Shown one piece after another: positions 1 to 64,000 of a stretch of DNA of 64,000 bases; positions within the stretch are counted from its first letter, which is position 1; each line of letters begins with the position of its first letter. Origin of the DNA: Alphaproteobacteria bacterium (lineage in GTDB: Bacteria; Pseudomonadota; Alphaproteobacteria; Rickettsiales; SXRF01); assembly GCA_025362975.1 (NCBI GenBank), contig JANYES010000005.1:1-64000 (forward strand). The letters are read 5' to 3'. Under the pieces are notes generated by a model. That model did not search any database. It had not been told where the DNA came from and was given only the letters and a program-made list of their open reading frames with translations. The position numbers and the translations under genes were made by a program.

Positions 1-1
1 C

Positions 2-913
2 GTACAGGAAGTCATCGCTACGGCACTGGGCGGCATGCGGCTGGCAGAATCCGTACAGGAACGGGAACGGTACGGTATCATGTTGCGCTATGACCGTCCT
101 TTCCGTGAATCGATTGAGGACGTAAGCAATATATTAGTTGCCGCACCGGATGGCGCGCAACTTCCGCTGGGTGAACTGGCAACCGTCAAACTTGCGCCCG
201 GTCCGCAGATGATCGTCTCGGAAAACGCACGGCTCAATGGCTGGGTGTTCGTTGATATCGTCGGGCGCGATATTGGCAGCTATGTTCAGGAAGCGCAGAA
301 AATCGTGGCGGAAAAGGTGAAGCTGCCAGCGGGCTATTCCATCGGCTGGTCAGGCCAGTTCGAGCAGATGCTGGAAGCCCGCGCACGGCTTAATATTGCC
401 ATACCTGCCACCATTGCCATTATATTTGTGTTGCTGATTTTGCATTTTGGCAGGCTGGATCGCACGCTGATGGTGATGTTGTCCCTGCCCTTCGGTCTGG
501 TCGGCGGGGTATGGGCGCTTTATCTTGCCAATTATAACTTCTCCGTCGCCGTGGCAATTGGCTTTATAGCCCTGGCCGGTATCGCCGTAGAAACTGCTGT
601 GGTTATGTTGATTTACCTCGATCAACAGGTGCGCCACCATCCCCCCCAAAACCTTCATGAACTATTCGAAGCCGTAATGCATGGCGCGGTATTGCGCGTG
701 CGGCCTAAACTAATGACGGTATCAGTCATCATTGCTGGTCTGTTGCCAATCTTCTTCACCGAAGGCTTTGGCTCGGATGTAATGCGCCGCATCGCCCTGC
801 CGATGGTCGGCGGCATGGTATCAACCACATTGCTGACGCTTATTGTTATTCCTGTGGTATATTATATTTATGAAGGCCGGAGACTGGAAAAACTCAATAA
901 AGCAGCAATATAA
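2..913 (+). CDS. CusA/CzcA-type heavy-metal RND efflux permease, C-terminal part (5' end outside window)
   Basis: Open frame runs in from the window edge (VQEVIATALGGMRLAESVQERERY); RND signatures GWSGQFEQMLEARARL and VRPKLMTVSVIIAGLLPIF. Confidence 0.9.
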   Translation, partial: VQEVIATALGGMRLAESVQERERYGIMLRYDRPFRESIEDVSNILVAAPDGAQLPLGELATVKLAPGPQMIVSENARLNGWVFVDIVGRDIGSYVQEAQKIVAEKVKLPAGYSIGWSGQFEQMLEARARLNIAIPATIAIIFVLLILHFGRLDRTLMVMLSLPFGLVGGVWALYLANYNFSVAVAIGFIALAGIAVETAVVMLIYLDQQVRHHPPQNLHELFEAVMHGAVLRVRPKLMTVSVIIAGLLPIFFTEGFGSDVMRRIALPMVGGMVSTTLLTLIVIPVVYYIYEGRRLEKLNKAAI

Positions 914-1328
914 TGCCATCACGTCTTGAACAAAAATGCACAGAAAAAGGTCTAAAGATGACCGAACAACGGCGCATTATCACTCAAGTTTTGTCAGAAT
1001 CACACGACCATCCGGACGTGGAATTGCTGCATCAGGGTGCTTATAAACTCGATTCCAGGATCAGTATTGCAACAGCCTACCGTACCGTGCGCCTATTCGA
1101 GGAAGCCGGTATTATTGAAAGCATGACTTTGGCAAGGGGCGTGCCCGCTACGAGGAAATACGTGAGGAACACCACGATCACCTGATCGATTTGAAAAGCG
1201 GCAAAGTCATTGAATTCAGTAATCAGGAAATTGAACACCTGCAACAGACAATCGCGGAGAAATTGGGTTACAAACTAGTAGAACACCGGCTGGAACTTTA
1301 CTGTGTGCCATTAAAGAGCAAAAAATAA
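913..1328 (+). pseudogene. Fur-family metalloregulator, frameshifted
   Basis: Frame 1 gives MPSRLEQKCTEKGLKMTEQRRII...TAYRTVRLFEEAGIIES; the rest (GKGRARYEEIREEHHDHLIDLKSGKVIEFSNQEIEHLQQTIAEKLGYKLVEHRLELYCVPLKSKK*) is in another frame. One missing A in gaaa(a)gcat near 1110 would restore it. Confidence 0.85.
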
Positions 1329-1500
1329 GGCTATCTGTCTTAAAATATTTACTTTCAGATTCTTGTGATTTTTCTATCCCCTCACTTCGGCGCAGCATAA
1401 CTGCGAATGATTCTTATTGACATCATTCGGCTGGATTAATATAGAAGCATGCTTGCGAATCGTTCTCAGTTGTTATTTTGCAATCCGAACTGGAAGTTTA

Positions 1501-2343
1501 ATGCTCGCTACGTTGATTATTGTATTCCGTGAAGTGATCGAAGCCGGGCTAGTGGTCGGCATCGTGCTTGCCGCAACTCGTAGCGTTCCCAGACGCGGCT
1601 TGTGGGTGGGTTACGGCATCTTGGCAGGAATTATTGGTGCATGCGTGGTGTCGGCGTTCGCCAGTTCTATCAGCGCCGCCATGGAAGGTGCGGGGCAGGA
1701 ATTATTTAACGTCACCATTCTTCTGGCTGCGGTGCTTATGCTTACCTGGCATAATGTCTGGATGGCGCGGCATGGACATCAGATCGCCATGCAGATGAAA
1801 AATATGGGCGAGGCGGTGGCGGCAGGTCGCCGTTCACTGGTGGCGTTGTCGATTGTTGTCGGCATTGCCGTATTGCGCGAAGGTTCGGAAATCGTGCTTT
1901 TTCTCTATGGCATCGCTATATCGGGAGGCGATACAGCAGCGGCGATGGCAGCGGGCGGCTTGTTTGGCTTAATATTGGGCGTTGCCGTGGGCGCTGTCAC
2001 CTATTTCGGCCTGCTGCGCATTCCGAATCGTTATCTGTTTGCGGTCACGGGCTGGCTAATCGCTCTGCTGGCGGCAGGCATGGCATCGCAGGCAGTAGCA
2101 TTCCTCCAGCAAGCGCAAGTGGTGACATCTTTTACTCAGGTGATATGGGAGACCTCCAGCTTTATCTCCGATGGCAGCGTGATCGGGAAAGTATTGCACA
2201 CCCTGATCGGATATACCGCTCGGCCAACGGGAATGCAGCTTATGGTTTATCTCGCCACGCTGGTCGGCATATTTACCCTGATGCGTTTATTCGGCCACAC
2301 GCCTCAGGCAAAACCGGCAGCGACTGCCGCCTCCTCTAGTTAA
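1501..2343 (+). CDS. FTR1-family iron permease
   Basis: MLATLIIVFREVIEAGLVVGIVLAATRS (REVxE motif), several TM segments, second LREGSEIVLFLYG motif. Start moved from 1417 to 1501. Confidence 0.9.
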   Translation: MLATLIIVFREVIEAGLVVGIVLAATRSVPRRGLWVGYGILAGIIGACVVSAFASSISAAMEGAGQELFNVTILLAAVLMLTWHNVWMARHGHQIAMQMKNMGEAVAAGRRSLVALSIVVGIAVLREGSEIVLFLYGIAISGGDTAAAMAAGGLFGLILGVAVGAVTYFGLLRIPNRYLFAVTGWLIALLAAGMASQAVAFLQQAQVVTSFTQVIWETSSFISDGSVIGKVLHTLIGYTARPTGMQLMVYLATLVGIFTLMRLFGHTPQAKPAATAASSS

Positions 2344-2376
2344 TCACAAGTCAACTCATGCAAAGGAATCATCCCA

Positions 2377-2703
2377 ATGAACAAAGCAATATATATGACG
2401 GTGTTATCCGCAGGACTATTCTTTTCTGGAGCGGCTTATGCCGAGGATTATGTCATTACGATTAAAAACAATCAGTTCTCACCGCAGGAACTGACCATAC
2501 CGGCCAACCAAAAAGTTAAAATTCTTGTCAAGAATCAGGACATGATACCGGCGGAGTTTGAAAGCTACGACCTAAACCGCGAAAAGGTTGTCAGTGGCAA
2601 TAGTGAAATCATCGTATTCGTAGGCCCGCTAAATCCGGGCAATTACGTTTATTTCGATGACTTCCATCGTGACACCACCAAAGGCACTATTACCGCAAAA
2701 TAA
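2377..2703 (+). CDS. Secreted cupredoxin-like protein
   Basis: Signal peptide plus YVITIKNNQFSPQELTIPANQKVKILVKNQD...; directly downstream of FTR1. Confidence 0.75.
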   Translation: MNKAIYMTVLSAGLFFSGAAYAEDYVITIKNNQFSPQELTIPANQKVKILVKNQDMIPAEFESYDLNREKVVSGNSEIIVFVGPLNPGNYVYFDDFHRDTTKGTITAK

Positions 2704-2730
2704 AGTAAATCATATCGATAAGGGGAACCC

Positions 2731-3504
2731 ATGAAAACAGATCGTCCATCCATCCATTGCTTTTCCGCTCTCTTGCTCGGCGTAGCCATAGCTGCCTCAG
2801 TCAGTTCCGCGCATGCTGCGGATAAGCTCTATTATCCTTACGTCACAAAAGGCGAACTGGAAGTGGAATATTTTGGCAGTCGCAGTTCCGATAGTGATTC
2901 CACGGAGTATAACGCGCAAAAACAGCAGTTTTCCGTGGGCTACGGCTTTACTAACTGGTGGAAATCGGAACTATACGGCAAGTTTGAAAGGGAACCGCAA
3001 AATCGCATTACATTCGATGCATGGGAATGGGAAAACATCTTTCAGCTTACCGAGCGCGGGGAATACTGGCTCGATGTTGGCGCGTCGCTAGCGTATGAAT
3101 ACACGCCGCAGAGAAACCATGCCGATACAATTGAAGCCCGTCTGCTTCTCGCTAAAGATATTGGCAAAACCTCGCACACTTTCAATGCCATCGTCGAGAA
3201 GGATGTCAGTTCAGGCCCCAAGGCAGGTCTGGAAAGCACATTATTATGGAGCAGCCGTTACCGCTACAATCAATATTTCGAGCCTGGGTTTGAAATCAGC
3301 AGTGATTTCGGTGAATTGAAGCATACCGGCTCATATGACAATCAGAAGCATTCCATTGGTCCCGCTGCTTATGGCAAAATTCCCTTGGGCCTGACGGATA
3401 GGGGAGATTCGCTCAAATACCGCATAGGCTATCTATTTGGCGTATCCCAGGCAGCGCCGAGCGGAGAAGCCATTGCCCAGCTGGAATATGAATTGCATTT
3501 TTAA
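2731..3504 (+). CDS. Secreted/outer-membrane hypothetical protein, probable beta-rich
   Basis: 257 aa with signal peptide and alternating aromatic strands; same strand as FTR1 and cupredoxin genes. Confidence 0.6.
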   Translation: MKTDRPSIHCFSALLLGVAIAASVSSAHAADKLYYPYVTKGELEVEYFGSRSSDSDSTEYNAQKQQFSVGYGFTNWWKSELYGKFEREPQNRITFDAWEWENIFQLTERGEYWLDVGASLAYEYTPQRNHADTIEARLLLAKDIGKTSHTFNAIVEKDVSSGPKAGLESTLLWSSRYRYNQYFEPGFEISSDFGELKHTGSYDNQKHSIGPAAYGKIPLGLTDRGDSLKYRIGYLFGVSQAAPSGEAIAQLEYELHF

Positions 3505-3574
3505 TAGGAAATTTATGAAAACGATTAAGGATAATTTCATGATCGGCTGGTAATCTGTAGAAAATTTAGGTATA

Positions 3575-3892
3575 ATGCCGCGCTTGAAACGCATTTTTGT
3601 ATGTCTGTTTGTGGTTTTTTCTTTGATATGCGGGCCTTTAGCTCATGCAGCAGGGATTTGTGCTGACACAGGCAGTACCATCGCGGATGAGGCATCGAAA
3701 GAAAAAAAGCAGGACGATAATAAGTTCGCTAACGCGGGGCATCATTGCTGTACCAATCCTGTTATTGAGCGCGTTGGCTTATCACTAACCGCCCCTATTC
3801 AAGTAAAGGCGTCTGTCGTTATTGTTACTGCGCAGAACCATCTGGCCTCGATTAACGTCGGCCCTCTCTTAGAGCCCCCTTCACACGCTTAA
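3575..3892 (+). CDS. Small secreted protein with HHCC motif
   Basis: 105 aa, signal peptide, ...FANAGHHCCTNP...; metal-gene context. Confidence 0.5.
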   Translation: MPRLKRIFVCLFVVFSLICGPLAHAAGICADTGSTIADEASKEKKQDDNKFANAGHHCCTNPVIERVGLSLTAPIQVKASVVIVTAQNHLASINVGPLLEPPSHA

Positions 3893-4195
3893 TTCCCTAT
3901 TGCCTATCGCCTGCAGGAACAGGCGCTGGTCGAGATAAAACCTGCTACTCGCCGCTTTCTTGAAAAAGCTCTGGATGACAATGCATCTAGGTCGATATTC
4001 GCTGCCAGCGTCAAGCCTGGTACATGCCTACTGCGTGAATGGCATGGCGTCACCCATGAAGTGCTCGTACTGGAGACCGGGGTGCAGTTTCAGGGTAAAC
4101 GATACCGATCTCTTTCGAAAGTGGCTCGCGTCATCACCGGCGCACGCTGGTCAGGTCCTTTATTCTTTGGGCTAAAGAAACGGGAGACAGCATGA
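3893..4195 (+). pseudogene. DUF2924 protein, 5'-truncated
   Basis: Reading from 3893 gives FPIAYRLQEQALVEIKPATRRFLEKALDDNASRSIFAASVKPGTCLLREWHGVTHEVLVLETGVQFQGKRYRSLSKVARVITGARWSGPLFFGLKKRETA*, with no start codon. Its TGA overlaps the recombinase ATG (ATGA). Confidence 0.75.
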
Positions 4196-5789
4196 GCACA
4201 AAACGTTGCGCCATCTATACCCGCAAATCTTCCGAGGAAGGGTTGGAACAGGATTTCAATTCATTGCATGCACAGCGTGAAGCCTGCGAGGCCTTTATCA
4301 AAAGCCAGAAGCACGAGGGATGGCAGCTTATTAAAACTGCCTATGACGACGGTGGATTCAGTGGTGGCAATATGGAGCGTCCGGCGCTAAGGCAATTGTT
4401 GGAGGATATCAAGGTCGGAAGAATAGATGTGATAGTGGTCTATAAGGTAGATCGTCTGTCACGTTCCCTGCATGACTTTGCCCGTATGGTCGATGTTTTT
4501 GATAAACACAATGTCTCGTTCGTATCAGTCACCCAGCAGTTCAATACCACTACATCGATGGGACGGCTTACGCTTAATGTCCTGCTCTCATTCGCTCAAT
4601 TCGAGCGGGAAGTTACGGGTCAACGCATCCGGGATAAGTTCGCCGCATCGAAGAAGAAAGGCATATGGATGGGCGGTCCGGTGCCACGCGGGTATCGAGT
4701 TGAAGAACGCAAATTGCTTATTGTGCCTGCGAATGCGCAAACCGTACGATTGATTTACCAGCGTTATCTAGAACTGCGCTGTGTACGGCTATTACTGGAA
4801 GATTTAAAGGCAAAAGACATTCGTTCAAAAGCCAATTACGTTTTATCCTGCGGGGCACTTTATAAGATGCTTTCCAATCCGATCTATATCGGCCAGATCA
4901 CTCTCAAAGGCACATGGTATCCCGGTCAGCATGAAGCCATTGTCGATCAGGAACTATGGGATGCGGTGCAGCAATGTTTCACCGGAAACCGGATTGGAAA
5001 TAAAGTGCACTCGCGCAAAACCGATCCGAGTCCGCTTGCCGGTAAGCTATTCGACGTACCAGGAGAACGACTAGTGCCAATCCATGCAAATAAGAAGGGC
5101 AGACGATATCGCTATTATATCTCACAAAGCCTGATGAATAATCCCAAAGAAGTGGCGATGAGCGGCTGGCGGTTGCGGGGGCAAGAAACAGAGCAGGTCA
5201 TTGCACAAGCAACACTTTCTATATTGCACGATCAGGATGCGATTACCACTGCGCTGCGTGATGCAGGCATTGCGTCCCAGCATCTACCTGCAGCACTTAA
5301 AACCGCAAATGACGCACAGACGGACACTATCATTGACAGATTCGTAGATCGAATAGCAATAAATCTAGATGGATACGTCTTACATTGTCTCTGGCAGCAC
5401 TGGTTCCAGTGGAAGATAATCCTGTTAAAATTACCCGCGATATTCCGATGCGAATGAAGCGGCGCGGCATCGAGATGCGATTGGTAATAGGAAATAGTAG
5501 CCCAGTAAGAAAAGATCCTACATTAATCAATGCCATCATTAAAGCGCGTGGATGGTTTAATGAACTGGTGTCCGGACGTGTAACTACCCTCACACAGATA
5601 GCATCCAGCGACGGCATTGATCTGGGCACACTCAGTCGTATGCTAAATCTTGCCTTTCTTGCCCCAGAGATAATAGAAGTAATTGTGGTAGGGCACCACC
5701 CCGCAGACCTCACCGTCGAAAAGCTAACCAAAAAAATCGAGCTACCTATGGACTGGGCGGAACAGAAGCGCCTGTTGGGTTGCGCGTAA
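4192..5789 (+). pseudogene. Large serine recombinase (resolvase plus recombinase domains), frameshifted near 5370
   Basis: RCAIYTRKSSEEGLEQDFNSLHAQREACEAF... resolvase N-terminus; C-terminal part continues in ORF 5385-5789. One missing G in gatgg(g)atacgt restores one frame. Confidence 0.85.
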
Positions 5790-5950
5790 ATCTTGAGTCT
5801 TGACCGCCGAAATCGTGCATAGAGATAATATCGCTAATCGCCCAAGAAAAGCCGCTATGCAGGTTATATCTGGTCAACACTCAAAATAAGGCCCGCGGTG
5901 TGCGGGCGACACCGGGAAATATCTACAATATATTGAAATACAACAATAAA

Positions 5951-5979
5951 TGGTGGTGGACGGAGTCTACTGCGAACCA
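5951..5979 (-). other. Possible tRNA 3'-end remnant
   Basis: TGGTGGTGGACGGAGTCTACTGCGAACC resembles a minus-strand CCACCA end plus degenerate T-arm; same relative position as the tRNA-Ile2 3' half in the second recombinase copy. Confidence 0.35.
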
Positions 5980-5990
5980 GTCTCCGGCGC

Positions 5991-6186
5991 AATTCCCTCT
6001 TTAGCAGGGTATTTACAGGGAATTTTGTCAATTTTAGGCACTATTGACGATAAACTGTTATTAAGATTCCTGTGATAATAAAGACTTATCCATAAAATTC
6101 CCTAAACAATATATCAGGGAATTATATTTCCATAACAGGGAATTAGTTTTAAGAAACAGGTAAACATCAGGGGCCATCAGGGAAAC
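5991..6186. repeat. Iterated CAGGGAATT-type motif, about 7 copies in both orientations
   Basis: aattccctc 5991, cagggtatt 6005, cagggaatt 6016, aattccct 6096, cagggaatt 6115, cagggaatt 6136, cagggaaac 6178. Confidence 0.7.
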
Positions 6187-6214
6187 GTTTTATGGCAATT
6201 AATAACGCAAAGAT

Positions 6215-6643
6215 TTACGCAAATGTAATGCTGACATCGATATTGCCCCGTGTAGCGTTGGAGTAAGGGCAGACAATATGAGCAGAGTCGATCAATTTCT
6301 GGGCATCAACTGGGTCCATACCAGGAAGTGTCACTAGCAATTGTACCGATATGGCAAATCCAGTCGGAATGGGACCGATGCCGACGCTACCCGCCACAGA
6401 TGCATCCTCCGGCAGTTTCATTTGTATCTTGCCCGCCACAAATTTCATCGCGCCGATGAAACAAGCGGCATAACCCGCAGCAAATAACTGTTCCGGATTA
6501 GTGCCACCCACGCCAGCACCGCCCAGTTCCTTTGGTGCCACAAGTTTTACGTCCAGCGCACCATCCGAAGATTTGGCATGACCGTCGCGGCCACCTGTGG
6601 CACTAGCATGAGCGGTGTAAATAATTTTGCTTGGCTGATCCAT
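6215..6643 (-). CDS. Organic hydroperoxide resistance protein (Ohr/OsmC family)
   Basis: TNPEQLFAAGYAACFIGAMK and HIVCPYSNATRGN motifs. Confidence 0.9.
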   Translation of the reverse strand: MDQPSKIIYTAHASATGGRDGHAKSSDGALDVKLVAPKELGGAGVGGTNPEQLFAAGYAACFIGAMKFVAGKIQMKLPEDASVAGSVGIGPIPTGFAISVQLLVTLPGMDPVDAQKLIDSAHIVCPYSNATRGNIDVSITFA

Positions 6644-6687
6644 TACTAATCTCCTTAATTAAAAATGATAAATTGATGATTGGTCGG

Positions 6688-8166
6688 TCAGATCACCGGG
6701 TTCGGTGTTCTTTCCGATACGCCACGTTCCAGTGCTGCTGCTACACCCGCGCCGTAAGCCGGGTCGGCCTTAGTGCAGTTGGCGATATGCCGTTGCTGGA
6801 TTTCTTTAGAGGCACCGACTACAGAGCGTGCTGTGTTCTCAAACAACAGTTTCCGCTTTTCCGGTGTCATAAGGCGGAACAGGTTTCCGGGCTGGGTGAA
6901 ATAATCCTCATCGACCCGGTGATCCCAATGTGCCGCTGCGCCTTCAATTGCAAGGGGCGGTTCCGAAAAATCCGGTTGCTGCTGCCACTCACCTTTACTG
7001 TTCGGTTCATAGCCAATGGTCGCTCCCTTGTTCCCATCCACTCGCATCGCGCCATCGCGATGGTAGCTATTGAAAGGACATTTTGGGGCGTTGACGGGAA
7101 TCTGGTGGTGATTGACGCCGAGGCGATAACGCTGCGCATCCCCGTAAGAGAACAGACGGCTTTGTAACATTTTGTCTGGCGAAAAGCTAATGCCGGGTAC
7201 AACATTGGCAGGCGAGAACGCGGCCTGCTCGACTTCGGCGAAGTAGTTTTCCGGATTGCGATTCAACTCCATTACCCCGACATCCATCAGCGGGTAATCC
7301 TTATGTGGCCACACCTTGGTCAGATCGAAGGGATTGATATGGTATGCACTCGCTTCTTTCTCAGGCATGATCTGCACCCGTAGTTTCCAGCGCGGGAAAT
7401 CTTTGTTCTCAATAGCATCGAACAAGTCGCGCTGTGCGCTTTCGCGATCGCGCCCAACCAGATCGGTAGCTTCTGAATCGCTGAGGTTCTTAATGCCCTG
7501 CAGGCATTCGAAATGGAATTTTACCCAGTAACGTTCATTGGCTGCATTAATAAAGCTAAAGGTGTGGCTGCCAAAACCATGCATGTGGCGATAGGAAGCC
7601 GGTATACCGCGATCACTCATCACAATCGTGATCTGGTGCAAAGCTTCCGGTAGAAGGGTCCAGAAATCCCAATTATTCTCAGCGCTACGCATATTAGTTT
7701 TAGGATCGCGCTTAACTGCATGGTTCAAATCAGGGAATTTTAATGGATCGCGCAGGAAAAATACCGGCGTGTTGTTGCCGACCACATCCCAATTGCCTTC
7801 TTCCGTATAAAACTTAACGGCAAATCCGCGGATGTCGCGTTCTGCATCAGCAGCACCGCGCTCTCCGGCCACCGTAGAAAAACGCAGGAACAGATCGGTT
7901 TTTTTGCCAACCGTCGCGAAGATTTTTGCCTTAGTGTATTTGGTAATATCGTGAGTGACGGTAAATGTACCATAGGCTCCAGAGCCCTTCGCATGCATAC
8001 GGCGCTCGGGGATGACTTCACGATCAAAATGTGCCAGCTTTTCGAGGTGCCATACATCCTGGAGTAAGACAGGTCCACGTGGCCCGGCGGTTTGCGTGTT
8101 CTGGTTATCGACGACCGGTGCCCCGGCAGCGGTGGTGAGTTTCTTCATCTCAGAATTTCCTTTCAT
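6688..8166 (-). CDS. katA: Monofunctional heme catalase
   Basis: [61 protein letters not shown]; likely start at MKKLTTAAG (8148). Confidence 0.95.
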
Positions 8167-8279
8167 TGAAGTGCTTTTTGGTTCGCATTGATTATCGAAT
8201 TTAGAAACATATTGTTCTTAGGTAAAATATAAGTATCTTATATCAGACATAAGCAAAAACTAATAACGCACTAAATCCC
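8167..8279. promoter_or_regulatory. Divergent catalase/oxyR intergenic region
   Basis: 113-bp AT-rich gap between divergently transcribed katA and an OxyR-type gene; specific boxes not assigned. Confidence 0.4.
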
Positions 8280-9161
8280 ATGAATCTGCGAGATCTACAT
8301 TATCTGGTTACCGTGGCCGACTCAGGCCAGTTCGCACGTGCTGCTAAAATCTGCAATGTCAGCCAGCCTTCTTTAAGTATGCAGCTTAAAAAGCTGGAGG
8401 AAGAGCTAGGCGTTACCATATTCGAACGGGGTGGACGCCAGCTTATCATTACGCAAGCAGGTAGAGCGATTATCGAGCGCGCACGCCAGGCTCTGCAAGA
8501 AGTGACAGAAATGCGTAACCTCGCCAACTTGTTCGCAGGCAAGGGCATGGAGTTTCGCTTAGGCATTATACCCACAGTGGCCCCATACCTTCTACCCCAT
8601 TACGTGCCCCGCATCCGCGAAGCCTTGCCAACGCTGAAACTTCATCTTGTGGAAGCACAGACGCAGCAACTGGAAATTATGCTGGCTAAAGGCGTGCTTG
8701 ATGGAATTATCGTCGCTCTACCTATTGATTCCGGCACATTTAAAACAGCGTTGCTCTATACGGAACAATGCTTCATTGCAGCGCCTAAAAATCATCGCCT
8801 TGCTAGACGCAAAAAGCTGAATAGCCACGATCTGGCTTCCGAACGCATCCTGTTGCTGGATGAAGGGCATTGCCTACGTAATCAGGCGCTTTCCTTATGT
8901 AGTAAAACCGGCATGGAGGAAAATACAAATTTCCGCGCCACTAGCCTAGAAACCCTGCGTTATATGGTCGCAAGCGGGGAAGGAATCACCATAATGCCGG
9001 AGTCCGCCATTAAAAAAGATGATGGCATTGTCTATATCCCCTGTACTGAGTCAGGCTTCAACCGCAAAATTGGCATCGCCTGGCGCTCCTCTACGCCTCA
9101 TGCTTCCCTAATAGAAACCTTAAAGAAACTGGGTTCTGCTATTAAATTTAACGACACATAA
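8280..9161 (+). CDS. oxyR: LysR-family regulator, OxyR-like
   Basis: MNLRDLHYLVTVADSGQFARAAKICNVSQPSLSMQLKKLEEELGV; Cys-containing LLDEGHCLRNQALSLC segment; divergent from catalase. Confidence 0.85.
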   Translation: MNLRDLHYLVTVADSGQFARAAKICNVSQPSLSMQLKKLEEELGVTIFERGGRQLIITQAGRAIIERARQALQEVTEMRNLANLFAGKGMEFRLGIIPTVAPYLLPHYVPRIREALPTLKLHLVEAQTQQLEIMLAKGVLDGIIVALPIDSGTFKTALLYTEQCFIAAPKNHRLARRKKLNSHDLASERILLLDEGHCLRNQALSLCSKTGMEENTNFRATSLETLRYMVASGEGITIMPESAIKKDDGIVYIPCTESGFNRKIGIAWRSSTPHASLIETLKKLGSAIKFNDT

Positions 9162-9335
9162 CATATTCTTTTACCGGCACTTGCCCTTAATACATCCAGA
9201 AAGTAATGACGGTTAATTATTTGTTAAACCGCTTTCGTATGATTGCTAGCCCGCTCTGGTTTTACCATTTAGTAATAGCTAATTGGTAAACTGTAAGAGA
9301 GTATTATTCCTATAAAACCTGGCTCGGAGTAGTAT

Positions 9336-9860
9336 ATGCAAGAAGCGGTTTTCCCTAATAATGAAGCTGAACGCCTGTTTATCCTGCGTGCGCTCAACCT
9401 TTTGGATACACCGATAGAGGAACGATTCGACCGCATTACACGTATCGTCTGCAATGCGCTTAATGTTCCCATAGCGACCATTACGTTGATTGATGACACA
9501 CGGCAGTGGTTTAAATCGGGTCAGGGCATATGTGTCGCAGAAACTTCCCGTAAGGATTCCTTTTGCGCCCATGCTATTTTAGAAAACGAAATGATGATTG
9601 TGCCTGATGCCTCCAAAGATCCCCGCTTTCATGATAATCCCCTTGTAATATCGGAACCCAACATCCGATTTTATGCAGGCATTCCCATCACTGTCCGTAA
9701 TGCATTCAATATTGGTACGTTGTGTGCAATTGACACCAGGCCCAGAGAACTGACCGATGCACAGAGAAGCATTATGCATGATCTGGCTAAAATTGTAGAA
9801 TCGGAAATCTCGGCAATATCCCTTTCCGAAACGCATTACAAAATGCAAAAGAAAGGTTGA
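9336..9860 (+). CDS. GAF-domain protein
   Basis: FDRITRIVCNALNVPIATITLIDDTRQWFKSGQGI...CAHAILENEMMIVPDASKDPRFHDNPLV. Confidence 0.8.
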   Translation: MQEAVFPNNEAERLFILRALNLLDTPIEERFDRITRIVCNALNVPIATITLIDDTRQWFKSGQGICVAETSRKDSFCAHAILENEMMIVPDASKDPRFHDNPLVISEPNIRFYAGIPITVRNAFNIGTLCAIDTRPRELTDAQRSIMHDLAKIVESEISAISLSETHYKMQKKG

Positions 9861-9881
9861 TGCCCGTCATCATTTATACCC

Positions 9882-10925
9882 ATGACACAGTCTCCTAAAC
9901 CATCTCAGCTTAAACAGAACCATCTCCAGCAAATCATCGAGATGCAAGCTGCCTTAGTTTCGGGAGATTTCGCCCTTGATGCCTTTATGACGGATGTCGT
10001 AGAGCGCGTGCAGACATTCACCTCTGCTACCGGTGCAGTGGTGGAACTGGTGGAAGGCGACGAAATGGTTTACCGGGCCGCCAGTGGCAGTGTAAGCACT
10101 TATGTAGGGCTACGATTAAAAATGGCTACCAGCCTCTCGGGGAACTGTGTCCGCAGCGGTCAGGTCACATTGTTCGAAGATACAGCCAACGATCCGCGCG
10201 TGGATGCGGCAGCCTGTAAGAAAGTAAGTGCCGCGTCCATGGTGGTTGTACCGCTGTCACGCAAAAATCAGGTGGTCGGTGTGCTGAAGGTGATTTCAAA
10301 TCAAGCATATGCTTTCAACGAGCATGATGTTTATACCCTTCAGTTATTAGCCGGACTTCTGGGAGGTGCGCTGGGCCAGCAAATTGAGATGCATGACCAG
10401 CAACAGCTGGAAGAAAAACTCCGTCATATGGCGCAGAATGATTCGCTGACCGGGTTGCCCAACCGTGCATTGTTTTATGACCGGTTAGCACATGCTATTG
10501 CGCGCAGTAGCAGAAGTGATAAATTGCTTGCATTGATGTACATGGACATAGACCATTTCAAAGCTGTAAACGATACCTATGGCCATGCTGTAGGGGATGC
10601 GCTGCTTCAGCAATTCGCCGAGCGTGTGCGTAAAGTCGTTCGGGAATCAGATACTTTTGCGCGGCTGGGTGGTGATGAATTCACACTGATTACCGAAAAT
10701 CTCCGCAACAAACAGGAAGCGGTACATATCGCTACAAAAATAATAGAAAGCGTGCGCCCGGAATTTGTTCTGGAAGGCCAGAAAATTAAAGTCAGTACGA
10801 GTATAGGAGTAGCACTCTCTTCAGGAAAAGGAATACAATCCGATGAATTTATTTGTCAGGCAGATGAAGCTTTATATGAAGTAAAAAAAGCCGGTCGAGA
10901 CAGTTTCCGGTTTGCACATTCCTGA
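9882..10925 (+). CDS. GAF-GGDEF diguanylate cyclase
   Basis: GAF N-terminus; DSLTGLPNRALFYDRL...RLGGDEFTLI...SIGVALSSG. Confidence 0.92.
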   Translation: MTQSPKPSQLKQNHLQQIIEMQAALVSGDFALDAFMTDVVERVQTFTSATGAVVELVEGDEMVYRAASGSVSTYVGLRLKMATSLSGNCVRSGQVTLFEDTANDPRVDAAACKKVSAASMVVVPLSRKNQVVGVLKVISNQAYAFNEHDVYTLQLLAGLLGGALGQQIEMHDQQQLEEKLRHMAQNDSLTGLPNRALFYDRLAHAIARSSRSDKLLALMYMDIDHFKAVNDTYGHAVGDALLQQFAERVRKVVRESDTFARLGGDEFTLITENLRNKQEAVHIATKIIESVRPEFVLEGQKIKVSTSIGVALSSGKGIQSDEFICQADEALYEVKKAGRDSFRFAHS

Positions 10926-10977
10926 TAAACTTTCCTACAAATCTCATAACATCAATACTGAATAAGAATGTGATGCC

Positions 10978-11048
10978 CTAAGGCCCAAGCTGATGACTGT
11001 ATCGATTATTATTGCTGATTTATTGCCTATCTTCTTTAGCGATGGGCA
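10978..11048 (+). pseudogene. Fragment of a second CusA/CzcA gene
   Basis: aggcccaagctgatgactgtatcgatt... encodes RPKLMTVSIIIADLLPIFFSDG, matching RPKLMTVSVIIAGLLPIFFTEG of the 2-913 gene. Confidence 0.8.
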
Positions 11049-11678
11049 GAGGGATGGCGATTACCTGGTCAGGACATTGAGCAGGTGATCGCGCATGCGG
11101 CGGTACAGATGCTGCAGGATGATAATGCCATCACCACTGCGCTGAAGAAATCACAAATCGAAGCGCATCGGATTCCGGGGGTGATCCATGCCGCTGGAAA
11201 GATAAAACCCGATGCTGATAACATAATTGATCGATTCATCCAGCGGGTGGAGATGCAGCAAGATGGCATACGCATCGTTTTATCATTGGCATCGCTTGCA
11301 TCAGGCAAGGAAGCAACCATCACCTACGATATCCCGATGCAGATGAAACGGCGGGGCGTGGAGATGCGACTCGTGATCGGCAGTGCTGGCCCCGCCAGAG
11401 TGGATCAGACATTACTGAAAACCATCATCCGCGCCCATAGATGGTTCAACGAGCTAATATCCGGACAAGCGCAGAGTATGGCTGAGATTGCATTAAGGGA
11501 ATGCATTGATAAAAGCTACGTCGCCCGTATCATGGATCTCGTCTTCCTTGCCCCTGACATTACCGAAAGCATTATCGCAGGGTACCAGCCTCCGGATCTC
11601 AGCGTAGAGAAACTCACCAAACGCATCGAACTTCCAATGGACTGGGCGCAGCAGCGCCAGATTTTCGGTTTTGCCTGA
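11049..11678 (+). pseudogene. Serine recombinase, C-terminal fragment (second copy)
   Basis: GWRLPGQDIEQVIAHAAVQML...ITYDIPMQMKRRGVEMRLVIG...DLSVEKLTKRIELPMDWAQQRQIFGFA aligns with the tail of the 4192-5789 recombinase. Confidence 0.85.
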
Positions 11679-11815
11679 ATCCCCTAAGTGGACCGACGAA
11701 ATCGCTAACAGAGATATTCCCGATAATCAGGCCGGAAAAGCCCAATTGCAGGTTATCTCCGGTCGGTTCCTCACCACGAGGCCCGCTGTGTGCGGGGCAC
11801 ACGCGGAAAATATAT

Positions 11816-11843
11816 AATATTATTGTTATTAAACAATAATATT
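11816..11843. repeat. Perfect 12-bp palindrome, ATTA loop
   Basis: AATATTATTGTT-ATTA-AACAATAATATT, directly abutting the tRNA-Ile2 3' end. Confidence 0.85.
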
Positions 11844-11891
11844 GGTGGGGGGGGGGTGAGGGACTTGAACCCACGACCAAGGCGTTATGAG
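11844..11891 (-). pseudogene. tRNA-Ile2(CAT) 3' half left by element B (attL side)
   Basis: Reverse complement CTCATAACGCCTTGGTCGTGGGTTCAAGTCCCTCACCCCCCCCCCACCA. Complements the 5' half at 21627-21666. C run is 10 instead of 6. Confidence 0.85.
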
Positions 11892-12009
11892 TGACATAGT
11901 CTTGGTTCCCAACCATTCTCAATCGACCCCATAAAACCACTAATATCCTTGATATAAAAAGATATTTTTCCCATTTCCCCCTATTCTCCGCTAGCTTTTT
12001 CCATAGAGC

Positions 12010-12031
12010 ACTCTTATTATACTCTTATTAT
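12010..12031 (+). repeat. Element B terminal direct repeat, left (candidate integrase arm sites)
   Basis: ACTCTTATTATACTCTTATTAT; right copy ACTCTTATTATGCTCTTATTAT at 21511-21532 (1 mismatch). Each is a tandem CTCTTATTAT pair. Confidence 0.8.
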
Positions 12032-12057
12032 TTTCAGTTTTTTTTCATAATAGCAAT

Positions 12058-13284
12058 ATGTCTAAAATTAATAAGAGTAATACTCGGAAAGACAAGCTGA
12101 CTGTACGTTTTGTTGAATCACTACCCTTCGTCGCAAAGGGGCAAAAGGTATATACGGACTGCGAATTGATAGGATTTGGTATCATTGTCGGCAAAAATTC
12201 CAAGACTTATTTCGCCCAGCGTTTCGTTAATGGGAAAACTGTCAGGGTCACAATAGGCAGGCACGGCATATTTACCAGCGAGCAAGCCCGCACTGATGCT
12301 AGGGAATTACTCGTCCGTATGGCACGTGGCGAAAACCCTAATCAAACGAAACGTGAAATAATATTGGAAGAACGAGAAATCGCTTCAAATGAGATAACAC
12401 TGGCACAAGCGTGCGATGCGTATCAAGAAGGCAAGAAACACCTAAGCAAAGTCAGTCTTTATAGGTTACGCAGATGCAGGGAGCAGTGGTTTGATGATTG
12501 GATGCGGCTTCCTATTAATCAAATCACTAAGGAAATGGTGCTTAAACGCCATGCAAAAATCGGCAAGAAGCATGGCGGCACAACTGCTAATAACGCTTTG
12601 AAATTGTTACGAGCAATCTATAACTTCGCTCTTATTATCAATAGCACCCTCCCCGCCAATCCTGTCAGAACCTTATCTCAAGCCAAAAGTTGGTTTAAAC
12701 AGGAAGTAAGGCAAAGCGTTATAAGGCCTACACAGCTGAAATCTTGGTATGATGCGGTAATGCTGGTGGAAAGCAGTATTATACGGGATTACCTTTGCCT
12801 ACTGTTATTTACAGGCATGAGAAAAACCGAAGGATTATCGCTACGTTGGGAAAATGTTGATTTTAAGGAAAAGGTCATAACGGTGCCGGATACCAAAAAT
12901 GGCAAGCCCCTTATCATTCCTATGAGCGATTATGTCCATGATTTGCTCAGTTCTAGAAAAAAGCGCACAAGCAATAGCAAATGGGTTTTCCCCGGCACTG
13001 GCAAAACAGGTCATCTTGTTGAACCCAAGAAGGCAATGGCAAACATAGCAAAGAAATCTGGCGTTCCATTTATGACACATGACCTACGCCGCACCTTTAT
13101 CACTATAGCTGAGAGTCTTGATATATCATCATATGCGCTCAAACGACTCGTCAATCACAGCCAAGGCCGCGATGTGACAACTGGCTATATAGTCATGAAC
13201 GTTGACCGCCTGAGAGAGCCAATGCAAAAAGTAGCCACTTTTATTCAGCAGAAAATTAATGCCGATAATAAAGAATCAAGGTAA
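12058..13284 (+). CDS. Tyrosine-type integrase (DUF4102/P4-like)
   Basis: N-terminal arm-binding-type domain; catalytic region LLFTGMRKTEGLSLRWENVDF ... THDLRRTFITIAES ... LVNHSQGRDVTTGYI. Confidence 0.93.
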   Translation: MSKINKSNTRKDKLTVRFVESLPFVAKGQKVYTDCELIGFGIIVGKNSKTYFAQRFVNGKTVRVTIGRHGIFTSEQARTDARELLVRMARGENPNQTKREIILEEREIASNEITLAQACDAYQEGKKHLSKVSLYRLRRCREQWFDDWMRLPINQITKEMVLKRHAKIGKKHGGTTANNALKLLRAIYNFALIINSTLPANPVRTLSQAKSWFKQEVRQSVIRPTQLKSWYDAVMLVESSIIRDYLCLLLFTGMRKTEGLSLRWENVDFKEKVITVPDTKNGKPLIIPMSDYVHDLLSSRKKRTSNSKWVFPGTGKTGHLVEPKKAMANIAKKSGVPFMTHDLRRTFITIAESLDISSYALKRLVNHSQGRDVTTGYIVMNVDRLREPMQKVATFIQQKINADNKESR

Positions 13285-13314
13285 TAAAGAATTATCTAAC
13301 AATTAGGATTTACT

Positions 13315-14187
13315 ATGAAAATTGTTGCGCTTGATGGGAAATTTAAGACAGACGATATGATTCATTTTGATGAACTGGTCAATAAGGCCGGGGAATCACT
13401 ATACGAGGCAGCTTGGAAAGATAATCCTTTTACAGATGTTGAGCCATTCCATCGCGCCGTACCGAAGAAAATGAGAAAGAGTGCTGCGGTAACTGAGGTT
13501 AAAATATCCACTTTTATAATGCAAGATAACGAGCCGAAATTATTTAGTCGGATAATACCATTCGCACATGCATATAAAGATAAAAAAGACGATAGCACCT
13601 TGGTTTTAGAAGCTCAGCAAATGTTGATGAATATAAGGCAAAAATTATGGTCGATAATTAATAAAACTCAATTGCCTTATAGTGTCCTACTAAATAATGG
13701 CAACATTATTGAAAGCAGCGATATTAACGCCGGAATGTGGTTAATGAAACCCAACACTATATTCTGCACTGGTTGCTTTCCAATCAAAAGAGGTGCTGTA
13801 CGACTTTGGGGCAGATTGTTATTCAAAAAAGAACAAGCATTGGAATGTATAAAAAATCTCAATAAGGACTCTGCCTCTATACAGCCTGTACCTAATACGC
13901 AATCTGGTGTTGAGGAAAATGAAGATGACAGGGAAGATGATGAAATAGATTCACGAGAAAGAAATTCTCTTCTCAAAATAATACTTATCATGAGCATAAA
14001 AGAACACCGGAAACAAATGATAGAGGGAAATTATCATAGTATTGGCAATAAGATAAAAGGCTGGGCGGCTGATTATGGCATAGAAATAGGCCATAAAAAT
14101 GTTGCTGATAAAATTGAGAAAGCAACACAACTTCCTTCATGGAAAACATACTTAGGATATTTGAAGGAAGATAAAAAAGTCCAATAG
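13315..14187 (+). CDS. Hypothetical protein (element B)
   Basis: 290-aa ORF just downstream of the integrase. Confidence 0.65.
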   Translation: MKIVALDGKFKTDDMIHFDELVNKAGESLYEAAWKDNPFTDVEPFHRAVPKKMRKSAAVTEVKISTFIMQDNEPKLFSRIIPFAHAYKDKKDDSTLVLEAQQMLMNIRQKLWSIINKTQLPYSVLLNNGNIIESSDINAGMWLMKPNTIFCTGCFPIKRGAVRLWGRLLFKKEQALECIKNLNKDSASIQPVPNTQSGVEENEDDREDDEIDSRERNSLLKIILIMSIKEHRKQMIEGNYHSIGNKIKGWAADYGIEIGHKNVADKIEKATQLPSWKTYLGYLKEDKKVQ

Positions 14188-14287
14188 CAAATTTTCTGTC
14201 CAATAGGAGTTTTTCTAAGGTTATTGAACTTCTTTCCCTTTGAATAACAATACATTTCGCTCTGTTGATTAACTAACGGAGCAATGT

Positions 14288-14623
14288 ATGAATGTTGAAA
14301 AATTAAACTCAACGGATACTGACAATAAGCCAGTATCTACTCAGATGGAGGAACATCTTCAGCTGGTACAGCAATTACAGAGTGCTGACCCTCACCTTAC
14401 CCTTTTGACTGGCAAAGAACTGGCCATTTATTGGAAAGTCAGCAAAAAGAAGATTGAGGCTGACCGTGTAAGCGGTGCAGGCATTCCTTTTATCAGGCTT
14501 TCCTCCGGTGCAATTCGATACCGTTTACAAGCTGTCTTGCAGCACATGGCGGATAATCAATGCACCAACACGTGCAATCAATCTCCAAGACCGGAAAAGA
14601 CCAAGTGCCAAAATGCGAATTAA
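14288..14623 (+). CDS. Small helix-turn-helix/excisionase-like protein
   Basis: LTGKELAIYWKVSKKKIEADRVSGAGIPFIRLSSGAIRYRLQAV. Confidence 0.6.
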   Translation: MNVEKLNSTDTDNKPVSTQMEEHLQLVQQLQSADPHLTLLTGKELAIYWKVSKKKIEADRVSGAGIPFIRLSSGAIRYRLQAVLQHMADNQCTNTCNQSPRPEKTKCQNAN

Positions 14624-14686
14624 CTCGCAGTGGATGGCTATTATCAAAATTTTAGAACTGGAAATTTATTACTAAAGGTAGGGTCT

Positions 14687-15673
14687 ATGACTAAGCGTTT
14701 TAAAACCAAGCAAAGTAAAAATATTAATATTTCTGATAAAAAAAGCGAAAAGCTGATTAAGCATAGGTGCGGCAAAATTAAATTTAAGCGCATTGATAGC
14801 GCAATAGAAATGTCAATGGGTACTGCCGAAATTCTCGCACGGAAGCAGGCTTGCATCTGTTATGCAGAGTTTTGCAAAGATTTGGAGGGTTTTGAATGTG
14901 ACGAATTTGATTTAGTTGTCGGCGTGACCTTCAATAAAATCACTGAAAAGCAAATCGAAAAGCACCGCCCCGATAGAGCGGAAAGAATCGACCTTAGTGT
15001 CATGACGCCATATATGCGTCTATTTCCTATAAATAAAAAAATGTTTTCTACGAGAGTGCTGCCAGAAGATATTGCTCAGCAGCATTTGAACCGGCGTGTA
15101 AATTATGGCTATTCATATATAGCCGCTAAAAAAGAAAAAAACTGGAGCGAGAAAGAATATGAAAAGCACGTCATGAATCACGGCTATACTGCATTAGCCA
15201 AGCGCGGCAAGACAATTGTGTTCGATAGTTGTGGGGATAATGTGAGTCATAACGCTGGCACAGAATTAAATAATGACCCCGACATGGACGAATTATTTGA
15301 TGGTAAAAAGCAAAGTGGCACAAAAGCAGCTGTGGCTAATGCAGAACAATCCTCAGGGTTAGCAATTAACTATTCAGAAGAAGAAAGGCTATCTGCCTTC
15401 TATGAATGGCTTCCTCGACTCCCGCAATTATGTACTGCGAAATTTGAAAATAAAAATTTTTGGAAGCAGGAAACTAAAAACAAGCAGCGCAAGCAACACC
15501 CACCAGTGCGCCTTGCATTTATTATCCCGCAAAGACTCCCCAATCATGTAGGGATAAACTACGTTGATACTGGCTTAACCGAGGAGCTAAAGAAACTCAT
15601 GATGCAAATTGGGCACCAAGAATTAATAAAATCCGTAGTCGATAAGCCCAAGAAAAAGAAGCGCAAGAGATAG
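14687..15673 (+). CDS. Hypothetical protein (element B)
   Basis: Long ORF; start moved to ATG 14687 (MTKRFKTKQSKN...) preceded by purine-rich aaaggtaggg. Confidence 0.65.
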   Translation: MTKRFKTKQSKNINISDKKSEKLIKHRCGKIKFKRIDSAIEMSMGTAEILARKQACICYAEFCKDLEGFECDEFDLVVGVTFNKITEKQIEKHRPDRAERIDLSVMTPYMRLFPINKKMFSTRVLPEDIAQQHLNRRVNYGYSYIAAKKEKNWSEKEYEKHVMNHGYTALAKRGKTIVFDSCGDNVSHNAGTELNNDPDMDELFDGKKQSGTKAAVANAEQSSGLAINYSEEERLSAFYEWLPRLPQLCTAKFENKNFWKQETKNKQRKQHPPVRLAFIIPQRLPNHVGINYVDTGLTEELKKLMMQIGHQELIKSVVDKPKKKKRKR

Positions 15674-15768
15674 TTTCTGGTCTTTTTTAAAATAGAATTA
15701 AATAAAAATTACTGCATCGGAGATGTGTTTTATGAATCCACCTCCGATGTTTTTAGATAGGAATACTT

Positions 15769-17817
15769 ATGTCAAAGAAAAGTGATATGCATAAACAACG
15801 CCAAGCAATTAAGGCAATCACAGAAGGAATGACTGCAATTCCAGCTGGTGCAGGCACTGGCAAGACTTCCCTTATTATAGAGGGGATTTCAGCCGTTTTA
15901 GCGTCAAGCAGGAAAGGAATTACGACGTCGAGTAAAATACTCGCTGTCACCTTTGGTAAGAAAGCCGCCAAAGAGATTAAACAGAGGCTGAAAGACGCTA
16001 TAGGTGATAAAGCTAATAATGTTATCGCTAGCACCCTCCACTCCCACGCAGCAAGCATTGTACGCAATAACGCGAAAGTATTGGGTTTTAGCAAACAGTT
16101 TTCAATTATTGGCGATGACGCCGTTATTCGCGCACTGAAAAGAATTTGCGCCTCTCAAAATCTCAGTCTAACGGAAAAACAATTAGATGAAGAATATGAT
16201 GCTATCGAATTGTTTAAGGCTAAAGGATTATTCCCCAACCAGATTGCTCCCGATTCAGAGTACCGCCTAAAGCAATTATATAAAGAACTTCAAGAAACGC
16301 TTATGTCAGCGAATTGTCTGACCTATAGCGACCTTATTTTATATGCCTGCAAGGCATATGAAGAACAGTATGAGCCTGATGGCCAGTGGGAGCAGATATT
16401 TGTAGATGAAACACAGGACATCAATCCGGCGCAATACGCCTTCATTCAATATTTAGCTGGTAAGAAAGCGAACATTTGCATGGTCGGTGATGATGACCAG
16501 TGTATCTACGGCTGGCGGGGAGCAGACCCCAAGCTGATGCAGCGTTTTACAAAGGATTATTCAGCTAAGATATGCTCACTGGAACAGAACTTCCGTTCTA
16601 CCGGATGTATTTTGAAAGCTGCCAATAGCGTCATCACTAATAACTCAGATAGGATACAAAAAGAACTTTTTACCAAGAGAGATAACGGACAGCCAATTAG
16701 AGTTCAACGACTGTCTGGTCTATATGATGAAGCATGTTTCATTGCGAAATATATTAAAAAAAGGCTCAAAGAATTTCAAGGTTCCAAGAAAAAATCGTAG
16801 AAGAAGATTGGTGTATTAGCAAGGCTCGATTCCCACCTGACAGAAATTGCGAAAATACTAGAGCAAAACAATATTCCCTATCAATATGGCAATAATGCTC
16901 TTTACAAAAAAAAGTGCATACAGACTGCCATTGATTATATGCAACTGTTACATAATCCGAATAATTGGCTGGCGTTTCAAAATGTCATGGCAAACCCACG
17001 GCGCGGCCTCAATGAGGCTACTCTCAATAAAATCCATGATTATGCCAATGAAAATAAGCTGAGTTTTTGGCAAGCGGCGACTCAATTAACGGAAGCAAGC
17101 AATTTGAAGAAATGCCGTAAATTTATTGATAATATTGAGAATTGGAAAAAACGATGCAAAGGACAGACCGCTAGTTTTGCGCTTAATTATATACTTGTTA
17201 ATTCGGGTTACAAAAAGTCCCTTAATGACACTGAAAAGGCGGATATAAAGCAACTATTATCAAAAGCAGATGATTTCGATACTATTAGCGACTTTTTAGA
17301 TGCGATTGCTTATGACGCTAACGAGCCAAATATTTCTAATGAAACCACAGTGTATCTAATGACGATTCATGCGGCAAAAGGGCTGGAATTTGACACTGTG
17401 TTTCTCCCTGCCTGGGAGATGGGGCAGTTCCCTCACCCAGCTGGTGATATTGCAGAAGAACGAAGATTAGCCTATGTCGCCATCACAAGAGCAAAAAGAA
17501 GGCTTTTCATTACTTCTATCATAAAGCCGGAGCGCAGAACTGCTGACAAAGGAAAGCAAGTAGAAAAGTCAATTTTTATCAATGAAATTGATAAAGACTT
17601 CCGTTTCCGTAAACGCAGCAAAAAAGCATCATTTTCTCTGCTTGATAATAGGTCTGATATAACTGACAGAAAGAAAATAATGGTGGGCGATACGGTGAGT
17701 CATAATGTCGATAATGGCTATGGAACCATTATGAAAGTGCAAAATGATAAGATAATTGTGGATTTCAACGTAATTGGGAAAAAAACCGTACTGAAAAGCG
17801 AAATTACCAAGGCATAA
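15769..17817 (+). pseudogene. UvrD/PcrA-like superfamily 1 helicase with an in-frame TAG at 16798-16800
   Basis: Walker A AGAGTGKTS, DETQD, MVGDDDQCIYGWRGAD and LEQNFRST before the stop; TIHAAKGLEFDTVFLP and RRLAYVAITRAKRRLF after it, in the same frame. Confidence 0.85.
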
Positions 17818-18003
17818 TGAGTAAATTATGAGCCTAAAAATTATAACGCTCTATATTGTTGTTGTGAATGTTTTATGCATCTAAAACAAAGCATTAAATA
17901 GCAAATAAATATAAATAAGTAGCTAAAAACTTCCAATATCTATGTTTACTAACTAAATATTATAAAGGTCACATAGAATCACATATAAATATCATTATTC
18001 AGC

Positions 18004-18909
18004 ATGACGAACATAAATCTCAGCAACTATCATAGATTAGTAAAACTATACAAAGAACGTAAGTTCAGAGTTAAAAGTGGAACAGGGAAAATAAAGACAA
18101 CTGGATTAGCATTAGCTGAGAAGCAGAAAGATAAGAATGATAAAAAGCTGCGGAACGCTATTGTGAAAAACATCAAGAATCCTGTAAAGCTACTGCAATT
18201 AATCTCTGAAAATACATGTGCGGATTTGAATTACTTCAATCCTCATAGGGTTATTCCATGTAATTTAGCTATTTTAAAGGCTATGGAAGCTCATAAAATT
18301 CGCCTAAAAGATGCCTATATGTTTACTATTATTGAGGGAAAGCATGAAACTAGTAACCTTGTTTTTGACGCTAAAAGCGCAGCATTTAATTTAGAAGTAA
18401 TAAAGCAGGATTTTAAAGATAAGCTGGATGGCATGAACTTCATTGCTATGGTGGAGTTCGCCTACTTTATTGAGCAAAAGAAGCATGGCAAAATAATTCA
18501 AAAAGCAAGACATACAGATGGTGGGGAACTCATAAGTCCTCATCTGCAAGGAATTCTTTGGTCAAACGAACTCACAAAGAAAAAGAAAATACAGTTAAAT
18601 GAAGCATTTTCTGGCGGTAGGAATGAGGCTGATGGATTTTATGCAGAGAAAATGCACAACATAATAGGCGCAGTCGGGTACATGACAAAATTGCCGACAA
18701 CTGGTTATAAACTACGGGATAAGAGGGAAACGTACAAGCATACCGGAACTTACCTGCAGCAGCCAAGAATGTTCTGCCTGTTTAACCGGCTCAGGCATTA
18801 TGATTTTGATGATATGCTGGTGTCTGGTGGCGAAGGGAATGCTGTTAAAGATAGCATATTACAATATCTGCGAAATAATAAAAACGCGTGGCCTAATTTG
18901 GTTGACTAG
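18004..18909 (+). CDS. Hypothetical protein (element B)
   Basis: 301-aa ORF, no family recognised. Confidence 0.6.
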   Translation: MTNINLSNYHRLVKLYKERKFRVKSGTGKIKTTGLALAEKQKDKNDKKLRNAIVKNIKNPVKLLQLISENTCADLNYFNPHRVIPCNLAILKAMEAHKIRLKDAYMFTIIEGKHETSNLVFDAKSAAFNLEVIKQDFKDKLDGMNFIAMVEFAYFIEQKKHGKIIQKARHTDGGELISPHLQGILWSNELTKKKKIQLNEAFSGGRNEADGFYAEKMHNIIGAVGYMTKLPTTGYKLRDKRETYKHTGTYLQQPRMFCLFNRLRHYDFDDMLVSGGEGNAVKDSILQYLRNNKNAWPNLVD

Positions 18910-18966
18910 TGATAGAAGTAACTATTCCAGAATAGTTACCGATGCGATTTAAGGGGAGATGAGCTT

Positions 18967-19173
18967 ATGTCTAACGTATGGAAAGCAAAGGGAACAAGAA
19001 ATTGTATTCAGCAATTCATGAAGCAAAATCTTGATGTTCTTGGTGAAGGAGCCGCCAGCTACGAAGTGAACTATAATTCTGGCGGGAACGGAATAGTGTG
19101 TGTGAAGTTTGATTCAAACGAAGCCAGTAATTTGGCTCGTCTTGTGATTCCTGAATTATTAAAGCCATTTTAA
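18967..19173 (+). CDS. Small hypothetical protein
   Basis: 68-aa ORF preceded by aaggggagatgag. Confidence 0.45.
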   Translation: MSNVWKAKGTRNCIQQFMKQNLDVLGEGAASYEVNYNSGGNGIVCVKFDSNEASNLARLVIPELLKPF

Positions 19174-19324
19174 ATAAAAACAATGCCACATAAAGATTGC
19201 TAAAGGTGATATTATTCAACACTAAGTATTATGGCTGAACTTGAAGCCAATAATTAGTATTATCGACACTCTGTATTGATACAGGAATTTTGCGTATTTA
19301 TGGCCAGTCGCACATACTAACCAG

Positions 19325-19786
19325 ATGAATTTAGAATTCAAAAAACGCATTGAAAAAACAAAAGGACTATTCGAGCAACTTCACAGTAGTCCTGTTTTGA
19401 CCTTACTGCCAAAGTCTTTGCCAGCAGTTCCAGCAATCTATGTATTTCTTGAAAACGGGAAGCCAGTGCATGTGGGGCGGACTCGCAATTTAAAGAAACG
19501 TTCAAGAGGGCATATTGCAAAGAGTCATTACTCTGCATCCTTTGCATTTAAACGCGCTAGAATAGCCACAGGGAATGAAAAGGCATCGTATAAGGTGGAA
19601 GGGTCTCGAAATGCTCTTGTGGCAGCGGATAGCCCGTTTCTGACAGAATTTACACGTCAGATTGAATTGGTGAAACTGATGCAGGTAAAGTTCCTGCATG
19701 TGGAAGACCCAATAGACCAATATTTGCTAGAACTGTATGCAGCTATGGAATACGGCACATCTATGTCAGAATTTGACACTCATTAA
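19325..19786 (+). CDS. GIY-YIG nuclease-like protein
   Basis: VPAIYVFLENGKPVHVGRTRNLKKRSRGHIAK resembles the GIY-YIG core. Confidence 0.65.
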   Translation: MNLEFKKRIEKTKGLFEQLHSSPVLTLLPKSLPAVPAIYVFLENGKPVHVGRTRNLKKRSRGHIAKSHYSASFAFKRARIATGNEKASYKVEGSRNALVAADSPFLTEFTRQIELVKLMQVKFLHVEDPIDQYLLELYAAMEYGTSMSEFDTH

Positions 19787-19926
19787 AATTTCATACCAAT
19801 ATAGTGTTGAGTCAGCATAGACATTCACATTTGAAGTCTTCAGCCCATTAATAAATAAGGATAATGATGGCAATGACGTCAGAAAATCCCCCTTCCATTT
19901 CTTTAAACCTCTGATATAATAGTTAC

Positions 19927-20157
19927 ATGGCATTACTTGATAAAATCCAAGAATTTGAAACACGCCCGGCAGCTTTTAATAGCGCCGAACAAAGCAGCCG
20001 TACTTCCATGTTTCGCCATTTATCTGCAATCAACAAATTTGAAGGTATTACCCCAACTGCTGTTGATGAGCGCCTGTTCCAATTACTAGCCGCTGGCAAA
20101 GTAACTAAGCAAGAATACCTTGAACTTTGCTTATTGGATGCCCACGGTACAGCGTAG
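19927..20157 (+). CDS. Putative Fic-associated antitoxin
   Basis: 76-aa ORF whose TAG overlaps the GTG start of the Fic gene by one base. Confidence 0.55.
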   Translation: MALLDKIQEFETRPAAFNSAEQSSRTSMFRHLSAINKFEGITPTAVDERLFQLLAAGKVTKQEYLELCLLDAHGTA

Positions 20158-20762
20158 TGATAGATTCTTTTTGGAATACTGGCACTGACCCCTATCAGTA
20201 TGCCACCTCGACTGTACTTAAAAATATACCTGATATTCGCAATGCCGAGGCTCTGGAAGTGTTTGAGCAACGCGCCACTGCATTACGTCTAGATGAGATG
20301 ATTGTTGCTATTGCCGATGCTCCTGCGACTCTCGCTACATGGCAAATGATTCACCGGATTCTTTTTCAGGATGTATATAGCTGGGCTGGCCAGATTCGCA
20401 TGGTACAGCTTGCTAAAGGCGATACGCTCTTTGCCATGCCCGAGCATATTGAGGCAGAAGCAAAACGTATTTTTGATGCGTTCGGGCAGGAAGACCTGAC
20501 TACATTGGAACGTAAGCAACTTATTCCCAAACTTTCTTATTATTTCGGGGAATTAAATGTATTGCACCCTTTCCGCGAAGGAAATGGCCGAACACAGAAG
20601 CTGCTGTTTGATGAAATAGCTCGCCGCTGCGGATATAGGATAGACTGGTCTGCAATGGCTGTTGATGCATTACTGCAAGCTGTTATCGCTGCTTTTAATA
20701 AGCAGGATTATACGAGGCTTGAGCAAGTATTTGATGCGGCACTGCAAAAGCACACGCCATAA
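20157..20762 (+). CDS. Fic-domain protein
   Basis: ELNVLHPFREGNGRTQKLLFDEIARRCGY; GTG start at 20157 gives (V/M)IDSFWNTGTDPYQYATSTVLKN. Confidence 0.88.
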   Translation: MIDSFWNTGTDPYQYATSTVLKNIPDIRNAEALEVFEQRATALRLDEMIVAIADAPATLATWQMIHRILFQDVYSWAGQIRMVQLAKGDTLFAMPEHIEAEAKRIFDAFGQEDLTTLERKQLIPKLSYYFGELNVLHPFREGNGRTQKLLFDEIARRCGYRIDWSAMAVDALLQAVIAAFNKQDYTRLEQVFDAALQKHTP

Positions 20763-20974
20763 TGAATTATAGAAGGCTCTTGGAACTCTATTGGGAAATG
20801 GATGCATTCTGGAAAAAGATGCATGGCTTATATCTTGATGCAATTATAGGCTTTTCACTAGTACATGATACCGTGCAGCAGAATCAGCAACGCATTAGGG
20901 AAATTCTGGGTGATGTAGATGTATATTCAGAAGAGTTTCAAGATACCACAATATTTGGTAGTGGGTCAATTTGA
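20762..20974 (+). CDS. Small hypothetical protein
   Basis: 70-aa ORF whose start overlaps the Fic stop codon. Confidence 0.4.
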   Translation: MNYRRLLELYWEMDAFWKKMHGLYLDAIIGFSLVHDTVQQNQQRIREILGDVDVYSEEFQDTTIFGSGSI

Positions 20975-21014
20975 AAAATGATGTAGTGTTCGTTCACATC
21001 CCGTCACAAAACAA

Positions 21015-21299
21015 ATGAGGAATCTCTATATGAATAAAGCAGCGCAGTTGTCGAAGGAACTTGAACAGCTTAATATAGCTGAAGGGGTGGACTTAATACT
21101 ACAGTCAACTAAAGATGCGCTTTGGTTTGATACAGTCGAAGATGTTACGACCATTATGCACAAAGACGGCTCGGTCAACTTCATCGACAATTGCGGGCGT
21201 GGTATTGTCGCTTGCGAGGTTATTTCAGCCGCAAATATCCTCAAAGTATTACAGCATTACAGACCCTTTAAAGAAGTCTTTAAAGACAATATACAATGA
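21015..21299 (+). CDS. Small hypothetical protein
   Basis: 94-aa ORF; start may be 21030. Confidence 0.45.
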   Translation: MRNLYMNKAAQLSKELEQLNIAEGVDLILQSTKDALWFDTVEDVTTIMHKDGSVNFIDNCGRGIVACEVISAANILKVLQHYRPFKEVFKDNIQ

Positions 21300-21367
21300 A
21301 ACAAAAAAAACAGCGACTTCAAACTGACCCACTACCAGAATTTCTAAATGCTATATTACGATGGTAA

Positions 21368-21443
21368 TGGTGGGGGGTGAGGGACTTGAACCCACGACTA
21401 ATCCGTTATGAGCGGACTGCTCTAACCACTGAGCTAACCCCCC
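21368..21443 (-). tRNA. tRNA-Ile2(CAT), complete, element-borne replacement
   Basis: GGGGGGTTAGCTCAGTGGTTAGAGCAGTCCGCTCATAACGGATTAGTCGTGGGTTCAAGTCCCTCACCCCCCACCA; resembles E. coli ileX-type tRNA-Ile2; CCA encoded. Confidence 0.88.
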
Positions 21444-21510
21444 ATTGCGTAAAACGAGCGAATGGAGTTATAAAACATTTCAAACTTGCTTCTATATAAT
21501 TCTTTGCATG

Positions 21511-21532
21511 ACTCTTATTATGCTCTTATTAT
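21511..21532 (+). repeat. Element B terminal direct repeat, right
   Basis: ACTCTTATTATGCTCTTATTAT, 1 mismatch to 12010-12031. Confidence 0.8.
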
Positions 21533-21626
21533 AAGAATTATGCCAAAAATTTTATCATCTAAAAATGCAAATCAACAAATTGTAAAATAACTATAATATT
21601 AAAAAAATTCCTTCAAAAGAGCATGT

Positions 21627-21666
21627 CGTTATGAGCGCCCTGCTCTAACCACTGAGCTAACCCCCC
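21627..21666 (-). pseudogene. tRNA-Ile2(CAT) 5' half left by element B (attR side)
   Basis: Reverse complement GGGGGGTTAGCTCAGTGGTTAGAGCAGGGCGCTCATAACG, then unrelated sequence. Confidence 0.88.
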
Positions 21667-21876
21667 ATGGCTCGCGGCTGCCGCGCGGATTTCCGGTTAT
21701 AAACGCTTGGCTGGCTGCGCACAAGCGAAGAAATACCAGTATTAACCAACTCTATCGCAAGAATTTTATGGATTTCCGGCAAAATATTTAGTCCCGTCAC
21801 CCCGCATGCGTCCATTTTTGCATTGATTTCGGGGCCGGAGTGTTCTAAAAGGAGCGCCCTTATATGGAGACGAGTT

Positions 21877-22167
21877 ATGAAGCAAGGCATTCACCCGGAT
21901 TACCACCACATCACCATCGTGATGTCGGATGGCATGAAATACGACACCCGCTCAACCTGGGGCAAAGAAGGCGACGTCCTTCTGCTCGACGTTGACCCGA
22001 AAACCCACCCGGCTTGGGTCGGCGGCATCAACCTGCGTAAAACCGGCCAGATGGAAAAGTTCCAGAACAAGTTCGCTGCGTTCGCATCGGCCACCGGCAA
22101 AAAAGACGCGGCTGCAGACACTGCAACCCCGAAAGAAGACAAGCCGAAAGAAGACAAGAAAGACTGA
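21877..22167 (+). CDS. rpmE: Ribosomal protein bL31
   Basis: [33 protein letters not shown]; lysine/aspartate-rich C-terminal tail. Confidence 0.93.
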
Positions 22168-22189
22168 CTCTTTCATGTTTCGAATATCG

Positions 22190-22220
22190 AATGGCGGGCT
22201 TCGGCTCGCCATTTTTTTTT
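22190..22220 (+). terminator. Rho-independent terminator after rpmE
   Basis: AATGGCGGGC-TTCG-GCTCGCCATT followed by T run. Confidence 0.85.
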
Positions 22221-22268
22221 ATCAAAATTTTGGGAAATAGTAGGAGGCGAACTACCTGCTCGCCGCGA

Positions 22269-22577
22269 TCACGGCGCGTCCTGCGCGGCTTCGTAGATTT
22301 TAGGAAATGTGGAAAGAACCTGTTTACGCTCAAGGAACGCGCGCGTGGCTTCCTCAACTTTAGGCCATGAAAGTCCAGTCTCCCCGTCGAACCGTTCATT
22401 GGCGATTGCAAAGACCTGCATGGCTTCTTCCTCGGTGAGCCTGGTCAACTCCAGCTGCTCACATAGGAAGTGGATATCGTCGACATGCCATAGATTATCG
22501 ACGAAGTAGCCGCATTGTTTTAAAAGTTCCTGGGCGGCCTCAATTAACCGGGCTGGTTCGACACTCATAGTTAACAC
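22269..22577 (-). CDS. Hypothetical protein
   Basis: 102-aa ORF MLTMSVEPARLIEAAQELLKQCGYFVDNLW... Confidence 0.5.
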   Translation of the reverse strand: MLTMSVEPARLIEAAQELLKQCGYFVDNLWHVDDIHFLCEQLELTRLTEEEAMQVFAIANERFDGETGLSWPKVEEATRAFLERKQVLSTFPKIYEAAQDAP

Positions 22578-22903
22578 CTCGCTATAAAATTAACGTTGCT
22601 GTTAATAATAGTTAATTATTAAAGAAAAGTTAATTTCTTAGCCTTTGTGCTCTTATGTCACGATAAGCTGCCCCTGTTTCAACTCTACTATAGTATCCAA
22701 CCCGTTGGCTTAGCCTCCAAAAACGTACTTTTGAGGTTTTTAAATTAAAAAAATGACAGAAAACGCCATTGCGGGGTTGCGAATCTCAAATAGCCACTTA
22801 TATCTCTTCCATCGGAGTTCAACTTATACGAAAGATGCGCAGCACCCGGAATACCGGCTCTGAGGCGCAGCGATCGGTTTAATTATTCAGGAGCAAATGA
22901 CTT

Positions 22904-24841
<1,938 letters not shown>

Positions 24842-24861
24842 GTTTGCCCGAAACCCGCTAA

Positions 24862-24897
24862 AGCAGTAGCCATGTCATGTGGCTACTGCTTTTTATT
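24862..24897 (+). terminator. Terminator-like hairpin after dnaK
   Basis: AAGCAGTAGCCA-tgtcatg-TGGCTACTGCTTTTT. Confidence 0.8.
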
Positions 24898-24918
24898 ATG
24901 CCCCGATATTAGAGTATT

Positions 24919-26079
24919 ATGAGCAAAGATTATTACGAACTCCTCGGCGTCGCGAAAACCGCCACTGCCGACGATTTGAAAAAAGCCTATCGCAAAATGG
25001 CGATGCAGCACCACCCCGACCGCAATCCCGGCGACAAAAAAGCCGAGGAAAAATTCAAAGAAATCTCCCAGGCCTACGAAGTCCTCTCCGACGAGCAAAA
25101 GCGCGCCGCTTATGACCGATACGGCCATCAGGCGTTTACGCAAGCCGGCGGCGCAGGAGCTGGCGGCATGGGCGGCGGCGCGGGCGGTTTCGATTTCTCG
25201 TCGAGCTTTGCCGACATCTTCGAAGACCTGTTCGGCATGGGCGGCGGCGCGGGCAGAGGTGGGCGCCAGCAAGGCGGTTCCGCCAACGCAGCTGCACGCG
25301 GCTCTGACCTGCGTTACAATTTAAGCATCTCGCTCGAAGAAGCCTTCAAGGGCAAGAGCGAAACCATCAAAGTCACCACCTCGGTGGCCTGTGACGCCTG
25401 CCACGGTTCCGGCGGCGAAAAAGGCACCAAACCCATCACCTGCCCCACCTGCAACGGCGATGGCCGCATCCGCGCGTCCCAAGGTTTCTTCACCGTCGAG
25501 CGCACCTGCCACACCTGTCAGGGCTTAGGCAAAGTCATCAAAGACCCCTGCCGCGTCTGCGCCGGTTCAGGGCGCACCCGCAAGGAAAAAACGCTAGCCG
25601 TCAACATCCCCGCAGGCGTCGAGGAAGGCACCCGCATCCGCCTCTCTGACGAAGGCGAAGTGGGCATGCGCGGCGGCGCGGCGGGCGATCTGTATATTTT
25701 CCTCTCCATCAAGGCGCACCCGATTTTCAAGCGCGACGGTGCTGATATCTACTGCGAAATCCCGATCAAGATGACCACCGCCACGCTCGGCGGTGCCATC
25801 GAAGTCCCCACCATCGACTGCGGGCGCGTCAAAGTCACCATTCCCGAAGGCACGCAGACTGGCCACCAGTTCCGCCTGCGCGGCAAGGGCATGAGCATCC
25901 TGCGCTCCTCTTCGCGCGGCGACATGTACATCCAGACCAGCGTCGAAACCCCGGTCAAGCTCAGCAAGAAACAGCGCGAACTCATCCGCGAATTCGAAAA
26001 AACCGATGCCGGGTCCTCCCCGGCTTCGGAAAGCTTCCTCGGCCGCATGAAGGATTTCTGGGAAGATCTGAAGGAGTAG
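24919..26079 (+). CDS. dnaJ: Chaperone DnaJ
   Basis: J domain with HPD, Gly-rich region, four CxxCxGxG zinc motifs. Confidence 0.98.
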
Positions 26080-26111
26080 ACAGGGGCTGTTAGCTTCGCT
26101 ACAACGAATTC

Positions 26112-26915
26112 ATGACCAAACCACTTAAAATAGCCGTGGCCGGATGTTGCGGCCGCATGGGGCTCACCCTCATCAAGGCCGTGCTTGCCAGCGATGCCAG
26201 CTTAGTCGCCGGTTCCGAACGCCAGGGCTTCGACGAGGCCAGCGTCAATGCGAGCTTAGCTACCGTTGGCAGCCAGGGCCTGTTTATCACCTCCAACACC
26301 GATTTGCTTGTCGAATCCGCCGATATCGTGCTCGACTTCACCTCCCCGGAATCCACGCTCGCCATCGCGCGTTCAGCCGCCAGGCACAAGCGCGTGCACA
26401 TCGTCGGATCCACCGGATTCACCGATACGCAACAGCGTGAATTGAGCCTCTACGCCCGCGAAGCACGCATCGTACAATCCGGCAATTATTCCATCGGCGT
26501 CAACCTGCTCGAAAAACTGATAGAACAAACCGCCAAAATGCTCGATGATTCCTACGACATCGAAATCTACGAAATGCACCACAAGCACAAGAAAGACGCC
26601 CCCTCCGGCACCGCCCTAATGCTCGGCGAGGCCGCCGCCCGTGGCCGCGGCGTCAAGCTCGCCGACAAGAAAGTTTCAGCGCGCGACGGCATCACCGGCG
26701 AACGCCGTACCGGCGATATCGGCTTCACCGCACTTCGCGGCGGCGATGTGGTGGGTGTGCATGAAGTCATGTTTGCCGGTGCGGGCGAAGTCATCGAATT
26801 CAAGCATCAGGGCTTCAACCGCGACATTTACGCGCATGGCGCGCTGCGCGCCGCGCGCTGGGCTTACGGTCAGAAACCGGGCCTATACTCCATGAAAGAC
26901 GTGCTCGGCCTGTAA
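26112..26915 (+). CDS. dapB: 4-hydroxy-tetrahydrodipicolinate reductase
   Basis: KIAVAGCCGRMG N-terminus; EIYEMHHKHKKDAPSGTAL. Confidence 0.97.
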   Translation: MTKPLKIAVAGCCGRMGLTLIKAVLASDASLVAGSERQGFDEASVNASLATVGSQGLFITSNTDLLVESADIVLDFTSPESTLAIARSAARHKRVHIVGSTGFTDTQQRELSLYAREARIVQSGNYSIGVNLLEKLIEQTAKMLDDSYDIEIYEMHHKHKKDAPSGTALMLGEAAARGRGVKLADKKVSARDGITGERRTGDIGFTALRGGDVVGVHEVMFAGAGEVIEFKHQGFNRDIYAHGALRAARWAYGQKPGLYSMKDVLGL

Positions 26916-27066
26916 ATCGTCATTTTACTGAATAATGGAATTTTAAGTGCTTACCGGAAAAATCTGAGCATTTTAACCCCTGACAGTTCATGAAACCTTC
27001 ATAAAACTTAAGAATTTCGATGGTATACTACGGGAATCATTAACGATTAGCACCCCGGGTTGAGCT

Positions 27067-30000
27067 ATGGCCTTTAGTTTAAATCAACTTACCGATCTTG
27101 CGTCGCAGGCCATCGACACGTTGTACGACAAGCATCCTGACCATTTCCATTACTCTTCCAAAGACATGGCCAAATCCGTCGTCTCGCGTGAGCTTGAAAA
27201 CCTGCAACGCGTCGGTACGCTTCAGGGCCTGAACCCCGATGCCGTGTCCCAAGCCGCGCAAATGCACATGGTGGGCCTTAACAACCTCGAACAGGACATC
27301 CTGACCAGCCCGACCAATACGCAGGAAACCCGCAGGCTTATCCAGACGCCCCGCCAGAATGCGCTCACCGACGAGCTGGTCAAAAACCTGCAAAACAAAG
27401 CCCCCATCGAGGCCCACGGCCTTGAGGCCCTCGTCAAACCTTCCATCCTGCCCACCCGCCTGCGCACGATGGCGGAGATCGACAAGATCGAGATCGGCAG
27501 CACGCGTGCCCTCGGTTTCCTGTGGAAAAACCGCGTCGAACTCGGCGTGCGCCACCTCGAGCCGCAACAGATCGAGGCCCTAAGGACTCATTTGAACGAA
27601 ACGCTCGCGCCAAGCCTTCGCGGTGATCAAATCGGTATCGAAGGCATCACCAGAATGCGAAACGGCGAACCCGTCACCTTCGTCCAGAAGCTCGTCGTCC
27701 CCATCGGCGCCAACAACGTCACGCCCGAGGCCGTGCAGCAAGCCCTCACTGATTTCAAACCTAAAATCCCGGACCGCACCCCGTTCAAATGGGGTGAATC
27801 AACTCCCGCCGCCGCTGCCGAAACCGCCGCTACGATTGAAACCAAAATCGCCGCTGAAGTAGCCGAAATCGTAAAACTCACTCCCGCGCTCGGCTCTGCC
27901 GAAGCTATCGCGAGCGCCAACGCCATTCCGCTGGAAAACATTCCCGAGCATCTGCAAGGCCTCGCCCAAGGCGCACGCGGCATCGCGGAAATCCCCGCCA
28001 GCCAGTTTACCGGCCTCATCGACAGCGCCGTATCTTCCGGCGCCCGTAAAGCTACTTACGGCGCAGCCGCCCTCGGTTCCGTCATCGCCGCGCAGCATGT
28101 CGTAGCCGAAACTAAGCCCGCCGTTTCCGCCCCCATCAATACTATCGCGCTGGAAGAAGTACCCGAACGTTTCCAAGGCATGGCCGAAGCCGCTCGCGGC
28201 ACGATCACCGAACCCTCGTTAAAAATCCGCCTTGCCGAGTCGCCGGCGCCAAAACCCGTCACAGTGCCGGAGTTTACCAGCGTTGCCCCCGTCCAAACGC
28301 TTGCAGCCGAAGTGGCTCCCGCCATCGGCTCTGCCGAAGCCATCGCCAAAGCCGCCGCCATCCCAATGGAAAACATTCCCGAACACATGCAAGGCATGGT
28401 CGGCGGTGTTCGCGGCACGGTCATAGAACCCGCCCTCACCCCACGCCTTGCCGACGCACCATCAACCACCACCGCGCGCCTGCGCACGAGCAACCCTGAA
28501 CTCGCCACCGCTGCCTTGCCGCCAACACCTACAGTCACCGAGGCCATCACCCGCGCCCCCATCAACACCGTCGCGCTGGAAGAAGTACCCGAACGTTTCC
28601 AAGGCATGGCCGAAGCCGCTCGCGGCACGATCACCGAACCCTCGGTAAAAATCCGCCTCGCCGACACGCCGACGCCCAAGCCCATCGTAACATCGCAAGC
28701 AACTGCAACCATTGCCCCGCTCCGAACCGCCGCTACTGAAGTAGCCCCCGTCCTCGGCTCCGCCGAAGCCGTCGCCAAAGCAGCTACGATCCCGCTGGAA
28801 GAAATCCCCGAGCACATGCGCGGTATGGTCTCCGGCGTGCGCGGCACCATCGAAACCCCCGCCAGCCAGTTTTTCGGCCTCGTCGATGCGCCGTCCACCC
28901 ACATTTCGCGCACAGTGCGCACCAGCAACCCTGAACTCGCCACCGCCGCCTTGCCTCCCACCACCGTTGCACCGGCTGTGGCCAGGGTCGATACTGCCGC
29001 AGCCGAAGCCCTCGCCCGGGCCAACGCCATTGCACTCGAAGACGTCCCCGAACGTTTTCAGGGCATGGTTGAAGGCGCACGCGGCCTCTCCACCGAACCC
29101 TCAGTCAAAATCCGCCTCGCCGAGACACCGACGCTAAAACCTGTCGTCGTGCCGGAAGCAGCCGCCGCAATTGCCCCAGTCCAAACCGTTATTGCCGAAG
29201 TCGCGCCCGTTACTGTTGAAGCTGCAGCCATCGCCAAAGCCGCCGCCATTCCGCTCGAAGAGATTCCCGAACGTTTCCAAGGCATGGTCTCCGGCGTGCG
29301 CGGCACGGCCGTCGAACCCGCCCTCACCCCGCGCCTTGCCGACGCCCCGTCCAGCGCGCCGTCGCGCCTTCGCACCAGTAATCCTGAACTCGCAACCGCT
29401 ATGCATATTCCCGAAGTACCCCCGGTAGCGCCTGAAATCAAAGCAGTGGCGCAACCCGTTACCAGAATCGCCGCCGCCGAACTCGGCACGCAGGCCGGTA
29501 TCGAAAGAGCCGCCACCATCGATCTCGAAACCATTCCCGAACATTTGCGCGACATGGTGAGCGCCTCGCGCGGCGTGCCCGCGGCCTCCACGCCCGCCAG
29601 CCCGTTCCAGGGCCTTGTCGACGCGCCCTCCGCATCGCGGCCGAAACAGCTTCGCACTAGCAATCCCGGTCTTGCCACCGCCACCTCAGCGGACCTTGCA
29701 TCGCGTCCCGCCCCCATCGTTGCCGCAGCGCCCAAATCGCGTGTGCCGTATACCGGCGGAGCTGTCACGGGCGTGGAAACAGGTGCGCTGGCGGGTGCAA
29801 AACGCAAACTCGACGGCGCCTTATCGCTCGAAGGCATCGCCCTCCAGAACGAACGGCACTGGACCGCGCCGATGGGCGCCGAACAGGAAGTCCTCAAAGC
29901 GCAGGTGCTGGCCGATTACGAAGCGGCGCAGGCTCTTAAAGGCCACACGCACGCCGCCTTCACCGAACTCGAAACCTCCGCCATCGACCATGTCAGCGGC

Positions 30001-31569
30001 AAAAGCTATTACCCACAGGAAGCGTGGGACGCCTTCCAGTCCAAAATGGGCGAGTTGACCCCGCAGATGCAGGAGTTGGAAACCAAATTCGCCAGCGGCT
30101 ATTCGACGCAGGGCGCCGAGGCGCTTGCCGCGGGCAAGCCCACCATCACCTCGATCTTCCAGGGCGGCAGGCCCGATTTCGGCAACTCCGCACTCGGTAT
30201 TAAAGGCACGCTGGCCACCGATATCGGCGAAGGCATCGGCCGCCTCGGCATCGTCACCGCAGGTGCTGCCGCCGTTACCGTACCGGTGATCGCCACGCTG
30301 AAGGATATCGCACCCCAAGGCATCAAAGTCGCCCGTGCGGGCGGTTTGCTCAGCTCGGCGCGTCGCCATGCGGCGGTCGATGTGTCAAGCCTCAGCGAAG
30401 CACAGGCTGCCACGCTTAAGCATCACCTCGAAGAAGAATTCAAAGCCGCCCCCGGCCGCGTAACCATGAAGGACGGCAAGCTGATCGTCGCCGATATCAC
30501 TCCTGCGCGCGTCGAAAAAACGCTGGCATCTCTCAAGCATCAGGTTCTCGACCCCACCGCTGGCATGCACACACCGCTGGGCACGAAACCCGCCGCCGCC
30601 GCCATCGCACCGGAAGTGTTGACCGAAGTCGGCCCGTTTGCCGAAATCGCCGAACAAGGCCGCAACGCCCGCCTGACCTCAAAGGGTATGAAAATTACCC
30701 CGGCCGCTACGGCGCTTGCCGCCACCATCGAAACCCCCGCCACGCCCGAATCACTGGCTCAGGCCGAGCATCATGGCCAATGGGCCGACGCCGTCGATGG
30801 CAAACTCCCCGTCGCCAAGCCTGTCGCCCCCAAACCCGTGATCGAACCTTCAACGCTCAAACCCGCCAGTGACAAATCGTGGAAACGCGGTGCCGAATCG
30901 CCCACCGCCACCGCAGCCTTCGCCCCGCCCGAACCTAAAATCAAACCAAAAGTCAAAGCGGCTCCCGCTGCCAAGCCCGAACCCGGCGCGTTCGACTTCC
31001 TGAAAAACCCCGAAGGTAAAATTATCAGTCAGGAAACCACATTCTTGAAAGAAGCTGCCGCAAGGGCGGAACGTCCCGGCCTGCTGCGCCGTGCGGCTTC
31101 GGGCATTTTACGTGGCGGCAATGCCGCTGTCGGCGGCACGGTGGGTCTTGTGACCGGCAGTGCGAGCCTTCTTAAAAACGGAATTGTCGGCGGTGCCGGC
31201 CTGACACGCGATGTGGCGGTCGGCAGCGTGGATCTGATGAAGCCGATGGCAAAAATCAGCGGCAAAGGCATCGTCAACCTTGCTAAAGGCACGCACGGCA
31301 TGGCGTCTAACCTCATTCTCGCCGGTGCGGCGACCGCCGCGGTCGTTGCCGCCGGTGCAGCCATCCCGACCAGCCAGCGTGTGCGCGTGCGTGAAAACTA
31401 TTTGAACCACGACGACGAAGGCATCGCCTTCGGCCAGACCAGCAGCGTCGATCTCGGCGGTATCGCCATGCCGTCGCTCGGTCAGGGGCAGAACGCCGGT
31501 TCATGGGTCTCGCGCCTGCCGTCGATGGAAGAGCAGCAAGCCTCCATGCAGGATTTCGTTAAGCGCTAG
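27067..31569 (+). CDS. 1500-aa repeat protein of unknown function, hydrophobic C-terminal region
   Basis: Single ORF with 8 imperfect repeats (xAIxLExIPExxxGM...RG...) and Ala/Gly-rich hydrophobic segments near the C-terminus. Confidence 0.85.
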   Translation: MAFSLNQLTDLASQAIDTLYDKHPDHFHYSSKDMAKSVVSRELENLQRVGTLQGLNPDAVSQAAQMHMVGLNNLEQDILTSPTNTQETRRLIQTPRQNALTDELVKNLQNKAPIEAHGLEALVKPSILPTRLRTMAEIDKIEIGSTRALGFLWKNRVELGVRHLEPQQIEALRTHLNETLAPSLRGDQIGIEGITRMRNGEPVTFVQKLVVPIGANNVTPEAVQQALTDFKPKIPDRTPFKWGESTPAAAAETAATIETKIAAEVAEIVKLTPALGSAEAIASANAIPLENIPEHLQGLAQGARGIAEIPASQFTGLIDSAVSSGARKATYGAAALGSVIAAQHVVAETKPAVSAPINTIALEEVPERFQGMAEAARGTITEPSLKIRLAESPAPKPVTVPEFTSVAPVQTLAAEVAPAIGSAEAIAKAAAIPMENIPEHMQGMVGGVRGTVIEPALTPRLADAPSTTTARLRTSNPELATAALPPTPTVTEAITRAPINTVALEEVPERFQGMAEAARGTITEPSVKIRLADTPTPKPIVTSQATATIAPLRTAATEVAPVLGSAEAVAKAATIPLEEIPEHMRGMVSGVRGTIETPASQFFGLVDAPSTHISRTVRTSNPELATAALPPTTVAPAVARVDTAAAEALARANAIALEDVPERFQGMVEGARGLSTEPSVKIRLAETPTLKPVVVPEAAAAIAPVQTVIAEVAPVTVEAAAIAKAAAIPLEEIPERFQGMVSGVRGTAVEPALTPRLADAPSSAPSRLRTSNPELATAMHIPEVPPVAPEIKAVAQPVTRIAAAELGTQAGIERAATIDLETIPEHLRDMVSASRGVPAASTPASPFQGLVDAPSASRPKQLRTSNPGLATATSADLASRPAPIVAAAPKSRVPYTGGAVTGVETGALAGAKRKLDGALSLEGIALQNERHWTAPMGAEQEVLKAQVLADYEAAQALKGHTHAAFTELETSAIDHVSGKSYYPQEAWDAFQSKMGELTPQMQELETKFASGYSTQGAEALAAGKPTITSIFQGGRPDFGNSALGIKGTLATDIGEGIGRLGIVTAGAAAVTVPVIATLKDIAPQGIKVARAGGLLSSARRHAAVDVSSLSEAQAATLKHHLEEEFKAAPGRVTMKDGKLIVADITPARVEKTLASLKHQVLDPTAGMHTPLGTKPAAAAIAPEVLTEVGPFAEIAEQGRNARLTSKGMKITPAATALAATIETPATPESLAQAEHHGQWADAVDGKLPVAKPVAPKPVIEPSTLKPASDKSWKRGAESPTATAAFAPPEPKIKPKVKAAPAAKPEPGAFDFLKNPEGKIISQETTFLKEAAARAERPGLLRRAASGILRGGNAAVGGTVGLVTGSASLLKNGIVGGAGLTRDVAVGSVDLMKPMAKISGKGIVNLAKGTHGMASNLILAGAATAAVVAAGAAIPTSQRVRVRENYLNHDDEGIAFGQTSSVDLGGIAMPSLGQGQNAGSWVSRLPSMEEQQASMQDFVKR
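27890..29690 (+). repeat. Eight coding repeats of about 70-90 codons, alternating subtypes
   Basis: Motif cores near 27922, 28141, 28351, 28565, 28780, 29020, 29241, 29512. A stretch of over 70 nt is identical at 28147 and 28573 (426-nt period). Confidence 0.85.
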
Positions 31570-31589
31570 GGAAAAAGCTGCTTAAAAAA

Positions 31590-31618
31590 CTAAAGGAACC
31601 TTTTGGGGGTTCCTTTAG
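31590..31618. terminator. Bidirectional-type terminator
   Basis: CTAAAGGAACC-ttttggg-GGTTCCTTTAG with flanking A/T. Confidence 0.75.
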
Positions 31619-31652
31619 AAGGCCGGTGAGTTATCCAGCAATTTTTATCTTA

Positions 31653-31844
31653 TTATTTCGGGCATGCGACGAGGTCCATTTCGACCTCGGGCGTCTGGGC
31701 GAAGAATCCGAAGCCCGTAAGCTTGATGCCCTTGGCGGTGTTCATGACGAACATTTCAACCGCCGGATTGGCGATTTTGACCGATTCGTCGAGTTCGACG
31801 ATCCGGGGAGTATTGATATCCCACGTGGCAATTTTTATATTCAT
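31653..31844 (-). CDS. Small hypothetical protein
   Basis: 63-aa ORF MNIKIATWDINTPRIVELDESVKIANP... Confidence 0.45.
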   Translation of the reverse strand: MNIKIATWDINTPRIVELDESVKIANPAVEMFVMNTAKGIKLTGFGFFAQTPEVEMDLVACPK

Positions 31845-32350
31845 ATTATATTGATGATAATCATTATGTTATATTATTTTTGTATTGGTCAGCTACATAT
31901 CTAGCTACACAAGAGCCATGCGCTTGAAAGCGGAATATGCCTATCTAAGAATTTAGACGGAATCCCGGTAATCGCAATCATAAATCGGCACTTATTTTTC
32001 TGCTGCTCTCTCATCTTGTGCTTGAATCCTTGCTTGACCCTGCCGGAATAACGGCCATAGGCACACCATTTTCCGTAAGGTTTACCCTCTTACTGTGTCA
32101 GTAGCGGGACTATAATTTTCAAATCACGATTACAGATTCTTTGCCATACCGTAGCGCCGAATACGGGAACTCTACGTGATGCCATTGCCTATACATGAAA
32201 ACCAAAAAATGATATTTTTAATATGGTTGGCAATATAGAAGAGGGAAAAGATATGTAGAAAATCACGTGCCTACCGATAAGTTGCTTGCAGCATAAAGAT
32301 GTTCGAGGTAGTGATGGAATATTAAAAATACAACTTTTCAGGGAGTTACT

Positions 32351-33763
32351 ATGGCTCTGTTCGATCTTCCGCGCCCCGATTTCTTAGCATCCGGTGAAAA
32401 AGCCCGTCTTATTCCATCCGTGGCTGACACCAGCAAAGAGAATCGCATTACCTCCATTTTGCTTGCTACCATGATGTCCGTAGAAGAGTTCGGCAAGGGT
32501 ATGCTCAATACTCTGGGTGTACGTGCGGGTAAGACATCAAAAATTCAATGTTTTACAGAAATTGTTTTCAAAGGTGATGGGCAAAGCAAGATACGTCCCG
32601 ATGGATTAATTATTGTCAAAACCGGCAACAAAGAATGGCGAGCGCTTGTTGAAAGCAAGATTGGGAAAGCTGAATTAGATAAGGCCCAAATCGAATCATA
32701 TCTTGATTTATGCAAGTTATACGATATTGACGCAATCATTACCCTTTCCAATCTTTCAGTAGCGGATTCTAGCCATCATCCGCTGCAATTTAATAAGCTA
32801 AAAACCCGTAATACCGCCCTTTATCATTGGTCATGGATGAATCTGGTTACCAAGGCGATTATGTGGACAAACCATTATGAAATGGCTGATGCCAACCAAG
32901 CCTATATCCTTTCGGAATTTGTACGTTATTTACAGCACCCAAGTTCCGGTGTTCTTCCCTTTGACCGAATGAATGCGGAATGGAAAGATATATGCACGGT
33001 CATTCAGAATGGTATGCCTGTAAATAAAGGCAATGCTGGCGTTATTGAGAGTGTTCGTAGCTGGCATCAGTTTATCTGTAACTTGTCATTGGAAATGAGT
33101 ATCGCCGTTGGGCATAGCGTTACCGTTCCTATGTCACGGGAGCATATAAATGACCCCCAGAAACGATTGCTTGATGATTGTCTGGCACTAGCAACCAATA
33201 ATAAATTGGAAGTAGAATTTGAAATACCCAACGCTGCTTCCCGCATTAAATTCTCCGCTGATTTCAAGTGCCGTACAGTTAGCTGTTCAATGAGATTAAA
33301 GGCACCGGAAGACCGTAAACGGGCTTCAGCGCGTATCCATTGGATATTTAATCAGCTTAAAAATATTGCTGATGACAGCTTGTTGGTGAAAGCGCATTGG
33401 CCGTCCCGCACACCTGATACTTTTGCCCCGTTAGGCATACTCAAGACGAATGAGGATGCGTTATTAACGGATAAAACCGCTCTGCCGCCGTTGGCTTTCG
33501 ATATAGTTTTGACGCATGACCTAATGGCACGTTTCAAAGGCGCACAAACCTTTGTGCAGGATACACAGGGCTTGCTTCTCGATTTCTATGATAAGGTAGG
33601 TCAGCATCTGCGTGAATGGGTAGCTGCACCGCCAAAGGTTGCCATATCGGAGCCGGTGAAAGTATTAGACGGTACAGTGGATACGCAACCCGCCAGTGAA
33701 GCGGTTGCACCAGAATTATTGCCGCAGGATGAACCGCTACCGCTTGTAGCAAACGAGGCTTAA
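32351..33763 (+). CDS. Putative PD-(D/E)XK-type nuclease-like protein
   Basis: IRPDGLIIVKTGNKEWRALVESKIGKAELDKAQIESYLDLCKLY fits a D...ExK nuclease core; 470 aa, at the distal end of element C. Confidence 0.55.
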   Translation: MALFDLPRPDFLASGEKARLIPSVADTSKENRITSILLATMMSVEEFGKGMLNTLGVRAGKTSKIQCFTEIVFKGDGQSKIRPDGLIIVKTGNKEWRALVESKIGKAELDKAQIESYLDLCKLYDIDAIITLSNLSVADSSHHPLQFNKLKTRNTALYHWSWMNLVTKAIMWTNHYEMADANQAYILSEFVRYLQHPSSGVLPFDRMNAEWKDICTVIQNGMPVNKGNAGVIESVRSWHQFICNLSLEMSIAVGHSVTVPMSREHINDPQKRLLDDCLALATNNKLEVEFEIPNAASRIKFSADFKCRTVSCSMRLKAPEDRKRASARIHWIFNQLKNIADDSLLVKAHWPSRTPDTFAPLGILKTNEDALLTDKTALPPLAFDIVLTHDLMARFKGAQTFVQDTQGLLLDFYDKVGQHLREWVAAPPKVAISEPVKVLDGTVDTQPASEAVAPELLPQDEPLPLVANEA

Positions 33764-33802
33764 TCACCGTTATCGATGCCGTCTCTTGGCTTTTGGGTCG
33801 GG

Positions 33803-34459
33803 TTAGCGATTCGTATACCATTCCCGCCCCCGTTTGCTTACTATACAATCCCTAATCTTGGCAAGGACGGTGTTATTAGGCTGCATAGTGGCGGTATCAA
33901 GTTCAGGGAAATATTGGGAATTTTCGTTGATAACATCACCTGTGCAATAGGCATTTTCCATTAAAACATTATCGGCAAAGGCGACGCATTTATTATGAAT
34001 CTCAATCATACCCTGCAAGTTATCGGATTCGTATTCCACCAGCGGCATAAGGTCGCAGCCCATGACCTCGCCGATGATGCGTAAGCCAGCCTCTAATTCG
34101 TAAAAATTGCTTACATAGCCTATGATAAGTTCGCGCATTTGCAATAAATCTTCCAGGTTTTCGGTTCGGAAATCCAGCAAGGAATTATTTATCAGTGACA
34201 GCCGCCATAACGCATGAAGCGCGGAAATACGAGCCTCATAATGTATCGACTCCATAAGGTGCAGTAGGGGAATCCATGCGTTATATTCACGCAATTCATG
34301 TGGAGAGAGGCGGTCAATAGCGGCTGTTAGTTCCTGCATCGTAAAGGTTTCTGGTTTTTGTGTGACGGCATCTATCTGCCACTGTAATGCCAGCGCGACC
34401 AATTCCTTGCCGGTCAGTCCCTCCAATAATCTTTTACCGGCAATCGCAGTATTACGCAT
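33803..34459 (-). CDS. Hypothetical protein (element C)
   Basis: 218-aa ORF; start overlaps the end of the DUF5681 gene. Confidence 0.6.
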   Translation of the reverse strand: MRNTAIAGKRLLEGLTGKELVALALQWQIDAVTQKPETFTMQELTAAIDRLSPHELREYNAWIPLLHLMESIHYEARISALHALWRLSLINNSLLDFRTENLEDLLQMRELIIGYVSNFYELEAGLRIIGEVMGCDLMPLVEYESDNLQGMIEIHNKCVAFADNVLMENAYCTGDVINENSQYFPELDTATMQPNNTVLAKIRDCIVSKRGREWYTNR

Positions 34460-34916
34460 GACTTGCTCTCCGCGCTTCCAGCACCGCCGTCAATGCTTGC
34501 AGCCTTTTTTCAAGCATAGCGGTTTCGATGGTTCGGCGCTGTCCCTCTACCAGCCCCGCCAATGCCTCGCCCTCGACCGGCGTGAGTTCGCCCAGCCCTA
34601 CGGCTTCCAAAATGGCAGACATGGCGCGGACAGTATCGGCGGCGGTGACAATGGGCGGCAAATTGATCGTTACGGGCATATCGCGGCGCGAGGGAAGTAA
34701 TCGTTCTAGGCACAGGCGCAATGCAGCCATATCACCGCCTAACGCCAGTTCTATAGCTTTGCGGGTCAGTGCTTCCGCTTCACCATCTAACAAGGCTTGC
34801 ATGGCAAGCGTGGTTTTATTGCGAGCACCAGCGGGACGACCAGCGGGGTTGCCAGATTCACCCCGCTTAAACTTACCACTCTGTATTTTGCCTGTATTTT
34901 CAGGAGTAGCCATCAT
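34452..34916 (-). CDS. DUF5681-like protein
   Basis: KFKRGESGNPAGRPAGARNKTTLAMQALLDGEAEALTRKAIELA. Confidence 0.8.
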   Translation of the reverse strand: MMATPENTGKIQSGKFKRGESGNPAGRPAGARNKTTLAMQALLDGEAEALTRKAIELALGGDMAALRLCLERLLPSRRDMPVTINLPPIVTAADTVRAMSAILEAVGLGELTPVEGEALAGLVEGQRRTIETAMLEKRLQALTAVLEARRASHA

Positions 34917-35118
34917 TTTTTCCTATGATAATTTTTTAGATAAACGACCTTTTCATTCTCGTTCGTTATCGTGCCAAAATTGCCAGAATTGCCAAAATTA
35001 AGTTTTTCCGGTTGAGGTCGGATACTTTTGGTGTTTTTGGCATTTTTGACGTGAGTAGGGAGAGTGACAACAAGGGCGTCCCCTCCGGCTTCAAGAAAGG
35101 CGGTAAGCCACTGGCTAC

Positions 35119-36630
35119 TCATGGCAACGCCTCCCACAGCTTCGGGTTGACGGTGTAATCCTCGCGAGGGCGTCCTGCCCCGGCTGGAAAAGTAGGTGGG
35201 AAAAGCCACGCCGCATCAACGAGCACCTCCGCTGCCAGCTTCACCTTTTCTGCTTTCCTTAATCCGGGTAATCTTGCCTTACGGCGAACGGCACGCAAAT
35301 TAATCACGCTTGGCTTAGTTTTCACTACCCACTGTGCCAACGTAGCGGCAACGCGGTCATCTTCCGGTACGGAGGCATCTCCGAAAACGCACTCCGCCAT
35401 TGGCTTGAAATAATTTTCCACAAGATGCGCGGCAGCAGCGATTGCTTTTTTGCTGATGGCAGTCGGCTCTGGCGCATCAGGCACGATTGCCCACCATAGA
35501 TATTCCAGCACCAGCGCCAGCCGCAACGCGTGGCCGGGGGCTTTGCCGTAGGATGACGCCAATAAGCCGGTGACGTTTTGCTCGGCGGCATAATGTTCGA
35601 CTCGCCACGATTGGAATAATTCGCTCGCATCCTTCGATAGTGGTACTACACGAGGACGAGGGACACTATCACCAGCATCATCTTCAAGTGCCAGCGCCGC
35701 AAGGCGTTGCAATGCCGCCAGCACAGGTGCGGGGTCAGCGCAGCGTTGTGGTCGGAAGGGTGGAATAGGGTCAGGCCATAGCCACAGGAAGCGAGCGGTG
35801 AGGCCGTCGTCGGCACCATGCAACAATTCTACCAGCTTATCCGGTTGTATGCCGCCCATGATGCCTACCAGCAGATAGGGAATGTGTATCGGGAGCGGGT
35901 GTTTTACACGGTCGATGGTATAGGAGCGTCCGCCATAGGCTTCCGTCCAAAAAGCTCTGTCTGCACCGCTGCCGGTGTAACGGTCAAAGCCGCCCAGCCA
36001 GCCGGATAGTTCGTCGCGGTGAAACAACAATCCCTTGTTATGCGCCGCCAGTAGCAATGCCAGTTTTTCGGTGCTGGTATCGTTTCCGACAATGCGGGGA
36101 CGTATTACTTCCGGCGGTGCTTCCGCTTCCGCAGGCATAACGGGTGGCGTTGCACCATCCTTTACCGCTTTTCTAACCTGTTTTTCCCAGTTTTCACGAG
36201 CACAAGTGGCTGCTTCGTTCGCGGTTTTCCATTCTCGCTGTTTTTCCTCGAATCCCGTTGCCATATCCTTTTCAATGGCGCGTAGTAAATGTAGTACCGG
36301 GTCAGCGCCGGGGCTTTTCCCACTTGAAGGATTACCGACGTTCGCAACCCACAATCCCGCCGGTTCTACCCATGACCCCCATGCCGCCACGCGGCGGGCG
36401 TTGCCTATTGTTGCAGCAGCACCGGCAAGTAACGCCCCGGCAACATAATCTACCGGCGCACCGGCTCCCTCGGCAGCATTGGATAGCCAATCGTTCAACG
36501 CGGTACCGAATAATTCGAGAGGTAATTTCGGGGGTGCGCGGCGGCCTTGCCGTAGGATGGTCAGGTCAGGCAATGGTAATGTCACTTCAACCGCATTATC
36601 AGTCATGGTTTTTACAGCCTCGGCAGTCAT
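35119..36630 (-). CDS. DUF3987-like ATPase/helicase
   Basis: LWVANVGNPSSGKSPGADPVLHLLRAIE...FHRDELSGWLGGFDRYTGSGADRAFW. Confidence 0.8.
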   Translation of the reverse strand: MTAEAVKTMTDNAVEVTLPLPDLTILRQGRRAPPKLPLELFGTALNDWLSNAAEGAGAPVDYVAGALLAGAAATIGNARRVAAWGSWVEPAGLWVANVGNPSSGKSPGADPVLHLLRAIEKDMATGFEEKQREWKTANEAATCARENWEKQVRKAVKDGATPPVMPAEAEAPPEVIRPRIVGNDTSTEKLALLLAAHNKGLLFHRDELSGWLGGFDRYTGSGADRAFWTEAYGGRSYTIDRVKHPLPIHIPYLLVGIMGGIQPDKLVELLHGADDGLTARFLWLWPDPIPPFRPQRCADPAPVLAALQRLAALALEDDAGDSVPRPRVVPLSKDASELFQSWRVEHYAAEQNVTGLLASSYGKAPGHALRLALVLEYLWWAIVPDAPEPTAISKKAIAAAAHLVENYFKPMAECVFGDASVPEDDRVAATLAQWVVKTKPSVINLRAVRRKARLPGLRKAEKVKLAAEVLVDAAWLFPPTFPAGAGRPREDYTVNPKLWEALP

Positions 36631-37481
36631 GCGATACCCCCCATGAATATATCATTAAAATCATAACCAGCTTTCGGCGGTAGTGCGATGCGCACGCGCC
36701 GTCCTTCGCCAAGCCAGCGCAAAGAAGCCAGTTCGGCGGCGCGTTGGCCGACACCATTGGCGTCATTGTCAGCGGCAATTATCACCTCTTGCGCCAGAGG
36801 CAAGGGCGGCAATATTAGTCGCTCCATGCCGCCAGCAGATAATGCTGCCCATGTTGGGATGTCGGTAGCTTGCATGATGGACATGCCGGTTTCGAGGCCC
36901 TCAACGATGGCTAGCTTTTTACCGGCTTTGGATAGGTGCGTTGCATGTCCACCTACGACGCCTAGCGTCATCTTTGCTGGTTTCACCGGAGCCTTGCTTT
37001 TTCCGTCAATCGAAAGGTAAGTACGATGTAGGGCTTGTACTTTTCCTGCAATATCAGTAACGACAGCCAGCATCACCGGCCAGTAAGTTTCCGTGCTCTT
37101 ATGAGGGTGTCGCGGTAAAAAACGCAATGACGCAGGAATTTCCGCTGTTATGCCGCGTGCGCGAAGATAGTGTTCAATGATGGTTCCGCCAGCGGGAAGG
37201 CTTGATTGCCAGAGCCGCAGGATATATTTCTGTAAGCTGGTGTCAGTAGATTTATGCGTGACAGGTCGGACATATTCATGGTTGTACACGCCGCCGTTTA
37301 TCGCGCTCAAAAGCTCGCCCTGCGAATCTGGCGAACACCCTGCATGGCAGTAGTACAACTGTCGCCCGTCCTTTTCGATGACGCTTAGGGCGTTTTTGTA
37401 TCCACAGCGAGGGCAATCTCTGATTAGGGTTTGGCGGGAACGGCGGAACTGGGTTGCGGCAGTATTTTGTACCATCATCAT
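36627..37481 (-). CDS. Zinc-finger/Toprim primase-like protein
   Basis: CPRCGYKNALSVIEKDGRQLYYCHAGC and LAIVEGLETGMSIMQ...EVIIAADNDANGVGQRAA. Confidence 0.85.
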   Translation of the reverse strand: MMMVQNTAATQFRRSRQTLIRDCPRCGYKNALSVIEKDGRQLYYCHAGCSPDSQGELLSAINGGVYNHEYVRPVTHKSTDTSLQKYILRLWQSSLPAGGTIIEHYLRARGITAEIPASLRFLPRHPHKSTETYWPVMLAVVTDIAGKVQALHRTYLSIDGKSKAPVKPAKMTLGVVGGHATHLSKAGKKLAIVEGLETGMSIMQATDIPTWAALSAGGMERLILPPLPLAQEVIIAADNDANGVGQRAAELASLRWLGEGRRVRIALPPKAGYDFNDIFMGGIA

Positions 37482-37687
37482 GCCCCGTGCACTTCAAGCC
37501 ATTCTCGAATAGATTGCACTGGCCACGCGGTCACTCTCTCGGACAATTTCACAGGTTTAGGAAATTCACCGGATTTGACTTTGCGCCAAATAGTCGAGTT
37601 GGAAAATGGCACAATTTTTACTAATTGCGATTGGCGAATAAAGCCCGTTGCGGGCAGTTCGCCGTTAGTAGGAAGAGATACTTTCAT
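37478..37687 (-). CDS. AlpA-family regulator
   Basis: GFIRQSQLVKIVPFSNSTIWRKVKSGEFPKPVKLSERVTAWPVQSIREWLE. Confidence 0.88.
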   Translation of the reverse strand: MKVSLPTNGELPATGFIRQSQLVKIVPFSNSTIWRKVKSGEFPKPVKLSERVTAWPVQSIREWLEVHGA

Positions 37688-37809
37688 GCTGGGTCACTCC
37701 ATGTAATTAACCATTATAGCTTTACATGAACTGAAAAATGCAGCGGTGTGAACGCGGGGAAAATTACCCGTGTTCACGAAGCAAGGGTGATAGCGGCTTT
37801 GCGGCGGTT

Positions 37810-38409
37810 CTATGCTTTGTAGGATTTCTTCTTGTTAGGCCGGGACGGCATTTTTCCCAAACAAATATCTAAAAAATCGTGTCGTGCTTCTTTTATTTCT
37901 TTTTGCGACGTTTTGTCATACAGGGCATTTTTATCAAAAAAATTAGTCAGTGCTGCTTTAACGCTGTCGTGCACATCTTTTTCGTGTCGATTTTGAGCGC
38001 CGCCGTGGCTTTTTCCAGCTTTTTTTAATTGTTCTATACCAAGCTGGGCATTCATTGCCAGATAGGTAAGGCCGCTCCATAGCTCGCCATTTTGACAACC
38101 TAAAAGCGCGGCTGCTCGCATACTAATTGTATTTTGATGCAACTTATCTGCCAGTTCGGTCGTAAGTTTGTCGATTGCTTCCAATTCAACACGAACACTG
38201 GCAGACGTCGGTTGATTGCGTAACCGCCGGAGCCAGTTAAAATAGAACGTCAACTCACGATTTAATTTCCTGATTATCGTCTTTTGTGCGTCAACCGGTT
38301 GTTCCCAATACCCCAAGTGGTTCACGATTTCTTGTTGTTCCTGTTTATTAAACCTGACCGGAATCCGATAAATATCCGGCTGTGATTTTGGTTTTGTAGC
38401 TGTACCCAT
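37810..38409 (-). CDS. Hypothetical protein (element C)
   Basis: 199-aa ORF next to the integrase. Confidence 0.55.
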   Translation of the reverse strand: MGTATKPKSQPDIYRIPVRFNKQEQQEIVNHLGYWEQPVDAQKTIIRKLNRELTFYFNWLRRLRNQPTSASVRVELEAIDKLTTELADKLHQNTISMRAAALLGCQNGELWSGLTYLAMNAQLGIEQLKKAGKSHGGAQNRHEKDVHDSVKAALTNFFDKNALYDKTSQKEIKEARHDFLDICLGKMPSRPNKKKSYKA

Positions 38410-38410
38410 A

Positions 38411-39658
38411 TTACCTCACATTCTGCCGTATAGGGATTATTTTCCAGTTTTCCCCGGCTTCGCAGGTCAAAATGAAATCCGTCCATAATTCCAAGGCAGC
38501 GCGGCGTTCAGTCATGTAGTCGTGCTGGTCATAAACTGCAACCAGTCCGCCAAGTGAGTGATTTAGGCAGCGTTCGGCAATGATGATGTTGACACCCAGC
38601 GCCGCAAGATGGCTCCGCGCTGTCGAGCGCAAATCGTGCGGAGTGAAACGGCGGCACTTATCGCCGAGGGCGTCACACAGTTTATTCAGCATAGAATTAA
38701 GCGAATGCTGGTTTAAATGAATATCCGCGCCATATTTCTCTATCCGGCGCGCTTGCCGTGCCGGTAGCACATAGCGCGAACCGTAAGCAAAGGGCTGCAA
38801 CGCCGTGAACCAGCCAATCACCGCTGGCGTCAAAGGCACGGTGAACCCTTTGCCAGTTTTGGAGTTCTGGTCAGGAATAAACCACTCAGCCGTTTTAAAA
38901 TCTATATGCGCCCATTCCGCTTTTATCAGTTCGCCGATACGGACGCACGTTGCCAGCAGGATTTTGACCGACAACGCATTTTGCTCGCCGATAGTGTGTA
39001 CGGCTGGCAATATCTCCCGCAATTCCTCGGCGGTGAGTTTGAGTCGCTGGCGTTTCGGCTCCGCCTTGCCGATAATCGCCGACACGGAAATCACCGCGCA
39101 GGGATTAGCAATAACAACATGCCGCGCCACGGCGTGCTTAAAGATTTCTGAAATGGCGGTAAACACCAGTTCCGCTACGCTTTTTGAACGTCCACCCACG
39201 CTCTCGATTATCGCCACTACGTCGGCAGTGGATACATCGCGGGCCGCCAGTCCGCTCAGTTTAGGCAGGATGATACGCTCAATATGCGAGCGACGTTGAT
39301 ATATGGTGTTAGCGGCGAGGTGCGGGAATTTCTTTTCCATATAATCGGCAGCGAGTTTCCGAAAACTCATAGCGGCGGCGGTTTCCACCTTTGTCCGGCG
39401 TTTTTCACGCGCCACATCAAAGCCGCCCTGAATCTTAGCGCGGGCGTCCGTTGCCGCCTTTCGGGCGTTGGCAAGGGATATATCCTGATACCTGCCTATC
39501 GTGAGTTCACGGGGCCTACCGCCGAAACGATAACGCAGCACCCAGCTTGCCAATCCCTTCGCCGATAACGTGAAGGTCAGCCCGCCCCCGTCGGATTTTG
39601 CGACCGGTTTTCCTATTTTTATCCATGTACGAATCTGTATGTCGGTCAGCTTGTTCAT
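38411..39658 (-). CDS. Tyrosine-type integrase (DUF4102/P4-like)
   Basis: GGGLTFTLSAKGLASWVLRYRFGGRPRELTIGRYQDISLANARK; THD-type HDLRSTARSHLAALGV ... CLNHSLGG. Confidence 0.93.
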   Translation of the reverse strand: MNKLTDIQIRTWIKIGKPVAKSDGGGLTFTLSAKGLASWVLRYRFGGRPRELTIGRYQDISLANARKAATDARAKIQGGFDVAREKRRTKVETAAAMSFRKLAADYMEKKFPHLAANTIYQRRSHIERIILPKLSGLAARDVSTADVVAIIESVGGRSKSVAELVFTAISEIFKHAVARHVVIANPCAVISVSAIIGKAEPKRQRLKLTAEELREILPAVHTIGEQNALSVKILLATCVRIGELIKAEWAHIDFKTAEWFIPDQNSKTGKGFTVPLTPAVIGWFTALQPFAYGSRYVLPARQARRIEKYGADIHLNQHSLNSMLNKLCDALGDKCRRFTPHDLRSTARSHLAALGVNIIIAERCLNHSLGGLVAVYDQHDYMTERRAALELWTDFILTCEAGENWKIIPIRQNVR

Positions 39659-39670
39659 ACGCCCCCCAAT

Positions 39671-39707
39671 GTGTAGCTAGAGCCTCTGGCTACACGTCTA
39701 GCTACAC
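39671..39707. repeat. 11-bp inverted repeat upstream of the element C integrase
   Basis: GTGTAGCTAGA (39671-39681) and TCTAGCTACAC (39697-39707). Confidence 0.75.
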
Positions 39708-40167
39708 ACGTTATACAGGATGCAGGGGCACGTTGTGAAGTGCTATAAAATGATAAAGTAAGGAAATCTGCGTTATTGACGATATTTATGACACGATATA
39801 AAATGCCAGAAAATGCCAATTACAATTACACTCGGCAACGTTGCCGATGGTGAAGAATTCCTTCTTCCCGATGAGACGTCCGATCAGCGTGGGGGTTGCC
39901 CACACGAATTTGAGGCCGTGTTTCGTAACCGACCTGGTGATGAAAACAACCATCATAGTTCCCTTTCGAGGAACATAGAAAATCGCACTTTAAGTAGTAT
40001 ATTGGTGTGCGACTGACCAAAGCGAAGAGCCGTTAGTACGACTCGTAAGCGTCATCTGAAAACTTCAAATAAAACTGAACATGCCGATTATGCCATACCA
40101 ATAGGTATGATTCAAGCCCAGATCGTTACAATTATTATGTCGCCGTTACAGCCGCTTGAATGAATCG

Positions 40168-41901
40168 CTACAGTTTCAGCAATTCAACCTTACCTGGCAG
40201 CATGCGGCTATGCGGGAAGATCACGCGCACCGTCGTGCCTTCGCCGACCTTGGACGTCAGCAGCAGCTTGCCCTCGTGCAGCTCGGCATACATCTTACAC
40301 AGCGGCAAACCAAGTCCCGTTCCCTCATGGCTCTTCGAGCGATGCACCTGCCCGAACACAGACAGCGCCTTCGATATATCGCCTTCGGCAATTCCGATGC
40401 CCGTATCGGCCACGATCAGCGTCATGTTATCATGCGTGTCCATGCGCACGGCCAGCGTAATGGTGCCGTTTTCCGGCGTGAATTTCACCGAGTTGGATAG
40501 CAGGTTGATCAGGATTTGGCGGATTTTGCGCTTGTCGCCCCACAGAATCGGCAGGTTCGATTCCACCGCCATCACCAGATGGATATTCTTCGTCTTGATT
40601 TTGCCGCTCATGATGCGCGCCGATTCATTGACGATTTCCGACACGTCGACTTTTTCCTCGATCAATTCCAGCTTGCCAGCGTCCCCTTTGGAGAATTCAA
40701 GAATGTCGCTGATAAGTTGCAGCAGATGCGACCCGCACAGATTGATATCGTGGATACGTTCTTTCTGTTTAGCATTCAGCGGCCCGAAATACCCCGAATT
40801 GATCATCTCCGAGAACCCGATAATCGCGTTCAGCGGCGTGCGCAACTCGTGGCTCATGTTAGCTAAAAATTCCGACTTCGCCTGACTGGCTAAAATCGCC
40901 GCCGCTTCCGATTCTTCAACGCGGATAATCTGCTTCGCCAGTGTCACCGAAAAGAACGACAGCACCGAACCCGAAATCGTAAACAGCGCCAGGAAAATAA
41001 TATCCTTGAAGCGCGACTGGCGCCAGCTCGCGAGGAAGTCTTCCTCATCTTCCACCACCGACACCGCGATGGGCATGTTCTTCAGGCGCTTCACAGAAAC
41101 GATCTTGAGGCTGCCGTCATTGACAGTTTCGCTTTTTTCTTCAGCACCCGTTTTCGGCTGGCTTGCCAGCCAGCGTTTCGACAGCGTTTCATTATCCGGG
41201 CTCGCATACGGACCGGAAACAAGCACCGTGCCGTCCGGCAACATCATCGACATGAAGCGCTGGTTGCCCGACGCGATGGAGCTGTAGAAGTCGGTAAAGA
41301 AATCCGGATTGATCGCCGCCACCACGATGCCACCGAACTCGCCGTTGAGTTTGTTATACCGGCGCGACATGATGATCAGCGAATTGTTATCTTCGGTGTA
41401 GTGCTTACCGATGAACACGAACGTGTCGTCCGCTTCGCGCATATGTTCGAATAATTGCTGGCCGACCAGCGTCTTGTGATAATCCAGCCAGTGGTCGTAG
41501 CCGCGCTTGTGTGCTGCCACCGCTACCGAACCGCTTTCATCGATCAGCGCGAGTGCGACGATCTGCGGCGTTTCATTAAGCCAGATTTTGAAATTCTGCT
41601 CGGTGTATTCCGGCAGGTTGTTGCCGAACAGCGAATTGAAATACTGGCGCTCGATGGCGCGGCGAAGCGACAGATCGACGCCAAGGAAAGTCAGCTCCGC
41701 GTTTTCAGCGAGGATGTGCGTCAGGCGCAGCGCCTTTTCGTCGCCTTCGGCCACGGCCTGCTTGTACGCATGGGCGCCCTGGTAGGCGACGATGGAGCAA
41801 AAAAGGACCATGATCAGCGCTGAGAAACCGATCAGGTATCTGACACGCTGCGAACTGGATCGTCCTTGCACGGATTTTATCATTGGGCTCAATTTATCCA
41901 A
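40168..41901 (-). CDS. Membrane sensor histidine kinase
   Basis: N-terminal TM and periplasmic sensor; AKSEFLANMSHELRTPLNAIIGFSE H-box; DTGIGIAEGDISKAL, GTGLGLPL ATPase motifs. Confidence 0.93.
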   Translation of the reverse strand: MDKLSPMIKSVQGRSSSQRVRYLIGFSALIMVLFCSIVAYQGAHAYKQAVAEGDEKALRLTHILAENAELTFLGVDLSLRRAIERQYFNSLFGNNLPEYTEQNFKIWLNETPQIVALALIDESGSVAVAAHKRGYDHWLDYHKTLVGQQLFEHMREADDTFVFIGKHYTEDNNSLIIMSRRYNKLNGEFGGIVVAAINPDFFTDFYSSIASGNQRFMSMMLPDGTVLVSGPYASPDNETLSKRWLASQPKTGAEEKSETVNDGSLKIVSVKRLKNMPIAVSVVEDEEDFLASWRQSRFKDIIFLALFTISGSVLSFFSVTLAKQIIRVEESEAAAILASQAKSEFLANMSHELRTPLNAIIGFSEMINSGYFGPLNAKQKERIHDINLCGSHLLQLISDILEFSKGDAGKLELIEEKVDVSEIVNESARIMSGKIKTKNIHLVMAVESNLPILWGDKRKIRQILINLLSNSVKFTPENGTITLAVRMDTHDNMTLIVADTGIGIAEGDISKALSVFGQVHRSKSHEGTGLGLPLCKMYAELHEGKLLLTSKVGEGTTVRVIFPHSRMLPGKVELLKL

Positions 41902-42297
41902 AGTGGCGGCCCCTCTATAATGGGGGGCACTAAATATTTACCATCATTATCTGATTTGGTTAAGATAGGGTGATAATATTAACAATATTTAGTTAATATC
42001 AGCATTTATTTGTCATACGAACGATTTGAACGCCGCGCCCTTGCTGGTTTTTTGCCCCAGCGCCCTATTGATTAACGCTTGTTTTTGTCCTCCTCATTCC
42101 CATACTCCGCCCTAACGTGCGGGACAACAGGAGTTTCCTAGCTTCCAGAGGGCCTGTGGAAAACTTTTTGGATTTGCCCATCCTAGCTGTTGACAAAGGC
42201 CCGTGAATCACCTAGATTGCACATCCTTCTGAAAATAATACTTTTATTAGTATTGAATTTCAAGAACTTAACTCATTAGAGCGCATAGGATTCAGTC

Positions 42298-42597
42298 ATG
42301 TTTGCAGTGATTCGTACTGGCGGTAAGCAGTACAAAGTATCGAGCGGCGATGTTATTGCCGTCGAAAAACTCGAAGGCGCACAAGGCGATAAAGTCGAAA
42401 TCGGCGAAGTGCTGATGATCGATAGTAAGCTGGGCGCACCCCTGCTCAACGGCGCCAAGGTGCTTGCAGAAATCGTACGTCAGTTTCGTGATGAAAAAGT
42501 CATCATCTTCAAGAAACGCCGTCGTCACAACTATCGTCGTAAAAAAGGTCATCGCCAATATTTGACCGAAATCAAAATAACGGATATCAAGGCATAA
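42298..42597 (+). CDS. rplU: Ribosomal protein bL21
   Basis: [25 protein letters not shown]. Confidence 0.97.
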
Positions 42598-42606
42598 GAG
42601 AGTAGC

Positions 42607-42864
42607 ATGGCACATAAAAAAGCAGGCGGCAGTTCGCGCAACGGCCGTAATTCAGCAGGCCGCAGGCTTGGCGTGAAAATCTTCGGTGGCCAGGAAGTTA
42701 TTTCCGGCAACATCATCGTGCGTCAGCGCGGCACCAAGTTCCATCCCGGCACTGGCGTGGACATCGGCCTCGACCACACGATCTTTGCCGTCATCCCGGG
42801 CCGCGTAGAATTCCAGAGAAAAGCCAACGGCAAGACTTTCATCTCGGTCGTCAACGCCGCATAA
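42607..42864 (+). CDS. rpmA: Ribosomal protein bL27
   Basis: [24 protein letters not shown]. Confidence 0.98.
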
Positions 42865-42883
42865 GCGTTTCGCATCCCATACC

Positions 42884-42915
42884 AAAAAGGGCAGCCCTCA
42901 CCGGCTGCCCTTTTT
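42884..42915 (+). terminator. Terminator after rpmA
   Basis: AAAAAGGGCAGCC-ctcacc-GGCTGCCCTTTTT. Confidence 0.88.
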
Positions 42916-43622
42916 ATTTCGGCGAATTGCCACCGCGCTACATCGCGAAGGCTGGGTGTGTCTCAGCCGACACTACGACACGTTCCACAAATCGAATTGC
43001 CACCCCCCGCTGCATAGCGGGGTTCGGGCTTGTGTTAGCAGACAGCATTAATGCGTGCTGGCACCTTGCCCTAAATTGACTCTTGCTGACTTTCCAAGCT
43101 GACGTTAGCATAAACTAAGCGGCTAAAAAACAAGGAGAAAAATGCAAATGTCAATAAATGTCAAGAGAACGCAAGCCAATCAGCCCCCATTACCCCCGAA
43201 AAACAGTCAAACAGCCATCCAACCGCTTAACATTGAATATTTTTTCTTAAAAGCGGGTAAAAAACAAGCGGTGACAAACGACCCCCGGCGGGGCAACTAT
43301 TGACTAAACGGGCAATTGGTTCATCGCTGTGGTCACAATCGGTTCAATCCGAATCTTGCACCAAGAATTTCATGCGGCACTTCTCTTTGGCCGGCCTTCT
43401 GCCCCACGCTTACCAACGGCAGCGATTTAAAAATCGGCGCCGAAGCAGCTATCGTCACGAGTATGAACCCGGCGAAGGCCTGAACGCAAGGAACACATCT
43501 GCAAGTCTACGGCTTACGGGCCATCAGACCAGGTGGTACGTTTGGAGGGTTTCGCCTGACCGCCTGCACTACCTTGTGACTACGCGTGTGGGCTAGGGCG
43601 TTATCTTGCGATGATTGGCTGC

Positions 43623-44864
43623 TTACTTCGCCGCATCTGTTTTGGCCGTCGTAACATGGCTGCCGCCGGATAGTGTCATCGCGCTGGCGGTCACCACCTG
43701 TTCGCCGCTATGCACGCCTTCGCCGATCACGGCGTCGCCGTCTTGCGTCATGGTGACGGTCACGAAGCGTTTTTCCACTTTCTTCGTGTCCGGCTTATAC
43801 ACATAGACCCACGGTTTCAGCGATTCATCCTCCGACTTCGCATCCGGATAATGCACCGACGTCGCTGGCACTACCGTGGCGCTTTTAAGCGACGAGGCCA
43901 GTAACCTAATACGCATCGAAGCGCCGGGCCACAGCACGCGCTTATGGTTCGGGAACGAGGCCTTCAAGTGCACCTGCCCGGTCATGGCATCGACCTGGCT
44001 ATCAACCGTCGCCAGCGTGCCTTCATCCAGCACCGCCTGATTATCGGTATCCACCGCCAGCACCGGAATCGGCTCCTTTTTAGCCAAGCGGTTCGCGAAC
44101 GGACGCAGCGATTTTTCCGGCAGGCTGAACACCGCACTCACCGGCTCCATTTGGGTCACGACCACGATGCCATTGGCATCGGCCGCATGCACCATATTGC
44201 CCGCGTCGACCTGACGGATGCCCGTGCGCCCGTCGATCGGCGAGGTGAGTGTCGTGCGGCTCAGTTGTGTTTTAAACGTTTCGATGGTCACGTCATCGGC
44301 TTTGATGGTGGTTTCGAACTGGTGCAGCTGCGAACGCGTTTCATCGATGGCGCGCTGGTCGCGCTTGCCTTTGGCGCTCGCCAGCTTAATCAACGTAGCT
44401 TTGATCTTCGCCAGCATCGCCTGATCCTGGTTCAAATTGACGACGGCTTCATCGTATTGCATCTGGTAATTGCGCGGGTCGAGCCGTGCGAGCACGTCGC
44501 CGGCCTTCACGTCCTGTCCTTCGCGGAACAGTATCTCGCTCAGCTGCCCGTCCATCTGCACGTGCACGTTGACGGTCTGCCCGGCCTGCACCATCGCATT
44601 CGTATCCAGATACACCGGAATGTCACGCGCCTCTACCGGGGCAACTGATACCGGAATATAGTTGATCGTATGATCGCTAAACGCCCACACCATTGCCGTC
44701 GTCGCTGCCAGATACATCGCGAAGCGGCGGATGCGCCCGCGTTTGCGCGGCAGCTCGCGCCACACCCCGCCAGCCATGTCGAAGCGGCGTTTGCTGAACG
44801 ACGAAGGGGTGCCGACCGCGCTGTCGGCGCGGTACGATGAGTAGAGCGATGCCTGAAGCGTCAC
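43623..44864 (-). CDS. RND-type periplasmic adaptor (HlyD/MdtA-like)
   Basis: VNVHVQMDGQLSEILFREGQDVKAGDVLARLDPRNYQ; LTSPIDGRTGIRQVDAGNMVHA. Confidence 0.9.
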   Translation of the reverse strand: MTLQASLYSSYRADSAVGTPSSFSKRRFDMAGGVWRELPRKRGRIRRFAMYLAATTAMVWAFSDHTINYIPVSVAPVEARDIPVYLDTNAMVQAGQTVNVHVQMDGQLSEILFREGQDVKAGDVLARLDPRNYQMQYDEAVVNLNQDQAMLAKIKATLIKLASAKGKRDQRAIDETRSQLHQFETTIKADDVTIETFKTQLSRTTLTSPIDGRTGIRQVDAGNMVHAADANGIVVVTQMEPVSAVFSLPEKSLRPFANRLAKKEPIPVLAVDTDNQAVLDEGTLATVDSQVDAMTGQVHLKASFPNHKRVLWPGASMRIRLLASSLKSATVVPATSVHYPDAKSEDESLKPWVYVYKPDTKKVEKRFVTVTMTQDGDAVIGEGVHSGEQVVTASAMTLSGGSHVTTAKTDAAK

Positions 44865-45268
44865 GGCTGTTTATGGCGGTTATCGTTGCGGGTTTTGATC
44901 AGGATTTTGCGTTCATCCTGCTTCAGCTTTTCCACCACTGACACATACGCCGCATTCATTTTCGTGCGCACCTGCGAATACAGCCCGTCGAGTTCCGCCT
45001 GCTTGGCAAGGAAAGCAGCTTTATCGAATTTTTCCGCCGTCATGATGGCGTCGGATTCGTCATGCGCTTTATGAATTTTATCGCGCAAATCTTTGTTGCT
45101 GTCGGAGGCGGCTTTGAGCGTGTCGTTATACAGCTTGGCTTTATCTGGCGACAGCGTCGCGGCTTCAGCGGAAATCTGCGCTTTTTCCCTCGATTCGGCG
45201 AACGCAACACTGGCAAGCATGGTGCTCGCAAGCAGGGTCGCGGTGATCAGCGTTTTAGTGAGTTTCAT
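44861..45268 (-). CDS. Small periplasmic helical protein, Spy/CpxP-like or metal-sensor-like
   Basis: Signal peptide then charged helical protein (FDKAAFLAKQAELDGLYSQVRTKMNAAYVSVVEKLKQDERKIL); overlaps adaptor start. Confidence 0.6.
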   Translation of the reverse strand: MKLTKTLITATLLASTMLASVAFAESREKAQISAEAATLSPDKAKLYNDTLKAASDSNKDLRDKIHKAHDESDAIMTAEKFDKAAFLAKQAELDGLYSQVRTKMNAAYVSVVEKLKQDERKILIKTRNDNRHKQP

Positions 45269-45463
45269 GCCATTCTCCCTGATAGTATAACTGGTTATAT
45301 TGGCGGAATCGTTTCTTACCTACTATATTTAGTAGTTCTATGCCCTATCGTTGTATTCCAATGGCGGTTTAATTCAATGGTTTTTTTACGACCGTTTCGC
45401 GCGCCCCAATTACGAATATCTGGACATCATTTGAAGGTCTGCTATAAACCCCTTCGATTCTAT

Positions 45464-45539
45464 AGGGGTGTAGCTCAGCTGGTAGAGCGGCGGTCTCCAA
45501 AACCGTAGGCCGCAGGTTCGAATCCTGTCGCCCCTGCCA
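45464..45539 (+). tRNA. tRNA-Trp(CCA)
   Basis: AGGGGTGTAGCTCAGCTGGTAGAGCGGCGGTCTCCAAAACCGTAGGCCGCAGGTTCGAATCCTGTCGCCCCTGCCA; cloverleaf folds, loop CTCCAAA. Confidence 0.97.
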
Positions 45540-45654
45540 TTTCTAAGTCCGGCAATGTCCGGTACAATCCATAAAGTATAGAGATTAGCACGTTTATAGC
45601 TGTTTATATGGCCAGTAATGTCCATGACGTATTATTGACATCCGGGGGTAATTA

Positions 45655-45672
45655 GGGGTAAATGTGGGGGTA
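45655..45672 (+). repeat. Element D terminal direct repeat, left (candidate arm sites)
   Basis: GGGGTAAATGTGGGGGTA; right copy GGGGTAAATCTGGGGGTA at 55008-55025. Confidence 0.8.
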
Positions 45673-45702
45673 GCTTTAAAAACCATTAGCGGAGTTACCC
45701 CC

Positions 45703-46935
45703 ATGCCCCTAACCGATGTGACAGTGAGGACTGCAAAGCCTAAGAGCAAGCCGTATAAGCTATCGGATGGTGGCGGCCTATTCTTGTTGGTACAACCCTC
45801 CGGCGGCAAATGGTGGCGCTATAAATACCGCTTTACAGGTAAAGAAAAACTGTTGGCATTGGGTGGTTACCCAGATGTTAGCCTTGCCGATGTGCGGGAA
45901 CGTCATTCGCAGGCACGCAAGGCATTAGCGGCAGGCAATGATCCTGGTGAGGTAAAAAAAGAGGCAAAGCGCCTCGCGGTTATCAAAGCTGATAACAATT
46001 TTGAGGCAATTGCCCGCGAATGGCATGAACAACATCGCCATGAATGGGTGGCTCATTATGCCGGTGACGTTCTTAACCGCCTTGAAACGCACATGTTTAC
46101 CAAGATAGGCAATAGGCCGATAGCTGATATTAACGCGATAGAAATCCTTTCCGTATTACGTATTATCGAAAAATCAGGCGCATTAGATATGGCGCAACGC
46201 ATGATGCAAACATGCGGACAGGTTTTTCGGTACGCCATCACTACCGGACGCGCTGACCGTAATCCAGTCGCAGACTTGCGTGGAGCGCTGAAAACGCCGG
46301 TACGCAAGCATCATGCTCACCTTAAGGCGGATGAGTTGCCAGAATTTCTGCAAAAATTAGCAATCTACGATGGCAATTTGCAAACCAAGTTGGCGTTAAA
46401 ATTATTAATGTTAACATTTGTACGCACCACAGAGTTACGTGGCGCGGAATGGGGAGAGATTAATTTTGATGCCGCTGAGTGGCGTATTCCCGCCTCGCGC
46501 ATGAAGATGAAAGACCCGCACATTGTTCCACTATCAACGCAAGCAATTGCAGCGCTGCGCGATTTGCAAAAAATTTCTGGTAATCGGCAGCATGTATTTC
46601 CCAACGAAAAAAGACCGATTACCTTTATTAGCGAAAATACCATGCTTTATGCCATATATCGCATGGGTTATCATTCCCGCACCACTGGGCATGGCTTTCG
46701 CGCCACCGCCAGCACTTTACTCAATGAGCAAGGGTTTGCTCCAGACGTAATCGAGCGCCAGCTTGCTCATTGTGAACGTAATAAGGTGCGCGCCGCATAT
46801 AATCATGCTCAACATCTACCGGAGCGTGGGAAAATGATGCAATGGTGGGCGGATTATTTGGATGTTCAAATAAGTAGGAAACCTGAGCAAAACGCGATGC
46901 TTCAAGGAAAGAGTTATGGCAAAAAAAGAGATTAG
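45703..46935 (+). CDS. Tyrosine-type integrase (DUF4102/P4-like)
   Basis: MPLTDVTVRTAKPKSKPYKLSDGGGLFLLVQPSGGKWWRYKYRFTGKEKLLALGGYPDVSLADVRERH; GHGFRATASTLLNEQG. Confidence 0.96.
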   Translation: MPLTDVTVRTAKPKSKPYKLSDGGGLFLLVQPSGGKWWRYKYRFTGKEKLLALGGYPDVSLADVRERHSQARKALAAGNDPGEVKKEAKRLAVIKADNNFEAIAREWHEQHRHEWVAHYAGDVLNRLETHMFTKIGNRPIADINAIEILSVLRIIEKSGALDMAQRMMQTCGQVFRYAITTGRADRNPVADLRGALKTPVRKHHAHLKADELPEFLQKLAIYDGNLQTKLALKLLMLTFVRTTELRGAEWGEINFDAAEWRIPASRMKMKDPHIVPLSTQAIAALRDLQKISGNRQHVFPNEKRPITFISENTMLYAIYRMGYHSRTTGHGFRATASTLLNEQGFAPDVIERQLAHCERNKVRAAYNHAQHLPERGKMMQWWADYLDVQISRKPEQNAMLQGKSYGKKRD

Positions 46936-47350
46936 TCACCCACAACCGATAAAATTTGCCGCAGATACAGTAGAATTATATAGGAAAGATAACAATGAAT
47001 TGCGACTGCGTATTGCGGAAGCACTACTAAAGCCTATACCTAAAAAAAGGCGCGGTCGTCCCCAAAAGCAATTTGATATTAAAAAAATGGTTCAGGAACA
47101 ACTTGCTCGTCAAAGCCGCGGTCGGCCAAGAAAAGAGAAACAGATTGATTTGCTTGTGGTTGAAAAGAAATTAAAAGCTGCATTTAATGTCAAGACTGCA
47201 ACCGCAATGGTCAATTGTATGGTTGATGTTTATGCTGCTCAAAAAAATATATCAAAAACCCGTGCGCATAGCAATCTTAAGGGTTTTAAAAAGACCTTTT
47301 GCAATGAGCTTTGTAAAGCCAGAAAATCCCAAAAATTAGAACAATATTAG
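46916..47350 (+). CDS. Basic hypothetical protein with AT-hook-like RGRP motifs
   Basis: KKRRGRPQKQ and QSRGRPRKEK segments. Confidence 0.55.
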   Translation: MAKKEISHPQPIKFAADTVELYRKDNNELRLRIAEALLKPIPKKRRGRPQKQFDIKKMVQEQLARQSRGRPRKEKQIDLLVVEKKLKAAFNVKTATAMVNCMVDVYAAQKNISKTRAHSNLKGFKKTFCNELCKARKSQKLEQY

Positions 47351-47427
47351 CCTCTATTTAATTCCTGTATTTCTGGGATAATGGCCATTCTAGGATTGCT
47401 TCATCACTAATTGGATGGAGTCAAATC

Positions 47428-47658
47428 ATGGCGTATCGCTTAACCCTTCCTGAGACAGGTTATCTCAGGCTAGTTCACATAATTGGCAATCCAAAAGCCA
47501 ATCCTCCTATACCGCCATTAATTCCAGTCGGCAAATCTACGTGGTGGGCGGGTGTAGCATCCGGGCGCTATCCTAAGCCGGTTAAATCTTTAGGGCAGCG
47601 CATCACTGCCTGGCGCGTTGAGGATATAAGGGCGTTGATTGAGCAGGCGGGAATATAA
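47428..47658 (+). CDS. AlpA-family regulator
   Basis: GYLRLVHIIGNP...PPLIPVGKSTWWAGVASGRYPKPVKSLGQRITAWRVEDIRALI. Confidence 0.85.
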   Translation: MAYRLTLPETGYLRLVHIIGNPKANPPIPPLIPVGKSTWWAGVASGRYPKPVKSLGQRITAWRVEDIRALIEQAGI

Positions 47659-47660
47659 GC

Positions 47661-48509
47661 ATGCAACTTTCTGCGTATGTATTATCAGCCCAAAAGTTAA
47701 GAAAAAATGGCTATTCTGCAATTCCCATCAGGCATGGCGAAAAACGCCCTGCTATTAAAGGATGGCAACAATATTGTAATGACATGCCACCACTTGAGCG
47801 TCATACAAAATGGTTACGCAGTTGGAATTTTGACATTGGTATCTGTCTCGGTAAGGCATCCGGTATCATCGCCGTCGATTACGATTATGACCAAAATGGC
47901 TTACATGAAAAAATACAATCAATTTTTCCTATTTCCCCTGTTGCTAAAAGAGGGGCTAAAGGCTTTACCGCTTTTTATCAATATACTGGCGAAAAATCCG
48001 TACCCTTTCATATCGATGGTCAAGTTATTGTTGAAATACTTTCGCATGGTAGAAACACAACCCTACCGCCTAGCTTGCATCCCAAAGGCATGGCCTATAG
48101 CTGGCTTACCTCACGGACATTAGAAAATGTACTCGCGGATGATCTGCCGAGTATTACAGAAAAACAAATGCGAACGGTACAGGCATTTTTTAAGTGTCAC
48201 CATGTTCCTGCGGCAATTCCAAGTCCTTCAATGGAAATTAAGGGCGATGCAATTTTTGAGGCATTGTCGTATATACCGTCTGATAATTATTACACTTGGA
48301 TTACGTGCGGTATGGCACTGCGCTCACATTTTGGAAATGCCGGTTTTCCTATATTTGATAAATGGAGTAGCAAATCCACAAAATACCAAGGTTCCATAAA
48401 AGCATTAAAAAAATGGGAATCTTTTAAAAATGGTGCTGTAACTATTGCCACCATTTTTCATTATGCCAGCCAATGCGGGTACAGGTCGCATATAGCACTC
48501 AATAAATAG
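47661..48509 (+). CDS. Prim-Pol/PriCT-2 type primase
   Basis: YSAIPIRHGEKRPAIKGWQQY...IIAVDYDYDQNG...RNTTLPPSLHPKG; PriCT-2-like C-terminus. Confidence 0.8.
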   Translation: MQLSAYVLSAQKLRKNGYSAIPIRHGEKRPAIKGWQQYCNDMPPLERHTKWLRSWNFDIGICLGKASGIIAVDYDYDQNGLHEKIQSIFPISPVAKRGAKGFTAFYQYTGEKSVPFHIDGQVIVEILSHGRNTTLPPSLHPKGMAYSWLTSRTLENVLADDLPSITEKQMRTVQAFFKCHHVPAAIPSPSMEIKGDAIFEALSYIPSDNYYTWITCGMALRSHFGNAGFPIFDKWSSKSTKYQGSIKALKKWESFKNGAVTIATIFHYASQCGYRSHIALNK

Positions 48510-48522
48510 CTGAGAGGTTATT

Positions 48523-50220
48523 ATGACCATTATTATCGATAATACCCTTGAAGCTGATAAGCAGCGGATTGAGGCTGCAATAAAGGAAACAGAGCATAAT
48601 GCTGGTGCTATCTGCGACAAAAAAGTTGTCGATTCACTTGCTAGAATATTGGATGCCGATAAAAAAACTTATTACAATTACCGGGAAAGAATAAAGAAAT
48701 TGGGGATTATCCCGATTGCAGATTTAGAAAAGTATATTCGACAAGCCAGTGAAAGCGAAAATCCAACTCCTTCTATGACGGAGCAGTTGGTAGAGTTTGT
48801 TACATCAAGCGCAGAGTTATTCCATAATGAACAAAAGGAGCCTTTCGCTACTTTTGAAAATAATGGCCATAAAGAAACATGGGGTTTGTATTCCAATGGA
48901 TTCAGCCAATGGCTTTCGCATACGCACTATAAGCGTACCAGTACTGTCCCACGTGAAAATTGCATAAAAGATGCGATTAATACACTTGCAGGCAAAGCAA
49001 AATTTGAAGGACAGAAACGCAGCGTTTATATACGATGCGGGAAACATCATGACGTATATTATATCGATCTTTGCAATAATGAATGGCAAATAATCGAAAT
49101 AAAGGCTGGCCAATGGAATGTTATAAATGATCCGCCAATCAGGTTTATCCGAAGTTCCAGCATGCTTGCTTTGCCGCAACCACAACCAGGTATTGGCAAT
49201 GTAAAAAATATATGGAAATTATTAAATATTCCGCAGGGCAAAAAACTTTTAATGTATGCATGGCTTTTAGAAAGTTATCGGTGTGATACCCCTTTTCCTA
49301 TACTGGAGATAATAGGGCAACAAGGAACGGCAAAATCTAACACGCAGCAATATTTGCGCTTATTTATTGACCCCAATAGAGTTGATTTGCGCAGCGCCCC
49401 TAAGAATCGTGAGGATTTATTTGTGGGTGCGCAAAATTCCTGGCTTCAATGCTATAATAATCTTAGTCACCTTCCTCACGATATGCAGGATGCGTTTTGT
49501 GTAATGGCAACGGGTGGTGGTTATGCAACCCGTACTCTCTATAGTAATTTTGATGAAACGGCGGTTGAAACGACACGGCCTATAGCTATGAATGGAATAA
49601 GCGCACTTGCAACGGCGCCCGATCTTTTGGAAAGGCTAATTCCTTTTGAACTTGAACCCATTTCCGACAGAATAAAAGAGAGTGAACTTAAAAAATATTA
49701 TGAGGAAAATAAAATCTCTATATTCACAGGTATTCTCGATTTATTTGCAGGAACTCTGGCAAAATTAAGTGATATTTCACTAAAAAATCTACCACGCATG
49801 GCTGATTTCGCTCATTTGGGTGCGGCACTCTATTGTTACGCAAAAAAATCAGAGCAAGATTTTTTAGATGATTATAACGATATGCTCACGGAGTCATTGT
49901 ATCGTGGCCTTGATGGATCGCCCACAGCTACTGCTATTTTAAGTTATGTGGAAAAGCACCCAGAGGGAATTAACGGTACCGTGGGATACGTTTACAGCAC
50001 AATGAAGCAACAAATAGACCGGCAACGGTTTCCTGAAACCACGCGGGGTTTTGCCGATGCTTTACGCCGTTCTATGCCAGCATTGAAAAAGGCTGGTATT
50101 ATCGTGGAATTCAGCGGCAGGAGGGCAAAAGGTTATATGCTGCGTATTACGCAAAATTTTGGCCAAGGCAATGTTCACAATATTCATGATGTACATGGTG
50201 AAGGTTATGAACATGGATAA
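48523..50220 (+). CDS. ATPase/helicase-like replication protein
   Basis: 565 aa; ILEIIGQQGTAKSNTQQYLRLFID Walker A-like; directly after primase. Confidence 0.7.
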   Translation: MTIIIDNTLEADKQRIEAAIKETEHNAGAICDKKVVDSLARILDADKKTYYNYRERIKKLGIIPIADLEKYIRQASESENPTPSMTEQLVEFVTSSAELFHNEQKEPFATFENNGHKETWGLYSNGFSQWLSHTHYKRTSTVPRENCIKDAINTLAGKAKFEGQKRSVYIRCGKHHDVYYIDLCNNEWQIIEIKAGQWNVINDPPIRFIRSSSMLALPQPQPGIGNVKNIWKLLNIPQGKKLLMYAWLLESYRCDTPFPILEIIGQQGTAKSNTQQYLRLFIDPNRVDLRSAPKNREDLFVGAQNSWLQCYNNLSHLPHDMQDAFCVMATGGGYATRTLYSNFDETAVETTRPIAMNGISALATAPDLLERLIPFELEPISDRIKESELKKYYEENKISIFTGILDLFAGTLAKLSDISLKNLPRMADFAHLGAALYCYAKKSEQDFLDDYNDMLTESLYRGLDGSPTATAILSYVEKHPEGINGTVGYVYSTMKQQIDRQRFPETTRGFADALRRSMPALKKAGIIVEFSGRRAKGYMLRITQNFGQGNVHNIHDVHGEGYEHG

Positions 50221-50303
50221 TAAGAGAAAAATTCTGAATAGATGCCATATGGCTTTATAGTATTCCACTCCCCCGGTAACATTGATAATACAGGAGATAA
50301 ACA

Positions 50304-50759
50304 ATGCCATTTATAGAGGGACAATCAGGAAATCCCGCAGGTCGCCCGCGTGGCGCCAGAAATAAGGCCACATTAGCAGCGCAGGCATTGTTGGATGAGG
50401 AAGCTGAAACCATCACCCGCAAAGTTATTGAGCTTGCAAAAGCTGGTGACATTACTGCCATTAAGCTCGTTATGGAGCGGATCATCCCGCCGCGCAAAGA
50501 AATTCCTATAAGTTTTGAACTACCTTCGGTAAACCGCGCCACGGATTTAGCGGCGGCATTGGGCTGCATATTACAGGCAGCATCGTTAGGGCATATTACA
50601 CTATCGGAAGCACAACAACTGGCATCGATTGTAGAAAATTACCGAAAAACAATTGAATTTACTGATATTGCAGAGCGTATAGAAGCCTTGGAAACGAGGG
50701 CAACCCGTCCACCGCAGCAGAGGGGCATAGTACATGAGCCGTTACCAGCGCAGGCTTAA
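50304..50759 (+). CDS. DUF5681-like protein
   Basis: MPFIEGQSGNPAGRPRGARNKATLAAQALLDEEAETITRKVIELA; collinear with the element C homologue. Confidence 0.8.
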   Translation: MPFIEGQSGNPAGRPRGARNKATLAAQALLDEEAETITRKVIELAKAGDITAIKLVMERIIPPRKEIPISFELPSVNRATDLAAALGCILQAASLGHITLSEAQQLASIVENYRKTIEFTDIAERIEALETRATRPPQQRGIVHEPLPAQA

Positions 50760-50991
50760 ATCACTTGATAAGCAATTACCGAAGCCGCCGGATTATCTTG
50801 ATACGCTTAGCGAGGAGCAGCTTGAAAGGATACACCAATTCCTAGAATTTGCGGATGCAAATTGTATCGATGATAATGCATCAAAGGCGTTTGAGTATTT
50901 GGATAATTTGTCTGAACCTGACAGAAAGGAAATTATCAATGCTGGCCTTAATATGGGATTTTTACATTTTACAGAGCCTGCTAAAGAGTGA
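50734..50991 (+). CDS. Small hypothetical protein
   Basis: 85-aa ORF overlapping DUF5681 3' end. Confidence 0.5.
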   Translation: MSRYQRRLKSLDKQLPKPPDYLDTLSEEQLERIHQFLEFADANCIDDNASKAFEYLDNLSEPDRKEIINAGLNMGFLHFTEPAKE

Positions 50992-51085
50992 GAAGCATTA
51001 TGTAAATGATCTTACGTTGCCCTAAAGGGTAGTCGCGGCGTTGCCATCTGCTTAAAAACAGCGAGTGTTTTTGTTGTTACATGTA

Positions 51086-51364
51086 TTAAATTTCACCCGT
51101 AGCGATAGCGACGCACAAAAATACGCCGGGTAATAATCCTAATACATAACCAAAATCATACCATCCACCGCTATTAGGAAAGGCATATATGCGAATATCC
51201 ATAAATATGCTGCCGATGAATGTAGGGACAACAAAAAAGCCATGAAGAATTCCTGCAAAGAATCCCGGCGGATCATATGCGTCTGGGATAGGTTGCGTTG
51301 CACATGCTGCTACCAATAGACATAAGCCAATTGTAATCAGCAGGCGACAAATTTTAGGATTCAT
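51086..51364 (-). CDS. Small lipoprotein/membrane protein
   Basis: MNPKICRLLITIGLCLLVAACATQPIPD lipobox (LVAAC), TM segments. Confidence 0.6.
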   Translation of the reverse strand: MNPKICRLLITIGLCLLVAACATQPIPDAYDPPGFFAGILHGFFVVPTFIGSIFMDIRIYAFPNSGGWYDFGYVLGLLPGVFLCVAIATGEI

Positions 51365-51372
51365 CTCTGTGC

Positions 51373-52134
51373 TTAATTACAAGTGAGAGGTAATGTTGAT
51401 TCTTCAAAATAAGGCAAAAGCGTCTTCTCAAAAAACTCAAATCCCAATTTAAGCCGTAAATCTGTCAGGATTTCCGCAACCGGATCGGCTGGTTGTTTGT
51501 CATCGCCTGTAGCGCGATGGAAGGTTCCATCGGCTTCGATTCGATACTGCCTGCTCATGAGATAGTGAGTGACGGTAGAACTTTTATCGGTCATCACGAA
51601 TTTTACTGGATTAAAACCTATGTGGATATGTGCGCCATCGCATCCTGTAAGCTTTACATGGTCGGAAACATGCATATCAACTTGATATAGAGGTGCTTCA
51701 TAGCGCACTGAGATGGATTCTTCCTCAATGGTATAGGTTGACCGACTACTGTATAGCCGCTCCGTTATTTCAACGGTTTTTTGATCCAGCATCCGGTTAA
51801 GCTCTGGGACCTGTCTTAGAACGGCGCAGAAATCTACCACCTCCTGCACGGCTCGCATGATGATTTCATTTTTTCTTGCCGCTTGTGTTTCTGCCGCGCG
51901 GTACACTGCCAGCTCTTTTTCTTCCTCGGATGAAATGCGGGTATGTATCGAGCGGGCAAGCTGAAGATAGCGCGGAATTGTTGCAGGCTGACCATTATAC
52001 ATTGGTATAATTTTATCGTCGTTGCGTTCATGATTAGCGGTAAGAAAATCGCCAGCCGTGGGCATATTTGCACTGATTGCTTGTTTCTTAAATAGCGCAG
52101 AAATTTTATTGGGTAGTAGCATAAAAGCCTCCAT
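51373..52134 (-). CDS. Hypothetical protein (element D)
   Basis: 253-aa ORF, no family recognised. Confidence 0.55.
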   Translation of the reverse strand: MEAFMLLPNKISALFKKQAISANMPTAGDFLTANHERNDDKIIPMYNGQPATIPRYLQLARSIHTRISSEEEKELAVYRAAETQAARKNEIIMRAVQEVVDFCAVLRQVPELNRMLDQKTVEITERLYSSRSTYTIEEESISVRYEAPLYQVDMHVSDHVKLTGCDGAHIHIGFNPVKFVMTDKSSTVTHYLMSRQYRIEADGTFHRATGDDKQPADPVAEILTDLRLKLGFEFFEKTLLPYFEESTLPLTCN

Positions 52135-52592
52135 GTTGATGATAGCGTTAATGATAGGCTGAAAAAAGTATGGTAAGCTTGAAATGGGGAAGAAATGAAA
52201 AGTATATGCAATTGTTTGGTTATCATCAAATAGCTTATTAGTGCCTCAGTTTGAAGGTTAATGGCACTAGCCATGAGCAAACAATTTATAGATTGCTGCT
52301 CCAAACGCTATGATGGATGCCCACAATAAAAGCTGATCCGCCCCTTCCTCTTTGGTGCACCAACTACCAGTAAAGAATACTGCTGCAATAATAAATAGCG
52401 TCTCCATTAATTCACAACTCTACGAGAATTTCATATATTGTACATATAGCAAGTAAAGCAATGCATTGGCATACACATAGGAAGTCTGTGGAGATGTTTT
52501 TCTTTTCTGCATTCTGGCATTCCACGGACGTGCATAATGCTCAAGCATCTGTTTATAGGTTTAATTTAAACTGACACGCTATCATATTCAAT

Positions 52593-53003
52593 CTAATTGC
52601 ATGATGTCTGCCACCCCATGCCATAACCAGATTTTGTGGTATTACAATTTATAGGAGTACGTTGTTGAGGCGGGCGGGTATATAAGGGGGTTGGAACAAA
52701 TACCGGCTGCGGCTGCAATGCTTGCTGATTATAGTAAGCGGCTTGTTGGTTGAAATAATTAGTCATACCACCGGCCATAGACATGCCTAAAGCTTGATTA
52801 TCTGCTTGATCTTGGCTAACCGCCATCGTCGCCGCTCTTAAGTTTGCGGCAGTGATAGAAGCTAGTTGCTGTGCTTGCGCATTATAATCTTTTTTAGTCA
52901 GCTCGCCATTATCAAAGTGTTCTGCTAGGGGAATAATTTGAGCAAAATATTTTTCAAAAACTTCTTTATAATGTGGTGAATATTCTGAAAGCATTTTATT
53001 CAA
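52593..53003 (-). CDS. Gln/Tyr/Pro-rich hypothetical protein
   Basis: NQQAAYYNQQALQPQPVFVPTPLYTRPPQQRTPINCNTTKSGYGMGWQTSCN. Confidence 0.5.
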   Translation of the reverse strand: MNKMLSEYSPHYKEVFEKYFAQIIPLAEHFDNGELTKKDYNAQAQQLASITAANLRAATMAVSQDQADNQALGMSMAGGMTNYFNQQAAYYNQQALQPQPVFVPTPLYTRPPQQRTPINCNTTKSGYGMGWQTSCN

Positions 53004-53126
53004 TTCTACTTCCTGGCATTGATGTATTTTTACCTCAGATTTATCCTTTGCCGTTTGGGCGCAGGTCTGCGGTATTATGTAGCAAACACACCTAGAATAT
53101 AGGCCTTTTTCTGTTAGCTTTCAAGC

Positions 53127-53561
53127 ATGGCAGAAACACACGTTATATCCGCACTGGTCACACGCCGTTCGGAACTGGCAGGTGAAATCGAACACACGCA
53201 ACAGCGGGTAAAGCAGTTAATCCACGACCTTGAGAACCTCGACAGCACGATAAGGCTGTTTGATGGCGATTACCGTGTGGAAGCAATAAAGCCGAAGGGG
53301 TTCCGCCCTCCCGCTGATTGGGCAAGCCGTGGCGAAATGTCACGCATCATTCTGGACATACTCAGGCAAGCAGCCGAGCCGCTCACCAGTCAGGATATAG
53401 CGCGGGAATTGATCGTAAGCCGTGGGCTGGATGTTGCGGATGTGAAGCTGTTACGCAAGATGACAAAGCGGGTCAGTGTGGCATTGCGTAACCAGCGTGA
53501 CAATGGGCTGGTGCAGTCAAGTCAAGCGGAGGGAATGTTTATGGTGTGGGAAGTAGCATAA
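53127..53561 (+). CDS. Hypothetical protein, winged-helix-like C-terminus
   Basis: N-terminal coiled-coil, then SRIILDILRQAAEPLTSQDIARELIVSRG. Confidence 0.6.
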   Translation: MAETHVISALVTRRSELAGEIEHTQQRVKQLIHDLENLDSTIRLFDGDYRVEAIKPKGFRPPADWASRGEMSRIILDILRQAAEPLTSQDIARELIVSRGLDVADVKLLRKMTKRVSVALRNQRDNGLVQSSQAEGMFMVWEVA

Positions 53562-53570
53562 TAGAATATT

Positions 53571-53882
53571 TTATTTCTTAGTAGTAGCTTCAATTGCTAG
53601 CCTATCTTCTACAGCCTTTCTTGCTTGTCCTAAATAGCCAGACTGCACCCATTCTGAAACTTTATTCTCCACAATATTACGCGCTATTTCCGCTGGTGAG
53701 CTACCTACTCCGCCAGCCCTTGCGTTTACCATCGTTTGTAAAAAAGTCATTGTGTCTTCTGACACTGTGAATTTTAGCTCTATTCGTTTGGTGCTTCTGG
53801 GTTTCCCTGCCATATGCGATTTTCTCCAAAATATTTTAGCTCCCATTTTTCTGCCGAACGCCAAACACCTACAACTTGCCAT
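53571..53882 (-). CDS. Small hypothetical protein, possibly DNA-binding
   Basis: RSTKRIELKFTVSEDTMTFLQTMVNARAGGVGSSPAEIARNIVENKV; true start probably internal. Confidence 0.4.
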   Translation of the reverse strand: MASCRCLAFGRKMGAKIFWRKSHMAGKPRSTKRIELKFTVSEDTMTFLQTMVNARAGGVGSSPAEIARNIVENKVSEWVQSGYLGQARKAVEDRLAIEATTKK

Positions 53883-54145
53883 AGAAAGGTAGGTACTATT
53901 ATAATGGATAAAATATATTCGATAGCTCCATTCATTGGACTTCTGGCTACGCTGCTGTAAAGCATATCACATCATGCACTAAGCTCGGCAAAGTAAGAGG
54001 AATGATAAAATTAATCCAAAAAGATCGAGCAAGAGATAATTCCCCTGTCCAATGCTGGATCAAATAGTTTGAAAAACTCTTCACTATGCCAAGCACTACT
54101 TCATCCTTTTCACAATATTAATAAATGGCATATGGTATCATGACC

Positions 54146-54640
54146 TCAATAACAGGTTACAGAATTGCCATAGCCGCTGCATGTGCGCGGACGATTTGCA
54201 TTATAATTTTGCATGATCGCATTGTAGCTTGCGGCAGACGCCGCCTCTTCCTCAGCGTCAACGGCAGCCCTCTGAGAAAAGATATTGTTAACATAAACAA
54301 TAGCTTGTTTTTTCTGTAAGTCACCTTCACTAGATGAAATCTTTTTTTCATCCATTTGTTCATGTATAACTCGGTATTTGGCGTATAAAAGCTCTATCAA
54401 ATCAGGATTAGGGTAGTTAGTTTTCGTATAAATTGGCAGCACTGTTTTATCATAGCAATCAGAAACCTCAGACCATTTCTTGAATACTTTTATGCTTTTC
54501 ATTTGATCACATTGCTGTCCAGCAGTCACCGCATTTTTATCCATAATATCCGATGGACTTTCAAGGCCGCACCCATTTAACGCCAGCAATGCTAATGCTA
54601 AGCATAAATTCATGTTAAAATTCTGAAATGCATTCGTCAT
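54146..54640 (-). CDS. Putative lipoprotein
   Basis: MNLCLALALLALNGCGLES lipobox. Confidence 0.6.
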   Translation of the reverse strand: MTNAFQNFNMNLCLALALLALNGCGLESPSDIMDKNAVTAGQQCDQMKSIKVFKKWSEVSDCYDKTVLPIYTKTNYPNPDLIELLYAKYRVIHEQMDEKKISSSEGDLQKKQAIVYVNNIFSQRAAVDAEEEAASAASYNAIMQNYNANRPRTCSGYGNSVTCY

Positions 54641-55007
54641 GTTACCCCCCTATTTATTCAATAACACCAGCGTTACCAATGGCAACTGGGAGAGTTTGAA
54701 AACCTGTCATTAGATTAGGTAGTGATAGCCTTCGATCTTTCGACCTATTGTATAACTATCACCTCCCCCAGCCATGCTGAGGAGTGCTTGCGGTCGCACT
54801 TAAACCGCTAACGACAGGGGTTTCAACGCCCCACGAACGCTATTGCGCTCACGAACTGGATGATAGGGTGCAATCAGGGAACGTCAATCGTAAATAGTGC
54901 TATGCGATATAATGTGATTCGTTATAATCCAAAGGAGTACTTATAATTCAAGCTGGTGCTTTACCTTGCGGTAGGAAGTCTCATTAAGATAGTCAGCCGC
55001 AAGTTTG

Positions 55008-55025
55008 GGGGTAAATCTGGGGGTA
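55008..55025 (+). repeat. Element D terminal direct repeat, right
   Basis: GGGGTAAATCTGGGGGTA, 1 mismatch to 45655-45672. Confidence 0.8.
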
Positions 55026-55306
55026 ATGCATCTGGCAATAGCATGAGAAATGATTTATATTCAAATTGTTATGCGGTTGATATGAATCCTGTCGCCCGCC
55101 ATTCTTGATAAATCCGCTTTCCAGCCATCAAACGGAAGGGATTTCTCAAGATATATTCAAGACTTGAAGTTCGCAACGCGAGTTCGAAAACATAAAAGCG
55201 ATAATTGGCGTTTTTGCTCGATTGTCGCACCTCACGAAGAACTCGTAAGCTCTCGAACGTTACTATTTTAGAGCTTCAGGCGAAAACAAAAAGATGCGTC
55301 GAACGG

Positions 55307-57742
55307 CTATAACGCCCGGATGCAGCGCCCATACAACATCGCAGCGATAAAGCCAATGACATACACCAACCAGCCCAGCATCAGCACATGCGTGAATCCG
55401 ATCTTCATCGCCAGAATCACCGACAGCACCGACGCCAGCACGCTGGTCAGCCCATTGACGCCCCACGCCCACGGAATAAACCGCGGGTTAATTCCCTGCA
55501 CATGCGCCAGTCCAGCCGCGAACGGCACCCCCATCACAACGCCAAACGGCAGCAATGTCACGATCACCAGCAGCGCACGCGCCCAGAATTCAAACAGCGC
55601 TGTCGCCGACATCAGCGGGGGTACCGCCAACAGCCACAACCCGAGCAGCACCACCGGCGCAAGCGTGCCGAGGCGCATCAGTTTTTCCGGCGTCACCTTC
55701 AGCCTGCTGCGGAGATACGAGCCGACTCCGGCGGAAAACAACAGGCTGCCGAGAATAATCGCCAGCGAATACATCGGGTCGCCGAGATAAAATGAAAGCC
55801 GCTGCATCAACCCCACTTCAACCATAATGAAGCCAAGCCCCAGCGACGCGAAATACAACAGCAAAAACGGGGCGCCAGCGACCAGCAAACCGCTCGCGTT
55901 GAACATCAGTAGCGGCACCACCATCCCAACCGCCGAAACGACCGTGCTCATCACCAGCCAGTGGCGCAGCTGGCAGACCGGGCAAATAGACCCCGGGGCG
56001 GCGAGTGTGTCACTCATTTTGATATCCTGGAAAAAGAACGGGCTGTCATCAAAGCTCGGCCCGATATCGTATGGGTATCGTTCCAGCAATTTTACGCGCT
56101 CGTCTTCAGAGGGCGCGTTGAGCAAGCGCTTGTAGGTGGCGCGAACGCTTGCCAGTTGCGGCTGATAGAAGGAATTGACCCATTCCTCCAGCTTCAGCTG
56201 CAATTTAGGGTCAAACAGCTTCGGAAGATACACCACGGCTGCCGGTTTTTTCCAGAGGCTCTTCAGCGCCACAGTTATTTCCTGCGGCGTAAACGGCGTT
56301 TTTTTTACAAACGTCACACCCCAGAAACGGCCCGGGTAACCGGAATCTTCGGCAGTGACGAAAATGCATTTTTCCGGATTGGCGATGCCTTCGCGCTTGG
56401 CCGCCTCGATGAAATTGCTCGACATGCGAATCGCCTCGCGGGCCACGGGATAGGTCAGCCAGCGCATGCTGACCATTATGCCGTCGGGTTTAAGCGCGCG
56501 CAAATAATCCTGCATCGCTTCAACGGTATACAGGTAATTTTCCGTGAGGATATACGCGCCCGCGTTGCTGGCGGCATAGGTATCGATGCCGCTCATGGTG
56601 ATTTTGTCGAAACTGCCCGGGTGCTGGCGCACGAAATTACGCCCTTCCGCACGGTAGGCTTTGACATCCGACCAGTGCGGCCATTTTAAGAAGTTGGCAA
56701 ACTTTCCCATCATCAGATCATACGTGGCGGCATTAACTTCCACGGCTTGTATATGGTCGGTGGTGGTAAAGGCCCGGGCGCGCACAATATCGGCGCCGCC
56801 GCCGGTGCCTATGATCAGCACGTTGCGATTCTTCGTATTCATCTGGTACAGCAGCGGCAGCGACACCGCGCCAACCGTGTCCATTACATGGTGCATCAAC
56901 GCTTCATCGACCTCGACTGGCGACAGCATACCGCTGGGCGCGAGTCCATCCTGTGTTAACAGCTTGCGTTCACCGGTCGTGGAGATATCGATGCGCGCGA
57001 TGGGCGTCCACACCTGTGCCTCGATTGGCGGCGGCAGATTTTGCTCGGCAGCCTTTGCCACAAGGCTGCCAAGCTCCTTGTACTGCCCCGGCCAGTAGTT
57101 GATAAGCCGGTTGCCGACCACCGCGAAGGCAAGCGCTATACATACGGCAAAGCCGAGCGCATGCCACTGCCAGCGTGGCGCGAACGATGCCTGCAACACC
57201 AGCGATATGCACGCCATCAGCGAGCATAGCCACAGCAGCGTCGGCGCGCCCAACGGGCGCAGTAACAGCATCACCAGCACAGCGCCTGCGGCACTTGCCA
57301 CCAGATCGGCGGCATAAAGCTTTTGCACGTGAGCACCGTAGCTCAGCAACAACAAACCCACCGCCATGCCGCCGCAGAAAAACGGAACGACCAGAATCAG
57401 GTTCGCCGTCTGCGAAAGTTGGGACTGGTGTGGATACCAGACGGGAATGTGGCTGACATAGCTCAGGCACAGCAGCGAAGAAACACCAAACAGCGCGGTA
57501 AATTGCATGATCCAGTGAAACGGCGGCGTCCCGCGATGCGACATCAGGCTCAGCACCACCCCTGCAAGCCCAAACCCCATCAGCGCGATGGTGACCGTGA
57601 AATAAACGATCTGGTTATAATAAAGGGACGACAGAATACGCACCTGCACCAGTTCCAGCCCCATTATGGCTGCCGCCAGAAACGCGATTGCCATGTACAG
57701 TTCTGCTCGCGCGGTTGGGGGCGTTTGGATTGGCAAGGGCAA
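55307..57742 (-). CDS. Spermidine-synthase-like domain within multi-TM protein
   Basis: N- and C-terminal TM bundles around VLIIGTGGGADIVRARAFTTTDHIQAVEVNAATYDLMMGKFANF. Confidence 0.75.
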   Translation of the reverse strand: MPLPIQTPPTARAELYMAIAFLAAAIMGLELVQVRILSSLYYNQIVYFTVTIALMGFGLAGVVLSLMSHRGTPPFHWIMQFTALFGVSSLLCLSYVSHIPVWYPHQSQLSQTANLILVVPFFCGGMAVGLLLLSYGAHVQKLYAADLVASAAGAVLVMLLLRPLGAPTLLWLCSLMACISLVLQASFAPRWQWHALGFAVCIALAFAVVGNRLINYWPGQYKELGSLVAKAAEQNLPPPIEAQVWTPIARIDISTTGERKLLTQDGLAPSGMLSPVEVDEALMHHVMDTVGAVSLPLLYQMNTKNRNVLIIGTGGGADIVRARAFTTTDHIQAVEVNAATYDLMMGKFANFLKWPHWSDVKAYRAEGRNFVRQHPGSFDKITMSGIDTYAASNAGAYILTENYLYTVEAMQDYLRALKPDGIMVSMRWLTYPVAREAIRMSSNFIEAAKREGIANPEKCIFVTAEDSGYPGRFWGVTFVKKTPFTPQEITVALKSLWKKPAAVVYLPKLFDPKLQLKLEEWVNSFYQPQLASVRATYKRLLNAPSEDERVKLLERYPYDIGPSFDDSPFFFQDIKMSDTLAAPGSICPVCQLRHWLVMSTVVSAVGMVVPLLMFNASGLLVAGAPFLLLYFASLGLGFIMVEVGLMQRLSFYLGDPMYSLAIILGSLLFSAGVGSYLRSRLKVTPEKLMRLGTLAPVVLLGLWLLAVPPLMSATALFEFWARALLVIVTLLPFGVVMGVPFAAGLAHVQGINPRFIPWAWGVNGLTSVLASVLSVILAMKIGFTHVLMLGWLVYVIGFIAAMLYGRCIRAL

Positions 57743-57956
57743 GCTTCGAAATTTGTTTCTTTACAAGAACAAGCGCTAAAATATAGGCAATCATGTTGCT
57801 GGTAGCAAGCTGTTAATGCTAATCGATTTTCCTTATAGTACTGATTGTTAATGGCCGAAATTAATTGTTATTAATTAATCCTTGCGGTTTCAAGGCAGTC
57901 TAGTATAAAAAACCTATAAATAATTAATAATTTTGTCAAAAAATCAAGGATAAGCC

Positions 57957-58601
57957 ATGAAAATCCGCTCTCTCGTCCTCGCAGCTGCCTTCGCACTGTT
58001 CACCGGCGCTGCGCAGGCAAACGCAATCAATTACAGCGGCGCCGTGGTCAGCATGGGCACCGTCCTCATCGGACAGACCGGCACGATTAGCAACCCGCTG
58101 GGCACCGTGCTCACCCTGCCTCACTCCATCAGCGTCGGCAGCCTGATCACCGGCAAGCTGCCGCAGAACGCGATCATCACCTTCACCTACACGTTCACCG
58201 GCCTGCGCAGCGGCGTTATCAACAGCACCAGCGGCTATAACTACACCAAAGCCGGCAACCACTACGCCGGTTTCTCCAACGGCGATTCGCTCACGGGCGT
58301 CACCAATTTCGGCAGCGTTAATGGTGTGTCCGGTACGGCGCTGGTCTTCGCCACCGCCGACATGACCGCCATCACCGGCGGCCACGCTTCAGGCACCACC
58401 ACGGTTGCAAACTTCACCAGCCTTGCCGAATCCTTCGCCAGCGCCTTCCTCGGCTCCATCACCCGCAGCCCGCGCGGCACCGGCATCATCACTTACGTGG
58501 TCTCCAGCATTCCGCTTCCAGCTTCGCTGCCGGTGGTGTTATTGGCTGTGGCTGGCCTGTTCATTGTATCAAGCCGCAAAAATCGCGCGCTCGCCGCTTA
58601 A
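57957..58601 (+). CDS. Secreted protein with VPLPA/PEP-CTERM-like sorting signal
   Basis: Signal peptide; C-terminus SSIPLPASLPVVLLAVAGLFIVSSRKNRALAA. Confidence 0.75.
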   Translation: MKIRSLVLAAAFALFTGAAQANAINYSGAVVSMGTVLIGQTGTISNPLGTVLTLPHSISVGSLITGKLPQNAIITFTYTFTGLRSGVINSTSGYNYTKAGNHYAGFSNGDSLTGVTNFGSVNGVSGTALVFATADMTAITGGHASGTTTVANFTSLAESFASAFLGSITRSPRGTGIITYVVSSIPLPASLPVVLLAVAGLFIVSSRKNRALAA

Positions 58602-58633
58602 GCCAAACGTTTATATTTTAAGATGTTATTTGA

Positions 58634-58682
58634 GTAACGGCTTTGGCAACCTCCTGTTTGCCAAGGGCCGTTACCGTTTTTT
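58634..58682 (+). terminator. Long terminator hairpin
   Basis: GTAACGGC-t-TTGGCAA...TTGCCAA-g-GGCCGTTAC then CGTTTTTT. Confidence 0.85.
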
Positions 58683-58826
58683 CTTGAAATTTTATAAAAT
58701 TAAATTTTATTAACCAAGTTACCTTTACTTCATGTCATATCGACCCCCTTCAGTGGGAAATGAGGTACAGGCTTCACCGGATCGAAATCCGGAGAAGTGC
58801 TCGATTGGCACTGTGGAGTTTTTCCC

Positions 58827-59168
58827 ATGTCCAAGACGAAAACGATCGGCGACCTGACGGCGACCCTCTGCCCCCACTGTGGCAAGCACGTCGACCTCTT
58901 CAACGAGGGCCACGACCACCTGACGGCGGTCTACCACGACCCCAAGGCCACCGGGCTGAAGAAGTCGGCGACCATCCCGCCGGGCTACTACACCCGCGTG
59001 CCCGTCAAGGAAGGCCAGGAAGTGCTTATCCTCGACGTCGTGCTCGACAACCCGGCCAGCCTCGACGTCGGCCTCGTCGACCTGCCGTTCATCGGGAAGG
59101 CGATCGGGGTCAAGATCAACCCGCCGCTGCAGGCCTACATCGGCAGCGGCGAGATCAAGATCTCGTAA
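58827..59168 (+). CDS. Small protein with CPHCGKH zinc-binding-like motif
   Basis: MSKTKTIGDLTATLCPHCGKHVDLFNEGHDHLTAVYHDPKA...; strongly C/G-ending codons. Confidence 0.65.
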   Translation: MSKTKTIGDLTATLCPHCGKHVDLFNEGHDHLTAVYHDPKATGLKKSATIPPGYYTRVPVKEGQEVLILDVVLDNPASLDVGLVDLPFIGKAIGVKINPPLQAYIGSGEIKIS

Positions 59169-59359
59169 GCTCGCCAACTACTAACCCGCCGCCTTAACCA
59201 GCGGCCAAAACACTCCCCCTCCCCAAGAGGCGGGGGTGTTTTGCATTTTGGCGGCAAAAAACCCGGTTTTATCCGGTAAAAACGCTTGAAAACATTTTCA
59301 GATGCGGTATAAGGACGGCTTCCCCCTTGTTGTAAACGCATACATAGAATCGAACACCG

Positions 59360-59551
59360 ATGGCCAACCTCAATCCCGCAAAATTCATCCGCGAAGTCCG
59401 CCAGGAAATGGGTAAAGTCTCGTGGCCGAGCCGCAAGGAAACCACAATTTCCACCGCAATGGTACTGGGCCTCGCCACCACCGCGGCTACGTTTTTCGTT
59501 TTCGTTGATTGGGCGGTCGGCACGCTGGTGCGCGCCGTTATCGGCATTTAG
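59360..59551 (+). CDS. secE: Preprotein translocase subunit SecE
   Basis: FIREVRQEMGKVSWPSRKETTISTAMVLGL. Confidence 0.95.
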   Translation: MANLNPAKFIREVRQEMGKVSWPSRKETTISTAMVLGLATTAATFFVFVDWAVGTLVRAVIGI

Positions 59552-59572
59552 TTTTTAACAGGAGTTATTCGC

Positions 59573-60112
59573 ATGGCATTCCGCTGGTACATCGTTCACG
59601 CTTACTCGGGCTTCGAAAAAAAAGTCGCACAGAGCATTAAAGAAACCGCCGCACAGAACGGCATCTCGCATTTGATCGAAGAAGTCGTGGTTCCGGTCGA
59701 AGAAGTGGTGGAAGTTCGCCGCGGTAAAAAAGTCGCCGCCGAGCGCAAATTCTTCCCCGGCTACGTCATGATCAAAATGGAACTGACCGACGAAACCTGG
59801 CACATGGTGAAAAACACCGCCAAGGTTACCGGCTTCCTCGGCCACGGCGGCAAAGGCCGTCCCGTGCCGATCACCGAAAAAGAAGCGGAATCCATCTTCG
59901 CGCAGGTTCGCGAGGGCCTCGAGCATCCGAAGTCGCAGATCAGCTTCGAAATCGGCGAGAACGTCAAGATCACCGATGGGCCTTTCGAATCCTTCGTGGG
60001 CCTTGTCGAAAGCGTCGACGACGAAAAATCGCGCGTCAAAGTGTCGGTATCCATTTTCGGCCGCGCCACTCCGGTCGATCTGGAATACTCGCAAGTAGAA
60101 AAAGTAGCGTAA
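59573..60112 (+). CDS. nusG: Transcription termination/antitermination protein NusG
   Basis: RWYIVHAYSGFEKKVAQSIKE...FFPGYVMIKMELTDETWHMVKNT...FGRATPVDLEYSQVEKV. Confidence 0.98.
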   Translation: MAFRWYIVHAYSGFEKKVAQSIKETAAQNGISHLIEEVVVPVEEVVEVRRGKKVAAERKFFPGYVMIKMELTDETWHMVKNTAKVTGFLGHGGKGRPVPITEKEAESIFAQVREGLEHPKSQISFEIGENVKITDGPFESFVGLVESVDDEKSRVKVSVSIFGRATPVDLEYSQVEKVA

Positions 60113-60113
60113 C

Positions 60114-60599
60114 ATGGGCAACGCCAAACCGGTCGTGATCTACATAGAAGATCAGGACCGGTTTGATCCCAAAGGCTACGGTTTCAACTATTACGACCAT
60201 ATCAAATACCTGATTGAAGAATGCGGTTTTGCCGTGGTGCATGCGCATGACTATCTCAAAGTCGCGCAGGTGCTACGCGACCATCCCGAAGCGGTCGGCA
60301 TCATCAGCGATATCGATACCCATACCAACGGCGCCGGCCTCAGTTGGTTCGAGAAATACCACGGCGAACCGGATGCCCTGCCAGTCGTTTTCGCCAGCAA
60401 CATGCTGTCTTATGAACACCGCGCGATGGCGCTTGGCGCTGTCGATTTCGTGCGCAAGCCATTCTTCGAAACCGGCGATGTGATGCACCCCGAACGCCAC
60501 GAGGAAGAAGCCGGATTCAAACAAGCCCTGACCGCCGCGCTGGACAAGCTCAAAGACCAGATTGAACGTCCGGTGATCGCCACGGGACGTTTTTCATAG
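60114..60599 (+). CDS. Response-regulator receiver-like protein
   Basis: VVIYIEDQDRF...VGIISDIDTHTNGAGLSWFEKYH...PVVFASNMLSYEHRAMALGAVDFVRKPF. Confidence 0.7.
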   Translation: MGNAKPVVIYIEDQDRFDPKGYGFNYYDHIKYLIEECGFAVVHAHDYLKVAQVLRDHPEAVGIISDIDTHTNGAGLSWFEKYHGEPDALPVVFASNMLSYEHRAMALGAVDFVRKPFFETGDVMHPERHEEEAGFKQALTAALDKLKDQIERPVIATGRFS

Positions 60600-60896
60600 A
60601 TTTTCAGCCAACCGGTTCGCAATTGCTTTTTGGCGCTTTTTTCTTATAATTTCTGCTGTTCAGTCATTTAGGATTTATCCGTTAAAGGCCCGCTCAGCGC
60701 GCGCCTTTCGGCCGAATGTTTCATCGAAGATTTAATGTGAACCGGCAACTTCGCCGATTCACATGCGCATTCTCTAACCGAGGAGTTTGCTATTCTCGAC
60801 AATCTTACGCCGCATCCCGGATACGCTGAACTCGACATCAGGCAGGGTGGAAGCAACCGTCCAACAGGCGCGTTGTTTTTTTGTACTTTGGTAATC

Positions 60897-61724
60897 TTAG
60901 CGCGACGTGCCCGTCGTGCTCATGCGTTCGCGTTGCCATTTCATGACCTGGGAGTTGCGAGCGTCGAAATCGAAATATTCGCCGCTTTCCCAACCACGGA
61001 TAAAATCCGCCAGTGTGCGCAGCTGGGCGAAGCGCGCCAGCGATTTGCGTTCCCGAACGGCAGGCACTTCAAATCCGGCGCGATGGGCCAGATATTCCAA
61101 CGCAATCAGCGATAACGTTTCGGTGCCGCTCAGCATCATCACATCGTGCTCCAGCCACCAGAAAAACCCGATGGCGGCGTGTTTGCGCAGCTGCAACTCG
61201 TTGTCCATGTGCGTCGCATCGGCAAAGGCCTGCGACAGCATGGCCCAGCGCTGTTCTTCGTCGCAGGCTTCGTGAATGACATGGTTTTCGTTGGCAACGA
61301 TGGCCGGTGCAGGAGCGCGATCGCTCGGCCAGCTATTGCCATAATGCGTGCGCGCCTGTTCAAACGTCAGCACCCTGCCCTCATCACCGGCTTCCCGAAG
61401 GTGCTGATGCCACGAGGTGACGCGCTTTGCTTCATCGCGCACATGGTCTTTCTGGTTATTAGGAATAGGCAGGCGAATCACATACGCGTCCGAGCGGTGA
61501 TGGAGTTGTTTAAGCCCGTCATTGTGCAATATTTCAGATAATTCTGTCACAAGACATATTGCATCCGCCACTTCCTCCCCGCGCGCCAGCATTTCTTTCA
61601 CCGCTTTTGCGCATAGCCGCGCGTATGCGTCGCCCTGCGTCGCATTTTTTTTCCTCGCGATACCTTGCGCGGGACTTACATAAGGCTCTTCCAGCCCTTG
61701 TATTTTAAGTTGGTGCCTAGGCAT
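60897..61724 (-). CDS. Hypothetical protein
   Basis: 275-aa ORF on the opposite strand inside the nusG-rplK interval. Confidence 0.6.
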   Translation of the reverse strand: MPRHQLKIQGLEEPYVSPAQGIARKKNATQGDAYARLCAKAVKEMLARGEEVADAICLVTELSEILHNDGLKQLHHRSDAYVIRLPIPNNQKDHVRDEAKRVTSWHQHLREAGDEGRVLTFEQARTHYGNSWPSDRAPAPAIVANENHVIHEACDEEQRWAMLSQAFADATHMDNELQLRKHAAIGFFWWLEHDVMMLSGTETLSLIALEYLAHRAGFEVPAVRERKSLARFAQLRTLADFIRGWESGEYFDFDARNSQVMKWQRERMSTTGTSR

Positions 61725-61943
61725 AAACCATTATTTATCTTTGTTTTTCTTGCTATCCGCTATGTCATGCGCTACACAGGCGCTTCGCCTGATGCAATTA
61801 TTCCTATTTTTTTCTTGCAATGGCGATAGGCAGCTTCTATAAGTCTGCCTCCCTTTAATGTAAAGGGAAAAAAGCATTGGGAGTCCGTGCGGCCCGTATT
61901 TAAGGCTTGATGCGGACGTTAACACCACTTGAGGAAGTATAAA

Positions 61944-62378
61944 ATGGCTAAGAAAATTGTCGGTTATATCAAACTGCAAATTCCTGCCGGTAAGGCCAAT
62001 CCGTCGCCGCCAGTAGGTCCCGCTCTCGGTCAGCGCGGCCTGAACATCATGGAATTCTGCAAAGCGTTCAACGCTGCAACCCAGAAAATGGAACCGGGCG
62101 CTCCGATTCCGGTGGTTATCACCGCTTATCAGGACCGTACGTTTACCTTCATTACCCGCCTGTCGCCCGTTTCTTATTACATTAAGAAAGCGACCAAGAT
62201 TGCCAAGGGTTCACAGACCCCGGGTAAAGGCGCTACCGCCGGTAAAATCACGATGACGCAGATCCGCGACATCGCGAAAGAGAAAATGAAAGACTTAAAC
62301 GCTCATGACGTTGAAGCAGCTGCCCGCATGATTCGCGGCTCTGCCCAGTCCATGGGCCTTGAAATTGTGGAGGCTTAA
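61944..62378 (+). CDS. rplK: Ribosomal protein uL11
   Basis: [43 protein letters not shown]. Confidence 0.98.
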
Positions 62379-62382
62379 GATC

Positions 62383-63081
62383 ATGCCACGCGTAGCAAAA
62401 AAGAGGAAAGGCCTCATCGCTAAAGTCGACATCACGAAGCGTTACAAGCTTGATGAAGCTGTAAAGCTCGTGAAATCCTCGGTCACCAGCAAATTCGATG
62501 AAACCATCGACATCTGCATGAACCTCGGTATCGACCCGAAGCAGACCGAACAGACCATCCGCGGCATGGTTGCCATGCCAAACGGCACCGGCAAAAACAT
62601 CATAGTTGCCGTATTCGCCCGCGGGGAAAAAGCAGCGGATGCCCTTAAAGCTGGCGCTGATTTCGCTGGCGCAGAAGACCTTTTCGAAAAGATCAACGGC
62701 GGTTTCACTGATTTCGACCGCCTGATCGCCACCCCGGACATGATGGCTCTCGTCGGCCGTCTTGGTAAAGTACTGGGCCCGAAAGGCCTGATGCCGAACC
62801 CGAAACTCGGCACCGTCACCCCGAACGTGGTCGACGCTGTGAAAGCAGCTAAATCCGGCCAGGTTGAATTCCGTCTCGATAAAGCTTCCATCGTCCATGC
62901 GGGCGTTGGCAAAGCCAGCTTCTCCGAAGAGCATCTCATCCAGAACATTAAAGCGTTCATCGATGCTGTGACCAAAGCGAAGCCGAACGGTGTCAAAGGC
63001 AACTACATCAAGAAAATCGGCCTCTCTTCGTCGATGGGTTTGGGCATTAAGCTCGACCTTACCGACCTTGCAGCCGCTTAA
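62383..63081 (+). CDS. rplA: Ribosomal protein uL1
   Basis: [50 protein letters not shown]. Confidence 0.98.
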
Positions 63082-63093
63082 AGGAGCTGACTC

Positions 63094-63606
63094 ATGAATC
63101 GTGCAGAAAAAAAAGCTTCGATCGAAAGCGTCAACGCCACCTTGAAAGAGGCGCAGATCGCACTAGTTGTACATAATAACGGCCTCACGGTCGCACAGAT
63201 GTCCGACCTCCGTGCTAAAATGCGTGCCGTAGGCGCTCACTTCAAAGTCTCTAAAAACCGTCTCGCCAAAATCGCGACCGTAGGCACCCCGTACGAAAAT
63301 CTCGCCGACCTTCTCAAGGGCCCGGCGGCAATCGCTACGTCGGCTGACCCGGTTTCGGTTGCTAAAGGCCTCGTGGACTTTGCTAAAACTAACGATAAGC
63401 TCGTCATTATTGGCGGTGCTTTCGCTGGCCAGAAGCTCGACGTGAAAGCCGTCGAAGCCCTGTCGAAATTACCTTCGCTCGACGAACTTCGTGGCAGACT
63501 CGTGGGCCTGTTACAGGCTCCGGCGCAACGTATCGCAAGTGTGCTTCAGGCACCCGGCGGTGCAGTGGCGCGTGTTATCGCGGCTCATTCTACGAAAGAA
63601 GGCTAA
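63094..63606 (+). CDS. rplJ: Ribosomal protein uL10
   Basis: MNRAEKKASIESVNATLKEAQIALVVHNNGLTVAQMSDLRAKMR. Confidence 0.96.
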   Translation: MNRAEKKASIESVNATLKEAQIALVVHNNGLTVAQMSDLRAKMRAVGAHFKVSKNRLAKIATVGTPYENLADLLKGPAAIATSADPVSVAKGLVDFAKTNDKLVIIGGAFAGQKLDVKAVEALSKLPSLDELRGRLVGLLQAPAQRIASVLQAPGGAVARVIAAHSTKEG

Positions 63607-63687
63607 TAAAGGAATTCTGGTGGCGAGATGCACGCCGCTTGATACAATAAGATAATAATTTTACGTATTTAACTCAGGAGTATTAAA

Positions 63688-64000
63688 ATGTCTGCTAACC
63701 TCGCACAAATCGTTGATACGCTTTCTGCTCTTTCCGTTATGGAAGCAGCTGAACTGTCCAAACTGCTTGAAGAAAAGTGGGGCGTTTCCGCCGCCGCTCC
63801 GGTTGCCGCCGCTGGCCCGGCCGCAGCTGCTGCAGGTCCTGCTGCTGAAGCACAGACCGAATTCAACGTTATCCTTGCTTCGGCTCCTGCCGACAAGAAA
63901 ATCGGCGTCATCAAAGTAGTTCGCGAAATCACGGGTCTCGGCCTGAAAGAAGCGAAAGACCTCGTTGAAGCTGCACCGAAGCCTGTTAAAGAAGGCGTAA
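63688..64000 (+). CDS. rplL: Ribosomal protein bL12, truncated by window end
   Basis: [38 protein letters not shown]...[21 protein letters not shown]. Confidence 0.96.

Follow-up and report, generated by a model that had tools for sequence, protein, structure and literature searches.

The host gene for tRNA-Ile2(CAU) is interrupted by a 9,744-bp tyrosine-integrase element (inserted DNA plus one copy of the core) in the 64,000-nt stretch of alphaproteobacterial DNA analyzed here (the window), and the element carries a complete tRNA-Ile2 of its own. Very probably, tRNA-dependent integration explains the locus. By this mechanism, the tyrosine integrase would recombine the 9-bp core of attP with the anticodon loop of the single-copy host tRNA-Ile2(CAU) gene, and an attP without the tRNA 3' half would leave the gene rebuilt at neither junction. 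The complete, separately transcribed tRNA-Ile2 just inside the distal arm site of the element would take over AUA decoding, and the host would then rely on keeping the element. The features of the locus are listed in Table 1.

Table 1. Coordinates of the split host gene, the element and its chromosomal neighbor in the window
Feature	Coordinates	Strand	Remarks
Split host tRNA-Ile2, 3' half (integrase-side junction)	11843..11891	-	Acceptor strand with 6 C's in relatives, 10 here
Core copy 1, 9 bp	11883..11891	-	CTCATAACG in tRNA sense; anticodon loop plus 2 nt
Arm-type repeat, integrase side	12010..12031	.	ACTCTTATTATACTCTTATTAT; 22-bp repeat family; motif shared with G013 and G335
Tyrosine integrase, 408 aa	12058..13284	+	Arm-DNA-bind_3 and Phage_integrase
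AlpA/excisionase-like small protein, 111 aa	14288..14623	+	Candidate directionality factor; phrog_66, E=4e-4
UvrD-like helicase frame	15769..17817	+	One in-frame stop (ORFs 15769-16800 and 16939-17817)
GIY-YIG-like endonuclease protein	19325..19786	+	Weak match to UvrC / exonuclease families
VbhA-like antitoxin and Fic toxin pair	19927..20762	+	Antitoxin 19927-20157, toxin 20127-20762
Complete element-borne tRNA-Ile2(CAU), replacement	21368..21443	-	Rfam; sole tRNA-Ile2 found in genome
Arm-type repeat, distal side	21511..21532	.	ACTCTTATTATGCTCTTATTAT; a weak promoter-like match on the - strand overlaps it
Core copy 2, 9 bp	21627..21635	-	
Split host tRNA-Ile2, 5' half (distal junction)	21627..21666	-	Sequence match
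rpmE (ribosomal protein L31)	21877..22167	+	Chromosomal neighbor marking the empty site

The two ends of the element have exactly 9 bp in common, CGTTATGAG/CTCATAACG, corresponding to the 7-nt anticodon loop plus 2 nt, and no tRNA vestige was found in attP outside this core shared with attB. An earlier note on this DNA had claimed that the two halves of the gene overlap by the core alone, and this is what we observed; its placement of the 5' half at 21627-21666 is borne out by sequence match, on the minus strand, whereas its 3' half, although present, was one base too short, as the TGG that reads CCA begins at 11843 rather than 11844. The joined halves form a 76-nt gene that is 100% identical, apart from four extra C's, to the gene found intact in the related genomes G005 and G022, an agreement too close to be fortuitous. 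The claim that joining rebuilds a tRNA is thus correct for all but the acceptor strand of the 3' half, where the additional C's appear as a run of ten G's at 11847-11856 on the forward strand. A sequencing error may account for these C's, which the earlier note had not mentioned. Should they be genuine, excision would come at a cost and the host would depend on the element; they suggest that clean excision might not restore a good host gene. ARAGORN detected no tRNA at either junction, and the Rfam tRNA model matched with 69.3 bits at 21371-21443 only, in agreement with the view that neither junction restores the gene.

The match belongs to the intact tRNA-Ile2 located 184 bp inside the distal end of the element, which lies interior to the distal arm-type repeat, as had been noted earlier, and is the only CAU tRNA within the window. 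The replacement and the host gene differ at five positions (93% alike). Four of these differences make up two fully compensated pairs of the anticodon stem, 28-42 and 29-41 (GGGCG/CGCCT in the host type, GTCCG/CGGAT in the replacement), and the fifth is in the variable loop; the D arm, T arm, acceptor stem, discriminator, and CCA are those of the intact gene of the relatives. Since the changes at 28-42 and 29-41 retain stem pairing, they point to selection on a working replacement tRNA. In the whole genome, no further tRNA-Ile2 was found besides the two halves and the full gene, the next-best matches being tRNA-Val, and an independent pattern search of the genome agreed on a single intact tRNA-Ile2. 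The genome searched is a 3.26-Mb draft in 28 contigs that is 98% complete, and a gap may hide another tRNA-Ile2. At this coverage, the proposal that the element provides an entire replacement for a gene of which no other intact copy exists was upheld.

Several observations bear on the putative role of the replacement tRNA. TilS is encoded in the genome (G000:C4:211394-211936), and a CAU tRNA-Ile2 can therefore be matured; the replacement tRNA would presumably be its substrate. AUA accounts for 15 of the 147 isoleucine codons (10%) in seven flanking host genes and for 65 of 187 (35%) in the genes of the element. Its use in host genes and its heavy use in element genes imply that the tRNA is needed. 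A promoter-like match on the minus strand at 21546-21517 is weak (10/12), and such matches were no more frequent than expected by chance (two found versus 1.6 expected); expression of the replacement tRNA is therefore something that we infer. Altogether, the replacement tRNA is probably transcribed, functional, and essential, as judged from sequence.

The target site was reconstructed from relatives that lack the insertion. In four genomes of the same family (G005, G006, G007, and G013), an intact tRNA-Ile2 of the host type, not of the element type, adjoins rpmE. The rpmE gene adjoins the 5' half in the window, matching the position of the intact gene in the relatives, and both the insertion target and its orientation are thereby established. 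In G311, tRNA-Ile2 adjoins dnaK, a gene also found after rpmE in the window; a half gene at a contig end in this genome proved to be an assembly break in the normal gene beside dnaK. Three other genomes (G001, G002, and G003) were uninformative as to the empty site, as no recognizable tRNA-Ile2 was found in any of them. G023, from another family, has an anticodon stem of the GTCCG/CGGAT type at a native locus with no integrase nearby, indicating no more than that this allele occurs naturally.

The element has a G+C content of 39% compared to 49-52% in its flanks. The catalytic residues of its integrase are all there (R255, K280, H341, R344, H367, and Y377). The 22-bp repeats, positioned ~120 bp from the core on the integrase side and ~95 bp on the distal side, fit the expectation for arm-type integrase sites, and the motif AATAA-N4-ATAATAA is common to the repeats of this element and of related elements in G013 and G335. 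A gene similar to the AlpA-like one comes after the integrase gene in the G013 element. Several unknown proteins are also encoded; structure predictions for two of these, made without alignments, had pLDDT values of 31-35 and were set aside. Scans of the 10 main ORFs against PHROGs, Pfam, and NCBIfam identified no capsid, portal, terminase, or tail genes. The DNA of the element body had no relatives in phages, plasmids matched only fragments of the fic and helicase genes, and viral contigs searched with three element proteins yielded no relatives. The element was thus not identified as a temperate phage, and it is possible that it is a satellite with a helper phage. The integrase is predicted to be active, and the element could be mobile at present; given the helicase stop codon and the altered host 3' half, it may no longer be mobile.

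Related integrases (67%, 51%, ~44%, and lower identity) target the anticodon loops of other tRNAs. The most similar of them, in G013 (67%), adjoins a displaced 3' half of tRNA-Ile(GAT), and that of G007 (51%) adjoins a displaced 3' half of tRNA-fMet; the integrases of Nitrosomonas (aestuarii) L093 and of G000:C4 adjoin displaced 3' halves of tRNA-Lys, and that of G002 a displaced 3' half of tRNA-Met. Wherever the far end was available, a rebuilt tRNA was found there (G013:C73, G007:C6, L093, L098 from Nitrosomonadaceae, and G002:C18). The two ends of the G013 island are on separate contigs and were paired by an identical 45-nt tRNA 3' half and a common arm repeat. The topology is the same as in the window: the integrase borders the displaced 3' half, and the 5' half, which is chromosomal, lies at the opposite end. 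Thus, the classical islands of G013, G007, and L093 are similar to the window element in integrase group, anticodon-loop target, and position of the integrase gene, and in the case of G013 also in the arm-repeat motif. In contrast to the window element, in which the displaced 3' half is present and a regenerated gene is absent, these islands restore the host gene and have the tRNA 3' half within attP, and no full replacement tRNA was found in any of the three. Based on the shared topology, the classical state is likely ancestral, and since the integrases of the relatives rebuild their tRNA, the window element would be a derived form, in which a full tRNA gene appears to have been gained and the 3' half in attP lost.

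A second example was found in a survey of 344 genomes of the order. In G335, a 77%-complete genome from another family, the 5' half of tRNA-Ile2 (C25:12129-12168) diverges right after the same core and is followed after ~100 bp by an arm-type repeat at about 12267 and, ~60 bp beyond, by a complete tRNA-Ile2 at 12344-12419. The starts of the half and the full gene are 215 bp apart there and 223 bp apart in the window. Some 750 bp further on, the chromosome continues with a monothiol glutaredoxin-like gene named from sequence. No 3' half of tRNA-Ile2 was found in this 77%-complete genome, and we read the locus, less certainly at this level of completeness, as the site of a deleted element that left its tRNA behind. 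Such a remnant suggests a route by which mobile-element copies can take the place of core tRNA genes over time, an exchange that the conserved look of tRNAs would normally conceal. Over 40 nt, the element tRNA of G335 and the host 5' half do not differ, and the stem changes are therefore not required for the strategy; an altered stem as a necessary shield from the integrase was rejected on this ground. A pattern search for more pairs of half and full tRNA-Ile2 found none in viral contigs and none except the window in 385 sampled genomes of the class. A more far-reaching scenario, which we regard as rather doubtful, is that the host can no longer do without this non-phage element: the latter would hold the sole tRNA-Ile2, whose compensated stem would escape the element's own integrase, the host 3' half would since have decayed, and excision would be lethal, with G335 as the end state in which the element is gone and its tRNA is kept as the only copy of the host. 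If true, this would amount to addiction at the level of RNA and to a ratchet, turning in one direction only, through which core tRNA genes give way to those of mobile elements.

Other explanations of the locus were weighed against tRNA-dependent integration. A stacked or tandem insertion, or a local duplication, would make the full gene the original host copy. The full gene is only 223 bp from the 5' half, and the anticodon-stem allele that it carries is native to G023; however, the allele of the host family and the rpmE neighbor belong to the halves instead, and the element's own arm repeat is located between the half and the full gene, making this origin improbable. An assembly or binning artifact, either a chimeric join or a mixture of strains with and without the element, might be suspected in a 28-contig draft where the ten-G run could be a homopolymer error. 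Such an artifact is difficult to reconcile with two junctions placed exactly at the same core, with an integrase-by-displaced-3'-half topology known from the relatives, and with the independent layout of G335, and we consider it quite improbable.

Ordinary classical integration, with the tRNA rebuilt at one junction and the internal tRNA as incidental cargo, is the mode of every resolved integrase relative (G013, G007, L093, L098, and G002). For this insertion it is refuted by the junction sequences, which form a tRNA at neither end and whose attP/attB overlap stops at 9 bp with no vestige past the core; moreover, no other tRNA-Ile2 was found in the 98%-complete genome, and we give this explanation almost no weight. 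The host gene could also still work as a trans-split tRNA, its halves being transcribed apart and joined as RNA. The attP around the core does form a weak inverted repeat (ATGTC/GACAT, 5/6 pairs) that could pair in trans, although pairing of at least 5/6 occurs by chance at 0.7% of element positions and such symmetry is normal where an integrase core lies. Moreover, the acceptor strand of the 3' half is damaged, and no endonuclease that splices split tRNAs is known in bacteria. A trans-split gene is thus extremely improbable.

The mechanism proposed here, tRNA-dependent integration, is already known as the tRNA-dependent lysogeny that was described and experimentally tested in actinobacteriophages (Guerrero-Bustamante and Hatfull, 2024; PMC10865867). 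In the phages Fionnbharth, LeBron, Gaia, OneUp, and Mollymur, the integrase disrupts a host tRNA gene at a core of ~8-17 bp without reconstruction, and a phage tRNA complements the loss; in Mollymur the target is tRNA-Ile2-CAT and the core has 9 bp, and the Lactobacillus johnsonii prophage Lj965 is cited there as a likely earlier case. The earlier note, which described the arrangement as unusual, is supported in its reading of this sequence, but the principle had been published. The window element agrees with these phages in having a tyrosine integrase with an arm domain, an attB with a short (9-bp) core in a single-copy host tRNA gene, no reconstruction, and a complete tRNA of the same isotype. 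Related integrase pairs with differing strategies are also described in that study, at 78% identity compared to 67% here. In contrast, the proven carriers are actinobacterial temperate phages, whereas no phage structural genes were detected in the 9.7-kb alphaproteobacterial element; its tRNA adjoins attP, and the host half is damaged.

What is new is the carrier, in which no phage structural genes were detected (integrase, AlpA-like protein, helicase, GIY-YIG, Fic/VbhA), and the host lineage, an alphaproteobacterial family (Rickettsiales; SXRF01). The damaged host half and the layout of half gene, arm site, and full gene in two families also differ from published cases, and no report of such tRNA replacement in a non-phage element was found in the open-access literature. 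These results suggest that replacing rather than repairing an essential tRNA is not confined to phages, and that the strategy arose from the classical anticodon-loop integration surviving in close relatives with a 67% identical integrase.

A further parallel exists among Alphaproteobacteria. In Sinorhizobium meliloti prophages resembling the Mesorhizobium phage vB_MloP_Lo5R7ANS, an inactivated tRNA-Leu(UAG) is replaced by the prophage copy (PMC11476347, PMC12429752), and thus an element-borne isoacceptor substitutes for the host gene as in the window. These elements are phage-related, and their tRNA resembles the host gene by no more than 80.6% and is near those of other genera, whereas the two genes in the window are 93% alike.

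No recognisable tRNA-Ile2, whole or half, was found in the three closest relatives (G001, G002 and G003), one of which is rated 100% complete. In G003, the rpmE gene that marks the empty site is present but has no adjoining tRNA. The absence of tRNA-Ile2 from these genomes may mean that the gene falls in a gap of the assembly or that it was lost to an element left out of the bin. In a genome from another family (G335), the array of tRNA-Ile2 half, repeat and full gene is probably the leftover of a second element of the same design whose tRNA was retained; a chromosomal glutaredoxin-like gene adjoins this array.

Ten consecutive G residues (window 11847-11856) lie in the acceptor strand of the host gene's 3' half, compared with six in the relatives, and reflect either post-insertion decay or a sequencing error. 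Within the element, an in-frame stop (window 16798-16800) breaks the UvrD-like helicase into two ORFs, and the VbhA-like/Fic pair possibly provides a second way to retain the element in its host.

In the Nitrosomonadaceae element L098, the anticodon is TTT in the displaced half (L098 9829) versus CTT in the rebuilt tRNA-Lys (17121-17196), so that attP and attB are mismatched at position 34. Downstream of the intact tRNA-Ile2 gene in G005, 25 nt of its 3' end are copied at G005:C10:692-716 (L073), likely the footprint of a different island that targets the 3' end of this gene. The tRNA-Trp/integrase region of the window (45464-46935) is probably another island, and a further integrase gene is also listed below.

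Coordinates of cargo, integrase and remnant features
Feature	Location	Strand	Remark
VbhA-like antitoxin and Fic toxin pair	window 19927-20762		in the element
tRNA-Trp gene	window 45464-45539		
Another tyrosine integrase gene	window 45703-46935		directly after tRNA-Trp
Further integrase	window 38411-39658	-	
tRNA-Ile2 half, arm-type repeat, complete tRNA-Ile2	G335:C25:12129-12419		L173
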